Source: a virus. From it: 57,099 nt of DNA. Shown one piece after another: positions 1-57,099 of the stretch (positions are counted from its first letter, which is position 1; the number at the start of each line of letters is the position of its first letter). Made by a program: the position numbers and the translations under genes. The stretch lies in the IMG/VR virus record IMGVR_UViG_3300047444_000635, positions 1 through 57,099 of that record; one strand, given 5' to 3'. Under the pieces are notes generated by a model. The model saw only the letters and a program-made list of their open reading frames with translations, made no database searches and had not been told where the DNA came from.

Positions 1-544
1 CCGCCCGGCGGCCCCCCGCCGCCGCACTCGACACGTCGAGTGCGGCGAAGTCGAGGGTCATCTCGGTCGGGCCGGTCGCCTCCGGCATGCCCACGAAGTG
101 GGGCGTCCGCTGGATGACGTTCTGGCCGTTGACCTGAATGTTGATCTGGAACGGCGGGCCGACGGCTTCGCGCACGCCTGCGGGCTGGGGCTTCAACCGG
201 CCGATGTCGGCCAGCTGCTTGCCGACCTCGACCATCAGGGGCTGGGTCAGGGTCCCGGCCATCGCCTGCTGGAACAGCCGGGTGAACAGGCTCTCGGCCA
301 TCATCGCCGCTTTGGCGACGAACAGGACCCCGTCGTCTTGGTATTCCTGCCGCTTGCGGGCGACGAGTTCCTCGAACCAGGGCTGGGCCGCGAGATGCTC
401 GTATTCGAGGGTCTCGAGCCCGTAGCGCTCGGCGATCTCGTGAGGATGATCTGCACCGAGGGCGAGCTCAGCAACCAGCGCAGGGTCGAAGTAGAGGATG
501 GTCGAGATGACCGGGGGCGGTCCGAGGGGTGCGTCGTCAGCCAT
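1..544 (-). CDS. Partial gene, terminase small subunit-like
   Basis: An open frame of 181 codons runs from an ATG at 544 leftward off the window edge with no stop, so the C-terminus is missing. The N-terminal half is acidic and helical (residues about 15-120, including a segment around IAERYGLE that resembles a helix-turn-helix). The end is Gly/Ala-rich. Short acidic proteins of this kind commonly precede the large terminase in short-tailed phages, and the strand and position fit, because the capsid gene at the opposite edge is on the same strand. The terminase role is inferred from context rather than from a decisive motif. No strong ribosome binding site precedes the ATG. Confidence 0.5.
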   Translation of the reverse strand, partial: MADDAPLGPPPVISTILYFDPALVAELALGADHPHEIAERYGLETLEYEHLAAQPWFEELVARKRQEYQDDGVLFVAKAAMMAESLFTRLFQQAMAGTLTQPLMVEVGKQLADIGRLKPQPAGVREAVGPPFQINIQVNGQNVIQRTPHFVGMPEATGPTEMTLDFAALDVSSAAAGGRRA

Positions 545-673
545 GCGACCAGATTATCGTAGGGGTCGGCGCAGGGCGACCCCCGGTTCGCGTGGGGTCC
601 CCGGGGGTCTTGGGTGCTCTTGGATGGCGGGGCAGGGGGGCTGCTAACGATCCTCAATTACCCGAGAGGAAAC

Positions 674-1201
674 TTAGGCGTCGCCGAGGTCGTCGGCAAG
701 GCTGTGCGGCGGGTCGTCGTCCCGGTTTCGCAGAGAGCCCGCGGGCTGCGACATCGGGTTGGCGATGTTGATCGGCATGGCGTCCAGCGCGGAGAAGGCC
801 ATCAGCGGCCAAATCTGGCGGATGGCGTCTTCGTACGCAAATCGTCTACCCTTGTCGGCGTCGAAGTTCCGGGGGTCCATCGGGGCGCTTTTCCCGATCA
901 CCACGAAGCCGTTGTCGAGGGTCAGCGCGCACAGGGTGACCCGGTGCTCGGCCTCGGCCGGGACGAGGTCGGACAAGGCCACGGCGCGTCCGAGGTTCAG
1001 GTAGTGGCTGACCGCGATCCTGTCGGTGATGTCGTCGACCGAGATGCGCGGGAACGCCGCATTCGACGCGGAATATTCCTCGGTGATTTTGAGGCTGTCG
1101 CCCTCGGGGGTCAGGTGCTGGTCGGAGGCGTCGGGCATCGGAGGGACCCACGGAAGGGGCGGCTGGCGGAGGCGGGGCTGGGCGGCGGCCATGCTGTGCA
1201 T
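674..1201 (-). CDS. N4 Gp49 / Sf6 gene 66-like phage protein
   Basis: 175 residues. The core (about residues 52-140) matches the layout of the Phage_gp49_66 family: a helix with ITDRIAVSHY, then a strand pair around TLCALTLDNGFVVIGKSA, then NFD....GR.FAYEDA and the closing IWPL motif. The function of this family is unknown, and it is carried by many phages of Proteobacteria. The first 21 residues are Pro/Ala-rich, so a start at Met22 (position 1138) is possible. Neither candidate has a convincing ribosome binding site. About 130 nt separate it from the terminase-like gene downstream on the same strand. Confidence 0.8.
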   Translation of the reverse strand: MHSMAAAQPRLRQPPLPWVPPMPDASDQHLTPEGDSLKITEEYSASNAAFPRISVDDITDRIAVSHYLNLGRAVALSDLVPAEAEHRVTLCALTLDNGFVVIGKSAPMDPRNFDADKGRRFAYEDAIRQIWPLMAFSALDAMPINIANPMSQPAGSLRNRDDDPPHSLADDLGDA

Positions 1202-1515
1202 GGACGGTGACCTTGGAACCGTTCATCGCTGGGGGCAAGGGTACGCCCTCCGCGGCTAGGGGTCTCGGGCTCAGGTCTCGGCCTTTCGGCTCCGACCGGG
1301 GTCTGGGACACTTCGCTCGTTGGCTTGGCGGCTCCGGTCCTCCCCGTTTCCGGTTTGGGCCAAGGTCGCGTCTGCCTTCGATTGCGGAGGACGTTCGAGC
1401 TTTCTGCCCGTGTGTGCTGGGAGACGCAAGGGGTTTTTTGCGGGGCGGTGCAAATGCACGCGGGCGTAGTGCAGCGCGCACCTAAGCGTCGTGTGGTGTA
1501 CACCTAGAGGTTGAG

Positions 1516-1551
1516 GGGGTCTCGTGCTGAGAGCAGGGGTTAAGAGACCCC
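1516..1551. repeat. Inverted repeat GGGGTCTC / GAGACCCC
   Basis: Perfect 8-bp arms at 1516-1523 and 1544-1551 with a 20-nt loop, followed by a C-rich tract on the plus strand. It could form an RNA hairpin or serve as a protein-binding dyad in the leader between the divergent genes. No T-tract follows on either strand, so it is not called a terminator. Confidence 0.35.
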
Positions 1552-1669
1552 ACCTCCCCCCACCCCCCCGGTCCCATACCCCCCGGCCCGGCACGCGTTC
1601 CCGGTTTGACTTAGAGCGTCTAATAGGCGACACTTTCTCTCGGGCCGGGAAACCGCGCCCGATCGGTCT

Positions 1670-1698
1670 TTGACATTGCTAGAAGCCCGCGCCGTCTA
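1670..1698 (+). promoter_or_regulatory. Possible promoter for the gene at 1787
   Basis: A perfect -35 hexamer TTGACA (1670-1675) is embedded in TCTTTGACATTGCTAGAAG, a context that resembles alphaproteobacterial rRNA-type promoters. The corresponding -10 (CGTCTA, 1693-1698) is poor. The call rests mainly on position, since this gene has its own terminator and must have its own promoter. Confidence 0.3.
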
Positions 1699-1786
1699 GG
1701 GGAAAGCCTAGGGGGCCACGGCTATTCACTCGCCGGGCGCTCATGCCTTCAAGGTGAGATGACACCAATGCAAAGGACTAACTCAC

Positions 1787-2551
1787 ATGACCCAAGCTCA
1801 AACGACCGTTTCGACCGAAGCCGCCAAGCCCGCTTTTGTTCTCGCGCCCATCTCGGTGGAAACGGGTTCGCAAGCTGTTAAGGCGTTTGTCTCCGCCGCG
1901 CGTTCTAACGCAACGGCGGAAGCAAAGGCGAAACGCGATTACTTGGCGAACACTGTAGCGGGCGCGCGTCTTATTGGCGTTCCCCTTACGGCGGCTCAGT
2001 TCGACCGACAGATTGCGCGTTCATTGCGTGACAGTCTTACGGGCAAGGTGACGGACGTGAACACCGCTCTAGCGAAAGCGAAGGCGGTTACTCTCGCCGT
2101 TCTCTCCGGCAATGCGGCTCTATTGCCTATCGCTGGCGAGACCATGAACGCGTTCCTAGAACGCGTGCGCCCGTTGCTCGAAACCGCGACGCTTCCCGAC
2201 GGAACGCCTATTCACGCGAAAGCGGCGGACGGGTCGACGACTGGCAAGCGCGGGGCGAAGGCGGGTGTCAGGAAGGCGAAGCCTGCTAGCGCGGGTTCCG
2301 TCACGGCGGAGGAGGGCGGAGACAACGCGCCCGCCAAGCTCCGCGCCGCTCAGATTTTGATGGGCGACACTGACAACGCGCGGCGGCTTGTGGCGATTGC
2401 GGAAACGCACCGCGATGAGTTCGCCCTATGGTCGGCGAACATTCTGGAGGAGGCGGCCGCCAAGGCGCTTTCGGCCGCCAACGCGCGCCGCAAGCCGAAC
2501 GGCGCGGCCGCGCCGCTCGCCAACGCGGTTGATAACGCCAACGTGCAATAG
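1787..2551 (+). CDS. Ala-rich protein of unknown function, own transcription unit
   Basis: 254 residues, start supported by AAAGGA about 10 nt upstream. The N-terminal two thirds look helical and Ala-rich. A basic linker around residues 150-170 (GKRGAKAGVRKAKP) is followed by a second helical segment and a Gly/Asn/Ala-rich tail. No family is recognised. The basic linker would suit nucleic-acid binding, but that is a guess. Codon use differs from the neighbours, with many GCG, CGT and CTT codons and fewer C-ending third positions. The gene stands alone between a long leader and a textbook intrinsic terminator, which fits an independently controlled, possibly highly expressed early gene or a recent acquisition. 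Confidence 0.7.
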   Translation: MTQAQTTVSTEAAKPAFVLAPISVETGSQAVKAFVSAARSNATAEAKAKRDYLANTVAGARLIGVPLTAAQFDRQIARSLRDSLTGKVTDVNTALAKAKAVTLAVLSGNAALLPIAGETMNAFLERVRPLLETATLPDGTPIHAKAADGSTTGKRGAKAGVRKAKPASAGSVTAEEGGDNAPAKLRAAQILMGDTDNARRLVAIAETHRDEFALWSANILEEAAAKALSAANARRKPNGAAAPLANAVDNANVQ

Positions 2552-2570
2552 GTGACAGACTAGTAACTAA

Positions 2571-2600
2571 CCCCCTCGCGGAAACGCGAGGGGGTTTTTT
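2571..2600 (+). terminator. Rho-independent terminator
   Basis: Perfect 10-bp stem CCCCCTCGCG / CGCGAGGGGG closed by a GAAA tetraloop and followed by six Ts. It lies 20 nt after the stop of the gene at 1787-2551 and insulates it from the region downstream. It is the strongest terminator seen in the window. Confidence 0.95.
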
Positions 2601-2610
2601 GTTGTCTTGT

Positions 2611-2643
2611 GTTAGGCGCTGTTAGGCTGTTAGGCGCTGTTAG
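2611..2643. repeat. Tandem GTTAGGC repeats
   Basis: GTTAGGC starts at 2611, 2621 and 2629, with a fourth partial copy (GTTAGC) at 2639. Another copy lies at 2789. The 8-10 nt spacing is close to one helical turn. They border the AT-rich region and could be binding sites for an initiator or regulator. Confidence 0.6.
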
Positions 2644-2645
2644 CT

Positions 2646-2662
2646 AATTGCCCCGGGCAATT
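2646..2662. repeat. Palindrome copy 1 (AATTGCC-CCG-GGCAATT)
   Basis: First of nine copies. Arms are perfect and extend to TAATTGCC / GGCAATTA. Unlike most copies, it is not directly in front of a gene. It sits between the 1787 unit and the AT-rich region, about 600 nt before the first early gene. A second palindrome, TGACGCGTCA (2666-2675), lies just after it. Confidence 0.85.
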
Positions 2663-2739
2663 ACATGACGCGTCACTAGCTTACATATGCGTCACGCGTG
2701 GCCGGTTTGCGGCGGGTAACGGCCACCGCGCGGAGCGCG

Positions 2740-3125
2740 GGAAACTAAAATCTGTCGAAAAATCAATTGGCTACGCGTTGTGCGTGCTGTTAGGCCATGT
2801 ACTTTTCATCGGACATTTAAGTCTATGAAAAACTCAACCCATTGATATATCAGCAAAAATCAGGGTTCTTTGTATTATATTATTTATTTTCATTCTTTTC
2901 ATACATTCTGACACACATTTACGTGGCGCGCGGGCGGGCATGCGCATGTGTGCGCGCCCCTAACGCGTGCGTACGAGCCCAAAAACCAAATGTACCCCCC
3001 AGCATCGTGAAAAGTATGCAAAATACCCAGCTTCATTAACAAAATCAAAGGCTTGCAGACTTTTCACGCGTGAAAACTATCCTCAGATCGTGAAAAGAAC
3101 CCTCTTCCTTAACAAAATCCGCGCC
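2740..3125. other. AT-rich repeat region, candidate replication origin
   Basis: This stretch is strikingly AT-rich in a G+C-rich genome, with a run of almost pure A/T around 2865-2905. It then carries ordered repeats: CGTGAAAAG at 3006-3014 and 3089-3097, a perfect 16-bp palindrome TTTTCACGCGTGAAAA at 3061-3076 made of the same half-site facing itself, and TTAACAAAATC at 3036-3046 and 3109-3119. An easily melted tract next to iteron-like repeats is the usual design of an origin, though an early operator region is also possible. No gene is called here. The short frames at 2842-3149 lack ribosome binding sites. Confidence 0.5.
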
Positions 3126-3231
3126 TTAGCGCCTGTCCGCCCTGTGTAACCCGTCACCTCACGCGACATGGCCGTTGGCCGATCACCAAGCTTGGCCACA
3201 CGCTTGCCTTACGCGAAGCCTTGTGACACAC

Positions 3232-3248
3232 TATAAATTCACCAGGGG
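3232..3248 (+). promoter_or_regulatory. -10-like box and ribosome binding site for the first early gene
   Basis: TATAAA (3232-3237) is followed by AGGGGG (3243-3248), 7 nt before a GTG at 3256. The -35 region (TTACGC at 17-nt spacing) is weak. The ribosome binding site, rather than the promoter call, decides the start of the next gene. Confidence 0.35.
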
Positions 3249-3255
3249 GCAACGC

Positions 3256-3570
3256 GTGTCAGACATCATCCCACCCGTTCCGAGGCCACCGCTCAAAGAT
3301 GCCGACGAGGAATATCGCGTGGCCATGACCACGCTCGGCGGTGCGATCTACATGGGCAACTTCCACCCTGGACCTGACAACACCCCAGGCGCGTACGTCC
3401 CAGAGGCTGCATATCAGAAGGCGCTGGCCACTATCCTGTCGGATTGGAAGTACCAAGACGGGTGGTCGCCGGTCGAACTTAAGGTTCTCCTGGGCGTCAT
3501 GATCCGCGCGCTCGTTCGCAACAATGTGAGGCTGGACGCGCCTGCCGATGGCCGTAGGCTGGCTCCATGA
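3256..3570 (+). CDS. Small early protein, unknown
   Basis: 104 residues from GTG 3256, chosen because AGGGGG lies just upstream. An upstream in-frame ATG at 3175 would read through the -10-like sequence and has no ribosome binding site. The protein has a Pro-rich start, a central TTLGGAIYMGN segment and an amphipathic C-terminal half ending in RNNVRLD. No family is recognised. It is the first gene after the AT-rich region and overlaps the next gene by four bases (ATGA), which implies translational coupling. Confidence 0.65.
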   Translation: MSDIIPPVPRPPLKDADEEYRVAMTTLGGAIYMGNFHPGPDNTPGAYVPEAAYQKALATILSDWKYQDGWSPVELKVLLGVMIRALVRNNVRLDAPADGRRLAP

Positions 3571-4166
3571 CCGCGAACCAATTGCCCCAGGCAAATTCAA
3601 AATCCTCTGCCCAGGTCGGTGGCCCCGGTGGCGTGGTCACCCTGACTGGACCGGCCGCCACCTCCGCCTACGTCGGAGGTGGTGGTGGCGGTGGCCAAGT
3701 CAGCGCCCCTGGACATGTCTCCATGAGCCTGCCGCTCAACCCGATCTCGTCCCCAGGCCATCAATCCCCGCGCCACGGACATGCGCAGGCTCCGCCGATC
3801 CCACCTCAGCACCACGCCAGGAACCCGGACATGGCCTCCATCGTCGTCCAAATCCACATGCGTCAGGGTCACAAGACGATCGACCTCGCCACCCTGGCCA
3901 ATATGTTCCTGGGCGTGCACGACCACCGCAAGGTGCGCTTCGCGACCGCCTGGGAGCTTCTAGTGCCTATGGACGTGTTCGAGCGGGCCGAGCCGATGCT
4001 GATGCGGCTTAGGCTGCGCACCATCACACGGCGTCGCTACAGGCTGCTGCGCGCCCTGATCGTCGAGAACGCGGTCAGGACCGGCCAGCCGGACGAGACC
4101 GCTGGCGTGCTCCGGGCGCTCGACCAACAGTGGGCCGCATGTCCCCTACGCTACCTCTGGGTCTGA
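3567..4166 (+). CDS. Low-complexity N-terminus plus helical domain, unknown
   Basis: 199 residues if read from the coupled ATG at 3567. Residues 5-11 are encoded by an imperfect copy of the genome's palindrome, and residues 18-85 are Gly/Pro/Ser/His-rich. Residues 89-199 (starting MASIVVQIHMRQGHK) form a compact, basic helical domain. A second start at 3831 has AGGAAC about 9 nt upstream. The real gene may therefore be the 111-residue domain, with the first part being a fused leader. The function is not recognised. Confidence 0.55.
   Translation: MTANQLPQANSKSSAQVGGPGGVVTLTGPAATSAYVGGGGGGGQVSAPGHVSMSLPLNPISSPGHQSPRHGHAQAPPIPPQHHARNPDMASIVVQIHMRQGHKTIDLATLANMFLGVHDHRKVRFATAWELLVPMDVFERAEPMLMRLRLRTITRRRYRLLRALIVENAVRTGQPDETAGVLRALDQQWAACPLRYLWV
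3580..3597. repeat. Palindrome copy 2, imperfect (AATTGCC-CCA-GGCAAATT)
   Basis: It matches the consensus except for one extra A in the right arm. It lies inside the 5' end of the 3567 frame rather than between genes and is read as Gln-Leu-Pro-Gln-Ala. A downstream start with its own ribosome binding site (3831) follows. Confidence 0.75.
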
Positions 4167-4423
4167 TCGTCTCGATGTCCCGGTCCGCCGCCGATATCGT
4201 GCCCTCGGCCACCATGACCTCCAACATGCGGGCCATGCTGATGGCCGTGGCCAAGCAGGACATGGGTCAGGCCGCGGCCACCGACGCCCGCGGCGTCACC
4301 GTTACTTTGGCCGAGTACAAGGCCGCGGTCGTGGCCCTGGCGCTGACCGGGGACATCTCCCTCGATCAGGCGAAGGAACTGGACGAGGTGGTGGGGCGGA
4401 TCGCGGAGGACCTGACCCGATGA
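4139..4423 (+). CDS. Small helical protein, unknown
   Basis: 94 residues from ATG 4139, overlapping the previous gene by 28 bases. An in-frame GTG at 4130 is an alternative. The N-terminus is hydrophobic, followed by Met-rich helices (SNMRAMLMAVAKQDMGQ) and a C-terminal pair of helices with a VGRIAEDLTR end. It ends in an ATGA overlap with the next gene. No family is recognised. Confidence 0.6.
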   Translation: MSPTLPLGLIVSMSRSAADIVPSATMTSNMRAMLMAVAKQDMGQAAATDARGVTVTLAEYKAAVVALALTGDISLDQAKELDEVVGRIAEDLTR

Positions 4424-4662
4424 GCCTGCAAATCCTCCTGATCGAGATCGTCCCCGGGCCGCCACCCGACATCGTCATCGAGTTCGAGGGGCTGATGAAC
4501 ACGCTGGACGCCCACGTCTGCACCCGCGAACAGTGGCAACGCTTCCAAGCGATTTTGACGGAGGCCACGCTGGGATCGAGCAACCAAGAGGCAGGCTTTG
4601 AGGGCTACCAGCGCATGCTGCCGCACTGGCGCGCGAGCATCCATTTTGACGGTGAAGATTAG
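4420..4662 (+). CDS. Small acidic protein, unknown
   Basis: 80 residues starting in the ATGA overlap. It begins with a beta-like stretch (LQILLIEIVPGPPPD) followed by helices containing EQWQRFQAIL. No cysteine cluster or membrane segment is seen. It is coupled to the genes on both sides. Confidence 0.6.
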   Translation: MSLQILLIEIVPGPPPDIVIEFEGLMNTLDAHVCTREQWQRFQAILTEATLGSSNQEAGFEGYQRMLPHWRASIHFDGED

Positions 4663-4664
4663 CC

Positions 4665-5177
4665 ATGCTCGACCTCACCGGCCAGACCTTTGGACGCCTG
4701 ACAGTCGTTGCCCTGGACCCCGTCCGCGACAACGGTGGCAAGCGTCGCTGGCGCTGCGTGTGCGACTGCGGCGCAGAGAAAGTGGTGATGCGTTCGTCGC
4801 TCAGGAAAGGCACGACCGTCTCGTGCGGCTGCTCCAAACGCGACAGGGCCAAACTGGGGCTCAACCGCACGACCCACGGCCACGCGAAGAAGGTCGCTCC
4901 GTCGCAGGTGTACTTGGCCTGGATGAACATGCGCGCCCGATGCTTCAATCCGAACCGGCCACAGTTCAAGGATTGGGGCGGTCGCGGCATCACGGTCTGC
5001 GAGCGGTGGCTGTCGTTCGAGAACTTCCTGACCGATATGGGTGAGCCACCCACCCCTGAGCACAGCCTCGACCGCTGGCCGGACAACGACGGGAACTACG
5101 AGCCCGGCAACTGCCGGTGGGCCACCAAGAAAGAGCAGGCCGCCAACAGAAGGAAACCGACATGGACTGGACGCTGA
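4665..5177 (+). CDS. HNH/AP2-type phage endonuclease
   Basis: 170 residues. The N-terminal part has the AP2-like DNA-binding layout common to these proteins (LTGQTFGRLTVVA, then WRCVCDCG and VSCGC, giving a possible zinc site from the cysteines at about 32-58). The C-terminal part (about 95-165) has YLAWMNMRARC, GRGITVCERW and then the HNH-like SLDR..NDGNYEPGNCRWA motif with KEQAANRR. Such proteins are usually free-standing homing endonucleases that move between phage genomes. It lies two bases after the previous gene, and its end overlaps the next gene by 16 bases. Confidence 0.85.
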   Translation: MLDLTGQTFGRLTVVALDPVRDNGGKRRWRCVCDCGAEKVVMRSSLRKGTTVSCGCSKRDRAKLGLNRTTHGHAKKVAPSQVYLAWMNMRARCFNPNRPQFKDWGGRGITVCERWLSFENFLTDMGEPPTPEHSLDRWPDNDGNYEPGNCRWATKKEQAANRRKPTWTGR

Positions 5178-5299
5178 CGATCAAGACGGTGCTGTTCGGG
5201 ATGTTCTGGGTGGCCATCGTCATGGGCGTGGTGCTGCGCATCGCGCGCTACAGGGTGCACGACGACGACCATCCCCCGGATGACGGCTGGGGCGCGTGA
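5162..5299 (+). CDS. Single-pass membrane peptide
   Basis: 45 residues from ATG 5162, preceded by AGAAGGA inside the end of the endonuclease gene. One hydrophobic helix (about residues 5-26, VLFGMFWVAIVMGVV) is followed by an Arg-rich then Asp/Pro-rich tail, predicted to face the cytoplasm. The role is unknown. Small membrane peptides next to one another can act in lysis or in superinfection exclusion. Confidence 0.6.
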   Translation: MDWTLTIKTVLFGMFWVAIVMGVVLRIARYRVHDDDHPPDDGWGA

Positions 5300-5400
5300 T
5301 GGGGTGGGACCAGATGTCCAAGGTCCTCGCCGTCTACGCGCTGGCCCTGGTGGCGGTTGGCGTGTGTGCGGGGGTCCTGTTGCGAGGATGTTTCGGATGA
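5299..5400 (+). CDS. 33-residue membrane peptide
   Basis: It starts in a TGATG overlap with the preceding peptide and ends in an ATGA overlap with the next gene. Almost all of it is one hydrophobic helix (VLAVYALALVAVGVCAGVLL) with two cysteines and a short basic end. Coupling on both sides supports it as a real gene despite its size. A lysis-related role is possible but unsupported by a specific motif. Confidence 0.5.
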   Translation: MGWDQMSKVLAVYALALVAVGVCAGVLLRGCFG

Positions 5401-5762
5401 GCGGGACCAAGTACGACCCGATGATCGCCGCCGAGCCCGTGGCCGCCCGCGCCCTGGCCGCGAGGTGGTACAACGCCGACCAAGCGCTCTCCAGCCGCAT
5501 CGGCTACCTCGCCGGGTTGATCTGGGGCGACCGGGCGCGCAACGCGCCGGTCTGCACCCAAGCCGAGCTCGACGAGTACCGCGCCTACCTCACCGAGGCG
5601 CGGATGACCAACTTCATCGACGAGGCCCAGGCGTCCGAGGCGATGGGATACGTGGCCATCATGGACGCGCGGATCAGCGTGCAGGCGGCGTTCGACAAGG
5701 TGATCGACGCCCGCGTGGCCGTCTACGAGGCCGAGCGCGCCTCACAGAACCGAGAGGAATAG
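5397..5762 (+). CDS. Helical protein, unknown
   Basis: 121 residues from the ATGA-coupled ATG at 5397. The longer frame upstream is noise. It is predicted to be all helical and Ala-rich, with an aromatic N-terminal half (RWYNADQAL, GYLAGLIWGDR) and a long C-terminal helix that could form a coiled coil. No family is recognised. Confidence 0.6.
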   Translation: MSGTKYDPMIAAEPVAARALAARWYNADQALSSRIGYLAGLIWGDRARNAPVCTQAELDEYRAYLTEARMTNFIDEAQASEAMGYVAIMDARISVQAAFDKVIDARVAVYEAERASQNREE

Positions 5763-5777
5763 CCGCACCTACGCCTA

Positions 5778-5800
5778 AGCTATTGCCCGGGGCAATAGCT
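5778..5800. repeat. Palindrome copy 3, variant with paired changes
   Basis: AGCTATTGCC-CGG-GGCAATAGCT has perfect 10-bp arms. The outer bases differ from the consensus (CTATTGCC instead of AATTGCC), but the opposite arm carries the matching changes, so symmetry has been kept. It lies 6 nt before an ATG at 5806 and 18 nt before a second ATG at 5818. Confidence 0.8.
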
Positions 5801-5805
5801 GTGCT

Positions 5806-6099
5806 ATGGCCATCCCCATGAGCCAGCCCGCCAAGACCAAAATCCGCATCTCGCCGCGCACCGGCAAGCCGTTCCTCAAGAGGGGGTTCGCCGCGATGGA
5901 CCCCGAGAAGCGCCGCGCGATCGCCATCAAGGGCGGGGGCTCGGTGCCGCCCGAGAAGCGGTCGTTCGCCAAAGACCGCGACCTCGCCAAGCGGGCAGGC
6001 TCGATCGGCGGCACAGCGTCCAAGGGCGGCGGCCGCATGAAGGCCAGCGCCGCCGAGAGGAAGCGCATGGCCGAGGCCGCCAAGTGGGACGGGAACTGA
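5806..6099 (+). CDS. KGG-motif (Gly-Lys-rich) protein
   Basis: 97 residues, basic. Residues about 28-45 (GFAAMDPEKRRAIAIKGG) fit the KGG repeat of bacterial stress proteins and Con-10-like proteins. A second, degenerate copy (KRAGSIGGTASKGG) follows. Such small basic proteins are common in phages of Alphaproteobacteria, and their role is unknown. A start at the second ATG, 5818 (MSQPAKTKIRISPRTGK), is equally plausible because neither has a clear ribosome binding site. The palindrome sits directly in front. Confidence 0.75.
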   Translation: MAIPMSQPAKTKIRISPRTGKPFLKRGFAAMDPEKRRAIAIKGGGSVPPEKRSFAKDRDLAKRAGSIGGTASKGGGRMKASAAERKRMAEAAKWDGN

Positions 6100-6100
6100 C

Positions 6101-6400
6101 GTGGCCTGCATCCCCGATCTTCGCCCTGTCGTACTGGAGATCGCCGACCGCCTGCCCTACGCGCCCCTGGAAGAACGCATGGCCTTGGCCGAGAAGCTCA
6201 GGTGGGTCGAGAGCGAGATGTACCGCAGGCCGCCCATCCGCAAGGCTCCGCCCCGCAGCCGCACCATGACCCCGGCCATCGAGCGCCAGATCAGGGTCTA
6301 TGCGTGGCGCAACCCGACCGCCTCGCAGCAGGACATCTCCAACGTCTTCGGGGTGATCGCCGCACGCGTCTCCGAGGCCCTGGCAGGCAAGCGTCGATGA
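6101..6400 (+). CDS. Putative helix-turn-helix protein
   Basis: 99 residues from GTG 6101. The C-terminal half (about 55-99: PAIERQIRVYAWRNPTASQQ, then DISNVFGV and RVSEALAGKRR) has the layout of a sigma-region-4 or resolvase-like helix-turn-helix. It could bind DNA as an early regulator. The N-terminal half is helical. It ends in an ATGA overlap with the next gene. Confidence 0.55.
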   Translation: MACIPDLRPVVLEIADRLPYAPLEERMALAEKLRWVESEMYRRPPIRKAPPRSRTMTPAIERQIRVYAWRNPTASQQDISNVFGVIAARVSEALAGKRR

Positions 6401-6621
6401 TCACCCGCCTGCACGTCCTGGGCCATGCAATGGCCGCGCCGTTCCTCCGGCCGCGGCCGGACCAGCCGTGGCCGCCCCTGACATCCATCCCCGAACTGGA
6501 CGCGTTCCGGGCCTGGGTGATCGAGACGCGGCTCAGGGGTGAGTTCAGCCACGACGTCTGCGAGACCACCCTGGAAGCCATCGAGCGACGTGTCGCGTAC
6601 TTGAAGACGTCACCCGGCTAG
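6397..6621 (+). CDS. Small protein, unknown
   Basis: 74 residues from the coupled ATG at 6397. The Pro-rich N-terminal third is followed by a helical part containing ELDAFRAWVIETRLRGEFS and ERRVAYLK. The C-terminal part resembles the protein at 24593 (a NYRAWLTWLRL helix at similar spacing), so the two may be distant paralogues. Confidence 0.55.
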   Translation: MITRLHVLGHAMAAPFLRPRPDQPWPPLTSIPELDAFRAWVIETRLRGEFSHDVCETTLEAIERRVAYLKTSPG

Positions 6622-6661
6622 GGCATGACGGCGGGGCGCAATTGGGCGCGGGAGCCACCGA

Positions 6662-7003
6662 ATGTACACCCTACCGAACGACAAGCAGGTCACCCTCAAG
6701 GTCGAGTTCCTCGACGCCAAGGGCAACCACGCCGTGGTCGACAGCGATCCGATCTGGTCGTCCAGCGACACCAACGTGGCCGTCGTCACGGTCTCCCCCG
6801 GCAACCCCTACCTCGCCAACCTCTCCGGTGGACCCGCGATCGGCACAGCCCAGGTGATCGTGAAGGCCGACGCCGACCTCGGGGAAGGCGTCCGCGAGGT
6901 GATGTGCACGCTCGACGTGGAGATCGTCGGCGGCGAGGCGGTGGTCGGCACCATCAGCCCGGCCAGCGAGCCCGCGCCCCCGTCCCCGGGCGGCGGCGTC
7001 TAA
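6662..7003 (+). CDS. Ig-like (Big-type) domain protein
   Basis: 113 residues with GGGAG before the start. The pattern VTLKVEFLDAKGN, WSSSDTNVAVVTVSP, GTAQVIVKAD, then a closing EVMCTLDVEIVGG strand is that of a bacterial Ig-like group 2 fold, followed by a Pro/Ser/Gly tail. In phages such domains decorate capsids or tails. This gene is on the early strand, far from the virion genes, so its particle role is uncertain. It ends convergently with the reversed cassette, with a strong hairpin just after the stop. Confidence 0.7.
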   Translation: MYTLPNDKQVTLKVEFLDAKGNHAVVDSDPIWSSSDTNVAVVTVSPGNPYLANLSGGPAIGTAQVIVKADADLGEGVREVMCTLDVEIVGGEAVVGTISPASEPAPPSPGGGV

Positions 7004-7161
7004 GGCACACAGCCCCTGGCTACGGCCAGGGGCGACGGCCTGCCGTAGTCGATGATGAGGTAGGTCCGCTGCTCGTGGATGAACAAGGTCGCCAGCACGC
7101 GGGGCTTGGGCCGCGACCGGATCGGCTGACCGTTGAGGCCGATGAGCCCCTTAGCGGCCAC
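7000..7161 (-). CDS. Small basic protein, doubtful
   Basis: 53 residues from GTG 7161, which overlaps the end of the previous minus-strand gene by 11 bases. A basic start (GLNGQPIRSRPKPRV) is followed by a beta-like segment (LATLFIHEQRTYLIIDYG). The C-terminal 13 residues are encoded by the stable hairpin, and its stop overlaps the stop of the convergent gene. Existence is plausible from the coupling but unproven. Confidence 0.4.
   Translation of the reverse strand: MAAKGLIGLNGQPIRSRPKPRVLATLFIHEQRTYLIIDYGRPSPLAVARGCVP
7012..7033 (+). terminator. Hairpin with UNCG-type loop at a convergent junction
   Basis: GCCCCTGGC / GCCAGGGGC is a perfect 9-bp stem closed by TACG, that is C(UACG)G, an exceptionally stable tetraloop in the plus transcript. 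It starts 9 nt after the stop at 7003. It lacks a T-tract, so it may block or protect the RNA end rather than act as a classical terminator. It overlaps the end of the predicted minus-strand gene at 7000. Confidence 0.6.
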
Positions 7162-7294
7162 GCGGCTCCTTGACGCCGCGCTGCTTGTCGAGCGCCTTGT
7201 CCTTGGCCGATCCGGGCTTGATGCCCTGCTTCTTGTCCAGCGCGTCGTCCTCCTTCACGGAGAACACCTTGCCGCCCTTGGGTGCCTTGGCCAT
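7151..7294 (-). CDS. Lys-rich small protein
   Basis: 47 residues, strongly basic with alternating charges (KEDDALDKKQGIKPG, KDKALDKQRGVKEPRG). It contains two imperfect copies of an ALDKxxG(I/V)K motif about 18 residues apart. Likely unstructured and possibly nucleic-acid binding. No family is recognised. It lies 4 nt after the upstream gene in the cassette. Confidence 0.55.
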   Translation of the reverse strand: MAKAPKGGKVFSVKEDDALDKKQGIKPGSAKDKALDKQRGVKEPRGR

Positions 7295-7298
7295 GCGC

Positions 7299-7448
7299 CT
7301 ATCCTTTTCCCTTGCCCTTACCTGCCTGCGCGCGCCGCTGGGTGTCGAGCGCGATCGCGATCGCCTGCTTCTGCGGGCGGCCAGCGGCCATCTCGGTCTT
7401 GATGTTCTCGCTGACGGCCTTCTTTGATCCGGTCTTGTTCAGGGGCAT
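7299..7448 (-). CDS. DUF6496-like small basic protein
   Basis: 49 residues with AAGGGA before the start. It shows the MPL..GSKKAVSENIKTEMAAG pattern followed by RPQKQAIAIAL and a basic GKGKGKG tail, typical of the short DUF6496-type proteins found in many phages. Those are sometimes packaged or DNA-associated, but their role is not established. Confidence 0.75.
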   Translation of the reverse strand: MPLNKTGSKKAVSENIKTEMAAGRPQKQAIAIALDTQRRAQAGKGKGKG

Positions 7449-7475
7449 TGTTTCACGTTCCCTTGTGACGCGAAC

Positions 7476-7760
7476 TCAGGTGTCGACGCAGGGCTTGTCC
7501 GGCGTCGGCACGCACTTGGGCTTGGGCGGCGGGGGCGGCTGCGCCACAGCCTTGCCGCCATGCGGCCCCGGCGAGGGCGTGTCGACGCCCGGGATCGGGT
7601 CGCTGGCCGCCTTCACGTTGCCGATGGCGTTCTTGACCGTGTCGTGCTTGGGCTTGGCCGCCTCGGTGGCGGTGTTCGGCACGCCCGGGATCGGGTCGCC
7701 GGACGTGGGCGGCGGCGCAGCGGTGGCCTGCATCAGCAGGGCGACGACGAGGGCAATCAT
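7476..7760 (-). CDS. Exported Pro-rich protein with repeat
   Basis: 94 residues. The first 15 residues (MIALVVALLMQATAA) form a short hydrophobic segment that could be a signal peptide. The rest is Pro/Lys-rich with the motif GDPIPGV / SDPIPGV repeated around residues 21 and 53. Two cysteines near the end (PKCVP, KPCVDT) could form a disulfide. It is coupled to the preceding gene by an ATGA overlap. An envelope or lysis-accessory role is possible but speculative. Confidence 0.55.
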   Translation of the reverse strand: MIALVVALLMQATAAPPPTSGDPIPGVPNTATEAAKPKHDTVKNAIGNVKAASDPIPGVDTPSPGPHGGKAVAQPPPPPKPKCVPTPDKPCVDT

Positions 7761-7981
7761 AGCGTCGACGGCTCCTCAAGCACCGTGATGACCCCGGTAA
7801 CCGCCGCACCCCCCATCTCAGGTGGAACCGCGGACCCAGGTCGGTAATCCCCGCACCACTCGGTGGCCTCGACGCCCGGCCAGCGGCTGTTCACGCGCTG
7901 GCGGTCGGGGGGATAGCGCTTGCACAGGCCGACGCTGGTGGTCGCCGAGGCGTAGAAGAAGCAGTCCCCACAGGCGGCCAT
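7757..7981 (-). CDS. Cys-rich putative zinc protein
   Basis: 74 residues from ATG 7981. The sequence CGDCFFY at the start, then GLCKRYPP and EWCGDYRPG, places four cysteines as a likely zinc site. Short proteins with this exact arrangement are widespread in phages and of unknown role. The C-terminal part is hydrophobic and Gly-rich. Confidence 0.65.
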   Translation of the reverse strand: MAACGDCFFYASATTSVGLCKRYPPDRQRVNSRWPGVEATEWCGDYRPGSAVPPEMGGAAVTGVITVLEEPSTL

Positions 7982-7982
7982 C

Positions 7983-8144
7983 TCAGAACCCCGTCGGGAA
8001 CGGCTTGCCCGCCTTGCCGCGGCCGGTCGGCGAGGGTGCGGTCGGGGGCTTCTTGCCGGGAGAGGCCGAGGGCGGCGTCGACTTGCGGACCTTCTGTCCC
8101 GCGCCATCACCTTTGGGCGGGAAGGGGGCCATCGGCTTGGCCAT
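7983..8144 (-). CDS. Pro/Lys/Gly-rich small protein
   Basis: 53 residues, basic and probably unstructured (MAKPMAPFPPKGDGAGQKVR, then many Pro and Lys). A GGAGAG ribosome binding site precedes the ATG. It resembles the other small basic proteins of this cassette in composition. No family is recognised. Confidence 0.5.
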   Translation of the reverse strand: MAKPMAPFPPKGDGAGQKVRKSTPPSASPGKKPPTAPSPTGRGKAGKPFPTGF

Positions 8145-8154
8145 GACGTCTCTC

Positions 8155-8304
8155 CTACCTGTAGAAGTAGCCCGCGATCATGAGCGCGGAGATCAGAAGC
8201 GCAAGTCCCGGTATGGCCCACCTGAGCCAGCCGCGCCAGCGCCCCCAAGGCGTGTCGAAGGCGATCAGGCCGATCATCACCAGCAGGATAATGGCCAGTT
8301 CCAC
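8155..8304 (-). CDS. Two-helix membrane peptide
   Basis: 49 residues from GTG 8304, chosen over the GTG at 8310 because AGGGA is then correctly spaced. Two hydrophobic helices (about 2-16 and 30-46) flank a Trp/Arg-rich loop (DTPWGRWRGWLRW). The same helix-loop-helix design recurs in the next gene upstream, and the AIP and LALL segments suggest the two are paralogues. Confidence 0.55.
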   Translation of the reverse strand: MELAIILLVMIGLIAFDTPWGRWRGWLRWAIPGLALLISALMIAGYFYR

Positions 8305-8314
8305 GCTCACGTCC

Positions 8315-8488
8315 CTAGCCAGCGAGGCCCATGCGCTGCACGACCAGCACCAGCACCACCAGCAGGGCGACGATGGGGATGGCCCACTTGAGCCACGCGA
8401 ACGGTGGCTGGGCGGGGATGTAGTAGGCGATGCCGATCGCGATGCCGACGATCACCACGCAGAGGATCGCGAACATGAGCAGGGACAT
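8315..8488 (-). CDS. Two-helix membrane peptide, holin-like topology
   Basis: 57 residues from ATG 8488 with GGAG upstream. Two membrane helices (about 3-24 and 34-52) are separated by YIPAQPPFAWLKW. It shares the W-K/R-W-AIP segment with the gene at 8155. The two-helix layout fits a class II holin, but there is no endolysin next to it, so the function stays open. It is the first gene of the minus-strand cassette. Confidence 0.55.
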   Translation of the reverse strand: MSLLMFAILCVVIVGIAIGIAYYIPAQPPFAWLKWAIPIVALLVVLVLVVQRMGLAG

Positions 8489-8696
8489 GGCTGTCTCCAA
8501 ACGTCGGCAAATTCTGAGACTTGCCGCCGAGCACGTTACATCGTCCACAGGCTGTCCCCAAGCCGTCGTGTGAAGAGACGAAATAATGGCTTGACCGTAA
8601 CTACGGCCATGCTACCCCTTTGGCCGCCAAGCCTGCCTTGGTGGGGGAAAGGGTGCGGACCCGGGAAATCGCATCCATCTGATCAGGAAAACCTTC
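8489..8696. other. Divergent intergenic region
   Basis: It separates the first minus-strand cassette gene from the exported-protein gene at 8697, so promoters for both strands are expected. TTGACC at 8592 on the plus strand has no convincing -10 partner. A small CCAAG / CTTGG hairpin lies around 8627-8641. No gene is seen. Confidence 0.4.
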
Positions 8697-9044
8697 ATGA
8701 AGATGCTCTTTGCGGGCGTTGCCGCTCTCGCCCTGATGATCGCCGCTCCGGCGCTCGCCACCGAGGTCGCCACGTCTTCGGCCAACTCCGGCACCGCCGC
8801 TGCGGTCTCCTCGACCTCGCTCGGCCCGGCCGTCTCGGTCGGCGCTGCCGCCGCGACGAACACCTCGGCTGGCGCCAGCGCGGCCAACTCCAACTTCTTC
8901 GGCCCGACCACGACCGCTTCGGCGACCACCTCGACCGGTTCGGCCACCCAGTTCCACGCCCAGACCGGCCTGACCATCGGCTCCTCGGGCGCGGCGATGA
9001 CGGGCGGGGCCACCGCGGCCGCGTTCGCTTTCAACCCTTTCTAA
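8697..9044 (+). CDS. Exported Ser/Ala/Thr-rich protein
   Basis: 115 residues with AGGAAA upstream. A clear signal peptide (residues 1-21, ending PALATE) precedes a mature chain made almost wholly of Ala, Ser, Thr, Gly and Asn. The mature part contains repeated SxLGPxVSVG and FFGPTTTAS segments and no cysteine. It is followed by a strong hairpin, so it forms its own transcription unit. The composition recalls surface or adhesin-like proteins, and the function is unknown. It shares the signal peptide plus S/T-rich design with the next gene, including a xxVGPTTTxS motif. Confidence 0.65.
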   Translation: MKMLFAGVAALALMIAAPALATEVATSSANSGTAAAVSSTSLGPAVSVGAAAATNTSAGASAANSNFFGPTTTASATTSTGSATQFHAQTGLTIGSSGAAMTGGATAAAFAFNPF

Positions 9045-9081
9045 GGGCTGCTGCGGCAGTTCTGCTGAAAGTCGTCTAAGG

Positions 9082-9105
9082 CAGGGGGAGCTTCGGCTCC
9101 CCCTG
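9082..9105 (+). terminator. Hairpin terminator with UUCG loop
   Basis: CAGGGGGAGC / GCTCCCCCTG is a perfect 10-bp stem with a TTCG loop, followed by TTCCTCTC. The tail is only moderately T-rich. It is placed 37 nt after the stop of the exported protein gene. Confidence 0.75.
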
Positions 9106-9120
9106 TTCCTCTCAACCCAA

Positions 9121-9135
9121 TAGGTGGGGCACCTA
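9121..9135 (+). promoter_or_regulatory. Hairpin covering the ribosome binding site
   Basis: TAGGTG-GGG-CACCTA ends 4 nt before the ATG at 9140 and includes the only ribosome binding site candidate (GGTGGGG). When folded, it would limit translation of the exported protein. Confidence 0.45.
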
Positions 9136-9139
9136 CACC

Positions 9140-10063
9140 ATGAACCTCCGTCTCTTCACCACGTCCGCCTGCGCCCTGGCGCTGGCCTTCTCGCCGCTGG
9201 CCGCGATGGCGCAGCAAACCATTGGCCCGGTCGCGGGCGACAACGCCGCCTCCAACAGCCAGTCCGGCTCGACCTCCAACGCCCAGCAATCCCTGGTCAA
9301 CGGGGGCTCCTCCGTCGGTCCCATCGACAGCAGCGTCCGGGTCGGCCCGACCACGTCCACCTCCGACAGCGCCTCGCAGTCCGGCTCGGTGGCCGTCTCC
9401 GACAGCCACGGCGGCAACTCCGCCAGCGATGCGCACGCCACCGGGGGTACGTCCTCGGCCACGACCGGGGCCTCGACCTCGTCCAGCGTCGCCAACCCGA
9501 ACGCCAACAACGCCGGGAACGCCCAGAACATCACCTTCAACTCGACCGTCCCGCAGAACACCAAGGCGCGCGTCGAGACGGTGCCGACGCTCTATGCGCC
9601 CGCGCTCAGCACCACGCTCACCGAGACCTGCATGGGCTCGACCTCGGGCGGGGTCAGCGTCATGGGCTTCGGCGGCACGCTCGGCACCACGTGGAACGAC
9701 AGCCAGTGCGTGCGTCGCCTGAACGCTCGAGAGATGGCCCAGACGCTCGGCGACCGCGCCGCCGCCCGCGCCCTGATGTGCCAGGACAAGGACGTCGCGG
9801 CCGCCTACGCCGCGGTCGGCCAGGACTGCCGCCAGAAGTACGAGGTCGCCGTCGTGGTCCCGCCGCCCGCCCCGGTGTCGCCGGTGGTCATCAACATGCC
9901 GCCGACCCCGCCGCCGACCCCCTACGTCATGGCCCCGGTGCCCAACCCGCCCGAGGTGATCTATCGCGACCGCCCGGCGCATCACCGCGCTGGACCGTCG
10001 AAGAACGTCCCGGCTTGCAAGGTGGACCCGCACTATGCGTGCCCCGCGGCGCACGACGAATAA
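9140..10063 (+). CDS. Large exported protein with S/T-rich and Pro-rich regions
   Basis: 307 residues. A signal peptide (1-24, ending AAMAQQ) is followed by a Ser/Thr/Asn/Gly-rich region (25-145) and then a compact conserved-looking part (about 150-235: TETCMGSTSGG, GTTWNDSQCVRRLNAREM, ALMCQDKDVAAAY, QDCRQKYEV). That part has five cysteines, probably disulfide-bonded in the periplasm. A Pro-rich stretch (PPPAPVSP, PPTPPPTP) and a His/Cys-containing tail close the protein. Similar exported proteins with an ETCMGS motif occur in other phages of Alphaproteobacteria, and their role is unknown. An envelope or exclusion role is inferred. Confidence 0.65.
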   Translation: MNLRLFTTSACALALAFSPLAAMAQQTIGPVAGDNAASNSQSGSTSNAQQSLVNGGSSVGPIDSSVRVGPTTSTSDSASQSGSVAVSDSHGGNSASDAHATGGTSSATTGASTSSSVANPNANNAGNAQNITFNSTVPQNTKARVETVPTLYAPALSTTLTETCMGSTSGGVSVMGFGGTLGTTWNDSQCVRRLNAREMAQTLGDRAAARALMCQDKDVAAAYAAVGQDCRQKYEVAVVVPPPAPVSPVVINMPPTPPPTPYVMAPVPNPPEVIYRDRPAHHRAGPSKNVPACKVDPHYACPAAHDE

Positions 10064-10187
10064 TTGGCGCATCGGGTTGGGGCTGGCGGCGACGTTCGCC
10101 ATCAGCCTCGTGCTCTGGGGATTGATCGTGTGGGCGGCGGTGGGGATTATCTCCGCTCTCGGCACGGCTCTGGAGCATCTGCGCTGA
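10035..10187 (+). CDS. Membrane peptide overlapping the exported protein
   Basis: 50 residues, starting inside the last 29 bases of the previous gene at ATG 10035 with AAGGTGG upstream. A basic start (RAPRRTTNNWR) is followed by one or two hydrophobic helices (IGLGLAATFAISLVLWGLIV, then AVGIISALG). The translational overlap links it to the exported protein, so the two may act together at the inner membrane. Confidence 0.55.
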   Translation: MRAPRRTTNNWRIGLGLAATFAISLVLWGLIVWAAVGIISALGTALEHLR

Positions 10188-10439
10188 CCCCCGCACGCCG
10201 TCCCCTGACGCCCCACCTGACGGGGACGGCCCCCGCGGCCCTGGCCGACAGCAACCTACCCCCCGCTGTCGGCCAGGAGACCGCTGATCTACGCGAAGGC
10301 TCTGCACTGGGGAGCGCGGAGCCTTCCATATAAGGACGCCGCCACGCCCCAGCCCAGGCGAAGGCAGGCGCAGCCCCTGACCTGACACCCCTGGCCTTGT
10401 ACTCTCCAGTCGGGCCGGGGGGCTTTGTCGGAGGCGGCC
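10188..10439 (+). other. Non-coding stretch with two strong hairpins
   Basis: No gene is seen in 252 nt. Two inverted repeats dominate it. CTGGCCGACAGC / GCTGTCGGCCAG (10241-10276) has a perfect 12-bp stem and a 12-nt loop. GAAGGCTC / GAGCCTTC (10295-10326) has a 16-nt loop. Neither has a T-tract. They may end the 9140 unit, process its RNA or mark a small RNA. Confidence 0.5.
10241..10276 (+). repeat. Perfect 12-bp inverted repeat
   Basis: Arms lie at 10241-10252 and 10265-10276 with a C-rich 12-nt loop. It is the longest perfect stem in any intergenic part of the window. The lack of a T-tract argues against a classical intrinsic terminator. Confidence 0.7.
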
Positions 10440-10520
10440 ATGCGTCCCTACGTCATTCTGGGCCTCACCCTGGTCATCCTGCTTGCGGTGATCGTCGCCT
10501 ACCTACTGGTCCCGCCATGA
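10440..10520 (+). CDS. 26-residue membrane peptide
   Basis: ATG 10440 has GGAGG upstream, and the stop overlaps the next start (ATGA). The sequence is essentially one membrane helix (VILGLTLVILLAVIVAYLL). Placement at the head of a tightly coupled operon with a proper ribosome binding site supports it as a real leader gene. Confidence 0.5.
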   Translation: MRPYVILGLTLVILLAVIVAYLLVPP

Positions 10521-10711
10521 GCGAACGGCACACCAAGACCCGCATCGGCACCCTCGGCTACCCAGGCGAGGTGTGGGAGGTGTTCACGCTCGGCAGCGGC
10601 CAGCCGCTGACCGTGGTCGGGTTCTACGATCGCGACAAGGCCGTGGCCTACGCCGAGGCAGGGGAGAACCGGCACCTTAAGTCGCGGCCGCTCAAGATCA
10701 TGGACGCCTGA
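10517..10711 (+). CDS. Small protein, unknown
   Basis: 64 residues from the coupled ATG 10517. It looks like a small alpha/beta fold (EVWEVFTLGSGQPLTVVGFY, then DRDKAVAYAEAGE). No motif is recognised. The stop overlaps the next start (TGATG). Confidence 0.6.
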   Translation: MSERHTKTRIGTLGYPGEVWEVFTLGSGQPLTVVGFYDRDKAVAYAEAGENRHLKSRPLKIMDA

Positions 10712-10953
10712 TGGCCCAGGTCCGCGCCCCCTGGACGCCCTATCAGGTCGACCGCCTGAACGCGTGGCAGCAGGACGGCCGGTTCCATCCGTTCACCTGC
10801 GGCGGCGACCGCATGGACGACGCCCACACCGAGTATCAGGCCAAGCACGGCGGCGACTTCGGCCAGATGGTGGCCGAGGCCGACGGCTGGCGCTGCCCGG
10901 TCTGCGGCTACCGCCAGGACTGGGCGCACGACTTCATGGCCGGTGACGCATGA
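10711..10953 (+). CDS. Zinc-ribbon-like small protein
   Basis: 80 residues. FTCGGDRMD and WRCPVCGYRQDW give three cysteines that, together with His residues nearby, could bind zinc. The N-terminal half (TPYQVDRLNAWQ) is helical. It resembles short phage proteins that begin with this same TP.QV..LN..Q pattern. The function is unknown. Confidence 0.65.
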   Translation: MAQVRAPWTPYQVDRLNAWQQDGRFHPFTCGGDRMDDAHTEYQAKHGGDFGQMVAEADGWRCPVCGYRQDWAHDFMAGDA

Positions 10954-11216
10954 CCCAGAAGTACAGCGCCGAGTGGCTGGAGCAGACGATCCTCGAACGC
11001 GGGGCGAACTGGCTCGACCACCATCGCTGCGCCGCCTGCAACAGCATGGTCGGATACAGGCTTGACCGTAGGCACAAGCAGGTCTTCTTCAAGTCGGCCT
11101 GTTCCTGTTCGTGGATGCCCGACCGGCCGTCCAGCCTGAACGACATCGCCGACTGGCTGGCCATGCAGCGCAACGACGAGGTGCGGGACAAGATCATGGA
11201 AGGGCTGCGCGAATGA
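10950..11216 (+). CDS. Cys-rich small protein
   Basis: 88 residues. Two cysteine pairs (CAAC at about residue 27 and CSCSW at about 51) suggest one zinc site, framed by helices. It is coupled to both neighbours by ATGA. No family is recognised. Confidence 0.6.
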   Translation: MTQKYSAEWLEQTILERGANWLDHHRCAACNSMVGYRLDRRHKQVFFKSACSCSWMPDRPSSLNDIADWLAMQRNDEVRDKIMEGLRE

Positions 11217-11440
11217 CCGTCGTCACCGAGGCCCTGGCCGCCGAGTACGTGCGCCAGCGTAACAAGCTGAAAGGGGCCGTGAAGCGCCTCGACTACGCGA
11301 TGGCCCAGGCCACGGCGGAGGAGAGCAACGTCCACAAGCACACCGAGGACATGCGCGAGCTCGAACTGGCGCTCAAGATGAACGGGGGACACGTCCCCAA
11401 GGACGACGGCGAAGAACCTTACGTCGACGAGCCCAGCTGA
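11213..11440 (+). CDS. Small coiled-coil protein
   Basis: 75 residues from ATG 11213 (coupled). Residues 5-58 form a charged helix (AAEYVRQRNKLKGAVKRLDY, HTEDMRELELALKMNG), and the acidic tail ends EEPYVDEPS. The function is unknown. Confidence 0.6.
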   Translation: MTVVTEALAAEYVRQRNKLKGAVKRLDYAMAQATAEESNVHKHTEDMRELELALKMNGGHVPKDDGEEPYVDEPS

Positions 11441-11715
11441 TGGGCTCCAGCTTCCCCCGCTACGATCGCATGCGCTCCGCCTCCGCCCGGCAGGGCTGGG
11501 AGACGCGTCGCGAGAACGCGCGCCGCATGGCGCTGGCGGACAAGATCGTCATGGCCGTGGTCGACAAGATCGCCGCCGACATCATCCGGCCCGGCCCGGT
11601 GGCCGAGGAGCGCGAGTGCTACGTCATGGCCCAGGAACTGCGCGAGCACACCGCGCCTCTGGTCAAGCTGGTGACGCACATCCTGCGGGTCGCCGAGGTA
11701 GAGGACGAGCCATGA
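11440..11715 (+). CDS. Small helical protein, unknown
   Basis: 91 residues with a TGATG junction upstream and ATGA downstream. The basic N-terminus (YDRMRSASARQGWETRRENA) is followed by amphipathic helices. It is possibly DNA-associated by charge only. Confidence 0.55.
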   Translation: MGSSFPRYDRMRSASARQGWETRRENARRMALADKIVMAVVDKIAADIIRPGPVAEERECYVMAQELREHTAPLVKLVTHILRVAEVEDEP

Positions 11716-12122
11716 CCGACAGCCGCTTCGCCGAGCGCACGCGGGTGCCGGTCTCCCGGTCCCAGGAGGAGGTGAAGACCATCCTCAAGATCGCCGGGTC
11801 CGACAAGATCGCCATCTACGAGGACAAGGAGAAGTCCGCGGTGGCCTTCCGCATGGTCGACCGGTTCTACCGGATCACCGTGCCGGTGCGGGCCAAGGCC
11901 AAGAACCCCGAGCAGGAGGAGCGCCGGTCCTGGCGGCTGGTGCTGCTGCTCATCAAGGCCAAGCTGGAGGCGGTGCGCGAGGGGGCCACGACGTTCGAGC
12001 GGGAGTTCCTGGCCGACATGGTCACCCCGGACGGCCGGACGGTCTACGAGTGGACGCAGGAACCGCTGCGGCTGGCCTACGAGAGTGGCAAGATGCCGGA
12101 CCAGCTGCTGCTCGGGGGGTGA
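11712..12122 (+). CDS. Conserved phage protein, unknown role
   Basis: 136 residues from the coupled ATG 11712. The pattern RSQEEVKTIL, AIYEDKEKSAVAFRM, YRITVPV, then RRSWRLVLLLIKAKLEAVREG and FEREFLADMVTPDGRTVYEW is shared by a widespread phage protein of about this length that is always annotated as hypothetical. It looks like a single alpha/beta domain with a long central helix. There are no catalytic motifs. Confidence 0.75.
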   Translation: MTDSRFAERTRVPVSRSQEEVKTILKIAGSDKIAIYEDKEKSAVAFRMVDRFYRITVPVRAKAKNPEQEERRSWRLVLLLIKAKLEAVREGATTFEREFLADMVTPDGRTVYEWTQEPLRLAYESGKMPDQLLLGG

Positions 12123-12123
12123 G

Positions 12124-12327
12124 ATGTGTCACTCAAAGCTTTACTATTACGTCGTCGAGCACAAGGCCCTGCTGCTGACCAAGGGCAGGCGCAGGCGGAC
12201 CTACTACCGCTACCGCATCCTGTCGGCGGACGGGCGAAACATCGTGACCTCGCGCTGGCGATCGTCACGTACCTACACGGAGAAATGGGCGGCGCAGAAC
12301 GTGGCCACCCTGGCGGGGAAGCGGTGA
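12124..12327 (+). CDS. YegP/DUF1508-like small protein
   Basis: 67 residues starting one base after the previous stop. The order of strands and helix (YYYVVEHKALLLTKGRRRRT, YYRYRILSADGRNIVTS, YTEKWAAQNVATLAG) resembles one YegP repeat, a fold of unknown biochemical role. The match is by pattern only. Confidence 0.5.
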   Translation: MCHSKLYYYVVEHKALLLTKGRRRRTYYRYRILSADGRNIVTSRWRSSRTYTEKWAAQNVATLAGKR

Positions 12328-12527
12328 CCCATTCCTCGGTGATCTGGGCGCGGCTGTTCCCGACCAAGGCCGCGGTCGCGCTGATCGAGAACACGGCCGA
12401 GCCGGAGGACCACGAGGCCATGTGGGCGGCGATCGTGCAGGGCCGGATGAAGGGCTGCATGGGCGCGGAGAACTGGGGGATGTGGATGACCAGCAACTAC
12501 CCGGAGGGATCGCGTGCCCGGCGCTGA
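12324..12527 (+). CDS. Small protein, unknown
   Basis: 67 residues from GTG 12324 in a GTGA overlap. It contains a Trp/Met-rich second half (MKGCMGAENWGMWMTSNYPEG). No family is recognised. It overlaps the next frame by 14 bases. Confidence 0.5.
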   Translation: MTHSSVIWARLFPTKAAVALIENTAEPEDHEAMWAAIVQGRMKGCMGAENWGMWMTSNYPEGSRARR

Positions 12528-12783
12528 ACACCTGCACCCCATGTGGGTCCGCCGCATCGAGGACGGCCGCTACTGGCTGTTCGACCGCGAGTGCCCGACC
12601 GAGGTGATGGCCGCCTATGAGCGGCTGCACCACGGCTACAATGTGCAGCTGAACGGCGACCGGATCATCGCCTGGGTGGTGACCACCACGCTGATGGCCG
12701 GGGACACCACGTTCGGCGAGCGGCTGTTCGACGCCTTGGAGGACCTGGGATGGCGAAGGCCCTCAGACCCAAACCAGTCGTGA
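12514..12783 (+). CDS. Small protein, unknown
   Basis: 89 residues from GTG 12514. An in-frame ATG at 12541 (MWVRRIEDGRYW) is an alternative. The middle has a strand-helix pattern (YWLFDRECPTEVMAAYERL), followed by DRIIAWVVTTTL and an acidic helix. It overlaps the next gene by 34 bases. Confidence 0.5.
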   Translation: MPGAEHLHPMWVRRIEDGRYWLFDRECPTEVMAAYERLHHGYNVQLNGDRIIAWVVTTTLMAGDTTFGERLFDALEDLGWRRPSDPNQS

Positions 12784-13004
12784 CGCTCAAGGCCAGCACG
12801 ATGGAGGCCACCCTGTTCGGCCTGCCGCTGACCTACCCGGAGGCCCATGCCTTCTCGGATGTCTCGGCTGGGCACGGCACGCCGGAGCAGAAGGTTTTGC
12901 TCATGTCGTGGGTGGTGAAAATGAGCCTCCTGCATGGGTTGTGGGTCACCGATGCGGTCATGCCGATGATTGAGGCACACGTCCCAGACTTGACATGCCC
13001 CTAA
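12750..13004 (+). CDS. Small protein overlapping promoter P1
   Basis: 84 residues. A basic start (MAKALRPKPVVTLK) is followed by a helical region. Its last five codons contain the -35 box of the promoter at 12990, so the operon ends where the next transcription unit begins. The function is unknown. Confidence 0.55.
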   Translation: MAKALRPKPVVTLKASTMEATLFGLPLTYPEAHAFSDVSAGHGTPEQKVLLMSWVVKMSLLHGLWVTDAVMPMIEAHVPDLTCP

Positions 13005-13018
13005 CAATGTCGTATAAT
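12990..13018 (+). promoter_or_regulatory. Strong sigma70-type promoter P1
   Basis: TTGACA (12990-12995), exactly 17 nt, then TATAAT (13013-13018). Spacer and downstream bases match the promoters at 18262 and 31273. The shared GCCCCTAACAAT spacer block is identical in P1 and P2. A TGGAAGA-TTG-TCTTCCA hairpin (13030-13046) would form at the very 5' end of the transcript, followed by a palindrome copy. Confidence 0.92.
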
Positions 13019-13060
13019 GGTTGTACGGTTGGAAGATTGTCTTCCAGCCGGGACCCGGCC

Positions 13061-13077
13061 AATTGCCCCAGGCAATT
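13061..13077. repeat. Palindrome copy 4 (AATTGCC-CCA-GGCAATT)
   Basis: A perfect copy in the leader of the P1 transcript, ending 26 nt before the ATG at 13104. It is flanked by GGCC on both sides. Confidence 0.9.
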
Positions 13078-13103
13078 AGGCCAACAACCGGAGCCCTAGC
13101 CAG

Positions 13104-13262
13104 ATGGCTAAGTACACCGACAAGAAGGCGACCACCCACGCCACCGACCGCCGCGAACAGTGGGGCGGCTCGACCCCACCCAAGCAGGACTGGAAGCGCG
13201 ACCGCTACGAGCAGCGCGCCGCCAAGGCCACCGCCCGCCGCAACATCACCGGGGGGTTCTGA
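13104..13262 (+). CDS. Small basic protein, first gene after P1
   Basis: 52 residues, very basic and rich in Lys, Arg and Thr (YTDKKATTHATDRREQWGGS, then WKRDRYEQRAAKATARR). It is likely nucleic-acid binding or disordered. It is the first gene of the P1 transcript, with GGAG about 14 nt upstream, and ends in a TGATG junction with the next gene. Confidence 0.6.
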   Translation: MAKYTDKKATTHATDRREQWGGSTPPKQDWKRDRYEQRAAKATARRNITGGF

Positions 13263-13522
13263 TGTCAGAGCAAGCCGAGATGGTGGTCTGGAACCACGAC
13301 ACGTTCGTCGACGTCTGGCCGACGCACTTCTGGTGCGCCGGGGTCCTCAAGCCCACGGCGCTGGCCCGCTACAAGCTGGGCGACACCGTGCAGATGAAGC
13401 ACAAGGCCAGCGGCCCGGTGCAGGTGCTGCGCCTGCAGGTCACGCAGTACCGCTGGGCTCCGCCCGAGGTCATCTACCACCTCAGCAACGACCGCTGCGC
13501 CTCCGACTGGCAGGTGTTCTGA
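13262..13522 (+). CDS. Small beta-rich protein, unknown
   Basis: 86 residues. The sequence YKLGDTVQMKHKASGPVQVL followed by VTQYRWAPPEVIYHLSN suggests a small beta-barrel such as an SH3-like fold. No family is assigned. TGATG junctions occur on both sides. Confidence 0.55.
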   Translation: MSEQAEMVVWNHDTFVDVWPTHFWCAGVLKPTALARYKLGDTVQMKHKASGPVQVLRLQVTQYRWAPPEVIYHLSNDRCASDWQVF

Positions 13523-13650
13523 TGGGACGCCTTCTTTCGTGCCTGGAGTACGCCGTGGTCGTCGTGCTCTCCCTGATCTTCGGTGCGCTGGGGTGCATCG
13601 CCACCGGCGCGACCGTCTGGGTCGTGCTGCGCGCCCTGGGGGTGATCTGA
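13522..13650 (+). CDS. Membrane peptide
   Basis: 42 residues, nearly all hydrophobic, with two likely helices (YAVVVVLSLIFGALGCIA and TVWVVLRAL). It is translationally coupled to both neighbours, and the next gene is also a membrane peptide. The pair could form a small membrane complex. Confidence 0.55.
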   Translation: MGRLLSCLEYAVVVVLSLIFGALGCIATGATVWVVLRALGVI

Positions 13651-13796
13651 TGGTCGCTCTCCTCGCTGTCGGGGTCGTCGTCTCCGGCCTCCTGTTCATC
13701 GACTTCCTCAAGCGTATCGGTGCAACCGTCCCGGTGCTTCTTGTCGTGGCCGGTGCGGCTATCCTCGTCTTCTTCCTAGGAGGGTTTGGCGGATGA
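13650..13796 (+). CDS. Two-helix membrane peptide
   Basis: 48 residues. Two hydrophobic helices (about 2-19 and 26-44) are separated by DFLKRIG. A holin or exclusion role is possible but nothing specific supports it. It overlaps the next gene by ATGA. Confidence 0.55.
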   Translation: MVALLAVGVVVSGLLFIDFLKRIGATVPVLLVVAGAAILVFFLGGFGG

Positions 13797-14116
13797 GCCA
13801 GCCGATCCCGAAACACTTCCTGCCGGTGGTCGACCAAGCCGCGGTCAACCGCAACCCGGCGCACTGGCCGACCCAGGTCGAGGGCTTCCTCGCCTGCGGC
13901 TATGGCGGCGAGAAGACGCGGCTGGAGGAGGAGCGCAAGCGAGACCCCAGCGGCCAGGAGCACGCCCCGCCCAGCTACTGCTACAAGCTGGCCGCGGCGT
14001 GGTGCGAGAAGATCGACGAGCACATCTCGGCGTACTTCCTGCTGCCCAAGGGGTCGTTTATCGACCGTGCTTGGGACGCGTCGGCCAAGAACCTGACCCC
14101 GAAAGGAGGGACCTGA
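13793..14116 (+). CDS. Soluble protein, unknown
   Basis: 107 residues from the coupled ATG 13793. It contains CGYGGEKTRLEEERKRD and YCYKLAAAWCEKIDEHI. Four cysteines are scattered and do not form a clear zinc motif. The function is unknown. Confidence 0.55.
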   Translation: MSQPIPKHFLPVVDQAAVNRNPAHWPTQVEGFLACGYGGEKTRLEEERKRDPSGQEHAPPSYCYKLAAAWCEKIDEHISAYFLLPKGSFIDRAWDASAKNLTPKGGT

Positions 14117-14541
14117 TGTCGATACCTGACACGGCCATATGGGTGACGGAGATCGGAGGCGACTTCGCCTTCGTCGACCCGTTCGCCCGGTTCACCGAGA
14201 TCGTCGGCAAGAAGATCACCGAGATCACCACCGACGACGAGGGCTACGCCATCCTGTTCAAGGATGGGTCGCGGCTCTGCATCTGGGACGGCGGCCAGGA
14301 CTGCTGCGAGAGCCGCTACATGACCTGCGACGATGACCTGACCGGCCACCAGGGCGGCCAGATCGTCTCGATCAACTCCGACGCGGGTGGCGACCAGCCC
14401 GCCGAGGAGGATCATTGGGGCTGTCACGAGGTGCGCTTCGTGAAGGTCCAGACCACCAAGGGCAGCTTCACCATCTGCTCGCACAACGAGCACAACGGCT
14501 ACTACGGTGGCTTCGCCCTCAAACTCAAGCTTGTTCGCTAA
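14116..14541 (+). CDS. DUF7448-like phage protein
   Basis: 141 residues from ATG 14116. It has the arrangement of this phage family: IVGKKITEI, then a strand pair, DGGQDCCESRYM with tandem cysteines, DLTGHQGGQIV, and the C-terminal VKVQTTKGSFTICSHNEHNGYYGG. The role of the family is unknown. Its TAA stop is formed partly by the palindrome that follows. Confidence 0.65.
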   Translation: MSIPDTAIWVTEIGGDFAFVDPFARFTEIVGKKITEITTDDEGYAILFKDGSRLCIWDGGQDCCESRYMTCDDDLTGHQGGQIVSINSDAGGDQPAEEDHWGCHEVRFVKVQTTKGSFTICSHNEHNGYYGGFALKLKLVR

Positions 14542-14556
14542 TTGCCCCAGGCAATT
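14540..14556. repeat. Palindrome copy 5 (AATTGCC-CCA-GGCAATT)
   Basis: A perfect copy whose first two bases complete the TAA stop of the preceding gene (14539-14541). AGAAGGA and the ATG at 14576 follow within 20 nt. Confidence 0.9.
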
Positions 14557-14575
14557 TAACAGAAGGAACCCCACG

Positions 14576-16186
14576 ATGGACTATTGGGTCGTCATCTACA
14601 CCCCATCCGGCAACACCACCCGGACGCTGGACGGGCTCTACGCCACGCCGTTCCAGGCCCAGACCAAGGCCGACGAGTACGCCGCCATGCACCCGACCTA
14701 CGTCTACGACGTGCGTCCGGCGACGTGGCAGGAGCGCGAGCAGAACATGTTCACCTCCGGCGTCTACACGTCCCCGGTCTGGGTCGAGGAGCGGTTCTGG
14801 CAGAACTACGGCCACCACTTCATCCACCACTACGTCCACGTCAGCCACGCCGACGCGGAGACCGTGGCCTTCACCGAGGACGCGCGGAAGGGCGAGGCCG
14901 ATCGGCAGACGCTCATCAAGCCCGGCAAGTACCTCCAGAAATTCCTGGGGGCCGGGACCAGCGGGGAGATTGAGCATGGCCCGCTCAAGGGCCACCCCCC
15001 GGTGATCACCAAGCAGCAGGTGGCCTACTACGCGGCGTGGCACAAGGCAGGCACGCGTCCCGAGAGTGAGGACACCCTGCACTTCGCCACCACCGCCGAC
15101 GAGATGGTCCGGGTCTACCGCGAAGGGCCGTACAGCTGCATGCGGGGCTGCGACAAGAACTGGTCCGACGAGGACCACCCGGTGCAAATTTACGCCGCGG
15201 GTGACCTGCAGTTCGCCTACCTCAACAACGCCTCGATGGAGGTGATCGGCCGCGCCCTGTGCTGGCCGGACAAGCAGGTGTTCGGCCGGGTCTATCCGAC
15301 GCCCAACTCGCCGGGGGAGACCCTGCTCTACGACGAGCTCCACCAGCGCCTCAAGAGCCTGGGCTGGACCTCGATCAACGAGCGCCAGAACGTGTTCGAG
15401 GGGGCACGCCTGCTCAGGGCGCGCAACAGCGATGGCCAGTGGATGATGCCCTACCTCGACCACGAGTACGGGGTCGAGGACCACTACCCGTCTGGCGGCG
15501 GATCGTTCTGGAAGATGACCCACGACAGCCACCATCAGGACAACACCGACGGCACCTATTGCGGCGGTGACGACGACGAGGATTTTGATTGGCACTGTGA
15601 CTGCTGCGAGGATGGTTTCAGCGACAACCACAGCAGCTACTCGGTCTATTCCGGCTGGCGGGTGACGGCTCCGGGCCGTGGCTACGCGACCGGGGAGCGG
15701 TCATGGTGCGAAGGCTGCCAGGAGAACAACGCCTACTACTGCGATGGGGCGGAGGAGTACTTCACCGACAACACCCCCGAGGTGGAGGTGGGCCACGAAC
15801 GCTTCTGCAAGGAGTGGTTCATCGGCCACGGCGGCTATATGTCCAGCTGGTCCGACGAGTGGTTCCTCGCCGAGGACGATCCCAAGGTCGAGCTTGCGAA
15901 CGGCGTGGTCATCGCCGAGAGCGAGGTCGACGAGGCCGCCTTCCGCTGCCTGTTCGACGGCCAGCTATGGTCGAAGGATTGGGGGAGCGAGACCGTACCC
16001 GGTTATGCCGCTCCCTACGACGGGATGCCGGTCCACCCGGTCGAGATGGAGTTCACTCTGCCGGACCCACTCGTACACCCGGATGACGTCTGGGCGTGGG
16101 CGCGTGGCCACGTCCTGCCGCCCTCACCCCCGTCCCACGATCCCATCGTCGAGGCCGTCTACGGCCACCTCACCCAAGCCGCCTAG
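14576..16186 (+). CDS. Large Cys-rich phage protein, unknown
   Basis: 536 residues, start fixed by AGAAGGA. The N-terminal part begins MDYWVVIYTPSGNTTR with a helix resembling a small alpha/beta domain. The middle (about 205-300) has SCMRGCDKNW, LQFAYLNN and RALCWPDKQVFGRVYPT, then an MMPYLDHEYGVEDHY segment. The C-terminal half (about 340-450) has several zinc-type clusters: CDCCEDGFSDNHS, CEGCQENNAYYCDGAEEY and a later ERFCKEW. A protein this large in an early operon should matter to infection, but no known family can be named. The treble-clef-like cysteines suggest zinc binding. Confidence 0.7.
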   Translation: MDYWVVIYTPSGNTTRTLDGLYATPFQAQTKADEYAAMHPTYVYDVRPATWQEREQNMFTSGVYTSPVWVEERFWQNYGHHFIHHYVHVSHADAETVAFTEDARKGEADRQTLIKPGKYLQKFLGAGTSGEIEHGPLKGHPPVITKQQVAYYAAWHKAGTRPESEDTLHFATTADEMVRVYREGPYSCMRGCDKNWSDEDHPVQIYAAGDLQFAYLNNASMEVIGRALCWPDKQVFGRVYPTPNSPGETLLYDELHQRLKSLGWTSINERQNVFEGARLLRARNSDGQWMMPYLDHEYGVEDHYPSGGGSFWKMTHDSHHQDNTDGTYCGGDDDEDFDWHCDCCEDGFSDNHSSYSVYSGWRVTAPGRGYATGERSWCEGCQENNAYYCDGAEEYFTDNTPEVEVGHERFCKEWFIGHGGYMSSWSDEWFLAEDDPKVELANGVVIAESEVDEAAFRCLFDGQLWSKDWGSETVPGYAAPYDGMPVHPVEMEFTLPDPLVHPDDVWAWARGHVLPPSPPSHDPIVEAVYGHLTQAA

Positions 16187-16197
16187 AAGGAACCCAC

Positions 16198-17310
16198 ATG
16201 AGCAAGTTCAGCACCGGCACCACTCGCGTCAGCGCTTTCCGGGACACCCCTCGTGTCATAACGCCAACCCAACGAGAGGTCATGGTCGGGACGCTGCGCC
16301 TCGCCGCGCTCGACCCGACCGGCTACCCCGCTATCCCGATGCCGACCCTGGCCCAGGACCCCTCCGTCCTCAAACTGCTCGATATGCTGGAGACGTGTCG
16401 CCCGGCCGACAGCAAGTCGGAGAACGACTACATCGCCAAGTACATCGACCCGCTCAAGCCGTTCATCGACGGCTACGGCAACCGGATCATCACCATCGAG
16501 CCGGTCGACCCAAGCTACCCACGCATCCTGTGGTCGTCGCACACCGACACCGTGCACTGGCATGACGGCAAGCAGGAGGTCGAGGTCAACAGCGGCATGG
16601 CCTGGACCAGCACCGGGTCCTGCCTGGGCTCGGACGACACCATCGGCAACTGGCTGATGCTGGAGATGATCGCGGCACGCGTGCCCGGCACCTACGTCTT
16701 CCACCGCGAGGAGGAGTGCGGCGGGGGAGGGTCCATGTGGCTGGCCAAGAACGCCAGCGACTGGCTGGGCGACTTCAAGTGCGCGATCGCGCTCGACCGG
16801 GCCAACTACGGCGACGTCATCACCTACCAAGCCGGTGGCCGGTGCTGCTCGGACAAGTTCGCGCAGTCCATCGCCGACCTGATCGGGGGCAAGTTCGCCC
16901 CCTGCGACCGCGGCGTGTTCACCGACACGGCCAACTACGTGGACGTGATCGGCGAGTGCACCAACCTCAGCGTCGGCTACTTCCGCCAGCACGGCCCGAT
17001 GGAGCACACCAACATCAGCTTCGCCGTAAGCCTGAGGGATGCCTTGCTCCAAGCCGACTGGACGAAACTCGAGTTCGAGCGCCAGCCCGGCGAGGACGAT
17101 CCCTGGGACCTCTACGACGACAAGTACGGCTCGACGACCTACGTCCGGCCGAAGGGCAAGCCCAGCCAGGACAGCCCGCTCGACCTGATGGAGGAGTACG
17201 TCAGGAACTATCCCTGGATCGTGGCCGAGTTCCTCGTGGCGATGGGCATCACCACCGAGGAGATCGACGACTTCGACCCCGGCTTCGACCCCGATGAGGA
17301 TCGCCTGTGA
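16198..17310 (+). CDS. M20/M28-like zinc peptidase
   Basis: 370 residues from ATG 16198 with GAAGGA upstream. The metal-binding signature of the M20/M28 clan is complete in order: H115-T-D117 in WSSHTDTVHW, then CLGSDDTIGNW with D146/D147, the EEE at 171-173, D200 in AIALDRAN, and H265/H270 in YFRQHGPMEHTN. This would be a two-zinc aminopeptidase or related hydrolase. A short N-terminal extension and an acidic C-terminal tail flank the domain. The dimerisation insert of classical M20 enzymes appears absent, which favours an M28-like shape. The substrate is unknown. It lies 11 nt after the Cys-rich gene, in the P1 unit. Confidence 0.85.
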   Translation: MSKFSTGTTRVSAFRDTPRVITPTQREVMVGTLRLAALDPTGYPAIPMPTLAQDPSVLKLLDMLETCRPADSKSENDYIAKYIDPLKPFIDGYGNRIITIEPVDPSYPRILWSSHTDTVHWHDGKQEVEVNSGMAWTSTGSCLGSDDTIGNWLMLEMIAARVPGTYVFHREEECGGGGSMWLAKNASDWLGDFKCAIALDRANYGDVITYQAGGRCCSDKFAQSIADLIGGKFAPCDRGVFTDTANYVDVIGECTNLSVGYFRQHGPMEHTNISFAVSLRDALLQADWTKLEFERQPGEDDPWDLYDDKYGSTTYVRPKGKPSQDSPLDLMEEYVRNYPWIVAEFLVAMGITTEEIDDFDPGFDPDEDRL

Positions 17311-17675
17311 TGAGGGACGGATACAGCCCTGACCACCTGCCCCTGCTGTGGCCGCCTGCGTGGGAAGCGCAGGCGAACGCGGAGGGGTGGACGCTGCGCG
17401 AAGCGGGCGGGATCGTCGAGGTGGACTACGTCCCGCCGCGGTCCAGCCCTGAGCCGATCTACCACCACCTCATCGGGTGGATCGTGCTCAACATCGCCCT
17501 CGGGAGCCGCATGCACGCCATCGCATGGGAGTTCGAGTACGCCGCCAACCGGGCGATCTACACCGACGGCAAGGTGCCCGGCGACAGCATGTTCCTTGTC
17601 TACGACGAAGCCACGGACACCACCGTCTGGCGGGAGTGGCCGTTCGACGACACGGCGGCGGAGTGGCCACGATGA
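17310..17675 (+). CDS. Small protein, unknown
   Basis: 121 residues from ATG 17310, coupled to the peptidase stop. A GTG three bases earlier is an alternative. Trp-rich N-terminus (LLWPPAWEAQANAEGWTLRE), then IGWIVLNIALGSRMHAIAWE. No motif is recognised. Confidence 0.55.
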   Translation: MRDGYSPDHLPLLWPPAWEAQANAEGWTLREAGGIVEVDYVPPRSSPEPIYHHLIGWIVLNIALGSRMHAIAWEFEYAANRAIYTDGKVPGDSMFLVYDEATDTTVWREWPFDDTAAEWPR

Positions 17676-18013
17676 GCAGGCGCTTCCGCAACCCCAAGAA
17701 GACCGGCTTCGGGCGCATCGGCCACCCGGCTGCGCTCGATCGCAAGCTGGTGCGCTGCATCGGCGTGACGTTCTCCGACGACATGCTCAGGAAGAAGTGG
17801 ACGTTCCGCCGCTACGAGGCATACCGGGACGAGTGGCCGGAGGTGGACGTGTGGACCGTGCAGGTTCAGATGCTGCCGACCCGGCGCGGCCAGACCGTGC
17901 CGGGGTGGGGGGCGCAGACGCCGGTGCGGGAGCAGGACGTACCCGACGAGGTGAAGCAATTCGCCTGGGCGGAACTGGTCCGGCTGCGGCTGCGGGGGAA
18001 GGTCTTCGCATGA
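17672..18013 (+). CDS. Small basic protein, unknown
   Basis: 113 residues from the coupled ATG 17672. Strongly basic first 20 residues (SRRFRNPKKTGFGRIG), followed by a beta-like middle containing WTVQVQMLPTRRG and a helical end. Possibly nucleic-acid binding. Confidence 0.5.
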   Translation: MSRRFRNPKKTGFGRIGHPAALDRKLVRCIGVTFSDDMLRKKWTFRRYEAYRDEWPEVDVWTVQVQMLPTRRGQTVPGWGAQTPVREQDVPDEVKQFAWAELVRLRLRGKVFA

Positions 18014-18249
18014 CGGAGAAGCCGTGGACCTTGCGCGAGTGGCTGGTGATCGGCGTGCTGATCGAGCTTGGCCATGAGATGACCACGCAAGACGGCAACG
18101 GCTGGTCGACATGCACCCGCTGCTCGACCAGCTGGTGGATCAAGCGGCGGGCGGAACTGGCCGGTGACGGGAAGGTCAACATCGGCCATGAAGGTATCTC
18201 GACCCGGCCCCTGGCGTTCAGGACTTGCGACGAGATCATGAATGAGTAA
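18010..18249 (+). CDS. Small Cys-containing protein, unknown
   Basis: 79 residues from the coupled ATG 18010. WSTCTRCSTSWWIKRRAE gives a CxxC pair, and a single Cys lies near the end. It is the last gene before promoter P2. Confidence 0.5.
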   Translation: MTEKPWTLREWLVIGVLIELGHEMTTQDGNGWSTCTRCSTSWWIKRRAELAGDGKVNIGHEGISTRPLAFRTCDEIMNE

Positions 18250-18261
18250 CGTGTCCCCCAC

Positions 18262-18290
18262 TTGACACGCCCCTAACAATTGTGTATACT
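18262..18290 (+). promoter_or_regulatory. Strong sigma70-type promoter P2
   Basis: TTGACA (18262-18267), 17 nt, TATACT (18285-18290). The 12 bases GCCCCTAACAAT of the spacer match P1 exactly, and GTATA before and TACAGT after the -10 match P3. A palindrome copy lies in the leader. Confidence 0.92.
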
Positions 18291-18331
18291 AGTCTACAGT
18301 CAGGGATTTCCCCCGGACTGCCAACCGCCCC

Positions 18332-18348
18332 AATTGCCTGGGGCAATT
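18332..18348. repeat. Palindrome copy 6 (AATTGCC-TGG-GGCAATT)
   Basis: Perfect arms. The centre TGG is the reverse complement of the CCA centre in other copies, so this copy is inverted. GAAGGA and ATG 18363 follow directly. Confidence 0.9.
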
Positions 18349-18362
18349 ACCGAAGGACCCAC

Positions 18363-19388
18363 ATGCACCCGAACCTCCTCATCGAGACGATCGTCACCCG
18401 TATGAAGGCCCACCGTGAGGGCACGCTGATGCGCCCCCTGTTCATCGAGGGCGCACCGGGCGGCGGCAAGACCGAGACCGCCGAGTACGCCGCCCAGGTG
18501 GCGGGCGTCGGCTTCATCCACATCCACGGCCCGACCATGCCCGCCGAGGACTTCGGCGTCCCCGTCCCTGTGGACGGCTCGCTGGAGTTCGTGCTGCCGC
18601 TGAACAAGTTCCCCTTCCAGGGCGACGACACCTTCGGCGAGTTCGGCATCATCAACGTCGACGAACTGGCGGCCATGAACAACGACCAGCAGAAGGTCAT
18701 GGCCAACATGATGCAGCAGCGCGAACTGCACGGCCGCAAGCTCAAGGACGGCTGGATGTTCGTGGCCACCGGCAACCGCCAGGAGGACCGGGCGGGGGCC
18801 AACCGCATCCTCTCCCACCTCAACGACCGCTTCACCACGGTCGCCTACGAGATGAAGACCGACGACTGGATCGAGTGGGCGCTGACGCGTGGGCAGGTTG
18901 CGCCCGAGGTGGTCGCCTTCCTCCAGTGGCGCAGCGATCTGCTGGCCCCGACCTTCGACCCCAACGCGCCGAAGAACCCGACGCCCCGCTCGTGGGCCGA
19001 GGGCGTGAGCCCGGCGATCAAGGCCACGCCGCGGGCGGCGCTGTTCGAGATCGTCAAGGGATCGGTCGGCGAGGGCGCGGCGGTCGAGTTCATGGCCTTC
19101 AACGAGACCTACCTGCAGCTGCCCGACCCGGACATCGTGCTGGCCAAGCCCGAGAGCTACCCGGTGCCCGACGAGGCGCACATCCTCTACGCCCTGATCG
19201 GCGCGCTGATCGCCCGGGTCGACACCACGTCGTTCCCGGCCTTCATCGCCTACGTCCAGCGGATGCCGCCCGAGTTCATGGTCATGGCCATGCGCAACGT
19301 CATCACCGCCAAGGGCCAGCTGACCCAGACCGAGGCGTTCACCAAGTGGGCGGGCACGGCTGGGGCCAAGGCCCTGTTCGCCCGGTGA
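18363..19388 (+). CDS. MoxR-type AAA+ ATPase
   Basis: 341 residues from ATG 18363 with GAAGGA 9 nt upstream. Walker A GAPGGGKT (30-37), Walker B IINVDELA (96-103) and sensor 1 VATGNRQ (134-140) are all present, giving a complete AAA+ core of the MoxR class. A C-terminal helical part follows. MoxR ATPases work with VWA-domain partners as metal-dependent chaperones that insert cofactors or remodel proteins. The partner is encoded three genes downstream at 20867, with a DUF3150-like gene between them. It is the first gene of the P2 transcript. Confidence 0.9.
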   Translation: MHPNLLIETIVTRMKAHREGTLMRPLFIEGAPGGGKTETAEYAAQVAGVGFIHIHGPTMPAEDFGVPVPVDGSLEFVLPLNKFPFQGDDTFGEFGIINVDELAAMNNDQQKVMANMMQQRELHGRKLKDGWMFVATGNRQEDRAGANRILSHLNDRFTTVAYEMKTDDWIEWALTRGQVAPEVVAFLQWRSDLLAPTFDPNAPKNPTPRSWAEGVSPAIKATPRAALFEIVKGSVGEGAAVEFMAFNETYLQLPDPDIVLAKPESYPVPDEAHILYALIGALIARVDTTSFPAFIAYVQRMPPEFMVMAMRNVITAKGQLTQTEAFTKWAGTAGAKALFAR

Positions 19389-19648
19389 TCACGCCCGACC
19401 ACAAGAAGGTGTGGTGCGACACGTTGCCCGTCCGCATGCGTCTCCTCGGCTGGCCCGAGGAGGCGTGTCGGGGGGTCAGCAAGTACGTCAACCAAGTGCG
19501 CCACGTCTTCACCGGCCGGGCTTGGTACAGCTACACCTTGGAGGTCGACCGCTTCCTAGAGAAGCACGACCGCCGCAACGTCCAGACCCTGATCGCCCAC
19601 TTCCCCCGCCGCATGAGCGTCGGGCGCAACCTCGACGTCATGGCCTAA
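19385..19648 (+). CDS. Small protein, unknown
   Basis: 87 residues from GTG 19385 (GTGA overlap with the MoxR stop). Basic, with KKVWCDTLPVRMRLLGWPEE and FTGRAWYSYTLEVDRFLEKH. Its place between the ATPase and its likely partners suggests a link, but there is no motif. Its TAA stop is formed with the palindrome. Confidence 0.55.
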   Translation: MITPDHKKVWCDTLPVRMRLLGWPEEACRGVSKYVNQVRHVFTGRAWYSYTLEVDRFLEKHDRRNVQTLIAHFPRRMSVGRNLDVMA

Positions 19649-19663
19649 TTGCCTTGGGCAATT
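19647..19663. repeat. Palindrome copy 7 (AATTGCC-TTG-GGCAATT)
   Basis: Perfect arms. The first AA completes the TAA stop of the preceding gene. AGAAGGA and ATG 19687 follow within 24 nt. Flanked by GGCC on both sides. Confidence 0.9.
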
Positions 19664-19686
19664 GGCCAAACAGAAGGAACCAGACC

Positions 19687-20556
19687 ATGTCCACCCTCTC
19701 CGAACGCGCCATCCTCACCACGCTGAACGTGTCCCAGTGGACCGCTCGCAAGCTCGACCGCACCGAGACCACGGCGCTCAACCGCAGCCACGGCCTGAGC
19801 ATCGAGGCCGCCCGCGTGAACAAGAACCTGCTGCCGGTCGGCAGCGAACTGACCCAGCTGCAGCAGGTGACCGGCGCGATCCGCAAGGACTTCGACCGCC
19901 ACACCCTGCCGTGGGGGATCGACGGCATGCGCATCCTCAAGTCCGACTGCTACATGGACTTCTCCGTGCAGGTCCGGCGCTGGCGGGACGACTGGGAGCA
20001 AGCCCGGGACGCGTTCCTGTCGGCCTACCCCGGCCTCCAGGCGCAGGCCCGGCAGGCGCTGGGCTCGCTTTACAAGGCCGACGACTACCCCGAGGGCGAC
20101 AGCCTCGACCGGCTGTTCCGGTTCGACATCCGGTTCATGCCGATCGCCGACGCCCGCGACTGGCGCATCGACGTGGGCGACGAGGTCCGCCAACAGTTGG
20201 AGCGCGACATCACCGCCCGGCTGCAGGAGGTGGAGCGCGAGGCGATGGCCGAGGCGTGGGGACGCGTCCACGAGGTGGTCGAGAAGACCGTCGAGCGGCT
20301 GGCCAACCCGGAGAACATCTTCCGCGACAGCCTGATCGACAACGCCGTGGACCTGTGCGCCATGATGCCGTCGCTGAACATCTCCAACGACCCGGAGATG
20401 GAGGCGGTGCGCCAGACCATCGAGCGATCGCTGGCCCGGTTCGCCGGGAACGTGGATGCCCTGCGCCACGACCCCATCGAGCGCAGCATCGCGGCGGATG
20501 CGATGGCGGAGATCATGCGTAAGATGGCCGGGTACGCCCCCCAGAAGGCCGCCTAG
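19687..20556 (+). CDS. DUF3150-like protein of the MoxR/VWA cluster
   Basis: 289 residues from ATG 19687. Predicted mostly helical with long charged helices (VRQQLERDITARLQEVEREA, ERLANPENIFRD). The opening ILTTLNVSQWTARKLD resembles the start of DUF3150 proteins, which sit between MoxR ATPase and VWA genes in other phages and in bacteria. It probably acts as a third subunit or substrate adaptor of that system. The family call is by pattern and context. Confidence 0.65.
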   Translation: MSTLSERAILTTLNVSQWTARKLDRTETTALNRSHGLSIEAARVNKNLLPVGSELTQLQQVTGAIRKDFDRHTLPWGIDGMRILKSDCYMDFSVQVRRWRDDWEQARDAFLSAYPGLQAQARQALGSLYKADDYPEGDSLDRLFRFDIRFMPIADARDWRIDVGDEVRQQLERDITARLQEVEREAMAEAWGRVHEVVEKTVERLANPENIFRDSLIDNAVDLCAMMPSLNISNDPEMEAVRQTIERSLARFAGNVDALRHDPIERSIAADAMAEIMRKMAGYAPQKAA

Positions 20557-20577
20557 GCCCCGGAACGGAGAAAGAGG

Positions 20578-20841
20578 ATGGACGACGTCGCCGTGAAGAC
20601 TTGGGTCGTCTACGGCCGGGTGAAGACCGGCGTCGACGAGGTGGGGCAGGTCCAGATGGTGGGCCTGCACCGCCAGAGCGTGCCGCTCGATGAGGCCAAC
20701 GCCTACATCGAGGACGCGATCGCCAAGCACGGCGCTGGCGCGGTCGAGGCCGTGCTGGTCGAGCTCAGGTACGGGTTCGACCGGCACGGCGAACGCCGGG
20801 TCATCCGGCGACTGAACGACTTCAAATCATGGTGGGAATGA
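20578..20841 (+). CDS. Small protein, unknown
   Basis: 87 residues with AGAAAGAGG upstream. It looks like one alpha/beta unit: TWVVYGRVKTGVDEV, AYIEDAIAKHG, VEAVLVELRYGF. It lies inside the MoxR/VWA cluster and may belong to it. Confidence 0.6.
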   Translation: MDDVAVKTWVVYGRVKTGVDEVGQVQMVGLHRQSVPLDEANAYIEDAIAKHGAGAVEAVLVELRYGFDRHGERRVIRRLNDFKSWWE

Positions 20842-20866
20842 TCCCACCCTCAACCGAAGGACACCC

Positions 20867-22015
20867 ATGACCACCGAAGCTCTCAAGCACAAGCTCTCCC
20901 TGGCGAAGACCGCGCTCGTCGTGGACAACGCCTTCATCGCCTCCTTGCTCTGCTCCCTGCGTGTGACCTGGGACGAGAAGCTGGACCCGCCGACGATGGT
21001 CACCGACGGCCACCGGCTGATGGTCTGCCCGTCACACGTCGAGCGCCTGTCGGCCCAGGAATTGCGGTGGGCGCTGGCCAACATCACCATGCGTCTGGTG
21101 TTCACGCACCACCTGCGCAGCCGGGTGGGCCAGCGCAATCCCATCAAGTGGGACATCGCCGCCGACATCGTCATCAACGCCATGCTGGAGGGCGAGAAGC
21201 GCGACGGCCGCTCGACGGTCGGCACGATGTGGAAGGACGCGATCCACAACGAGCACCTCTACGAGAAGGGCAACAAGACCACCGAGGGCGTCTACCACCT
21301 GCTGCCAGACCCGACGCCGGGCGACATCGCCAACCGCCAGGGCGTGGCCATCTTCGACGGGTCCGAGGCGGAGATGTCCGAGGCCGAGGCCCGGATGCAC
21401 GTCCGCGTGGCCCAGGCCCGCGACGTGGCCCGCGCTGCGGGCAACCTCTCGGACAGCATGGCCCGGTTCGTCGGCGTCGAACTGACGCCGCGGGTCCGCT
21501 GGCAGGACCAGCTGCGCAGCTTCTTCACCAAGCGCGCCGCCACCGAACTGTCATGGGCTCGCCCCTCACGTAGGGGACTGGCGCAGGGCATCCTGCGGCC
21601 GGGCAAGGACGGCCAGGGCATGGAGGACATCCTCGTGGCCGTGGACCTGTCGGGCTCCGTCTCACCGGACGAACTGCAGGAGTTCCTGACCGAGCTTCGG
21701 GCGATCAAGGTCGACTGCCAGCCGAACATGACGCACGTCCTCTACTTCGCCAGCGAGGTCACCCACTACGAGTGCTTCGCCCAGGACGAGGAGCTTCAAC
21801 TCAAGCCGAACGGGACGGGCGGCACGCGGTTCTCGCCGATCTTCCGCTACGCTCGTGAGCACGACATCAACCCGGCCGCGGCGGTGATCCTGACGGACCT
21901 CTACTGCGCGGACTTCGGGCCGGTGCCCGAGTACCCGGTCCTGTGGACCTCGACGGGGTCATCCGGCCCGGCTCCGTTCGGCGAGGTCATCATGCTGCGT
22001 GAGCAGGCGCTGTGA
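20867..22015 (+). CDS. DUF2201-like VWA protein with degenerate metallopeptidase motif
   Basis: 382 residues with GAAGGA upstream. The N-terminal region aligns by pattern with the metallopeptidase-like domain of DUF2201 proteins, including KWDIAADIVINAML. The usual HExxH is replaced by NITMR (72-76), leaving only the later His81/His82, so this domain should be proteolytically dead. The C-terminal VWA-like domain keeps the metal site D260-L-S-G-S and a TDLYCAD segment near residue 345. Such proteins pair with MoxR ATPases, here the one at 18363. The fold is confident, the cellular target unknown. Confidence 0.85.
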   Translation: MTTEALKHKLSLAKTALVVDNAFIASLLCSLRVTWDEKLDPPTMVTDGHRLMVCPSHVERLSAQELRWALANITMRLVFTHHLRSRVGQRNPIKWDIAADIVINAMLEGEKRDGRSTVGTMWKDAIHNEHLYEKGNKTTEGVYHLLPDPTPGDIANRQGVAIFDGSEAEMSEAEARMHVRVAQARDVARAAGNLSDSMARFVGVELTPRVRWQDQLRSFFTKRAATELSWARPSRRGLAQGILRPGKDGQGMEDILVAVDLSGSVSPDELQEFLTELRAIKVDCQPNMTHVLYFASEVTHYECFAQDEELQLKPNGTGGTRFSPIFRYAREHDINPAAAVILTDLYCADFGPVPEYPVLWTSTGSSGPAPFGEVIMLREQAL

Positions 22016-22365
22016 CCATCGCCAGCGCCTACCTCAGCACGTCCAGTTGGTACGGCCACCCGGAGGAACAGCGTGTCTTGGGGCTCTACCGGGAGGCCAA
22101 GGAGGCCGCCGTCCGGCGCGGCGCGGCGTCGGTCGGCAACGAGTGGAACAGCACGCTGGTCTGCTGGATGCTGCTCGACGAGGAGGGGTTCAAGGAGGCC
22201 CGCGCCTATGAGCCGAGCGAACTCACACCTCGGTGGGTGTTCACCGACGCGAGCGGAGTAAGCGAGATCGAGCCTCCGATCACGCTGGATGAGATGCGAG
22301 CGCTGATGGTCACCTATCGTTTGAAGGGGGGAATGGATGTCGACGCATTGCATCTTCAAACTTGA
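22012..22365 (+). CDS. Small protein, unknown
   Basis: 117 residues from GTG 22012 in a GTGA overlap with the VWA gene. It starts TIASAYLSTSSWYGHPEEQR and has a helical middle (REAKEAAVRRGAASVG). Its end overlaps the next gene by 29 bases. No family is recognised. Confidence 0.55.
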   Translation: MTIASAYLSTSSWYGHPEEQRVLGLYREAKEAAVRRGAASVGNEWNSTLVCWMLLDEEGFKEARAYEPSELTPRWVFTDASGVSEIEPPITLDEMRALMVTYRLKGGMDVDALHLQT

Positions 22366-23404
22366 AGGCCGCCGCTACGGCGACGGCCATGCAACCTACG
22401 CCCAGATCGTGTGCGGCTACTGCGACCACACCGAGTGGCACATCGCCCGCGACAGCGGGCTGGCCGTCCGGGTGTTCCGCTCACATGGGTGGAAGGTCGG
22501 CAACAAGCCGAACCAGCACCGCTGCCCGACCTGTTTCAGCAAGATCAGGTTCGCCAACCGCACGCCGGACAACCCCGCAATCCCGCGGGACATCGGCAGG
22601 AAATTGAAGGAGAAGATCGTGAGCGCCCACCTCAAGGAAGCGCTGCTCGGCGGGTCTGTCCTCACACCAGAAGGAGCCAACGCCATGCCGCGACTACCGG
22701 ACGACGAGCGTCCACCCCAGAAGAAGGCGCTCGACGGCATCCACCCGGTGCCGCAGCCGGAGATGGTCAAGGTCGTCCGCGGCACGCCTGCGGTGCCCGG
22801 CAAGACCGTGTTCGAGACGCGTCACAACGCCTCGCAGTCCGGCACCCGGGCGACCGGCAGCACGGATGGCCACGCCTTCTTCACCGTCCCCCTCGGCAAG
22901 GGCTGGACGTGGAAGCTGGCCGTCAACACCACCGAGGCCGAGCGCACCCACTGGCGGTCGACCCGCAAGTTCGGCCCCCGCACGACGAAGAAGCTCAAGA
23001 CCCAATTGCCCGAGGCAATTCCGCCCCAGGCTCCAATCCCGAAGGACCCCATGACCCAGACCACGCCCCTCACCCCCGACCGCCAGCCCACCCGCGATGA
23101 GCGCAGCGCCATCCACGATGAGCTAACCAAGACCTACGACATTGTCGGCCAGCGCTACGGCGGGAACGACAGCGACGCCAACGTGGCCGGTCGCCTCGAC
23201 CTGCCCCGCGCCTGGGTCACCGACCTGCGGACGATGTTCTTCGGGGACTTCGACCGCAACCAGCAGTCCGAGGTCAAGCTCAAGGCCCTCGACGAGGCGA
23301 CCGCGTTCGCCGAGAACGCTATGTCTGAACTGCTGGAGATGGCGCAGCGCGCCGAGCAACTGGTCACCGGCTTGAAGGCCGCACGCAAGAAGATGGAGGG
23401 CTAG
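22337..23404 (+). CDS. Composite ORF: zinc-ribbon part plus two in-frame downstream units
   Basis: 355 residues if read through from ATG 22337 (GGGGGGA upstream). Residues 1-116 carry a zinc ribbon (CGYC at about 27 and CPTC at about 64). At Met117 (22685) there is a second start with AGAAGGAG 9 nt upstream, and its product has basic and beta-rich segments up to KKLKT. The palindrome then encodes QLPEA, and at Met239 (23051) a third start follows GAAGGA. The last unit (117 residues) has NVAGRLDLPRAWVTDLRTM and a helical end. It is best read as two or three genes fused in frame or translated from nested starts. Functions are unknown. Confidence 0.65.
   Translation: MSTHCIFKLEGRRYGDGHATYAQIVCGYCDHTEWHIARDSGLAVRVFRSHGWKVGNKPNQHRCPTCFSKIRFANRTPDNPAIPRDIGRKLKEKIVSAHLKEALLGGSVLTPEGANAMPRLPDDERPPQKKALDGIHPVPQPEMVKVVRGTPAVPGKTVFETRHNASQSGTRATGSTDGHAFFTVPLGKGWTWKLAVNTTEAERTHWRSTRKFGPRTTKKLKTQLPEAIPPQAPIPKDPMTQTTPLTPDRQPTRDERSAIHDELTKTYDIVGQRYGGNDSDANVAGRLDLPRAWVTDLRTMFFGDFDRNQQSEVKLKALDEATAFAENAMSELLEMAQRAEQLVTGLKAARKKMEG
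23004..23020. repeat. Palindrome copy 8 (AATTGCC-CGA-GGCAATT) inside an ORF
   Basis: Perfect arms but read in frame. The base before it is C, giving CAA at 23003-23005, where copies 5 and 7 have T and so form a TAA stop. ATG 23051 with GAAGGA follows as at the other copies. Confidence 0.9.
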
Positions 23405-23408
23405 GACG

Positions 23409-23627
23409 ATGCCGAAGATGGACCTCACACATGAGGAGGCGCTCCACATCAGGACGCGTCGCCGGTCTGAGAACCGGGACCACTGGTTCCAGCAGGGGCT
23501 GGAGGCGGCCGCCCGCGAAGTCCTGCAATGGGACGGCGTGGCCGAGGAGGGGGAGCGCAAGGCGATCGCCAACGCCATCGCTGCGCTCAAGCGCCCTCGC
23601 AAGAAGCAACAGAAGAAGGGGGTCTAA
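23409..23627 (+). CDS. Small basic protein, unknown
   Basis: 72 residues. The middle is helical (ENRDHWFQQGLEAAAREVLQ), and a Lys-rich tail (KRPRKKQQKKG) is likely to bind nucleic acid non-specifically. It lies 4 nt after the composite ORF. Confidence 0.6.
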   Translation: MPKMDLTHEEALHIRTRRRSENRDHWFQQGLEAAAREVLQWDGVAEEGERKAIANAIAALKRPRKKQQKKGV

Positions 23628-23630
23628 GTC

Positions 23631-24149
23631 ATGGGATGCGACATCCACATGGTGCTGGAGAAGCGGGTCAAGGTCCGCGACAAGGAAGCCTGGGTCGGGG
23701 TGAACGCCTTCCCCTACCTGACCTGTCAGGTCTGGAACGCCAGCCACGAGCCCAACTTCGCGACCGGCCGGACCAGTTGGTTCGCCGACGGCCGCAACTA
23801 CAACCTGTTCGCCAAGCTGGCCGGGGTGCGGGGCGAGGGTCCATCGCCCAAGGGCGTGCCCGACGACGCCTCCGATCTGGCGCTGATGATGGTCGACCGC
23901 TGGGAGGGCGACGGTCACTCGCACAGCTGGATGCTGATGGACGAGGCGCTGCCCCTGTTCCTCACCACCGGCCAGCTGGGCAAGCCGGGCGAGGCGGTGC
24001 TGACCGCCATGCGGTCCGGCACCGAGGCGGCGATCGAGCAGTCCTTCGACCACTTCTGGAGCCTCGACGAGCACTACAACGACAACGGCGAGTGCACCGG
24101 CCGGGACAAGCTCAGCGACTTCCGGCTGATCTTCTGGTTCGACAACTGA
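23631..24149 (+). CDS. MGCDIH-family protein
   Basis: 172 residues. It begins with the invariant MGCDIHMVLE and keeps the family pattern WVGVNAFPYL, RNYNLFAKLAGVRG, LPDDAS-like PDDASDLAL, and DGHSHSWMLMDE. This family is widespread in phages and some bacteria, and no function is known. The conserved Cys, Asp and His residues at the start and the HSHSW motif suggest a metal site. The next gene follows after one base. Confidence 0.85.
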   Translation: MGCDIHMVLEKRVKVRDKEAWVGVNAFPYLTCQVWNASHEPNFATGRTSWFADGRNYNLFAKLAGVRGEGPSPKGVPDDASDLALMMVDRWEGDGHSHSWMLMDEALPLFLTTGQLGKPGEAVLTAMRSGTEAAIEQSFDHFWSLDEHYNDNGECTGRDKLSDFRLIFWFDN

Positions 24150-24150
24150 G

Positions 24151-24441
24151 ATGTTCTTCGTGGCCCTGCACAAGCCCTACAAGGGCAGGATCGACGACGT
24201 GCTGATCCGCGGCGACCTGATCCTTGAAGTCAGCACCCGTCGCCACAAGAAGCGTGACGACGACTACATCCCCTTCCCCGACGACCCGCCCAAGGTCGCC
24301 GGGGAGGAGAACGGGACGTGGATTTTGGTCGACCGGCTCGGGTGGACACCCGTCACCGAGACGCCAGCCGAAGTGGCCGAGGCCATGCTCAGCGCGGAGG
24401 TGGACTACCGCCGCCGCCTTGAGGCCGCCAAGCCCGCGTAG
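24151..24441 (+). CDS. Small protein, unknown
   Basis: 96 residues starting one base after the previous stop. It is beta-rich at the start (MFFVALHKPYKGRIDDVLIR), has a charged middle (RRHKKRDDDYIPFPDDPPK) and ends in a helix. The structured non-coding stretch follows its stop by 9 nt. Confidence 0.55.
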   Translation: MFFVALHKPYKGRIDDVLIRGDLILEVSTRRHKKRDDDYIPFPDDPPKVAGEENGTWILVDRLGWTPVTETPAEVAEAMLSAEVDYRRRLEAAKPA

Positions 24442-24450
24442 GATACTCTT

Positions 24451-24566
24451 CGTCTCCCGTGGGTGGGAGACGTGGGAACCGACGGATAGCGCCGTCGGCG
24501 GTAAGCACGAGAGAGCCGATACATCCTCGTGCAGCGCGGCACCGATGCCTTCGTCGGGGGCCGCGC
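24451..24566 (+). ncRNA. Candidate structured RNA with four consecutive hairpins
   Basis: Four perfect stems follow one another: CGTCTCCC/GGGAGACG (24451-24472), CCGACGG/CCGTCGG (24479-24498), GCACGAG/CTCGTGC (24505-24532) and GCGCGGC/GCCGCGC (24534-24566, with an inner CCGA/TCGG). Only 1-6 nt separate them. There is no T-tract and no tRNA-like T-loop. The RNA ends 27 nt before the start at 24593, so it may control the polymerase operon or act in trans. The direction of transcription is inferred from the surrounding genes. Confidence 0.6.
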
Positions 24567-24592
24567 ATCATCTTCAACCGAGGGGGGACCCC

Positions 24593-24823
24593 ATGTCGTA
24601 CATCACAGCCATCATGGAGGGCGACGAGGAGCCGATGGACGACCTCGGCCGCAAGGCCGTGATCGCCTTCGGCCACATGGTCGACGAGACGGCCACGCTG
24701 GAAGACCTCGACAACTACCGGGCGTGGCTCACATGGTTGCGGCTGACCGACGTCAGCGAGGCCGACCTGAAAACCTCCGTTGGACTGGCCGAGGCGCTGG
24801 CCCGTAAGCTCGGCGTCGCATGA
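24593..24823 (+). CDS. Small helical protein, unknown
   Basis: 76 residues from ATG 24593 with AGGGGGG upstream. Acidic start, then two helices (GRKAVIAFGHMVDETATLED and DNYRAWLTWLRL). Overlaps the polymerase start by four bases, so it heads the replication operon. Possibly a distant relative of the protein at 6397. Confidence 0.6.
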   Translation: MSYITAIMEGDEEPMDDLGRKAVIAFGHMVDETATLEDLDNYRAWLTWLRLTDVSEADLKTSVGLAEALARKLGVA

Positions 24824-26742
24824 TCGACGTCCGCACCATCACCGCCTTCGACGTGGAGACCTGGGGCAGCGAAGACCTGTTCGCGCTGCAGCCGTTCCGC
24901 CTCGTGAGAGGGGACGCGTGGCTGACGTCCGCGGCGACCGCCTTCTACGACAAGCGCGGCACGCTGCAGACCTCAGTCGTGCGCGAGCCGAAGCCGCTCG
25001 CCCTGGCCCAGTGGCTGGACACGATGGCCGGGAAGTACGTGGTCTGCTGGAACGCGCCCTTCGACGTGGCGTGGCTGCTGGCGGTCGACCTCGCCCACCC
25101 GGAGCTCAACATCCGGGCCAAGGTGTTCGAGGTGAACTGGCTGGACGGCATGCTGCTGTACCGCCACCTGATCAACGCGCCGCGCTACAAGGAAGAGGGC
25201 CGCATGTCGCTGGGCCTCAAGGAGGCGGTGGCCCACCTGTTCCCCGATGAGGCAGGCTACGAGGCGGGCGTCCACTTCAACCCGGTCAACGAGGTCCAGT
25301 GGAAGTACCTTCTGGACTACAACCAGCGGGACAGCCGCTTCACCCTGCGCATCGTGGCTGTGCTGCTCACGATGCTGGCCGAGAAGGTGCAGCGCAACGC
25401 CCTCATCGAGGCCCGCTGCATCCCGCTGGTGGCCGAGACCAAGCTGGCCGGTCTCAGGGTTAACCCTGAGCGCGCCGTGGCCCTGCGCGAACGCCTGACG
25501 GAGAAGCGCGACGCCGCCCTGGTGCAGCTGGCCCTGACCGAAGGGATGCTCGAGTGGCAGAAGATCATCGCCTCGCCGAAGCAGCTGGGCAAGCTGCTCT
25601 ACGAGGACTGGATGCTGCCGATCCCGCACCTTACCGACAAGGGCGCACCGTCCACCGACAAGGAGGCGCTGACCATCCTGGGCCTGCAGGACCCCCGAGC
25701 AAATCTGATCTACACCTACCGGGAGTGCCAGACCCGCAAGACCAAGTTCTGCGACGGGGCGATGGCCTCGCTGGAGTACAACGGCGACGGCCACGCGCGG
25801 CCGGACTTCCGCATCTTTGGGACCTACACCGGCCGCGGCACCTATTCGTCCAAGGTCGGCAAGAACAAAGCCGAGCGGCCGAGCGGCATCGCCATCCACC
25901 AGTGGGTGAACGACCCCGAGTACCGAGCGCTGATCGAGGTGGACGACGACAGCGAACTGATCGAGGCCGACTTCGCGGGCCAGGAGTTCCGCTGGATGGC
26001 GGTCGAGAGCGGCGACGCGGTGATGCTGAACCTCTGCCTGCCCGGCCAGGACGCGCACTCCTACATGGCCGCGCAGATCAGCCACGAGCACACCTACGAG
26101 TGGATCATGGCCAACCGGGAAGAGGACCCGATCGCCAAGGCCATCCGCAAGATGGGCAAGGTGGGCAACCTCTCCTGCCAGTACCGCACCGGGCCGGGCA
26201 CCCTGATGAAGGTGGCCGCCATCCAGCACGGCGTCTACCTGATCTACGACGACGCCAAGCTGGTGACGGATACCTACAAGAAAACCTATCGGTCGGTGCC
26301 CAAGTACTGGTCCCGGCAAATCTACATCGCCAAGTCGCAGGGCTGGGTGGAGACGCTCGCCGGGCGGCGGGTCCACCTGGGCGACTTCCGCGACTGGAAG
26401 GGCCGGGACGAAGACGGCGTGCCCTTCGACTGGACGTGGAGCCACGAGAGCACGGCCATCAACTTCCCGATCCAGGGGGTCGGGGCCGACCAGAAGTACC
26501 TCGCCCTGCTGGTGGCCCGGAACTACCTGCCCAAGGTGGGCGGCAAGTTCCTGATGGAGCTTCACGATGGGATGTTCTTTAGGGTCCCGAAGCCGTACGC
26601 TGAGCGTGCGGCCCGGGACCTAAAGTTCCTGCTGAGCAACCTGCCTTACAAGCGGGCCTGGGGGGTGGACCTGCCTATCGAGTTCCCCGTCGACGTGAAA
26701 CGCGGCCCGCACTGGGGCGCATTGAAGGAGATTAAAGCTTGA
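24820..26742 (+). CDS. polA-like: Family A DNA polymerase with 3'-5' exonuclease
   Basis: 640 residues. The exonuclease domain has FDVET (10-14), NAPFDVAW (about 78-85) and YNQRDSRFT (about 168-176), matching the DnaQ-type metal ligands. The polymerase domain has motif A DFAGQEFR (about 385-392), motif B RKMGKVGNLSCQYRTG (about 442-457) with the essential R and K but a divergent end, and motif C HDG (582-584) instead of the usual HDE. It lacks a 5' nuclease domain, as is normal for phage enzymes. This is the replicative polymerase. It is coupled to genes on both sides. Confidence 0.95.
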   Translation: MIDVRTITAFDVETWGSEDLFALQPFRLVRGDAWLTSAATAFYDKRGTLQTSVVREPKPLALAQWLDTMAGKYVVCWNAPFDVAWLLAVDLAHPELNIRAKVFEVNWLDGMLLYRHLINAPRYKEEGRMSLGLKEAVAHLFPDEAGYEAGVHFNPVNEVQWKYLLDYNQRDSRFTLRIVAVLLTMLAEKVQRNALIEARCIPLVAETKLAGLRVNPERAVALRERLTEKRDAALVQLALTEGMLEWQKIIASPKQLGKLLYEDWMLPIPHLTDKGAPSTDKEALTILGLQDPRANLIYTYRECQTRKTKFCDGAMASLEYNGDGHARPDFRIFGTYTGRGTYSSKVGKNKAERPSGIAIHQWVNDPEYRALIEVDDDSELIEADFAGQEFRWMAVESGDAVMLNLCLPGQDAHSYMAAQISHEHTYEWIMANREEDPIAKAIRKMGKVGNLSCQYRTGPGTLMKVAAIQHGVYLIYDDAKLVTDTYKKTYRSVPKYWSRQIYIAKSQGWVETLAGRRVHLGDFRDWKGRDEDGVPFDWTWSHESTAINFPIQGVGADQKYLALLVARNYLPKVGGKFLMELHDGMFFRVPKPYAERAARDLKFLLSNLPYKRAWGVDLPIEFPVDVKRGPHWGALKEIKA

Positions 26743-27215
26743 CTGTTATCGCATACGACGGGAAGTACGTGGCCGCCGACACCCTGATCACCGGGGACAG
26801 CGGGATGTGGCACCGCACCCGCAAGCTCGACATTCATGGGACGCAGGTGCTGGCCACGGTGGGGGCGGCCGACCACGGCGAGGCCCTGATGATCTGGTTC
26901 AAGGACGGCTGCAATCCCGCGGCGTTCCCGCACTCGACCCAGCAGAAGGACGCCTACCTCTATGTGTTCGAGTGGTCCAAGCCGGTGATCTGTTTCCAGA
27001 CGTGGCCTGCGCCCATCGTCTTCCCGGTCACGACCTTCGCGGCGGGCTGCGGCGGCGAGACGGCGCGGGCGGCCATGTGGCTGGAGCGGGATGCCCGGCA
27101 AGCCTGCGACGTGGCCATCGAACTGAACATCTACTGTGGCGGAGATATCGAGTACGTCGACCTCGAAAAGCTCGCCAACGGAACGGGCGTTGGGATCGTG
27201 ACCTATGACGAGTAG
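26739..27215 (+). CDS. Proteasome beta/HslV-like protein
   Basis: 158 residues from TTG 26739, overlapping the polymerase stop, with GAAGGAG upstream. The start MTVIAYDGKYVAADTLITGD, the RKLDI lysine, LATVGAADHGEAL and the later FAAGCGGETARAAMW and AIELNIYCGG follow the order of strands and helices in proteasome beta-type Ntn hydrolases. The expected catalytic residues would be Thr2, Asp14 and Lys29, though the Thr-Asp spacing is slightly short. Distant relatives exist in other phages without known function. It may be a protease or a non-catalytic decoy. Confidence 0.7.
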   Translation: MTVIAYDGKYVAADTLITGDSGMWHRTRKLDIHGTQVLATVGAADHGEALMIWFKDGCNPAAFPHSTQQKDAYLYVFEWSKPVICFQTWPAPIVFPVTTFAAGCGGETARAAMWLERDARQACDVAIELNIYCGGDIEYVDLEKLANGTGVGIVTYDE

Positions 27216-27266
27216 GCTATGAACAACGACGCACAGAAACGTCTACCCAGTTCAAGGAGAACACCA

Positions 27267-27782
27267 ATGGCCAACGAAAGGCTGGTGGCCGCGGTCAACT
27301 ACCTGATCGACGCGGCCGACTACAGCGCCCTGTCCCAGGAGATGACCCACGCCCTGGAGGGCGGGGCGACCCCGCTCTACACCGGCAAGCGGGCCTGCCT
27401 GAACGAGCTCGTGGCGGGCGGCAAGCGCAGCCGCGACGCGTTCGAGAACGTCCTCAAGCTGGTCGAGAAGAAGCGCCTTGCTAACCCCAAGGTCAGCAAG
27501 CGGGAGTACCAGAAGATCATCATGCGCGAGCGCCGCAAACGGATGGCCAAGGCCATCCTGCTGCACGAGGCGCGGCGGGGTCCGCTCAAGACGGCGGACC
27601 GGGTCGGCGAGATGACGGCGATCCGCCTGCGGTGGGACCGGGCCAAGGCTGAATTCCTGGCCACGCAGGAGACCATGTCGGGTGCGGAAAGGCTGGTGGC
27701 GATCAAGGAATTCTGGGCCAATGTGGACCGGCAACTCGACGCCAACATCGCCAACCTGCAGAAGACGAGGGCCGTGGCATGA
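27267..27782 (+). CDS. Charged helical protein, unknown
   Basis: 171 residues from ATG 27267, chosen for AAGGAG 9 nt upstream. The longer frame from 27219 has none. Almost entirely helical and basic (KREYQKIIMRERRKRMAKAI), with a predicted coiled coil near the C-terminus. It lies between the Ntn-like gene and the Cas4-like nuclease, with an ATGA overlap to the latter, so a DNA-handling role is plausible. Confidence 0.6.
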   Translation: MANERLVAAVNYLIDAADYSALSQEMTHALEGGATPLYTGKRACLNELVAGGKRSRDAFENVLKLVEKKRLANPKVSKREYQKIIMRERRKRMAKAILLHEARRGPLKTADRVGEMTAIRLRWDRAKAEFLATQETMSGAERLVAIKEFWANVDRQLDANIANLQKTRAVA

Positions 27783-28456
27783 CACTCGCGTGGTCGCACT
27801 CCGTGCTGGAGAAGTTCGAGACCTGCCCCTGGCAGTACTACCTCGTGAAAGTCAGCAAGGAAGTGGTCGATCCCCCCGGCGTGGCGATGAGCCGGGGGCG
27901 CGCGGTGCACACCTCGTTCGAGAAGCGCATCAAGCAGCACCTCGCGCTGCCGGGCGACCTCGCCAAGCACGAGCCACTCGTGGCCAGGATGGAGACCCTG
28001 GCGATCGGCGGCACGATCGAGGCCGAGAGCCAGATGGCCCTCGACCAGAACTACAAGGCCACGACGTGGTTCGCGAAGAACGTGTGGGTCCGGGCGATCA
28101 CCGACGTCTCGGTGTTCAAGAGGGACAAGGCGTTCGTCGGGGACTGGAAGACGGGGAAGCGGAAGTCGGAGAGCGCCCAGCTGAAACTCTCAGCGGTGGT
28201 GCTGTTCGCCCAGAAGCCGTGGCTCAACGAGATCAGGAACAGCTTCATCTGGCTCGACGAGCCCGACCCGAAGCAGCGCCTGACCGCGGAGACCTTCCAC
28301 CGCAGAGAAGCGCCGGACCTGTGGCGGGAATTCCTCCCCCGCGTGGCCCGGCTGGAAGCCGCGCATGCGCAGAGCCAGTGGCCTAAGCGGCCATCGGGTC
28401 TGTGCAAGCGTCATTGCCCTGTCCCCCGCTCGAAATGTGAGCACTCTGGAGCCTGA
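27779..28456 (+). CDS. Cas4/RecB-like nuclease
   Basis: 225 residues. PD-(D/E)XK signature: RGRAVHTSFE (His for motif I), AITDVSV, then GDWKTGKRK with the D-x-K core and QLKLSAVVLF with the motif QxxxY-like helix. Cys16 (TCPWQYY) and the C-terminal GLCKRHCPVPRSKC provide four cysteines expected for an iron-sulfur cluster, as in Cas4 and AddB-type nucleases. It likely resects or processes DNA ends in replication and recombination. There is no CRISPR array nearby. Confidence 0.85.
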   Translation: MTLAWSHSVLEKFETCPWQYYLVKVSKEVVDPPGVAMSRGRAVHTSFEKRIKQHLALPGDLAKHEPLVARMETLAIGGTIEAESQMALDQNYKATTWFAKNVWVRAITDVSVFKRDKAFVGDWKTGKRKSESAQLKLSAVVLFAQKPWLNEIRNSFIWLDEPDPKQRLTAETFHRREAPDLWREFLPRVARLEAAHAQSQWPKRPSGLCKRHCPVPRSKCEHSGA

Positions 28457-28458
28457 CG

Positions 28459-29058
28459 ATGCACATCATGATCGACCTCGAAACGCTGGGTCTCGACCCG
28501 GCGACGGCCCCTATCATCCAGATCGCCGCCGTGGCCTTCAACCTGGGCGTCGACCACGTCGCCCTCACCCCGCTGTTCACCGCCCCCATCGACGCGCGCT
28601 CGTGCCTGATGGCCCCGTTCAACCGCAGGCTCGACCCCGAGACCGTGACGTGGTGGGCCAAGACCGACCCGGCGCTGTTCATCGAGATCATGGAGAACCC
28701 CGTCCGCCTGGGGCTGCAGCGGGCGCTGGTCGAGCTCGGCAACTGGATGAGCAGCATCGAGGTCGAGGGGGTCTGGGGTAACGGCCCGACCTTCGACATC
28801 TCCATTCTGGAGACCTGCTACAAGCAGGCCGACATCGCCATCCCCTGGTCCTACCGGGTGATCCGCGACGTGCGCACGATGGCCATGATCGCGGGCGAGG
28901 ACCCGGTGTGCTGGGAGGGCGGCCAGATGAGCGACTACGAGCGCACTGGGCGGGCGCACGACGCTGTGGTCGACTGCCTGCGGCAGATCAGGATGGTCCA
29001 GCAGACGTGGCTGCACCACGTCCGCCAGTCGTCGGGTATCTGGAGCAGCGTGGGCTGA
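28459..29058 (+). CDS. DnaQ-like 3'-5' exonuclease
   Basis: 199 residues. Exo I IDLETLG (5-11), Exo II WGNGPTFDISIL (around 108-119) and Exo III HDAVVDC (around 172) are all present, with a conserved-looking HDAxxD. The length and the RSCLMAPFNRRLDPETVTWW segment fit the phage exonuclease VIII/DUF5051-type group. It starts 2 nt after the Cas4-like gene, so the two nucleases are probably made together. Confidence 0.88.
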   Translation: MHIMIDLETLGLDPATAPIIQIAAVAFNLGVDHVALTPLFTAPIDARSCLMAPFNRRLDPETVTWWAKTDPALFIEIMENPVRLGLQRALVELGNWMSSIEVEGVWGNGPTFDISILETCYKQADIAIPWSYRVIRDVRTMAMIAGEDPVCWEGGQMSDYERTGRAHDAVVDCLRQIRMVQQTWLHHVRQSSGIWSSVG

Positions 29059-29336
29059 TGACGACCACCGAGACGAAGCCGGACGCCTGTCCGTTCTGCG
29101 GCCACTGGCTGGACCGGCTGTGGGCGGGGCCGGGCAACCCTGAGGCCACGCCGCGGCCGGGCGACGTGACCATCTGCATCAAGTGTGGGGGTCTGATGAT
29201 CCTCGACCCGGACCTGCGCGTGCGGCCGCCGACCGACGACGAGCAGGCCGAGGCGCTGGCCGATCCGCAGGTCTCGCTGCTGATCACGGCTGTCAGAATG
29301 TCCCGCAAGGAGGGCGAGCATGGCAACGACGCCTGA
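29058..29336 (+). CDS. Small zinc-ribbon protein
   Basis: 92 residues from the TGATG-coupled ATG 29058. CPFCGHW and CIKCGG form a four-cysteine zinc ribbon (about residues 11 and 38). The acidic middle and helical end are featureless. Such ribbons often bind nucleic acid or partner proteins. Confidence 0.7.
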   Translation: MTTTETKPDACPFCGHWLDRLWAGPGNPEATPRPGDVTICIKCGGLMILDPDLRVRPPTDDEQAEALADPQVSLLITAVRMSRKEGEHGNDA

Positions 29337-29724
29337 GGGGAAGGTGAAGGGCGCGATCAAGGCGTACCTGCGCACGCTGGTGCATTGCTTCTTCTTCATG
29401 CCTGCGGCCCACGGCTATGGGGTCAACGGCATCCCCGACATCATCGGCTGCTACAAGGGCATCTTCTTCGCCATCGAGGTGAAGGCCCCCGGTAAGCTGC
29501 GCAACGTCACCGCCCTGCAGCGGATGCAGATCAACCAGATCAACCAAGCGCAGGGCTGGGCGATCGCGGCGGACAGCGTGCAGCACGTCCACGAACTGTT
29601 CGAGCTTATCGACCGCATGCTGGCGCACGCCGCCAATCCCGGACGCGTCGCTGAGTTGGAGGAACGGGTCGCCGAACTGGAGGCGCAGCTGGAAGCCGAA
29701 GATCGGAACAGGCAGGAAGCATGA
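29320..29724 (+). CDS. VRR-NUC domain nuclease
   Basis: 134 residues. GVNGIPDIIGCYKGIFFAIE followed by VKAPGKLRNVTALQ gives the PD-(E)xK core of the VRR-NUC family (P-D, then E-V-K). A coiled coil (residues 106-130, VAELEERVAELEAQLEAE) extends the domain, unusually for a family that is often about 100 residues. Phage VRR-NUC proteins act on branched or structured DNA. The next gene, the helicase, overlaps it by ATGA, so they may form a nuclease-helicase pair. Confidence 0.88.
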   Translation: MATTPEGKVKGAIKAYLRTLVHCFFFMPAAHGYGVNGIPDIIGCYKGIFFAIEVKAPGKLRNVTALQRMQINQINQAQGWAIAADSVQHVHELFELIDRMLAHAANPGRVAELEERVAELEAQLEAEDRNRQEA

Positions 29725-31271
29725 TCGTCTCCACCGCCTCCAAGAAGCTGGTGCTGAACCTGCGCAACCCCGAGCGGGTGACCCACGTCATCCCCTCGGC
29801 GCGCGTGTTCCACTTCCGCGGCCAACCCCTGGTCGCTGTGCCGCACCGGCTCGACGAGGTGCGCGTGCTGCGCAACCTGGGCCTGCCCGCCCCGTCGCCG
29901 GTCCTGCACCACTACCGCTGGCCGGGGCGCTACGACCCGTTCCAGGCCCAGCGCATGACCACGGCGTTCCTGACCCTGCACATGCGGGCGTTCGTGCTGA
30001 ACGATATGGGAACAGGCAAAACCCTATCGGCGCTGTGGGCTTTCGACTACCTGCGCAAGACCGGCCACGCGAAGAAGATGCTGGTCATCTGCCCCCTGTC
30101 CACGATGGAGCGGACCTGGGCCGACGAGGTGTTCGAGCACTTCCCCCGGATGCGGGTGGGCGTCGTCTACGGAGACAAGGCCCGTCGCCTGCGCATCCTG
30201 GCCGACGACGGCTACGACCTCTACGTCATCAACCACCACGGCCTGAGCGTGGTCGAGCTTGCCCTGATCGCCAAGGCGTTCGACATCGTCGTGGTCGACG
30301 AGGGGGCGATCTTCCGCAACTCGCAGACCCGCCTGTGGAAAACCCTCGACCGTGTTGTGCGCAACATCCCGCGCATCTGGTGGATGACTGGTACGCCGAC
30401 GCCCAACGCGCCGACCGACGCCTGGGCTCAGTGCCGCATCGTCTGCCCGGAACGGGTGCCCAGGTTCTTCGGCAAGTTCCGCGACATGGTGATGCGGGCG
30501 CAGGGACCGTTCCGCTGGCTGGCCCGGCCGAACGCCACCGAGACCGTGCACGACGCGATGCAGCCCGCCATCCGCTACACGCGTGACCAGTGCGTGGACC
30601 TGCCCGAGTGCATGTACGTCACCCGCGAGGTGGCGATGACGCCCGAACAGGCCACCGCCTACAAGACCATGCTGACGCACCTGTATCTGGAGTACGGGGC
30701 CGGGCAGGTGACCGCCATCAACGAGGCGGTGAAGATGTCCAAGCTGGTGCAGATCGCCTGCGGCGTGGTGTACGGGCGGGGCGGCGAGGAGATCGTGCTG
30801 CCCAACGCGCCGCGCATCGCCGAGGTGCTGCGCATCATCGAGGAGGCGCACACCAAGACGATCGTGTTCGTGCCCTACAAGTCGGTGCTCCGCTACGTGG
30901 CCGCCGAGATGGAGAAGTCCGGGCTTAAGGTGGGCGTGGTCAGTGGCGACGTGCCGCAGGGTGAGCGGGCGCGCATCTTCACGGCCTTCCAGAAGGGCGA
31001 CCTCGACGCGCTGTGCGCCCAGCCCGCCGCCATGAGCCACGGCCTGACCCTGACCGCGGCCAACACCATCGTCTGGTACGGGCCGACGACCAGCAACGAG
31101 ACCTACACCCAGGCCAACGCGCGCATCACCCGGCCTGGGCAGCGCCATCAACAATTCATCGTCAACATCGAGGGCTCGGCGGTCGAGCGCGCGGCGTTCC
31201 GACGGCTCAAGAACAAGGAGAAGATGCAAGGACTTTTGTTGGAAACCGTCGAAGCGGAGACGAGTGTGTAG
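29721..31271 (+). CDS. SNF2/superfamily II helicase
   Basis: 516 residues. An N-terminal segment of about 75 residues precedes motif I DMGTGKT (about 95-101). Motif Ia follows (LVICPLSTMERTW), then motif II DEGA (about 194-197) in place of DEAH, motif III MTGTPTPN, and the C-terminal lobe with FVPYKSV, VVSGDVPQGER and motif VI QANARITRPGQ. The last matches SNF2-type RxxRxGQ. It is a likely DNA translocase for recombination or replication restart. It is the last gene before promoter P3. Confidence 0.92.
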   Translation: MIVSTASKKLVLNLRNPERVTHVIPSARVFHFRGQPLVAVPHRLDEVRVLRNLGLPAPSPVLHHYRWPGRYDPFQAQRMTTAFLTLHMRAFVLNDMGTGKTLSALWAFDYLRKTGHAKKMLVICPLSTMERTWADEVFEHFPRMRVGVVYGDKARRLRILADDGYDLYVINHHGLSVVELALIAKAFDIVVVDEGAIFRNSQTRLWKTLDRVVRNIPRIWWMTGTPTPNAPTDAWAQCRIVCPERVPRFFGKFRDMVMRAQGPFRWLARPNATETVHDAMQPAIRYTRDQCVDLPECMYVTREVAMTPEQATAYKTMLTHLYLEYGAGQVTAINEAVKMSKLVQIACGVVYGRGGEEIVLPNAPRIAEVLRIIEEAHTKTIVFVPYKSVLRYVAAEMEKSGLKVGVVSGDVPQGERARIFTAFQKGDLDALCAQPAAMSHGLTLTAANTIVWYGPTTSNETYTQANARITRPGQRHQQFIVNIEGSAVERAAFRRLKNKEKMQGLLLETVEAETSV

Positions 31272-31272
31272 C

Positions 31273-31301
31273 TTGACACGCCCCCCTACATATCGTATAA
31301 T
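31273..31301 (+). promoter_or_regulatory. Strong sigma70-type promoter P3
   Basis: TTGACA (31273-31278), 17 nt, TATAAT (31296-31301). It begins 2 nt after the helicase stop. The downstream TAGTGTACAGTTTGG resembles both P1 and P2. No palindrome lies in this leader. Confidence 0.92.
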
Positions 31302-31337
31302 AGTGTACAGTTTGGAGAGTTAGATGAAGGACCACCC

Positions 31338-31730
31338 ATGGCCGAGATGAACATCACCAACCTCGTGACCCGCTACATCGCGGCGCGGGACATGAAGACC
31401 AAGCTCGACGCCGCCCACAAGACCAAGCTTGAGCCGCTGATCGCGGCGATGGACAAGACCGAGGCCGCCATCCTCGACTTCTTCACCAAGCACGGTATGG
31501 ACAGCGCCAAGTGCGAAGCGGGCACGGCGTACAAGGCCACCCGCACGTCGGCCACCGTGGCTGACATGGACGCGTTCCTCGAATTCGTCCGCGAGAACGA
31601 CGCGTGGCAGTTCTTGGAGAAGCGCGTCGCCAAGACCCAGGTCGACGAATACGTCGCCGCCACCAAGACCCTGCCGCCCGGCATCAACTATTCAGCCCAG
31701 GCGGTCGTCAACGTCCGCCGCAGTTCCTAG
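31338..31730 (+). CDS. Conserved early protein, possibly Gam-like
   Basis: 130 residues from ATG 31338 with GAAGGA upstream. A long N-terminal helix (LVTRYIAARDMKTKLDAAHK) with HKTKLEPLIAAMDKTEAAIL is followed by TAYKATRTSATVADMDAFLE and a C-terminal part with LPPGINYSA. Proteins of this shape are found before the SSB gene in several phages. The resemblance to Gam-type end-protecting proteins is only in the helical layout. It is the first gene of the P3 unit. Confidence 0.65.
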   Translation: MAEMNITNLVTRYIAARDMKTKLDAAHKTKLEPLIAAMDKTEAAILDFFTKHGMDSAKCEAGTAYKATRTSATVADMDAFLEFVRENDAWQFLEKRVAKTQVDEYVAATKTLPPGINYSAQAVVNVRRSS

Positions 31731-31738
31731 GAGCCTCT

Positions 31739-32815
31739 ATGTCGAACGACCTCACGTCCCTGGCCGGAGCCGTCCCGGCCCACATCCGCGCCGCCTTCGG
31801 CCAGCCGTCCAACGCCGACCTCGCCGCGGGCGTCAGCGCGGGCTACCCGATCATCTCCTACAAGGGGAAGGTCTGGCACATCGTCGAGGGTGGCGAGCGC
31901 ACCCTGGTGACCATCGGCGAAGGCCGCAACGCCAACGATCCCGCCGCGTCCCTGGAGGCGGTGATCGTCCGCGCCAACCCGGCGCTGAACAAAGTCTACT
32001 ATCCCGATGGGTATGAGGAGGGTTCGACCGAGCGCCCGCTCTGCCACTCGGACGACGGCGTGCTGCCGTCCAACGACGCCCAGGAGAAGCAGTCGCCCGC
32101 GTGCGGCACCTGCCCGCACAACGAGTGGGGGTCGAAGATCAGCGACACCGGCTCGCGCGGCAAGGCGTGCGCCGACAGCCGCCGCATGGCCGTGGCCGCC
32201 GTCGACGACATCGAGAACCCGATGCTGCTGCGCTGCCCGGCCGCCTCGCTCAAGACGCTGCTGGCCTACGGGCAACAGCTGGAGAAGCGCGGGTGGCCGT
32301 ATCAGGCGCTGGTCACGCGGATCGGGTTCGACGCCAGCCTCGCCTACCCGTCGCTGACCTTCACGCCCGAGCGCTGGCTGGAGCCCGACGAGCTTGAGCA
32401 GGTGATGGGTCTGCAGGAAGACGACCTCGTCCTCAACATCACCGCGCTGCGCCCGCAGCGGATGGCCGACGCCGCGCCCCCCAAGGAGGCGGCCCAGCCG
32501 CAGGAGGACGCGTTCGCCCGCATGGAGCAGACCATGCCGCCCGCCGAGGAGCCCAAGAAGAAGCGCCGCACCAAGGCCGAGATGGCGGCCGCGGCCGCCG
32601 CCGCCCAGCCGCAGGAGCCGGAGCCCCAGCCCGAACCCGAGGCCCCGCCCGTGAAGCGCAAGGGCTTCGGCGCGGCCAAGGTGCAGGCCCCCGTCGAGCA
32701 GACGATGGCCGCCGCGCCGCAGGCCAACGGCAACCTGGGTGACGAAGCCCTGGCCGAACTGGAGGACGTGCTGGCCGGGTTCGACGACGGTGAAGTCGAA
32801 GGCGACGAGGACTGA
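31739..32815 (+). CDS. Probable single-stranded DNA-binding protein
   Basis: 358 residues from ATG 31739 with TAGGAG upstream. The first 250 residues form a compact domain with a likely zinc site (LCHSDD, ACGTCPHNEW, ACADSRRM). A long low-complexity linker rich in Ala, Pro, Glu and Lys follows (about 255-325), and the end is a strongly acidic tail (FDDGEVEGDED). Domain, flexible linker and acidic tip are the standard build of phage SSBs that recruit partner proteins. It lies between the Gam-like gene and the Cro-like regulator, close to the primase-helicase. Confidence 0.75.
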   Translation: MSNDLTSLAGAVPAHIRAAFGQPSNADLAAGVSAGYPIISYKGKVWHIVEGGERTLVTIGEGRNANDPAASLEAVIVRANPALNKVYYPDGYEEGSTERPLCHSDDGVLPSNDAQEKQSPACGTCPHNEWGSKISDTGSRGKACADSRRMAVAAVDDIENPMLLRCPAASLKTLLAYGQQLEKRGWPYQALVTRIGFDASLAYPSLTFTPERWLEPDELEQVMGLQEDDLVLNITALRPQRMADAAPPKEAAQPQEDAFARMEQTMPPAEEPKKKRRTKAEMAAAAAAAQPQEPEPQPEPEAPPVKRKGFGAAKVQAPVEQTMAAAPQANGNLGDEALAELEDVLAGFDDGEVEGDED

Positions 32816-32828
32816 TCCGTGGGCGGCC

Positions 32829-32845
32829 AATTGCCCCAGGCAATT
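32829..32845. repeat. Palindrome copy 9 (AATTGCC-CCA-GGCAATT)
   Basis: Perfect arms that extend to GGCCAATTGCC / GGCAATTGGCC (11 bp each). It lies 13 nt after the SSB stop and 35 nt before ATG 32881. Confidence 0.9.
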
Positions 32846-32880
32846 GGCCGCCTCGCCTTTCCCCGAAACCGGAGACACAC

Positions 32881-33147
32881 ATGGAATTGATCGACTTCAC
32901 CCCGGTCCGCAACGCGGGCATCAAGCCGTCCGATTTGGCACGCCTAGTAGGTGTCGGTCGGGTGACATGCTCCTATTGGTTAAACGACCACAAGCAGCCC
33001 CACTACCTTCACCATACGAAGGTCCAGAAGATCGTTGACGACATCGCCAAGGCTACCAAGAGTGGTTTCCTTCCGGTCCCGATGAGCACGATGCGGCGTG
33101 AACGCGCCCACTACATCCGTCAGGCCCTGGACAAGGTCGCCCGTTAA
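32881..33147 (+). CDS. Cro/C1-like helix-turn-helix regulator
   Basis: 88 residues. KPSDLARLVGVGRVTCSYWL is a good Cro-type helix-turn-helix (recognition helix VTCSYWLN), followed by a helical part that may dimerise. A small dimeric repressor of this type is the best local candidate for the protein that binds the repeated palindrome, one copy of which lies directly in front of this gene, but that link is inference. Confidence 0.75.
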   Translation: MELIDFTPVRNAGIKPSDLARLVGVGRVTCSYWLNDHKQPHYLHHTKVQKIVDDIAKATKSGFLPVPMSTMRRERAHYIRQALDKVAR

Positions 33148-33173
33148 CTTTTGCTAAAGCCGTGGGGGGCTGC

Positions 33174-36083
33174 GTGGACGCTAAGACTTTCTTCGACATC
33201 GTCCTTCCCACCGAGGGGCTGCGCTGCGCCGCAGTCCCGCTCGTGGACAAGAAGGGCTACGCCCACAGCTGGGGTCCTGACAACGCGTGGCTAGCTAACA
33301 CCGTGATGCGGGTGGACCAGACCCGCACCGTCTACTTCGCCTGCTCGACCTACCTTCCCCGCCCGCACGATCCGGCCACCGGCAAGAACCACCGGGCGCA
33401 GAAGTACGTGGCCAAGGTGCGGTCGTTCTGGGTCGACCTCGACGTCGGCCCCAGCCGTCCGGGCAAGCCGCCCAAGTACCCCACCCAGAAGGCCGCCGCC
33501 GCGGCCATCCTGGGCTTCGCCACGAAGCTCGGGCTCCCCCTGCCGATGCTGGTGAACTCGGGCTGGGGCGTCCACGCCTACTGGTCGATGACCGCCGACA
33601 TGGCCCCTCACGTCTGGAAGACCACGGCGGAGGCCCTCAAGCGGGCGCTGGCGGCCGAAGGCATCCTATCCGACCCATCGCGCACGGCGGACGAAGCGAG
33701 CGTCCTGCGGGCTCCTGGGACGCACAACCGCAAGTCCGCGGTGAAGACCGTCAACGTGGTCCGCGCCGCCGCGCAGTTCGACCTCGCGGTCATGCAGGCC
33801 CCGCTGATGGCCTATGTCTCGGCCACGCCTGCCGACCCGTTCGCCCACCTGGGTCCAGCCCCGGCCGGGCTGCTCGCGTCATCCAGCGACCTGACGGCGG
33901 GCGCGGGCTTCGACCCGTCGTCGGCCCTGCTGATCGCCGACCAGTGCGCGATCATGGGGATGATGCGCGACACGCGCGGCAACATCGACCAGCCGACGTG
34001 GTACGGCGCGCTCGGCGTGCTGGCCCAGACCACCGAGGCCCCGGACATCGTGCATGCGTGGTCGACCGGCCACCCGCTGTACTCCAAGGCCGAGACCGAC
34101 ACCAAGCTCAGCCAAGCCGCGCAGTATCCGCCGACCACCTGCGAGAAGCTGGGCGAGCAGCACCACCAGATGTGCGCGGCCTGTCCGCACTTCGGCAAGA
34201 TCAAGAGCCCGATCGTGCTGGGGCGGCCGCGGATCGAGACGGTGTCCGTCGAGCCGCAGATCAAGACCTCGACCGGGTTCATCAAGGCGGCCCCGATCGA
34301 CCTGCCCCACGGCTACGGCGTCGAGACCACAGCCGTGGGCCGCAAGCTGACCTACACCAAGCACATCCCGGCCAAGGGAGAAGAACCGGCCCGCAACGAG
34401 ACCACCGTCGTCTGCGATACCTTCCTCACGGCGGTCACGCGTCTCTGGTCGGACGGGGAGGCGAAGATTGAGTTCCAGGCCGACAAGCGGGAAGGTCCGC
34501 ACAACTTCATCCTGGCGAACAGCACCATCGGAAAAGGAGGCGCGGAGTTGAACGGACATCTGGCCGCCCAGGAGATCGTCGCGCGCAAAGGCCACGAGGT
34601 TCCCCTGCAGGGCTACCTCAAGGGGTGGATCACCCACCTCAAGAACAACGCCGAACAGGTCATGGCGCACAAGAGCTTCGGGTGGGTTGAGGGCAGCTTT
34701 GTCCTGGGCGAGATCGTCTACAACGCCGACGGCAGCGAAGGCCGGGCCATCCTCGACGGCGAGGCCGCGAAGCGGAAAGGCACCGGGGCTTGCAGCGGAG
34801 ACCTCGACACCTGGGTCGCCCTGGTCGACCGCGCCTACAACGCGCCGGGCCAGGAGCCGTGGCAGTTCCAGATCGCCTGCGCGTTCGCCGCGCCGCTGCT
34901 CAGCCTGATGGATCAGGTGGACGGGGTCACCGTCTACGCCCACTCGTCAGGGTCCGGGGCAGGCAAGACCACCGTGCAGCGGGTCGGCCTCAGCGCCTGG
35001 GGCAACCACCGGTCCATGATGCTGACCAAGGTCACACCCCAAGCGCTGCTGACGATCCTCGGGTCCTACAACTCCCTGCCCGTGGTCTACGACGAGCTCA
35101 CCAACGCCGACAGCGGCGACATCTCCGAGATGGTCTTCTCGGTGTCGAGCGGCCAACCCAAGGAACGCTTGGACCTGACCGGCGTCACCCGCGACAACAA
35201 CACCCACTGGTCGACCATCATGATGGCGTCGGGCAACACGCTGCTGTCCCAGAAGCTGACGCAGCACCGAGCCAACGCCGAGGCGGAGATGAGCCGCCTG
35301 TTCGAGTTCACGCTGCCGCGGCCGAAGCACCTGACAGCCATCGAGGCCAACGAGATTTTCCCGCAGTTCAGCCAGCACTACGGCCATGCGGGCGTGGCCT
35401 ACGCCAAGTACATCGCGAAGAACCGCTCCAAGCTGGTGACGTCTCTCAATCGCACGCAGGCCAGCCTCACCTCGATGTTCGAGATGACCCCGACGGAGCG
35501 GTACTGGTCGGCGCTGTTCGCCTCGGTGGTCGTCGCCCTCGTCGCCTGCCGGGACATCGGTCTGCTGGAGTTCGAGATCAACCCGATCGTCAAGTGGATG
35601 AAGGAGCAGCTGGCCATGAACCGCGTCGAGCGCGTCGAGGCGTCGCCCGAACCGCAGGATCACATCGGCCAGATGCTGTTCGATCTATGGGAGGGCGTAC
35701 TGGGGACGGCGGGCGGTGGCGACCTGCGCGCCACCCGGGGTATCGACGTCAGGATCGAGCATTACCCTCGCGGTCCAATCATTGGGCGCTACATCGACCC
35801 GATCCTGCCGAACGAACGGCCTCAGCTGTGGGTCAGTCGGGCGGCCATCAACAAGTGGGCGAACACCCGTGGCGTGTCAGCGAACGAGATGCTCCGCGCC
35901 GCGGTCGATCTTGGATGGTGCCCTGAAAAGTCGGAGCGCTGCAGCTTCGGCAAGGGGGTCAGGGGCTACAACACCGGGACCATGACGGTGCCCTGCTGGA
36001 AGTTCAATCCAGCGGCCCTGGAGGGGGGCGTGCTGGGCGAGAAAATCCAGCAGCTTAAGGCGATCAAGGGCGGCAAGCCCTAG
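33174..36083 (+). CDS. Primase (archaeo-eukaryotic type) fused to DUF927-like helicase
   Basis: 969 residues from GTG 33174, chosen because GGGGGG lies at proper spacing. An in-frame GTG at 33162 is too close to it. The N-terminal primase domain (1-190) has SFWVDLDVG (about 84-92, metal ligands), SGWGVHAYW (about 129-137) and LRAPGTHNRKS. A cysteine-containing linker (CEKLGEQHHQMCAACPHFG near 325-345) may bind zinc. The helicase half has Walker A SGSGAGKTT (about 592-600), Walker B VVYDELTN (about 635-642) and a DNNTHWSTIMMASGNTLL sensor region. One protein would therefore prime and unwind. Its stop shares CTAG with the stop of the convergent virion gene. Confidence 0.9.
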   Translation: MDAKTFFDIVLPTEGLRCAAVPLVDKKGYAHSWGPDNAWLANTVMRVDQTRTVYFACSTYLPRPHDPATGKNHRAQKYVAKVRSFWVDLDVGPSRPGKPPKYPTQKAAAAAILGFATKLGLPLPMLVNSGWGVHAYWSMTADMAPHVWKTTAEALKRALAAEGILSDPSRTADEASVLRAPGTHNRKSAVKTVNVVRAAAQFDLAVMQAPLMAYVSATPADPFAHLGPAPAGLLASSSDLTAGAGFDPSSALLIADQCAIMGMMRDTRGNIDQPTWYGALGVLAQTTEAPDIVHAWSTGHPLYSKAETDTKLSQAAQYPPTTCEKLGEQHHQMCAACPHFGKIKSPIVLGRPRIETVSVEPQIKTSTGFIKAAPIDLPHGYGVETTAVGRKLTYTKHIPAKGEEPARNETTVVCDTFLTAVTRLWSDGEAKIEFQADKREGPHNFILANSTIGKGGAELNGHLAAQEIVARKGHEVPLQGYLKGWITHLKNNAEQVMAHKSFGWVEGSFVLGEIVYNADGSEGRAILDGEAAKRKGTGACSGDLDTWVALVDRAYNAPGQEPWQFQIACAFAAPLLSLMDQVDGVTVYAHSSGSGAGKTTVQRVGLSAWGNHRSMMLTKVTPQALLTILGSYNSLPVVYDELTNADSGDISEMVFSVSSGQPKERLDLTGVTRDNNTHWSTIMMASGNTLLSQKLTQHRANAEAEMSRLFEFTLPRPKHLTAIEANEIFPQFSQHYGHAGVAYAKYIAKNRSKLVTSLNRTQASLTSMFEMTPTERYWSALFASVVVALVACRDIGLLEFEINPIVKWMKEQLAMNRVERVEASPEPQDHIGQMLFDLWEGVLGTAGGGDLRATRGIDVRIEHYPRGPIIGRYIDPILPNERPQLWVSRAAINKWANTRGVSANEMLRAAVDLGWCPEKSERCSFGKGVRGYNTGTMTVPCWKFNPAALEGGVLGEKIQQLKAIKGGKP

Positions 36084-39000
36084 GGCTGGGCCTGGAGTTC
36101 CCGGGCCTCGGCCGGATTGTCGGAGAACATCAGGTCGGCCAGATACATCCGGTCGGCCTTGCTGCTCTCAACCCCGCCGATCACCGACCGCTCGCGCTTA
36201 CGCTGCTCGGCCGGGGCCTTGATCAGCGCGCTCATCGGCTCGCGCTTGAGCTTCTGCTCGACGCGGGCGTCCTGCATGTCCTTCCACTTCGCCCGGATGT
36301 CCTGCAGCGTGCCGGTGTCCTGAGCCCTGGCCGCCTGGGCGTACTGGTTCTTCAAGGTGGCGACCCGTTCCTTGTAGAATTCCTCGGTGTCGTAGGCCGC
36401 CGATCGCCGGTCGGCCAGATTGACCAGGGTCCGCGGCCGCACGCCGATCGCCGTGTAGATGGCGTCCATGTTGCTGACCTCGTCGGGCGGCAGCAGCACG
36501 TCACCGCGCTTGCTGGTCAGCCCCTGGGTCTTGAGGCGGTACGCCTGCATGGCGTTGCCGATGCCGGTCGGCGCGATGCTCTCGGCGGCGCGCTCCCAAT
36601 CGCCCTGCTCCATGCCGAAGCCCCAGCCATCGTAGAGCTTGCCGAGCAGACCGCCCGACGGGCCGAGCATGAACTTGGCGAGGTTGCTGAACGCCTTGTC
36701 CTTGTCGCCCGACGGCATGTCGAGGTAGGGCGCGAGCGAGAACACGTTGCCCATCCCCATGCGATCGGAGGTGTCCATGCCCAGCAGGGCGTAGGGCGCA
36801 CCCTTGTAGAGGAAGTCCGACCACACGCTGCGCTTGGCCCCCTCGCCGCCCGCACCCAGCGCCTCGCGCATCTCCTCCTGCCAATCCTTCTTCTTGTTGG
36901 GGTCGATCAGGTTCTGGATCGTGCCGATGGCCGACCCCAGCAGCGCCGACCCGGGCAGGCCCATGATCCCGCCGATCGCGGCGAGGTGGGCGCTGAGGAA
37001 CGCGAGACCCTTCATCCCCTCGATCCGCTCCGCCCGCGTGGCGTCGCCTTTCAGGAACGCGCGGTGGAACTCCCGGCCGACCAGCCCGCCCATGATCAGC
37101 TGGAACTTGCGGAACTGCAGCATCACCTTGCCGACGTTCGTGTTGAACGGCCGCGGCGAATTGAAGCCGGAGTAGTCGCCGTGGGTGTCGTCGATCAGCT
37201 TGCCCGCGTAGGCCATCGCGTCCTCGCGCGACACCCCGTCCGCGAGCGCGGCGCGGAAGGCGGCCATGCCGGTGACGGCGCGGTTCATCACCTCGACCCG
37301 CTGCGGCATCAGGCGGAAGAACCGCGACGCCTTGTTGCTCCAGGCGGCCGGGAAGATGCCGCCGTTGGCCGCGTCCCAGCTATTGATCTCGGTCTGATAG
37401 CCTGCGTCGAGGTGGCCGTGCGCGGCGAGGTAGTGCATCAGGTCGGCGTCGGCGGGGGCCTTCGAGAAGTCGATCCGGTCCAGCAGGCCGGTGTCCTTGG
37501 TCATCTTCATGAAGTCGACGTACGCCTTGGTGGTCTCAGCGGTGGCGCGGGCGTAGCCGTACTTGCCAGCCAGGATCGGGTGGCTGATCAGCACCGCCTG
37601 GGTGGCGTTCTGCAGGTAGTAGAACGGCGACGACAGCAGGTTCCAGCCGGTCACCCCGTGGACGACCTTGTCGACCATCCGGTTGGACCGCCACGAGAGG
37701 TTGTTGACGTAGCGGGTCATGACCTCGTTGAACATCCGCTGCACCTCGGTGCGCTGCGCGTACGGGGTCTTGGAGACCTCGTCGCGCATGCCTTTCAGCG
37801 CCTTCTGCATCAGCGGATTGTTGGACATCGAGGCCACGTAGTTGGCCGTGGCGTTCCCGCGGGAGATGAACGCCTTCATCATGTCGGGGACCTCGCCGGT
37901 CTCCGGGTTCTTGGCCGAGATGCCCTCGCGCGCCATCTCGCCCTTGCGCGCCGAGGTCTCGCTGAGGGTGTGCAGATAGAGGTCAGTGGCCAGCCGGTGC
38001 AGACGCTGCGCCAGGACCGAGCCCTTGTCCGCCTCAAGGCCGATCGCCTCCTTCAACTGGCTGAACGAGATGTAGAGCTCTTTGCCGCCGATCGCGCCCT
38101 CGCTGACCTGATCGCGGGGGAACGCGTAGACACCGTCCTGGCCGAAGTGCTTGGCCACGTCGTCAGCCAGGGCGTGCGCCTCGCCCACCGTGTCGCGGAA
38201 GTCGACGTAGTGGTGCTTGGCGTCCGGCCGCAGGCGATCCATTGCCGCCTGATCCCCAGCCTTCTCAGCGGCGCGGTAGGTCGCGGACTTGCCGACCACG
38301 GCCCACCGGCCCTCGCGCTTGAGGGGCGTGTAAGGCAGGCCCTCCTGGGTGTCGAAGACCCGGGAGAAGTGGGCCAGCGCGCGGTCCTTCATCTTCTCCA
38401 GGGTCGCGCGGTCAGCGTCGGTCTTGGCCTCGGCGATCTGCGGGTCGTACTCGGAATTGATCACGCCGACCGTGGCTTGGTAGAGGTTGTTTCGGGCGTC
38501 GTAGTTGTGGCGGAAGACGTCCTTGATGACCTTCTGGGCCGCAGGCGTCATGGCGTTGAACCGCTCAGCCAGCTTCGCGTCGACCTCGGCCTTGGGCTGA
38601 TACTCCGGCTTGAAGCCCCACTTCCCGGCGAGCGTGCTGTCGTAGAGGAACTCGTTGACGCTGCCCTTGCCGTTGCTGCGCAGCTGGGCCGGGATCGACT
38701 GGTAGCTGTCCTTGACCCGCACCAGCCGCTCTTGGAAGTCGCGGGCGATCGCGTGACTGCGCGAGTGCAGATCGACCACCGCCTGCGCCGACGGCACATG
38801 CTTGGCCATCATCCGGGCGAGGTCCTTGGTGGTGGCCATCAGGACGTGGCCCTGCCGCAGCCAGTGGTCGCCGGTCACCTTGATACCGCGCGCAGCCCGG
38901 TCGACCGTCGTGCGCCGCTGCTCATCGACGGGACGGCTGCGCGCCTTGCTGTACTTGATCTCGGGCGCACCCGACGGGGCCTGCTTGTTGACGATCTTCT

Positions 39001-42000
39001 CGGACGCCCGAATGCCCTCATGCGTCCCGGGCGGGATGACGCGGCGCTGGTCGGACGACAGGTGCTGGCGCTCCTGGGTGTCGCGCGCCTCCACCTCTCC
39101 GGCCAGCAGCTGGTAGAGGTCGTACTTGAGGTCGTCGAAGTTGCCGTACTGCTTGAGGTCCTCCTTGGCCTTCTTGAACTCGCCCTCGGCCGCGACAACC
39201 TTGTCCTGCAGCTTGCCGATCACCACGGCCTCCGCAGCATGGTCGCGCTTCGGATAGCGCATGCCGAACAGTTCCTGCTGCAGCGCGTCCGCCTTGGCGC
39301 GGGCGGCGGCGCGATCCTCGCGCGGTCCCTGCCAGGAAGCATCATTGGCCTTCTGAAACTCAGCCTTGACCTTGTCGTAGTCGTCGGCGTGCTTCTCGAT
39401 GGCGGCCTTCCGCTCGTCCTCGAATTTCGTCCGTTGGTCGGACACCGCGGTCTTGGCGTCCCAGACCTTCTCGCCCGCCTTGTCGATCTCGGTCAGCTGC
39501 TTGGAGACCGGGCTCTCCTTGTCCTCGATCTCCATGACCCGGGCGAGCTTGCCCTCGAACACCGGCATCCCGAACCGCGACCCGGGTGGCTTCTTGTCCG
39601 CCATCAGGGCCGCGTGCTCCTCGTCGGTCTTGCGCTCGTAGTAGCTGCGCAGCTTGGCGAGGTTGGCGTCCTTGGTCAGCCGCATGCTTTCAGGACTGCC
39701 GCCGCGGGCAAAGCCCTCGATGCCCTGCACGGCATGCTGCACCTCGTGGAGCAGGATGCTCATGGGATCGGAGGCGTGCGGGGTGATGTTGAGGGTCTTG
39801 GTGTCCTCGTTGTACCAGCCCTGCGTCGACTTCCAGATGTCGAACAGGCTCGGCCGCTTGGTGACCGTGACGTCCTTGAGTTCGGGGTAGGCGGCGAACA
39901 GTTCCGGGTGGTCGAGCACGTCGCCCAGCTTCATCGCATGGGTCTCGCCGATCGACTTGCTCTCCGGCCAGTCGGCGAAGGGCTTCTTGAAGTGGGCGCG
40001 GCTGTCATCGAGCTCGAACTTCATCATCCCGTCGGCTTCGTCGCGGTGCCATCCGAACTTCTGCCGGGCAAGTTCCTTGTCCTGTTCGAGGATCGACTTG
40101 GTCATCCGATCCTGATCGGCTGTCCGGGCGTTGCGACCGGCCAGCATGGCCTTGCTGGTCGTGCCTTCGCCCTTCGCCTCCGCGCCGCGCCGCCCGATGC
40201 GGCCGCTCTCGATGTCGCGCATGACGCTCTCGGCGTCCTTGTAGCCCGACCGGGTCAGGGCGCGGTGCATGGCCACGAAGAACGCCTTGATCTTGGCCAT
40301 CAGCTGCTTGGAGAACGGCAGGCCCGCCTGATCGCTGTGCCGCCGCGCCCAGTCGGAGAACTTCTCGGCGACGGCTTCCTCCATGCGCTCGTCTTCGCTG
40401 AGGTGGCCGTAGGCTTCGTGGACCCAGTCCATCAGGTGCTTGTCGCCCTTGGCCATGTTGACCAGGGCCTCCCACTCCTTGGGGGAGAACAGGCCCATCT
40501 CGCGTAGCGCGTGGACGCTCTCGTGGCTCAGGGTCTTGAGCGGGTCCTCAGCGTTGTGGGCGATCTCGATGACGTGGCTGAACCCGTCCCCGCCAGGATG
40601 GAACGCGCCTTCGGTATCGCCGCCGTGCTCGGCCAGGGCCTCCATCGACGAGGTGATCAGGCGGACGTTGTGCAGGCCCATCTTATCGAGCTCGGCGCGC
40701 AGGGTGGCGTGCAGCTGGCGTAGGCTGGAGCGGGCGCGGATGCGCTCCTGCTCGCGCCGCACCGCCAGCTTCGGACCCTTGCCGGTCGCCGCGGCGCGGG
40801 CGGACTGCGCCTGGGCCAGCATCTCGTGCAGGTCCTTCACCGAGAACTTGTCGACGCTCTCCTTGCCGAGGTTCTCCTGGGCCTCCTCGGCGATGTTCAG
40901 CTGCTGCGCCTGCTGGGCGGTGATGGTCTTGCCGACCTCGTCGTCCACCGTCTTGAGGAACGCGTCGCGATCGGAGCGCGTCTTCTCCTCGGCCCGGGCC
41001 TTCATGATGTCGGCGGCCGAGACCGTCTTCTTCGGGGCGGCCTTGGCCTTCGATACAGCCTTGGCCTTCTCCGCTGCAGGCGGCGCGGCCTTCTTGGTCG
41101 GAGCCTTCTTGACGGCCGCGGCCTTCTTCGCCGGGGCTTCGGGCTTGGGCGCTTTGGCCTGGGCCTCGCGCTCCTGATGGGCCTGCTCCTCCTTGACGAA
41201 ATTCCGACCGTTCTCGAACCACGCCTTGAGCGAAGGCCGGGTCGGCACCGGGGTGTCCACGTCGCCCAGCGCCTGATGCGCGCCCTGCAGGAACCAGTTG
41301 CTCTCGCTCGACCCAAGCTTCTCGGCGTGCGCCTCGGCGCGCTGGCGGATGTTCTGCGGAATGGCCTCGGCGGGCGCGGGCGCAGGCGCGGGCTCGACAG
41401 GCGCAGCGGCAGGCTGGGCGGCCGCAACCGGCTCCGGCTGCGGCTGCGGCTCAACGCGCTCCTTGACGCCCAGGGTCGTGTCCTGGGTTTCCCCTGGCGG
41501 CATGGTGCGTTCGGCTTCCGCGCGCTGTGCGTCGGTCGCAGCGCGATCAGCCGCGGTACGGCGGAAGTTCTCCTCCGACCGGAGCCGCATCTCTTCCTCG
41601 GCGGTGAGGTCCGGCGACAGCCCGATGGACTGCAGGTGGTCTTGGAACGACTGCCGGGGATTGTGGTCGGCCTCGTTGCCCAGCACGCGTCCCATTACGC
41701 GGCCCCGCTCGGCCCGCTCGGCGGCCGACTGCGCGGCGGCGACGGCAGGCGCTTCACCCTGGGTCCTGGCGGACTTGGCGTTGGCCTCCTCCATCCGCAG
41801 CTGGTCGGCGAGGGACGTATCGGCGGCACGCGGCAGGTCGGGGTTCGGGTTGTAGTCCGGCTCGCCGGGCATGGTCGGCCGCCGCCCGAACGGCGCTTTC
41901 TCCGGCTCGGTGATGAGGTTGACGCCCGGCCCGGCTGTCGGGGCTGTCGGGGCTGTCGGGGCTGTCGGCAGGACCTCGGTGTTGTCCGACGTGGCGCGCT

Positions 42001-43774
42001 GGCGCTCCACGCGGTGCATGGCGTCCGTGGCCGCCTCTAGGATGCGTTCCTGCTTCGCCAGGGCCTGATGCTGCTTCTCGACCTCGACCGGGCCGACGGT
42101 CTTCTCCTTGTCGGCCAGGGTCTGCAGCGACTTGTCGAGCTTCTCACGCTCGGCCGTCAGGGCGGCCTGGGCTTCGTCGCCACCCTTGGACACCGCCTGC
42201 GCCAGCCGCGAGACCTGCGAGGTGACCGGGGCAGGCTCCTTGGTCTCGGGGTCCATCGCCTCGCTGCGGATGTGCGCCAGGATGCCCTTGATGGTGTCGT
42301 CGAACTGGGGCGGCGCTTCGTCTTCGGACGGCGTGGCGATCCCGCCCTCGTTGAGGTCGTCAATCCCCATCGCCTTCATGACCTTGACCGGGTAGTCAGC
42401 CGATCGCGGGTTGCCCTCGGCGCGGACCTGATCGAGGAACGCCTTCGGATTGGCGGGGTCGTAGCCGAACCGGCGCACCCAGCTGCGGACGTTTCCAGCG
42501 CCTGCGTTGTAGGCCGTGACCGCCAGGAACTTGTCGCCGCCGAACTCGCGGCTCAGTTCGTTCAGGTGCTCCTGGGCGATCTGCGTGTTGAAGGCGTCGT
42601 CGTGCAGCAGCCGGTCGTCGCTGTAGTCCAGGCCCAGCCGGGCGGCCACCTGACGACCCGTCGCGGGCATGACCTGATTGAGGCCCAGCGCTCCGTCGGG
42701 GGAGACCAGCCCGGACTTGCCGTGGGTCTCGGTGGTCATGATCCCGGTGTGCAGGATGTGCTGCAGGTCCGGGTTCTGCGCGCCCAGGCGGCGCGGCTCG
42801 CCGGGAGGCTGCGGTTCGTCCGGGGCAGGCAAGGCCAGTTGGCCACGCGTCTCAGGCGGCGGCTCCTCGGATTGGTCGTTGGCGGCGAGCGGGCCTTCAC
42901 GCGGCGACAGCGCATGCGATACCCCGTGGATCGTGCCGCCCGCCACCGCACCAGTCAGCGCCGAGATAGCGGCGTCGCTCTGCGCCTCTGGCCCGGTCAG
43001 GTCCTGATGCGCGCCTGCCCGAGCGAGCTCGGTCTGGGCGGTCATCGCGCCTGCACCCGTCGCCGCGCCGGTCGCCACCTGACGGACAATCCCGCCTGCG
43101 CCTTTCTTGAGCGTGCCCGTCGCCAGCTTGCTGGCGAACATCTCGCCGGGTGACAGCAGGTCGATCGCAGCGCCGGTCGCCGCGGCCACCGCGGCCCCTA
43201 GCTTATCGTCGACACCGGTCTGCTTCTGGGTCTCACGGATGTTGCCGTACTGCTGACCGAAGTCCGGGATGAACTGGCCGACCCGACTGCCGATCGCCGC
43301 GCCCGCCGCAACCCCAGGCGGTCCGCCCTCCACACCTAGCGCTCCACCGATCACCGATCCGATCGTGCTGCCGCCCAGGTTCAGCCCGATCTGGGGAGCC
43401 ATCGAGCCCGCCGTCTCCTTGGCGAACTGACCTGGGTCCTTCAAGGCCCCCGCGACGTCGGTGACCTGCGCGGGGTTCTCCTCGACCAGTTTCTGACCGA
43501 ACTCGGTGACGCCTTGGGTCGGCAGGCCGACGTCTTCCAGCCCCGTGCTGATCCCGGAGATGATCCCGCCGACACCGCGTTTCACACTGGACATGATCCC
43601 GGGCGGAGGGGGCGGCGGACCAGCGGGCTCCTCGTCCTTCTTGAACGGGTCGAAGTCGAAGCCCGCGTCCTTCCACTTCGTCGGAGCACCGGCGTCGACC
43701 ATCGAGCCAGGAGTGGGCGCACCCGGAGGCGGGTTGAACGGGTCGTAGTCAAATTTGGCCGGGGTCCCCGCCAT
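36080..43774 (-). CDS. 2564-residue internal virion protein with transglycosylase and two HExxH motifs
   Basis: It starts next to the stop of the preceding gene. Residues 60-290 are Gly/Ala-rich and may insert into membranes. Residues about 335-475 are an SLT-type lytic transglycosylase (catalytic E349 in TTETHGKSG, GALGLNQVMPAT, AYNAGAGNVRSW). A long charged, coiled-coil and Pro/Ala/Lys-rich section follows. HESVH (1084-1088) and HEVQH (1343-1347) are zincin-type motifs, the second inside a region typical of large polyvalent phage proteins. The C-terminal third has membrane-like segments (GWNLLSSPFYYLQNATQAVL, AAIGGIMGLPGSALLG). Such proteins are packed in the head and ejected with the DNA to breach the cell wall and act in the host. 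Confidence 0.9.
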   Translation of the reverse strand: MAGTPAKFDYDPFNPPPGAPTPGSMVDAGAPTKWKDAGFDFDPFKKDEEPAGPPPPPPGIMSSVKRGVGGIISGISTGLEDVGLPTQGVTEFGQKLVEENPAQVTDVAGALKDPGQFAKETAGSMAPQIGLNLGGSTIGSVIGGALGVEGGPPGVAAGAAIGSRVGQFIPDFGQQYGNIRETQKQTGVDDKLGAAVAAATGAAIDLLSPGEMFASKLATGTLKKGAGGIVRQVATGAATGAGAMTAQTELARAGAHQDLTGPEAQSDAAISALTGAVAGGTIHGVSHALSPREGPLAANDQSEEPPPETRGQLALPAPDEPQPPGEPRRLGAQNPDLQHILHTGIMTTETHGKSGLVSPDGALGLNQVMPATGRQVAARLGLDYSDDRLLHDDAFNTQIAQEHLNELSREFGGDKFLAVTAYNAGAGNVRSWVRRFGYDPANPKAFLDQVRAEGNPRSADYPVKVMKAMGIDDLNEGGIATPSEDEAPPQFDDTIKGILAHIRSEAMDPETKEPAPVTSQVSRLAQAVSKGGDEAQAALTAEREKLDKSLQTLADKEKTVGPVEVEKQHQALAKQERILEAATDAMHRVERQRATSDNTEVLPTAPTAPTAPTAGPGVNLITEPEKAPFGRRPTMPGEPDYNPNPDLPRAADTSLADQLRMEEANAKSARTQGEAPAVAAAQSAAERAERGRVMGRVLGNEADHNPRQSFQDHLQSIGLSPDLTAEEEMRLRSEENFRRTAADRAATDAQRAEAERTMPPGETQDTTLGVKERVEPQPQPEPVAAAQPAAAPVEPAPAPAPAEAIPQNIRQRAEAHAEKLGSSESNWFLQGAHQALGDVDTPVPTRPSLKAWFENGRNFVKEEQAHQEREAQAKAPKPEAPAKKAAAVKKAPTKKAAPPAAEKAKAVSKAKAAPKKTVSAADIMKARAEEKTRSDRDAFLKTVDDEVGKTITAQQAQQLNIAEEAQENLGKESVDKFSVKDLHEMLAQAQSARAAATGKGPKLAVRREQERIRARSSLRQLHATLRAELDKMGLHNVRLITSSMEALAEHGGDTEGAFHPGGDGFSHVIEIAHNAEDPLKTLSHESVHALREMGLFSPKEWEALVNMAKGDKHLMDWVHEAYGHLSEDERMEEAVAEKFSDWARRHSDQAGLPFSKQLMAKIKAFFVAMHRALTRSGYKDAESVMRDIESGRIGRRGAEAKGEGTTSKAMLAGRNARTADQDRMTKSILEQDKELARQKFGWHRDEADGMMKFELDDSRAHFKKPFADWPESKSIGETHAMKLGDVLDHPELFAAYPELKDVTVTKRPSLFDIWKSTQGWYNEDTKTLNITPHASDPMSILLHEVQHAVQGIEGFARGGSPESMRLTKDANLAKLRSYYERKTDEEHAALMADKKPPGSRFGMPVFEGKLARVMEIEDKESPVSKQLTEIDKAGEKVWDAKTAVSDQRTKFEDERKAAIEKHADDYDKVKAEFQKANDASWQGPREDRAAARAKADALQQELFGMRYPKRDHAAEAVVIGKLQDKVVAAEGEFKKAKEDLKQYGNFDDLKYDLYQLLAGEVEARDTQERQHLSSDQRRVIPPGTHEGIRASEKIVNKQAPSGAPEIKYSKARSRPVDEQRRTTVDRAARGIKVTGDHWLRQGHVLMATTKDLARMMAKHVPSAQAVVDLHSRSHAIARDFQERLVRVKDSYQSIPAQLRSNGKGSVNEFLYDSTLAGKWGFKPEYQPKAEVDAKLAERFNAMTPAAQKVIKDVFRHNYDARNNLYQATVGVINSEYDPQIAEAKTDADRATLEKMKDRALAHFSRVFDTQEGLPYTPLKREGRWAVVGKSATYRAAEKAGDQAAMDRLRPDAKHHYVDFRDTVGEAHALADDVAKHFGQDGVYAFPRDQVSEGAIGGKELYISFSQLKEAIGLEADKGSVLAQRLHRLATDLYLHTLSETSARKGEMAREGISAKNPETGEVPDMMKAFISRGNATANYVASMSNNPLMQKALKGMRDEVSKTPYAQRTEVQRMFNEVMTRYVNNLSWRSNRMVDKVVHGVTGWNLLSSPFYYLQNATQAVLISHPILAGKYGYARATAETTKAYVDFMKMTKDTGLLDRIDFSKAPADADLMHYLAAHGHLDAGYQTEINSWDAANGGIFPAAWSNKASRFFRLMPQRVEVMNRAVTGMAAFRAALADGVSREDAMAYAGKLIDDTHGDYSGFNSPRPFNTNVGKVMLQFRKFQLIMGGLVGREFHRAFLKGDATRAERIEGMKGLAFLSAHLAAIGGIMGLPGSALLGSAIGTIQNLIDPNKKKDWQEEMREALGAGGEGAKRSVWSDFLYKGAPYALLGMDTSDRMGMGNVFSLAPYLDMPSGDKDKAFSNLAKFMLGPSGGLLGKLYDGWGFGMEQGDWERAAESIAPTGIGNAMQAYRLKTQGLTSKRGDVLLPPDEVSNMDAIYTAIGVRPRTLVNLADRRSAAYDTEEFYKERVATLKNQYAQAARAQDTGTLQDIRAKWKDMQDARVEQKLKREPMSALIKAPAEQRKRERSVIGGVESSKADRMYLADLMFSDNPAEARELQAQP

Positions 43775-45736
43775 CTAGCGACCTGCTTGCGGCTTGCCAC
43801 CTGCGGCGATGACAGCTTGCTGTCGGGTGTACTCGGCCACGCGCGAGCGCGCAGCCCCTGCGACCATGCTGTCGAGGCCGCTCGCACTCGAGCCCTTTGG
43901 ACGGCTGTCGAAACGCTGGAGCAGGGCGAGGTCCTGGGCATGCTTGGCCGCGCGTCCTGGCGCGGAGATGTACCCTTGCGCGGTCTTCACGTTGATCTCG
44001 GGCTGGGTCAGCGGCTTGGCGGGCGCAGCCGGGGCCGCGGGCTTTGGCGCGGCGGCAGGCGCAGCGGGTGCAGCAGGTGCAGCGGCGGCAGGCTTGGCAG
44101 GCGGGCCACCGCCTAGGCCAATCCCACGGACACCCTTCCCGCCCCTGCCCCCTGGAGCCCCCGCAGCCGGAGCCGCGTGGCCGTAAATCTCGGGGTACTC
44201 CGCACGTCCGGCCTGAGCCGCCTCGTCGAACTTGTCGAACGACATGACCTTGCCGTTCTTCATCTGCAGCGCGTAGTGCGGCACCCCGTTGATCGGCGCG
44301 ACCGCGATCTTGTTGGCCTGAACCAGCTTGTCCTTGGCGATCGCAGCTTGGTACTGGTCGCCCATCTGATCGGCCATGTTGACCGGCGTCCGCAGGGCGA
44401 CCCCGTTCTTCTCGTCGTAGCTCTGGGTCGAGGTCATCAGGTGCGGATGCAGCTGCACCTGATACTGCGCCGCAGCCGCCCACTCGGCAGGGTGCAGCAC
44501 CCGGTTGTCGGGGTTCGCCAGGAACTTGTCGGTGTCGTAGGCGCGCTGCCAGTCGATGTCCTCGTGCGCCGACTTGATCCCCTCGCGCTTGTTGCGGGCG
44601 TCGAGCTCCTTGGCCTGGGACGTCAGCATGGTGCTCTCGGCCGCCGCCCGCTGGATGTTCGACGACGCCGTCAGCTGCTCGCGGGCCTCCTTCTGGACGT
44701 TCATCGCCAGCGTGATCCCAGCTGTGGGATCGCTGTCCATCGCCGTCTTAGCCCCGGCCATCAGCGCCAGCCGGGACGGGTACTTGTCGATCAGCTTTCC
44801 GTTGTGGTCGAAAATCCCGTACTCGCCGTTGATCTCCTTCACCTCGCGCGGCGCACCCGACGCCTCAGTCAGCACGTTGCTCATCTCGGCAGGCGAGGCG
44901 AACTGCAGGTCCTTGATGGTGCCGTTGACGTGGGCCTGCGCCGCCTTCTGGGTGGCCTCCATCGCGGCGGGGTAGTTGCGCTGGGCGTTGTAGATTTGCG
45001 CCTGCCGCAGGTACTGCTGCTCCTCGCTCGTGTCCCTGGCCCGACCGACGCGCGTGTTGGACCCACCCGGCGCTGTCGACGCGGGGTAGCCGTCCTTACG
45101 GGACGGCTCGTGGAAGTCGGACGGCAGACCTGACGATGCGGCGGCCTCGGCACCGGGATGCCCAGGGGGTGTGGCCGGACCCGCAGGCGCACCGGCTGCA
45201 GCCGCGGCGGGGCTCGGCGCGGCAGGGGCGGCAGGGGCGGCAGGGGCGGCAGGGGCGGCAGGGGGCTCCGTCGTAGGAGGAGTGATCCCCAGGCTGGTCG
45301 GGGCCGTCTGCAGCGGGATCGGCGTCGTGCCGTCAGGCGGCTGCATATCCGCACCGACCGGCGTCGCGCCGGTGATGCCGACCCTAGCGGGCGGGGTCGG
45401 CGGACCACCCGGGACGCCCGCCGCCGCGGCGATATTGTCGCGCATGCCGGGATGGAAGATCGCGCTCAGGCGATCCATAGGCGACATGTTGTTGACGGCG
45501 TTACGCCCGGCCACCTTCTGCGCGTGAGCCGCGGCGATGTCAGAGACGTTTGCCCCCGGAGGTGCGTTGGCGATCTGGGCGGCCAAGTCCTCGCGGTCGG
45601 CCTGATCCTGAGCTTGCGTGTTCTTTAGGGTTTGGGCGTCAGTCTCGGCCTGCCGCGCACGAATTTCGCTTTCGGCCTGGATGCCTTTCGCCACGCCACC
45701 CGCTGCGTAGCCCAGGTTTGTGAGAAACCCGGCCAT
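43775..45736 (-). CDS. Internal virion-type protein with Pro/Ala-rich linkers
   Basis: 653 residues. The start MAGFLTNLGYAAGGVAKGIQ is typical of internal core or DNA-ejection proteins, followed by a helical region. Long Pro/Ala/Gly linkers at about 110-190 and 540-580 (tandem APAAP units) flank a helical centre (REQLTASSNIQRAAAESTML, DIDWQRAYDTDKFL). It has no enzyme motif. Its position between the giant protein and the S74 protein suggests part of the ejectosome. It is coupled to the upstream gene by one shared base. Confidence 0.7.
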   Translation of the reverse strand: MAGFLTNLGYAAGGVAKGIQAESEIRARQAETDAQTLKNTQAQDQADREDLAAQIANAPPGANVSDIAAAHAQKVAGRNAVNNMSPMDRLSAIFHPGMRDNIAAAAGVPGGPPTPPARVGITGATPVGADMQPPDGTTPIPLQTAPTSLGITPPTTEPPAAPAAPAAPAAPAAPSPAAAAAGAPAGPATPPGHPGAEAAASSGLPSDFHEPSRKDGYPASTAPGGSNTRVGRARDTSEEQQYLRQAQIYNAQRNYPAAMEATQKAAQAHVNGTIKDLQFASPAEMSNVLTEASGAPREVKEINGEYGIFDHNGKLIDKYPSRLALMAGAKTAMDSDPTAGITLAMNVQKEAREQLTASSNIQRAAAESTMLTSQAKELDARNKREGIKSAHEDIDWQRAYDTDKFLANPDNRVLHPAEWAAAAQYQVQLHPHLMTSTQSYDEKNGVALRTPVNMADQMGDQYQAAIAKDKLVQANKIAVAPINGVPHYALQMKNGKVMSFDKFDEAAQAGRAEYPEIYGHAAPAAGAPGGRGGKGVRGIGLGGGPPAKPAAAAPAAPAAPAAAPKPAAPAAPAKPLTQPEINVKTAQGYISAPGRAAKHAQDLALLQRFDSRPKGSSASGLDSMVAGAARSRVAEYTRQQAVIAAGGKPQAGR

Positions 45737-46767
45737 CAGATGAGGACCTTGTTGTAGTCGACCAGCTTGTAGCCACCGGGTCCGACAAGGACCGCGTTCG
45801 GGAAGAACGGCTCGACTTCATCAGCCATGTACCCGCGACGCAGCGGCGCGTCGTCGGGGTCCCAGATGTAGCGGAACAGCCAGAGCCCGATGCCGTGCGC
45901 CAGGGTGGCGATCTGCTTGGCGTGCTTCTTGATGCGACGATCGGACGGCCTGCCGAGAGCCGCCGCCCCCAGCTGCCCGACGAGTGAGCCAAGGCCCGCC
46001 GCCGCGTCACCCGCATGCTCGATCGAGGTCTTGTCGAGGGAGGAGTAGGCGTCGAGGTTCGAGCCGTACGCCTTCGCGGCGATGCCTAGACCGGTGTTCA
46101 CGTTGGCCGCGCCACCCGGCGCTGTCGCCGCCGCGCCGGTCGCGCCGCTCAGGCCCGCACTCGATGCGCCGCCCGCCGCGCTGCCGAACTGTAGGATGCC
46201 GGACTGGCCGCCGCGCCCGAAGTTGGCGGCGTCGCTGGTCAGCGACATCCCCAGCGCCTTCGCGGCCGACCGGGCGCGCGTAGCCGCTGCGGCTTCGGTC
46301 GCGGCGTTCTGCACGGCCACGTCGCTTTGCGCCGACATCGCGGCCGGGCTGGTGGGGTCGATGCCAAGGCTGCGCATGTTGCGCGCCTGAGCAGCCGCCT
46401 GACCGGCCGCCGCCGTCCGCACGTCGCCGATCGACGCCGCGGCCTGCCGCTGCTCCTCCTCGGGACCGGAGTAGTCCTTGACCATCTTGTAGTAGGCGTC
46501 CTCGGCGGGGATGCCGAGGGTGCGGTAGCGCTCGTCCTGCAGTTTGGCCTGGGACATGTTGAGGTCGAACAGCTGGCCTTGCCGTTCGAGGTTCGTCTTG
46601 CTCTCGGTCATCATCTGATCGAGGGCAGGGGCGACGTGCTGGGCGTAGAAGTCCTCGTTCCAGGCTTCGGATTTCTGAGCGAGGGCGGTATTGGCGGCGG
46701 CGGCGGCTCCGACCTCAGGATCGTAGGAGCCCTTGGTGTCCTTCTTGCAGTAGTAGCGCTCAAGCAT
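45736..46767 (-). CDS. Virion protein with C-terminal S74 auto-chaperone domain
   Basis: 343 residues. The body is helical and Ala-rich (NTALAQKSEAWNEDFYAQHV, ERYRTLGIPAEDAYYKMVKD). The last ~70 residues carry the Peptidase_S74 pattern: SDRRIKKHAKQI, LWLFRYIWDPDD, RGYMADEVEPFFPNAV. This intramolecular chaperone normally trimerises tail spikes and cleaves itself before the Ser of SD. Here it is attached to an internal-protein-like body rather than a beta-helical spike, which is unusual but occurs in related phages. It overlaps the GNAT gene by 8 bases. Confidence 0.82.
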   Translation of the reverse strand: MLERYYCKKDTKGSYDPEVGAAAAANTALAQKSEAWNEDFYAQHVAPALDQMMTESKTNLERQGQLFDLNMSQAKLQDERYRTLGIPAEDAYYKMVKDYSGPEEEQRQAAASIGDVRTAAAGQAAAQARNMRSLGIDPTSPAAMSAQSDVAVQNAATEAAAATRARSAAKALGMSLTSDAANFGRGGQSGILQFGSAAGGASSAGLSGATGAAATAPGGAANVNTGLGIAAKAYGSNLDAYSSLDKTSIEHAGDAAAGLGSLVGQLGAAALGRPSDRRIKKHAKQIATLAHGIGLWLFRYIWDPDDAPLRRGYMADEVEPFFPNAVLVGPGGYKLVDYNKVLI

Positions 46768-47173
46768 AGCGGCACTCCCGCCGGAACATCCGGTAGATCA
46801 GCACGTCGTGGCCGTCTCGGCCTGCCTTCTCTAGCACCGCCTCACGGCGGAAGCCTAGATTGGTCACGAAGACGAGGCTCGGGATGTTGGCCGCGTCAAT
46901 CCACAAGGTGATGCGCTCGCAGCCGATGGTGACGAACGGGAACTTGAAAATCTCATGCAGGTAGTGGCGGGTCATCCAGCGCTTCGACCCGTCCGAGGCG
47001 ATGTGGCAGAAGATGTTGGACCCGTTGCACTCGTCGTAGCCGACCGCCGCCACGATCTCCCCGTCACGCTTGTTGCAGATGGCGCGGAACTGCTGCGTCC
47101 GGCCGATGTCGTAGTAGCGGGTGATGAACGCGTAGCCCGCGTCGGCGTCGGAGACGACCTCCCAGCTGCTCAC
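46760..47173 (-). CDS. GNAT-like acetyltransferase
   Basis: 137 residues from GTG 47173 in a GTGA overlap. EIVAAVGYDECNGSNIFCHI, then RHYLHEIFKFPFVTIGCERI and the end NIPSLVFVTNLGFRREAVLE, follow the beta-strand and helix order of N-acetyltransferases with the closing NLGFRxE typical of the family. Such small GNATs recur within phage virion gene clusters and may modify virion or host proteins. Confidence 0.75.
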   Translation of the reverse strand: MSSWEVVSDADAGYAFITRYYDIGRTQQFRAICNKRDGEIVAAVGYDECNGSNIFCHIASDGSKRWMTRHYLHEIFKFPFVTIGCERITLWIDAANIPSLVFVTNLGFRREAVLEKAGRDGHDVLIYRMFRRECRYA

Positions 47174-47307
47174 GGCTCGCTGGCTTCCTTCGCCAGCAGC
47201 GCGTCCAGCTGCTCGCGCAGCGCCAGCAGTTCCTTCCGCATGGCCTGCAGCAAGGTGTAGAGCGCGGGCGGCGCGACAGGCGGGACATCGGGGAGTGGCG
47301 CGCTCAT
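47170..47307 (-). CDS. Small coiled-coil peptide
   Basis: 45 residues. A Pro-rich start (APLPDVPPVAPP) and a C-terminal amphipathic helix (LLQAMRKELLALREQLDALL). Coupled to both neighbours (ATGA and GTGA). Possibly a small virion or assembly factor. No family is recognised. Confidence 0.6.
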   Translation of the reverse strand: MSAPLPDVPPVAPPALYTLLQAMRKELLALREQLDALLAKEASEP

Positions 47308-49109
47308 GACGACTTGAGCTCCTCGATCGTGGTCGCCAGATGCAGCGATCGCACGTTGATGTTGCCGAGGATGGCAAGCTCAAGCTGGCGGCATTTGAAC
47401 GGCGGCACCCGGATCGGGTCCAAGGTGTAGGGCGTCAGGTTGGCCACCACGTTGTGGTCGTCGCCGTAGATGACCACCTGCACGGTCCTCGACGACGCGC
47501 GCCGGGGCAGGTTCAGCAGGATGGAGCCGTTGACGTCCCAGGTGTTGATCGGGACCTCGTTCATCGCGCCCATCAGCGGGCCGGGGAAGTGGGCGGTGTT
47601 CCACGCCACAGCGGCGTCATAGGCCGCCTGGAACGCCTCGGCGCTCAGCACCTGCCCGAAGTCGGCGTCCAGCCGCAGCAGGCTGAACGTCTGGGCTTGG
47701 TCGACGAACCAGCGCTTCGACCGCCACTCGTAGTTCATCGGGGTCTCGTCGTCGGCGTCCAGCTGGTAGACGAAGTTATCGTGGTCATCGACGTAGAACA
47801 GGAACGCGTTGCGGGCGTCGACGTGCATGCAGAGCGCGGGCATGTTCATGTAGCTGAGCGCGGGCGGGTCGCCGCGGCTGAGGATCAGGCAGCGCGACGG
47901 TGTCTCGTTGGGGAACACCCCGAAGTAGCGCCCCTCCATCACCACCGACTTCATGGTCGCGGGCACCAGCGGCCGCCACTCGTCGTAGGTGAACAGGGTG
48001 TTGGTCACGAGGCCGCGGGTCTGCGCGGACAGCAGGACCAGACCGTTGGGGCTGGCGTAGACCACGCCGTCCTCGTCGGCGGCGATGGTCGCCTTGGCGA
48101 CGCACGGCTCCTGCAGCGGGACCTTCTCGGTGTACATCGAGCCCGGGTCGCCGCCGTGGATGAAGAACGGTTGGGTGTCGCTCATCACCGCCACGGATGA
48201 GCCGACCACGCCCAGGCCGACGATCTTGTTCACCGGCAGGGTGATGGCGTATTTCAGCGGCCACGCGTGCGGGTGATACGGCTCGGAGAAGTAGACCGTG
48301 TTGCCGACGAACCCCGCCAGCGCGCCGCCCGGCAGGGAGACCAGACCGGCCAGGGCCGCGGGCGGCGGGAGCCAGCCGATGGTGCCGAGCACCTCGCCCA
48401 GCTGGGCGACCGTCTTGCTGTCGGGGTAGCTGGCGGTGGCGAGGATGACCTCCTCGACGAACTGGTAGGTGACCGTGCTCGCGCCGACGACGGTGCGGTA
48501 GATGCGGCGGCTGGTGATGTTGTACCCGGCCGGAGGGGCTGCGAACCCGGACACGGTGACGGTCGCGCCGGTCGGCTTGACGTCGATCGAGGCGGCGGGC
48601 GAGGGCGCGCTCTCCGCCGACACCGAGCCGAAGTGGGAGACGTAGGTGTAGACGTAGGCACGCGTCTCCACCGTGCCGGTGCCGTCCGGGGTCAACGCCA
48701 GGGTGGGGGCGGTGAGCGGGGCGGGCACCCCCATCTCCATGAAGCCGGTCGACGCGCTGGGATAGGGCTCCGCGCCGCTGGTCGCCATCGCGTAGTTGGT
48801 CTTCTTCGGCGTCCCGTCGCCGGTGTAGTAGATGCGGCTCTCGGTGGTGTCGGCGACCGGGCTCACGGCCACGTCGACCTCGGTCAGCCAGAGCAGGAAG
48901 ACGCTCGCGCCCGCGGAGTTGAACAGCCGGTAGAGCGTCTTGTAGGCGGCAGGCGGCGGCGCATAGGCCAGCAGGGGTCCCCGCCAGAACCGAAGCTCCT
49001 TACTGTAGAGCTTCACGTTCGAGGCGACCTGAGCGAAGTTCTCCCCCAGGAGTGAGGGGGACAGCTTCGGGATCAGGCCGTCGAACCCGAGGACCCTGAT
49101 CGACGTCAT
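47304..49109 (-). CDS. Tail nozzle-like beta-propeller protein
   Basis: 601 residues, beta-rich throughout. The opening (GFDGLIPKLSPSLLGENFAQ, then LRFWRGP) recalls tail tubular protein B-type nozzles. Repeated strands around residues 220-450 (GALAGFVGNTVYFSEPY, VAVMSDTQPFFIHGG, DGVVYASPNGLVLLS) have a propeller-like look, and the C-terminal part has a carbohydrate-module-like LELAILGNINVRSL. It is most likely a tail hub or nozzle subunit of a short tail. The call rests on pattern and position. Confidence 0.65.
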   Translation of the reverse strand: MTSIRVLGFDGLIPKLSPSLLGENFAQVASNVKLYSKELRFWRGPLLAYAPPPAAYKTLYRLFNSAGASVFLLWLTEVDVAVSPVADTTESRIYYTGDGTPKKTNYAMATSGAEPYPSASTGFMEMGVPAPLTAPTLALTPDGTGTVETRAYVYTYVSHFGSVSAESAPSPAASIDVKPTGATVTVSGFAAPPAGYNITSRRIYRTVVGASTVTYQFVEEVILATASYPDSKTVAQLGEVLGTIGWLPPPAALAGLVSLPGGALAGFVGNTVYFSEPYHPHAWPLKYAITLPVNKIVGLGVVGSSVAVMSDTQPFFIHGGDPGSMYTEKVPLQEPCVAKATIAADEDGVVYASPNGLVLLSAQTRGLVTNTLFTYDEWRPLVPATMKSVVMEGRYFGVFPNETPSRCLILSRGDPPALSYMNMPALCMHVDARNAFLFYVDDHDNFVYQLDADDETPMNYEWRSKRWFVDQAQTFSLLRLDADFGQVLSAEAFQAAYDAAVAWNTAHFPGPLMGAMNEVPINTWDVNGSILLNLPRRASSRTVQVVIYGDDHNVVANLTPYTLDPIRVPPFKCRQLELAILGNINVRSLHLATTIEELKSS

Positions 49110-49112
49110 CGC

Positions 49113-49382
49113 CTACTTCTTGGCGTCCTTGGTCTTCACCTCGTCGTGGTGTTCGACGTGGTGGGTCTTGGGTTCCGGGTCGTCGTCGTCCTCGCCCGCC
49201 GCGCCGATCGCGACGCCGGTCGCCTCGAACACGATGAGCCGGGCCTCGTCGGTGTCCTCGACGATCAGCATGCCCTGGACCTGCTTGCCGACAAGGATGT
49301 TCACGCCACCCTTGTTGACGATCATCTGGCCGCCCACGGAGTGCGCGCCTTCGATCTTCGACATCACGTCTTCAAACTTCAT
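49113..49382 (-). CDS. Small virion-cluster protein, unknown
   Basis: 89 residues. A beta-rich first part (MIVNKGGVNILVGKQVQGML, EARLIVFEA) is followed by a very acidic then His/Lys-rich tail (DDDDPEPKTHHVEHH). The function is unknown. It lies 3 nt from the nozzle-like gene. Confidence 0.6.
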   Translation of the reverse strand: MKFEDVMSKIEGAHSVGGQMIVNKGGVNILVGKQVQGMLIVEDTDEARLIVFEATGVAIGAAGEDDDDPEPKTHHVEHHDEVKTKDAKK

Positions 49383-49392
49383 CGGTCGTCTC

Positions 49393-49836
49393 CTACTGGT
49401 TGGCGTAGACGTTCACGCTACCCTGCGCCTTCAAGCCATTCTTGTCGGTCGCAGTCACCTTGTACACGCCCGCCCGGGGCGTCGCCCCGGTGAAGGTGAA
49501 GGTCACGTCCTTGGCGATCGTGGTGGGCGTGATGGAGAAGACCGCACCGGAGACCCACTCCCAGGCGTAGGTGATCGGGATGACCCCGCCTGTCGGGATC
49601 GCCGACACCGGGTCGCAGATGCCCTGGTGGACCTCGGCGTCCCAGAACCCGTGGGTGTCTCCCGGGCTGACGGCGACCGTCATGGTCCCGCCGCCACCGC
49701 CCGGGTCCGGTGGCGGGGTCCCGCCTCCACCACCGGGATCGGTGCCGCCACCACCCCCTGAGGGCGGGGGCGGAGCCGGTGCAATCACCAGGGACGAGGT
49801 GGCCGACCCTGCTGCGGCCATCGCCGCGCCGGTCAT
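49393..49836 (-). CDS. Ig-like domain virion protein
   Basis: 147 residues. A Gly/Pro-rich linker (about 22-55, GGGGGT/PPPDPGG) joins a short hydrophobic start to a C-terminal Ig-like or PKD-type domain (AYEWV-like AWEWVSGAVF, TFTFTGATPRAGVYKVTATD, GSVNVYANQ). Likely a surface decoration or fibre attachment. It overlaps the fibre gene by ATGA. Confidence 0.7.
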   Translation of the reverse strand: MTGAAMAAAGSATSSLVIAPAPPPPSGGGGGTDPGGGGGTPPPDPGGGGGTMTVAVSPGDTHGFWDAEVHQGICDPVSAIPTGGVIPITYAWEWVSGAVFSITPTTIAKDVTFTFTGATPRAGVYKVTATDKNGLKAQGSVNVYANQ

Positions 49837-50783
49837 GTCAGCCCCGCGCCGTAGATGATCCAGTTGCTCGGATCGAGCTTCTCGACGGTGGCGACGCCGG
49901 GCGCGGCCAGGATGCGGCCGCCCGTCGCGCCGCCCGGCACGTAGGTCAGGGTGACGCCCGGGTAAGGGTTGATGTTCAGCGTGCCGCCGCGGTTGACGAT
50001 GTGGATGATCGTCCCGCGATTGAGCGGCACGCTGTCTGGGGGCACCACATAGGCGTGGCTCCCTGTGGTGTGGACCACGCTGCCGCCCTGGTCGACGAGG
50101 CCCAGCGTGTAGTTGGCGTTCTGGTCGTTGATCGGCAGGGCGCGGTAGCCCGCCGACCCGACGCTGCCGTCGTCGACCTTGTTGAGGATGAAGCCCAGGT
50201 CCGTCGACCCGACCGTCAGCCGCAGCATGTTCGCCGCCGACCAGCCGATGAACACCTTGTCGGTCGTCTGGGCTACACCGCCGCCTTGCTGGATCGGGGT
50301 GTAGCCCAGGTTCGACAGCGCCGCGCCCGCGGCGAGCTTCGACGCTGTGACGTTGCCGTCGAGGATTTTCGGGGTGGTGACGCAGCCGTCGGCCAGCTTG
50401 CCCTGGGTGATCGACAGCGGGGCCAGCATCGGGCCGGTGATGAACCCGTTGGGGACCTGGGCCGGGTCAAGCACGCCGGTCTTGATGTCGTGCAGCGCGC
50501 CCGCCGTCAGGCGGTTCTCGAGTTTCTCACCGGCCCCGAACGGCCGGGCGGGCGTGCCCTCCTGACCGCGCAGCACCGTCAGGGTGTCCGAGGTCCTGGC
50601 GGTGCATTTGATGATCTCGATGTTGTTCAGGTTGTCGACGACCGTCGCCATGAACCATTCGCCCGCGCCGGGCGCGGGGAACAGGGCTCCCTGGCCTGCG
50701 GTCAGGGTGATGGCAGTCGCGGTCGCTGTGTAGCTACCCGCCAGCGTCGCGCTTGCGTTGTTGGTGAATAGCGGTCCGGGCAT
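49833..50783 (-). CDS. Tail fibre-like protein
   Basis: 316 residues. The N-terminal part (ASATLAGSYTATATAITLTA, FMATVVDNLNNIEIIKCT) is the usual particle-attachment domain of phage fibres, with DTLTVLRGQEGTPARPFGAG. The middle has repeating GKLADGCVTTPKILDGNVTASK elements typical of fibre shafts. The C-terminal part is beta-rich. It is a probable receptor-binding or accessory fibre. Confidence 0.75.
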   Translation of the reverse strand: MPGPLFTNNASATLAGSYTATATAITLTAGQGALFPAPGAGEWFMATVVDNLNNIEIIKCTARTSDTLTVLRGQEGTPARPFGAGEKLENRLTAGALHDIKTGVLDPAQVPNGFITGPMLAPLSITQGKLADGCVTTPKILDGNVTASKLAAGAALSNLGYTPIQQGGGVAQTTDKVFIGWSAANMLRLTVGSTDLGFILNKVDDGSVGSAGYRALPINDQNANYTLGLVDQGGSVVHTTGSHAYVVPPDSVPLNRGTIIHIVNRGGTLNINPYPGVTLTYVPGGATGGRILAAPGVATVEKLDPSNWIIYGAGLT

Positions 50784-50786
50784 GTC

Positions 50787-51251
50787 CTACCCGACGGTGA
50801 CAGTCCACGTGATGTTGAGGGTGTCGCCAGCGGCTTTCGTGATGGAGGCGAAGGTGGTGCGCGCCAGCATCGAGCCCGCCGACGACGCGTTGAACAGTCC
50901 GGCCTCCAGCAGGGTGCCGGTGCCGACGCCGGGGCCAAGCGTCGCGGCGTAGGTGATCACGGCGGCGGCGACGGTGGTCGAGGTCAGCGCGGTACGCGAG
51001 CCGCCAACCTCGGCGGCGAGCGTGGTGTCGCCGACGGTGGGGGCGGTGCCGCTGGTGCCGACCGCGGCGTGGCTCATCTGGTTGATGGTCGGAGCCGCCT
51101 GCATCCGGTTGGCGATGACGCCCTTGCCGACGGTCGTGACGAGGTTCTCAATGGTGAAGTCGTCCTTCACCTTGCCGTCGACATCGGTCAGGACGAAGTG
51201 AACTTCGCCTCGCATCACCAGCAGATCATCGAGCTTGGACGGCGAATACAT
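50787..51251 (-). CDS. Fibre/baseplate-type structural protein
   Basis: 154 residues. Beta-rich, with GEVHFVLTDVDGKVKDDFTI, then AVGTSGTAPTVGDTTLAAEV and TLLEAGLFNASSAG. This order is shared by small tail-fibre-associated proteins of many phages. The function is structural. It lies 3 nt from the fibre gene. Confidence 0.7.
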   Translation of the reverse strand: MYSPSKLDDLLVMRGEVHFVLTDVDGKVKDDFTIENLVTTVGKGVIANRMQAAPTINQMSHAAVGTSGTAPTVGDTTLAAEVGGSRTALTSTTVAAAVITYAATLGPGVGTGTLLEAGLFNASSAGSMLARTTFASITKAAGDTLNITWTVTVG

Positions 51252-51306
51252 GAGTTGGCTCCGTGTTCGAGCGTCGGCGCGACGCTACCTGTTGAGGGGG
51301 TGGGGT

Positions 51307-54300
51307 TCAAGCAGTCCTCGTGAATGTGCCATTGGCGGTGAAGGTGTGGATGGTGTTGCCGCCTGACGTGGTGATGGTGCCGCCCGTCGCGGTCATGGAG
51401 CCGGTCAGGTAGCTGACGATGACGACGCCAGCCACCCCGGGTTGGCCGTCACCCGAGTTGCCGCCGCCATAGCCTCCACCGCCATCGTTCGATCGGTTCG
51501 ATTTGGAGGGGCCGTATTCCAAGGACGTGCCGGTGATCGAACTGAAAGTACCGACCGGGTAGGTGCCAAGGATCACGCCAGGGAACGCCGTACTGCCGCC
51601 GCAGCAGTTCCAATTGCTATCCCGCGCTCCGCTACCGCCCCCAAAGCCTTCTCCTGCGGTGCCCGCACCCCCGACTGTTGATCCACCTGCATTGGACCCA
51701 GCACCACCACCGCATCCTCCGGCGACGCCGTTGTGGGATCGTCCGCCGCCAGCCCCACCGCCATGTGCAAGGACGCCCTGGAACGAACTGTTGTTGCCCT
51801 GGCCGCCGTTGTTGTCGCCCACAGCAGCCCCGGGAGCGCCACCTGTGCCGACCACGACTGAGAACGCTCCCAGCGCGGTGGGGATCATGCCCTGCAGCAG
51901 GCCGCCAGCCCCACCGCCGCCGCCGTAGAAGCCGCCCGCGCTACCGCCGCCACCGCCGCCACCGCCCGCCTGGATCAGGTAGTTGAGCGCAACGCCAGGA
52001 CCCACAAGGGTTACAGCGTCACTCATGGTGACGCTGTCGCTGTAGACGGGGGCCTGCACCAAGCCCGCTGCATCACTCATGGTGACGGTGTCGTTGGGAC
52101 CAACGCCCCAAGGCCCGTTCCAAGGTTTGAAGCCGGAAGGCACGACGCCGAGGAACGCGGCAGCGCCGAAGTTGACGTCGAATGTGCTGCCTTGGTTCCA
52201 CATGGAGACCGTCGGGTAGCAGCGCGAACCGGACGGCATTCCGGCCGGGAACGCGATCCCGCCAACACCGGTCGCCGGGTCCGCCGTACCGCTGTTATTC
52301 CAGTTCTGACCGACCGCCGACACCCAGAACAGGCGTGCATCGAGATCGACCGCCACGCGACAGGTGCCGTTGAGGAAGCCTGCGGACCCTCCAAGGTTGC
52401 TACCGGCGTTGAAGATCAGACCGGAACTGGCCTGTCCGAAGCTCTTGGCGTCGGACTGAGCCGCAGAGGTTCCAATGAAGGCTTGGCCATCGGTCATCCC
52501 CAGGAACTGATTACCGGCAGACCCGCCAGTCTCCGTCGCCTCGAAATAGTACTTGCCCGTCGTCCTTGGCAACGAGGCTCGCGCACCTCGCCATTGACTG
52601 ATGACGCTGTGGGCAAAGCGCAGGCCGCCGTTCGAGATAACCGTGTTGGGGCCGCAGTCCTCCGGGTTTAGGACCGTCAGGGCCAGACCATCAACCGGTC
52701 CCCCTGGCACGGTCAAACTCCCGCCCGCCGAGAAGGTGTGGAGCGTGTCGCTGCCAACCGTGGTGACTGTGCCCCCGGTAAGGACCTGAGCGCCGGGGTA
52801 GCGGATCATCGCGATGCCGGTCTTGGCCGTGCGTGGGTTGTTCCCGGCATTGCCGCTTACACCACCATCGCCACTCCCTGGCGTGGATGACCCCGCGCCG
52901 CCACCGCCGCTGCCGCCTGACGCGTAGGTGACGCTCGCGCCGCTGATCGAGTTCGCGACGCCAGCGCCGCCAGCACTCGCACCGCCCCCAGCACCGGCAC
53001 CCCCAGCACCGCCACCACCCGACGGGGCGCTGATGTTAGAGGTCCCGCCTGCAAACCCTTGCCCAGCGACGCCGGTCCCACCTGCCTTACCGGAGAAGTT
53101 GGAGCTTCCGCCCCCGGAGCCGCCAGCCTGACCGGCGACGTCCTGGGACGTCCCACCGCCGCCACCCCCGCCGCCCATCACGCCGAGCACGCCGATGTTG
53201 CCGTCGCCGCCGTTGAAGCCGACGTTCTGCTGCGCGGAATTTCCGCCCGCACCTCCGGCTCCAACGGAGACGGTATAGTTGCCGCCCAGGAAAACCTTCG
53301 TACCCGCAAGCAGGCCACCGCCACCGCCGCCGCCCGCGGCCGCCGAAGTGTTGGAGTTGCCACCGCCGCCGCCGCCCGCGACGACCAGATAGTCGGCGGA
53401 GAACCCTGATTGGGCCGTGGCGCTATCCGCCATCGTCACAGTATCGGTCGGGGCCAGGATCAGGGCTGGACGGGCGTCGATCACCTCAGTCATGGTGACG
53501 CTATCACCCAACGCCAGCGGGATCGGCAGCGCGGCGAAGACGCTGTCTCCCATCGTGCAGTTGTCCGCCAGCGCCAGCACGATGATGCGGGTGTAAGCGA
53601 GGCTTTCGGTCATCGTCACGGCGTCGGCGAGCGGCCGGGTCAGCACGTCGACGATCGCCTCGCTCGTGGCGACTGCATCGGCAAAGGAAAGGTTCATCGT
53701 GATCGAGGTCGTCAGGACATCGGTGATGACCACAGGGTCGAGCGGGTTCACCAGCGGCAGCGGCGTCGAGATGAAGAAGGTCCCGCTGGCGAGGAAGGTG
53801 TGGATCGTCTTGCCGCCGACGTGGGTGATGACCCCGCCCGCGCCCTGCATGGCGTTGTTGATGTAGCTGATGATGACCACGCCGGAGCCGCCATTCCCGG
53901 CGTTCTGGCTGGGCGTGCCGCCCCCGCCGCCAGCCCCGAAGCCATTTGCACCAGCGCCCGCTGCACGGCCGCCTACGGAGGCCCCGTTGCCCGCGTGGAT
54001 CGCGCCGTCGCCGGAGGAGGTTGAGCTCACCGCCGACCCGCCGCCGCCCCCACCGTAGTAGTCGATCGCCCCGGAGATGTCGGTGTACTTGCCGTTGCCG
54101 CCCGGCCCGGCCTGCACGCTGTTGGCCAGCGAGCCGCTGACGCCCGCACCGCCGCCGCCACCGCCCATCTGGCCGGTCGTGCTACCCTTACCGCCGTCGA
54201 ACCCCTGACCCGCCGTCCCGTGCCCCCCGAGGCCGCCTGCCACGGCTCCGCCGCCCGAGCCTCCGTCTCGTCCGGCCGTACCCGCCGCGCCGCCCGCGCC

Positions 54301-55095
54301 GCCACCGCCGCCGATCGCCGTGCCGAAGGTGGCGAAGGTCGTGGTGTCGCCGCTGTTGCCGAGCGTCGACATAGCCCCGCCCAGGCCGCCGCCGCCGATG
54401 GTGACCGCGTAGGACCCGGGGAAGACAGGCACCGTGGCCAGGATGACGGCCCCGCCTCCGCCGCCTCCGCCCGCGTTCGCGCCCGCGCCGCCGCCGCCAC
54501 CCCCGCCGACGATCAGGAAGTCCATCGTCGGCGGCAGCAGCGTGACGCTCTCGCTGATTGTGACGACGTCGTCAAAAAGCGGCGAGGGTCCGTTGGCCAG
54601 GGCGTCGGCCATCGTCACATTGTCGGCAAGGGCCAGGGGCACAGGGAAGGCGACGTAGACCGGCCCGTCGCCCATCGTGACGCTATCGGCGAGCGCCAGC
54701 GTGGTGGTCTTCACGTAGGCGACGACATCCGTCACCAGCACGACGTCGGCCAGCGGCAGCGCCAAGGTAGCCCCCCCGAGCGGATAGATCAGCGGGTAGC
54801 CGTCGTCCGTCGTCACACTGTCATCGACGGCGAGGTTCAGGGTCGCCGCGGTCGCCACCGCATCGAGGATGGTGATCAGGTCGTCCAGCTGCAGGATCGT
54901 CACCGGCGAGAACGTCAGGCTCTCGGCCACCAGCACGAGGTCGGCCAGTCCGAAGAAGGTCACCGGCGACACGAAGGCGTCGTCGAACATCGTCACGCTG
55001 TCGGCCCAGCGTGGCGGCGCGAGGTAGTCGACCCAGACCGAGACCTCTAGGTCGACACCCTGGACGATGGCGATGGTGCCATCGGACCAGTCCAT
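51307..55095 (-). CDS. Giant Gly-rich tail fibre with SPRY domain and degenerate repeats
   Basis: 1262 residues. The first ~200 residues and the spacers later contain more than ten degenerate copies of an L.LADxVTMxD-like unit (for example LALADSVTMGD, LALADNVTMAD, LALGDSVTMTE). Three or more Gly-rich domains (GGGGGGGAG runs with YAVTIGGGG or YTVSVGAGG strands) alternate with them. A SPRY/B30.2-like domain (about 810-1000) includes KYYFEATETGGSAGNQFLGM. It ends in another Gly-rich domain. Tandem repeats and a SPRY-type binding module make this the likely host-recognition fibre. Repeat number may vary between relatives. Confidence 0.8.
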   Translation of the reverse strand: MDWSDGTIAIVQGVDLEVSVWVDYLAPPRWADSVTMFDDAFVSPVTFFGLADLVLVAESLTFSPVTILQLDDLITILDAVATAATLNLAVDDSVTTDDGYPLIYPLGGATLALPLADVVLVTDVVAYVKTTTLALADSVTMGDGPVYVAFPVPLALADNVTMADALANGPSPLFDDVVTISESVTLLPPTMDFLIVGGGGGGGAGANAGGGGGGGAVILATVPVFPGSYAVTIGGGGLGGAMSTLGNSGDTTTFATFGTAIGGGGGAGGAAGTAGRDGGSGGGAVAGGLGGHGTAGQGFDGGKGSTTGQMGGGGGGAGVSGSLANSVQAGPGGNGKYTDISGAIDYYGGGGGGSAVSSTSSGDGAIHAGNGASVGGRAAGAGANGFGAGGGGGTPSQNAGNGGSGVVIISYINNAMQGAGGVITHVGGKTIHTFLASGTFFISTPLPLVNPLDPVVITDVLTTSITMNLSFADAVATSEAIVDVLTRPLADAVTMTESLAYTRIIVLALADNCTMGDSVFAALPIPLALGDSVTMTEVIDARPALILAPTDTVTMADSATAQSGFSADYLVVAGGGGGGNSNTSAAAGGGGGGGLLAGTKVFLGGNYTVSVGAGGAGGNSAQQNVGFNGGDGNIGVLGVMGGGGGGGGTSQDVAGQAGGSGGGSSNFSGKAGGTGVAGQGFAGGTSNISAPSGGGGAGGAGAGGGASAGGAGVANSISGASVTYASGGSGGGGAGSSTPGSGDGGVSGNAGNNPRTAKTGIAMIRYPGAQVLTGGTVTTVGSDTLHTFSAGGSLTVPGGPVDGLALTVLNPEDCGPNTVISNGGLRFAHSVISQWRGARASLPRTTGKYYFEATETGGSAGNQFLGMTDGQAFIGTSAAQSDAKSFGQASSGLIFNAGSNLGGSAGFLNGTCRVAVDLDARLFWVSAVGQNWNNSGTADPATGVGGIAFPAGMPSGSRCYPTVSMWNQGSTFDVNFGAAAFLGVVPSGFKPWNGPWGVGPNDTVTMSDAAGLVQAPVYSDSVTMSDAVTLVGPGVALNYLIQAGGGGGGGGSAGGFYGGGGGAGGLLQGMIPTALGAFSVVVGTGGAPGAAVGDNNGGQGNNSSFQGVLAHGGGAGGGRSHNGVAGGCGGGAGSNAGGSTVGGAGTAGEGFGGGSGARDSNWNCCGGSTAFPGVILGTYPVGTFSSITGTSLEYGPSKSNRSNDGGGGYGGGNSGDGQPGVAGVVIVSYLTGSMTATGGTITTSGGNTIHTFTANGTFTRTA

Positions 55096-55469
55096 CAGAA
55101 CTCGTCCCTCAGCTGAAACTGCAGCCGGTTGAAGAGGGTGAAGACGTTGCCCACGCCGCCGTAGTCGACCTCGATCTCACCGAGGTAGCGACCGGCCGGA
55201 AGCGTCAGGCTCCCCTGCACGAAGGAGAACCGCACGCGGCCGCCGCTGCCCGCCACCGGGTACTGCGTCAGGTCGGCCTGCACGAGGTCGTCCTGCAGGG
55301 TGCCGGGCAGAAGCTCGCCGTCGACCTGAAACAGCACCACGTCGTCGGTCCAGGGCTTGAACTTGAGGCGCACGGTCGCCGTCGACACATCGAGCAAGTC
55401 GTCCGGCTGGCGCAGCTGGACGTAGACCTGGGGGCGGGTGTCGCCGGAGACGAGGTGGATGCGGCTCAT
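55095..55469 (-). CDS. BppU N-terminal-like structural protein
   Basis: 124 residues. RPQVYVQLRQPDDLLDVSTA, VRLKFKPWTDD, then LPAGRYLGEIEVDY follow the pattern of the BppU N-terminal beta-sandwich, which anchors receptor-binding proteins to the tail. It is coupled to the giant fibre on one side and the adaptor gene on the other, so it may anchor that fibre. Confidence 0.72.
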   Translation of the reverse strand: MSRIHLVSGDTRPQVYVQLRQPDDLLDVSTATVRLKFKPWTDDVVLFQVDGELLPGTLQDDLVQADLTQYPVAGSGGRVRFSFVQGSLTLPAGRYLGEIEVDYGGVGNVFTLFNRLQFQLRDEF

Positions 55470-56119
55470 ACCCAGGGCCTCATCTGCACGGACTGCACAG
55501 CCCGGGTGTGCTCCCGCATCCGCCGCGCCTTGGCCTCGCTGACGCCCGCGTAGAACTTCGACCAGCAGAACGGCGCGGCCTGGGGGTCGTAGTAGGGCTG
55601 GCCCGCGGTCTCCATCAGCCGGGCTCGAGCCCCATAAGCGAGCGCCTCGGAGTAGTAGTTGAACACGCTGTCGTCGATCTCGACGGCGTCTGGCGTCGGC
55701 TGCACCGCGACCAGCAGCTTCATCGCCTTCGGCTGGGCGATCACGTCGTCCGGCGCGGGCACGAGCACGATGCTGTCGTCGTCTACCTGGGTGCAGTAGC
55801 GCGGGTTGCCGACCAGGGTGGTCCAGTCCTGAAACCGGTACAGCTGGTCGAGGCGGTCCTTGGTGGCGAACTCCAGCGGCTTGTTGATGCCGTCGATCTT
55901 CACGCGCATCACCGCGGCGGGCACGGTGTTCGGCGGCACCTCAAGCTCGTAGACGCCGACGCCAGGGATCAGGTCGACCGGCTCCAGCATCTCCTGCTGC
56001 CACAGGCTGTTCTTGTAGAACTCGATGCAGGCGTAGCGCGCGGCGACAGTCGCGGCCGGGGTCGAGCAGTCCCGCACGAACGGCAGGATCATCGGCATCA
56101 GGTCGACGATGGCGGTCAT
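55466..56119 (-). CDS. Head-tail adaptor-like protein
   Basis: 217 residues. Helix-rich start (PFVRDCSTPAATVAARYACI), a beta region (PGVGVYELEVPPNTVPAAVM) and helices with LAYGARARLMETAGQPYYDP. This arrangement and the place directly after the capsid-proximal genes fit a podoviral tail adaptor or tubular-A-type protein. ATGA overlaps on both sides. Confidence 0.65.
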   Translation of the reverse strand: MTAIVDLMPMILPFVRDCSTPAATVAARYACIEFYKNSLWQQEMLEPVDLIPGVGVYELEVPPNTVPAAVMRVKIDGINKPLEFATKDRLDQLYRFQDWTTLVGNPRYCTQVDDDSIVLVPAPDDVIAQPKAMKLLVAVQPTPDAVEIDDSVFNYYSEALAYGARARLMETAGQPYYDPQAAPFCWSKFYAGVSEAKARRMREHTRAVQSVQMRPWV

Positions 56120-56805
56120 GATGTGGCCCCCTGCCCGACGTCAGGCGGACCCTTGTTCGGGGTCTGCGCGTCCTTCCCAGCCTGATGGCCGGATGCGAAC
56201 ATCTGGAACAGCTGCAGGTAGGTGGCGGCCTTCTCGTTGCCCGCCGAGTAGTCGGTGTCCTTCTGGTGGGCGCGGAACATCACGTAGTCGAACAGCGCGG
56301 TCTGGTAGAGCTCCTCGACGATCATCGGGTCGTCGAGGCTGTCGAAGTCGACCGGGGTGATCGCGAGGTTGGTGTCGAGGTAGTTGACCCCCGTCGACGG
56401 CGGCCAGACGAAATAGATCAGCGGCTGGTTGGCGTCGTAGATGAAGTGGTGGGTGATGTCCGATCGGCGCGACGTGTGCCAGTTCGGGTCCGTCCGATCG
56501 AGGTTCTCCCGGCTCACGATGGTGACCACGCGCCCCGGCGTGAAGGTGACCCCATCGTCGTTCAGGTACATGTTGCGCTGGATGTCGAGCAGCATGAACG
56601 CGCCGGGCGGCAGGACCTGTAGCGTCCCCGGCTGCGTCGGGATCGACACCATCTGCATGCCCAGCGACGGGTTCATCGCCACCAGGGTGCGCTGACCATC
56701 CGACAGCCATCGCAGAAGCTCATCGTCCGTCCAGCGCTTGGTCGGCTGTTCGTCGATCAGCTGCGTGCGCACCCGGGTCAGGATGGTCTGTGCGGTGACG
56801 GCCAT
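56116..56805 (-). CDS. DUF6682-like adaptor protein
   Basis: 229 residues from ATG 56805. A longer frame upstream would read through the terminator hairpin and is rejected. The start AQTILTRVRTQLIDEQPTKR with WTDDELLRWLSDGQRTLVAM is characteristic of DUF6682-type phage proteins, which sit between the capsid and tail genes. A role as head-completion or connector protein is inferred. It pairs with the next adaptor gene through an ATGA overlap. Confidence 0.75.
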   Translation of the reverse strand: MAVTAQTILTRVRTQLIDEQPTKRWTDDELLRWLSDGQRTLVAMNPSLGMQMVSIPTQPGTLQVLPPGAFMLLDIQRNMYLNDDGVTFTPGRVVTIVSRENLDRTDPNWHTSRRSDITHHFIYDANQPLIYFVWPPSTGVNYLDTNLAITPVDFDSLDDPMIVEELYQTALFDYVMFRAHQKDTDYSAGNEKAATYLQLFQMFASGHQAGKDAQTPNKGPPDVGQGATS

Positions 56806-56820
56806 TGAGGTCTCACATGC

Positions 56821-56853
56821 AAGAACGCCGGGGTGTTGTCGGCCACCCCGGCG
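56821..56853 (-). terminator. Hairpin terminator after the capsid gene
   Basis: In the minus-strand transcript CGCCGGGGTG / CACCCCGGCG forms a perfect 10-bp stem with an 8-nt loop, followed by TTCTT. It lies 24 nt after the capsid stop. A partial terminator here would let capsid RNA exceed that of the downstream tail genes, a common phage design. Confidence 0.7.
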
Positions 56854-56877
56854 CACCTGTCCAGCGAAGCGGCGGGG

Positions 56878-57099
56878 CTAGTTCTTGACCAGCGCCATCA
56901 CCCAGCTTTCGGGCTTGATCATCTTCTTGCCGTAGACGTTCAGGCCGCGCACCAGCTGACCGAAGTCGTTCGGGTTCTGCAGGCTCTCGGTCTTGGTGAT
57001 CTGCGCGGCGAAGGTGAGCGCCGAAGAGTGGCCCGCCAGGATGACCCGGCGCTGCACGCCCGCACCGTTGACCGACCCGTCGGGGTTGAAGCCCGCGGC
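56878..57099 (-). CDS. Partial gene, major capsid-like C-terminus
   Basis: 73 codons of an open frame enter from the right edge and end at TAG 56878. The visible end (VQRRVILAGHSSALTFAAQI, NPNDFGQLVRGLNVYGKKMI) resembles the closing domain of phage major capsid proteins of the P22/N4-type HK97 fold. The position ahead of connector genes and the terminator between them support this. The N-terminus and start lie outside the window. Confidence 0.6.
   Translation of the reverse strand, partial: AAGFNPDGSVNGAGVQRRVILAGHSSALTFAAQITKTESLQNPNDFGQLVRGLNVYGKKMIKPESWVMALVKN

Follow-up and report, generated by a model that had tools for sequence, protein, structure and literature searches.

Which function, if any, is served by a run of hairpins in the noncoding DNA ahead of a phage DNA polymerase gene? 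We addressed this question in a virus sequence of 57,099 nucleotides (IMG/VR record IMGVR_UViG_3300047444_000635, positions 1 to 57,099; the whole stretch is referred to here as the window). A first-pass annotation of the window had described four perfect stems as a candidate new phage RNA, naming Rfam and covariation searches as possible checks. The four successive stems lie exactly where they had been placed, at 24451 to 24566 on the plus strand, with gaps of 6, 6, and 1 nt (Table 1). The plus strand from 24440 to 24580 folded to −69.9 kcal/mol, compared to −54.2 ± 4.2 kcal/mol for dinucleotide shuffles (z = −3.72), and 0 of 200 shuffles folded as well, in agreement with the earlier view that such stems are unlikely by chance. 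The minus strand of the same segment folded less well (z = −2.83; 4 of 200 shuffles as good). ARAGORN found no tRNA or tmRNA in the window, eliminating tRNA identity for the element, and no T-tract follows it, indicating that no intrinsic terminator is present there; both absences had been noted previously. One pairing had not been described, namely, that hairpin 3 forms half of an H-type pseudoknot, formed by CGG(U), which precedes UAAGC, and (G)CCG in the hairpin loop.

Table 1. Features of the RNA element and its surroundings in the window
Feature	Position	Strand	Details
Upstream 96-aa ORF	24151-24441	+	Ends 9 nt before P1; conserved in L191 to L194
Candidate weak sigma70 promoter, TTGAGG-17-GATACT	24419-24447	+	8/12 consensus matches; overlaps end of upstream ORF
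P1, 5' hairpin	24451-24458/24465-24472	+	8 bp; loop GUGGGU
P2 hairpin	24479-24485/24492-24498	+	7 bp; directly abuts pseudoknot
Pseudoknot helix, 5' strand CGGU	24499-24502	+	CGG 24499-24501 extended by U24502
AA linker	24503-24504	+	Little or no variation in alignments A3 and A4
P3 as plain hairpin	24505-24511/24526-24532	+	7 bp
P3 in pseudoknot model	24505-24510/24527-24532	+	6 bp
GAGAG inside P3	24511-24515	+	
CCG inside P3	24516-24518	+	
AUACAUCC inside P3	24519-24526	+	
Pseudoknot helix, 3' strand GCCG	24515-24518	+	G24515 extends CCG 24516-24518; partner 24499-24502
P4 hairpin	24534-24566 (outer 24534-24540/24560-24566)	+	7 bp, GCGCGGC/GCCGCGC
Shine-Dalgarno-like GAGGGGGG	24579-24586	+	Of the next (76-aa) ORF
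76-aa ORF	24593-24823	+	First gene after RNA; no Pfam match
DNA polymerase, family A	24820-26742	+	PF00476, E = 8e-39; linked to the RNA more often than any other gene

A search with the polymerase returned three close IMG/VR phages, all carrying the element at the same place, with compensatory changes in the stems and a preserved core (CGGTAAGC...GAGAGCCG..ACATCC). Pattern scans located this core in more distant phages as well, the true matches being noncoding and upstream of DNA polymerase, and about 60 distinct relatives were recovered from IMG/VR (loci are denoted by L numbers). Polymerase-guided searches contributed 38 and 80 loci, within which a structural descriptor revealed that CGG/CCG had changed to CCG/CGG, CGC/GCG, GGC/GCC, or GAC/GUC. 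The swapped form, CCG/CGG, occurs in L195. One element-bearing group encodes a polymerase of a quite different subfamily (alignments A1 and A2). Spurious matches were discarded: coincidences in coding sequence made up most of those to the first pattern, GAGAGCCGNNACATCC, which was not stringent enough, and all 13 in genome contigs. Of the 87 matches from the last scan, many arose by chance, and a match was retained only if it had both P3 and the pseudoknot pair.

The pseudoknot was evaluated without bias by the pattern TAAGCNGTGAGAGN{8,36}ATCCRCNGC, which leaves three bases on each side free. This pattern found 84 stretches, compared to a chance estimate of about 3. The bases outside the pattern, that is, the three before UAA and the three after GAGAG, paired in 59 of 59 distinct sequences, using 15 different 3-nt combinations (shuffled controls: mean of 13.8, maximum of 26; registers shifted by 1 to 3: 0 to 9). 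One match (L340), located in a coding context, was unpaired and was excluded. For the pseudoknot, P3, and P4 in an alignment of 38 sequences, the fraction of paired cells was 97.9%, compared to 75.1% after shuffling and 26 to 47% in slid registers. Changes on both sides were seen in 13 of the 15 pairs, and the covariation score was 0.64 (0.22 shuffled; ≤0.16 slid). Pairing in P3 reached 99.5%, and both partners had changed in 4 of its 6 pairs and in 6 of 6 pairs of the P4 outer stem, while the GAGAG and AUCC loop segments were nearly invariant. All three core helices (pseudoknot, P3, and P4) thus covary strongly, ruling out chance hairpins as the origin of the stems. We consider it virtually certain that the RNA is real and conserved.

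Adding divergent members to the alignment revealed a fourth pseudoknot pair, which is U-G in 31 of 36 rows and C-G in five sequences. Because such wobble pairs are U-G on the plus strand only and mismatches on the other, the plus strand is the functional one, and RNA is favored over single-stranded DNA. These U-G pairs, frequent on one strand only, argue against a single-stranded DNA structure or an RNA primer serving as replication origin or primosome site, even though such a site would account for one copy per genome, the position beside replication genes, and the fixed orientation, and a similar DNA reading has been considered for STAXI (PMC2864571). Also contrary to an origin, some members precede terminase operons, and GC skew in the window has no turning point near 24.5 kb (its minimum is at 44.9 kb). 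We regard an origin or primosome site as the least probable of the explanations considered here.

Across the family, the core comprises a pseudoknot helix of 4 to 5 bp, AA, a P3 of 5 to 6 bp, GAGA, and the pseudoknot 3' strand, followed by a loop of 6 to 36 nt ending in AUCC, the P3 3' strand, and then P4. The segment GGGAA-stem-CGGTAA had been put forward as a possible conserved core; its CGGTAA part is conserved, whereas GGGAA is not. P1 is confined to the window-type clade, occurring with altered stems and a GGGU loop in L191, L192, and L194. The P2 position is occupied by a hairpin of other composition in L191 to L195, L204, and L218 and in about half of the relatives. P4 has an inner stem besides the outer stem and CCUU in its loop in the window; in most relatives, it has a UGA bulge and a UCCUUU-type loop. 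This loop often reads CCUCCUUUC or UCCUUU (L321, L348, L355, L375, and others), resembling the 3' end of 16S rRNA (anti-Shine-Dalgarno), and could pair with the Shine-Dalgarno sequence downstream. By inspection, a marine group (e.g., L232, L258, and L321) has two more hairpins between P4 and the next Shine-Dalgarno sequence, a P5 of 4 to 5 bp and a P6 of C5-6/G5-6, which suggests a full RNA length of 150 to 200 nt in this group.

The element precedes genes of several kinds. Most copies lie 0.3 to 2.5 kb upstream of a family A DNA polymerase, behind differing genes, and at about 75 loci the RNA is upstream of the polymerase, always in sense orientation. The upstream order in polymerase loci is VWA/metallopeptidase ... 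VRR-NUC-like or 96-aa ORF and then the RNA, and the downstream order is small ORFs, polymerase, PD-(D/E)XK nuclease, and SNF2 helicase. Elsewhere, the element is found before an AAA_24-DUF669-helicase operon (L361 and L372), an SSB operon (L323), a terminase-portal operon (L377), and an Sf6-type small terminase (L337). The earlier suggestion of a cis regulator of polymerase expression is well supported by sense placement upstream of polymerase in most relatives but is too narrow, given the members that head terminase, SSB, and AAA/DUF669 operons. In the pair L437/L438, the element follows a small ORF (in the cro position; no Pfam match for that of L437) beside a divergent S24 repressor and before AAA_24/replication genes, which is the nutR/putR position. 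The model score of this pair is weak (E = 0.02), yet the pseudoknot bases pair, P3 comprises 6 bp, and a P2 directly adjoins the pseudoknot.

In nearly all relatives, the element precedes the Shine-Dalgarno sequence and start of the next ORF, an arrangement compatible with a translational operator or riboswitch in which the pseudoknot, through binding of a metabolite or of a phage protein such as polymerase or SSB, governs initiation at the adjacent Shine-Dalgarno sequence. The loop of P4 is rich in pyrimidines (CCUUC in the window) and is a possible pairing partner for the Shine-Dalgarno GAGGG, the downstream genes are usually replication genes, and the leader pseudoknot of T4 gene 32 provides a precedent (PMC535899). 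The adjacent ORF, on the other hand, is not conserved: the 76-aa ORF, whose stop overlaps the polymerase start, is not kept as a family across relatives, and by inspection the next ORF varies (zinc-ribbon-like, coiled-coil, or hydrolase-like). The polymerase itself lies at a distance behind different genes, some members stand ahead of terminase operons, and no Rfam riboswitch matched. We consider an operator or riboswitch unlikely, although it is the alternative to which we give the most weight.

The element is often intra-operonic and overlaps the stop codon of the upstream ORF. In L028, L086, L091, L141, and L144, the TAA of CGGTAA is the stop of the upstream VRR-NUC-like ORF (..IPFGR*), and coding and RNA constraints overlap at the start of the motif. 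Stop-codon readthrough, considered from CGG-TAA at the end of that ORF, was rejected because the upstream ORF ends earlier in the window and in many relatives. The intra-operonic position over a stop codon, together with variable downstream genes, would suit segmental control of mRNA, whether by an element for RNA processing or stability or by a small self-cleaving ribozyme, that gives the downstream part of the operon mRNA a defined 5' end. A compact pseudoknot with nearly invariant loops (AA, GAGA, and AUCC) points the same way. Weighing against this explanation, no Rfam ribozyme family matched and the alignment reveals no cleavage site, and we judge it to be rather improbable.

A candidate promoter overlapping the end of the upstream ORF (Table 1) places the predicted transcription start at the foot of P1. 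A site with 8 of 12 consensus matches and a 17-nt spacer lies directly before P1 in 5 of 5 window-type phages (shuffles as good, 3 to 13 of 300 each); since these five phages are related, the evidence for a promoter is suggestive only. The site falls below the threshold of the consensus scanner and, in a phage of 67% G+C, is far exceeded by three strong sigma70 promoters. These perfect or near-perfect sites (TTGACA-17-TATAAT or TATACT; plus strand, 12990 to 13018, 18262 to 18290, and 31273 to 31301) are probably the main host-type promoters of the phage. Downstream in the window, intrinsic terminators were no more numerous than expected (8 against 8.2). In L361 and L372, CUUUUCUUUUCUUUU, a U-rich tract, follows P4, resembling an intrinsic terminator, unlike other members; we rejected this identity for the element, as its terminator-like look is limited to these two loci and the window has no T-tract.

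The promoter-like site at the 5' end in the window clade and the stable fold would also be compatible with a trans-acting small RNA transcribed from that site, as the first-pass annotation had proposed. No terminator follows, the element is always in sense orientation at operon heads, and in most relatives it merges into the next Shine-Dalgarno sequence or overlaps the upstream ORF. We found no support for a trans-acting RNA and consider it very unlikely.

The element was single copy in each whole phage record searched, with one exception. In the 90-kb contig of L337 (record G004), mirror-image copies at positions 973 and 2544 have the same flanking gene, most likely reflecting an assembly palindrome. 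Among A1 polymerase loci whose upstream DNA was long enough, the element was detected in about 9 of 33 at the sensitivity used, as it was in about 22 of 80 A2 loci, many of which are truncated. It is thus common without being universal; this sets a bound on how essential it can be but leaves the covariation intact. Loss of the stems while the flanking genes stay, which had been regarded beforehand as evidence against the RNA, was accordingly seen in part among the A1 loci; the covariation stands. Around the polymerase genes of Xp15, Effie, Almagne, FF47, RHph_TM3_14A, KPP25, and Rollin, which have related polymerases, there was no match. Comparison with isolate phages and plasmids by blastn gave nothing credible, and 754 bacterial genomes from two classes contained no exact pattern match. 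Two viral contigs of one isolate genome (L402 and L412; IMG 2882316996) each contained one copy, making a culturable host for the element likely.

Scans of the window and ten relatives against the 4,227 families of Rfam 15 at the gathering threshold gave no match, and a permissive scan of the 800-nt neighborhood returned only a chance miRNA match; a known RNA family, including known riboswitches and ribozymes, was therefore rejected. The EAR/epsC model (RF01735) accordingly had no match at the gathering threshold, and it did not match three members at E ≤ 10 either. A literature search found no description of this RNA; a set of 224 motifs from 2017 was outside its coverage and represents a remaining risk. 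The proposal of a new phage RNA is well supported by covariation, conserved sense placement, and the lack of a known family. Measured against the resources consulted, the family is new; its role is probably of a known kind.

An RNA of established structure, strand, and conservation, which each phage carries once, in sense orientation and either leading an operon or within one, probably controls the expression of the genes that follow. Since neither the operon nor its first gene is constant among the phages, action on the whole transcript is favored over control of a single gene. By analogy with put and EAR, our leading, though tentative, reading is that the element is a cis-acting operon-leader RNA of a new structured family, possibly an antiterminating one. 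It would act on its own transcript, most likely on the elongating RNA polymerase, contacting a host or phage protein; the nascent RNA would make the polymerase resist pausing and termination, and long downstream operons would be fully transcribed, as with HK022 put and Bacillus EAR/epsC. Given that the window has no terminator excess, the targets would be Rho-dependent terminators or no terminators. For antitermination speak the promoter-like site that abuts the RNA in the window clade, as putL abuts PL, and the nutR/putR position of L437/L438; action in cis is favored by the place of the element ahead of the next Shine-Dalgarno sequence in nearly all relatives. Against it speak an architecture unlike put, the many relatives with the same gene order in which no copy was detectable, the low score of L437, and the terminator-like P4 of L361/L372. 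Confidence in antitermination is kept low because of the missing terminator excess and because we infer the function only. A fuller claim is held more guardedly still: the element may represent a new class of phage RNA whose pseudoknot fold is unique and which works directly on the transcription machinery (alternatively, it may bind a ligand or cleave itself); recombination would have spread it among unrelated phages, placing it before replication or packaging operons.

To our knowledge, structured RNAs that reprogram RNA polymerase by themselves are very rare (put and EAR). The element constitutes a well-defined structured RNA family that Rfam 15 does not contain and that many marine and environmental phages carry ahead of their replication genes. 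If it is antiterminating, the mechanism could be tested in many hosts, given how widespread the phage family is and how clear its consensus; if it is instead an operator, riboswitch, or ribozyme, it would still be a new class.

Among known systems, STAXI (RF01728) consists of two or three tandem pseudoknots in Enterobacteriales (PMC2864571). Like STAXI, the element is a pseudoknot RNA near SSB or other DNA-manipulation genes of mobile DNA, but it is single in each phage record, has P4, and does not match RF01728. In T4, gp32 represses its own mRNA via a leader pseudoknot, an operator of about 28 nt followed by UUAAA repeats and bound by gp32 (PMC535899). The element resembles this operator as a phage leader pseudoknot 5' of a Shine-Dalgarno sequence in a replication-gene context; unlike it, the element has P4, and often P2, P5, and P6, precedes many different downstream genes, and has no UUAAA or UAAA repeats before the next Shine-Dalgarno sequence. 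EAR/epsC is a pseudoknot RNA with reported antitermination activity (PMC2864571). The element is likewise a pseudoknotted cis RNA upstream of long operons, whereas EAR occurs in host operons of Bacillales and its model does not match the element. HK022 put, an RNA of about 70 nt with two stem-loops, acts on the zinc-binding domain of the RNA polymerase β' subunit, and putL abuts PL (PMC9378689). Unlike put, the element has a pseudoknot and P4 core and other conserved sequence, and its antitermination is putative. In common with put, it has no obvious phage protein partner and, in the window clade, is a phage cis RNA at an operon head just after a promoter, here a predicted one.
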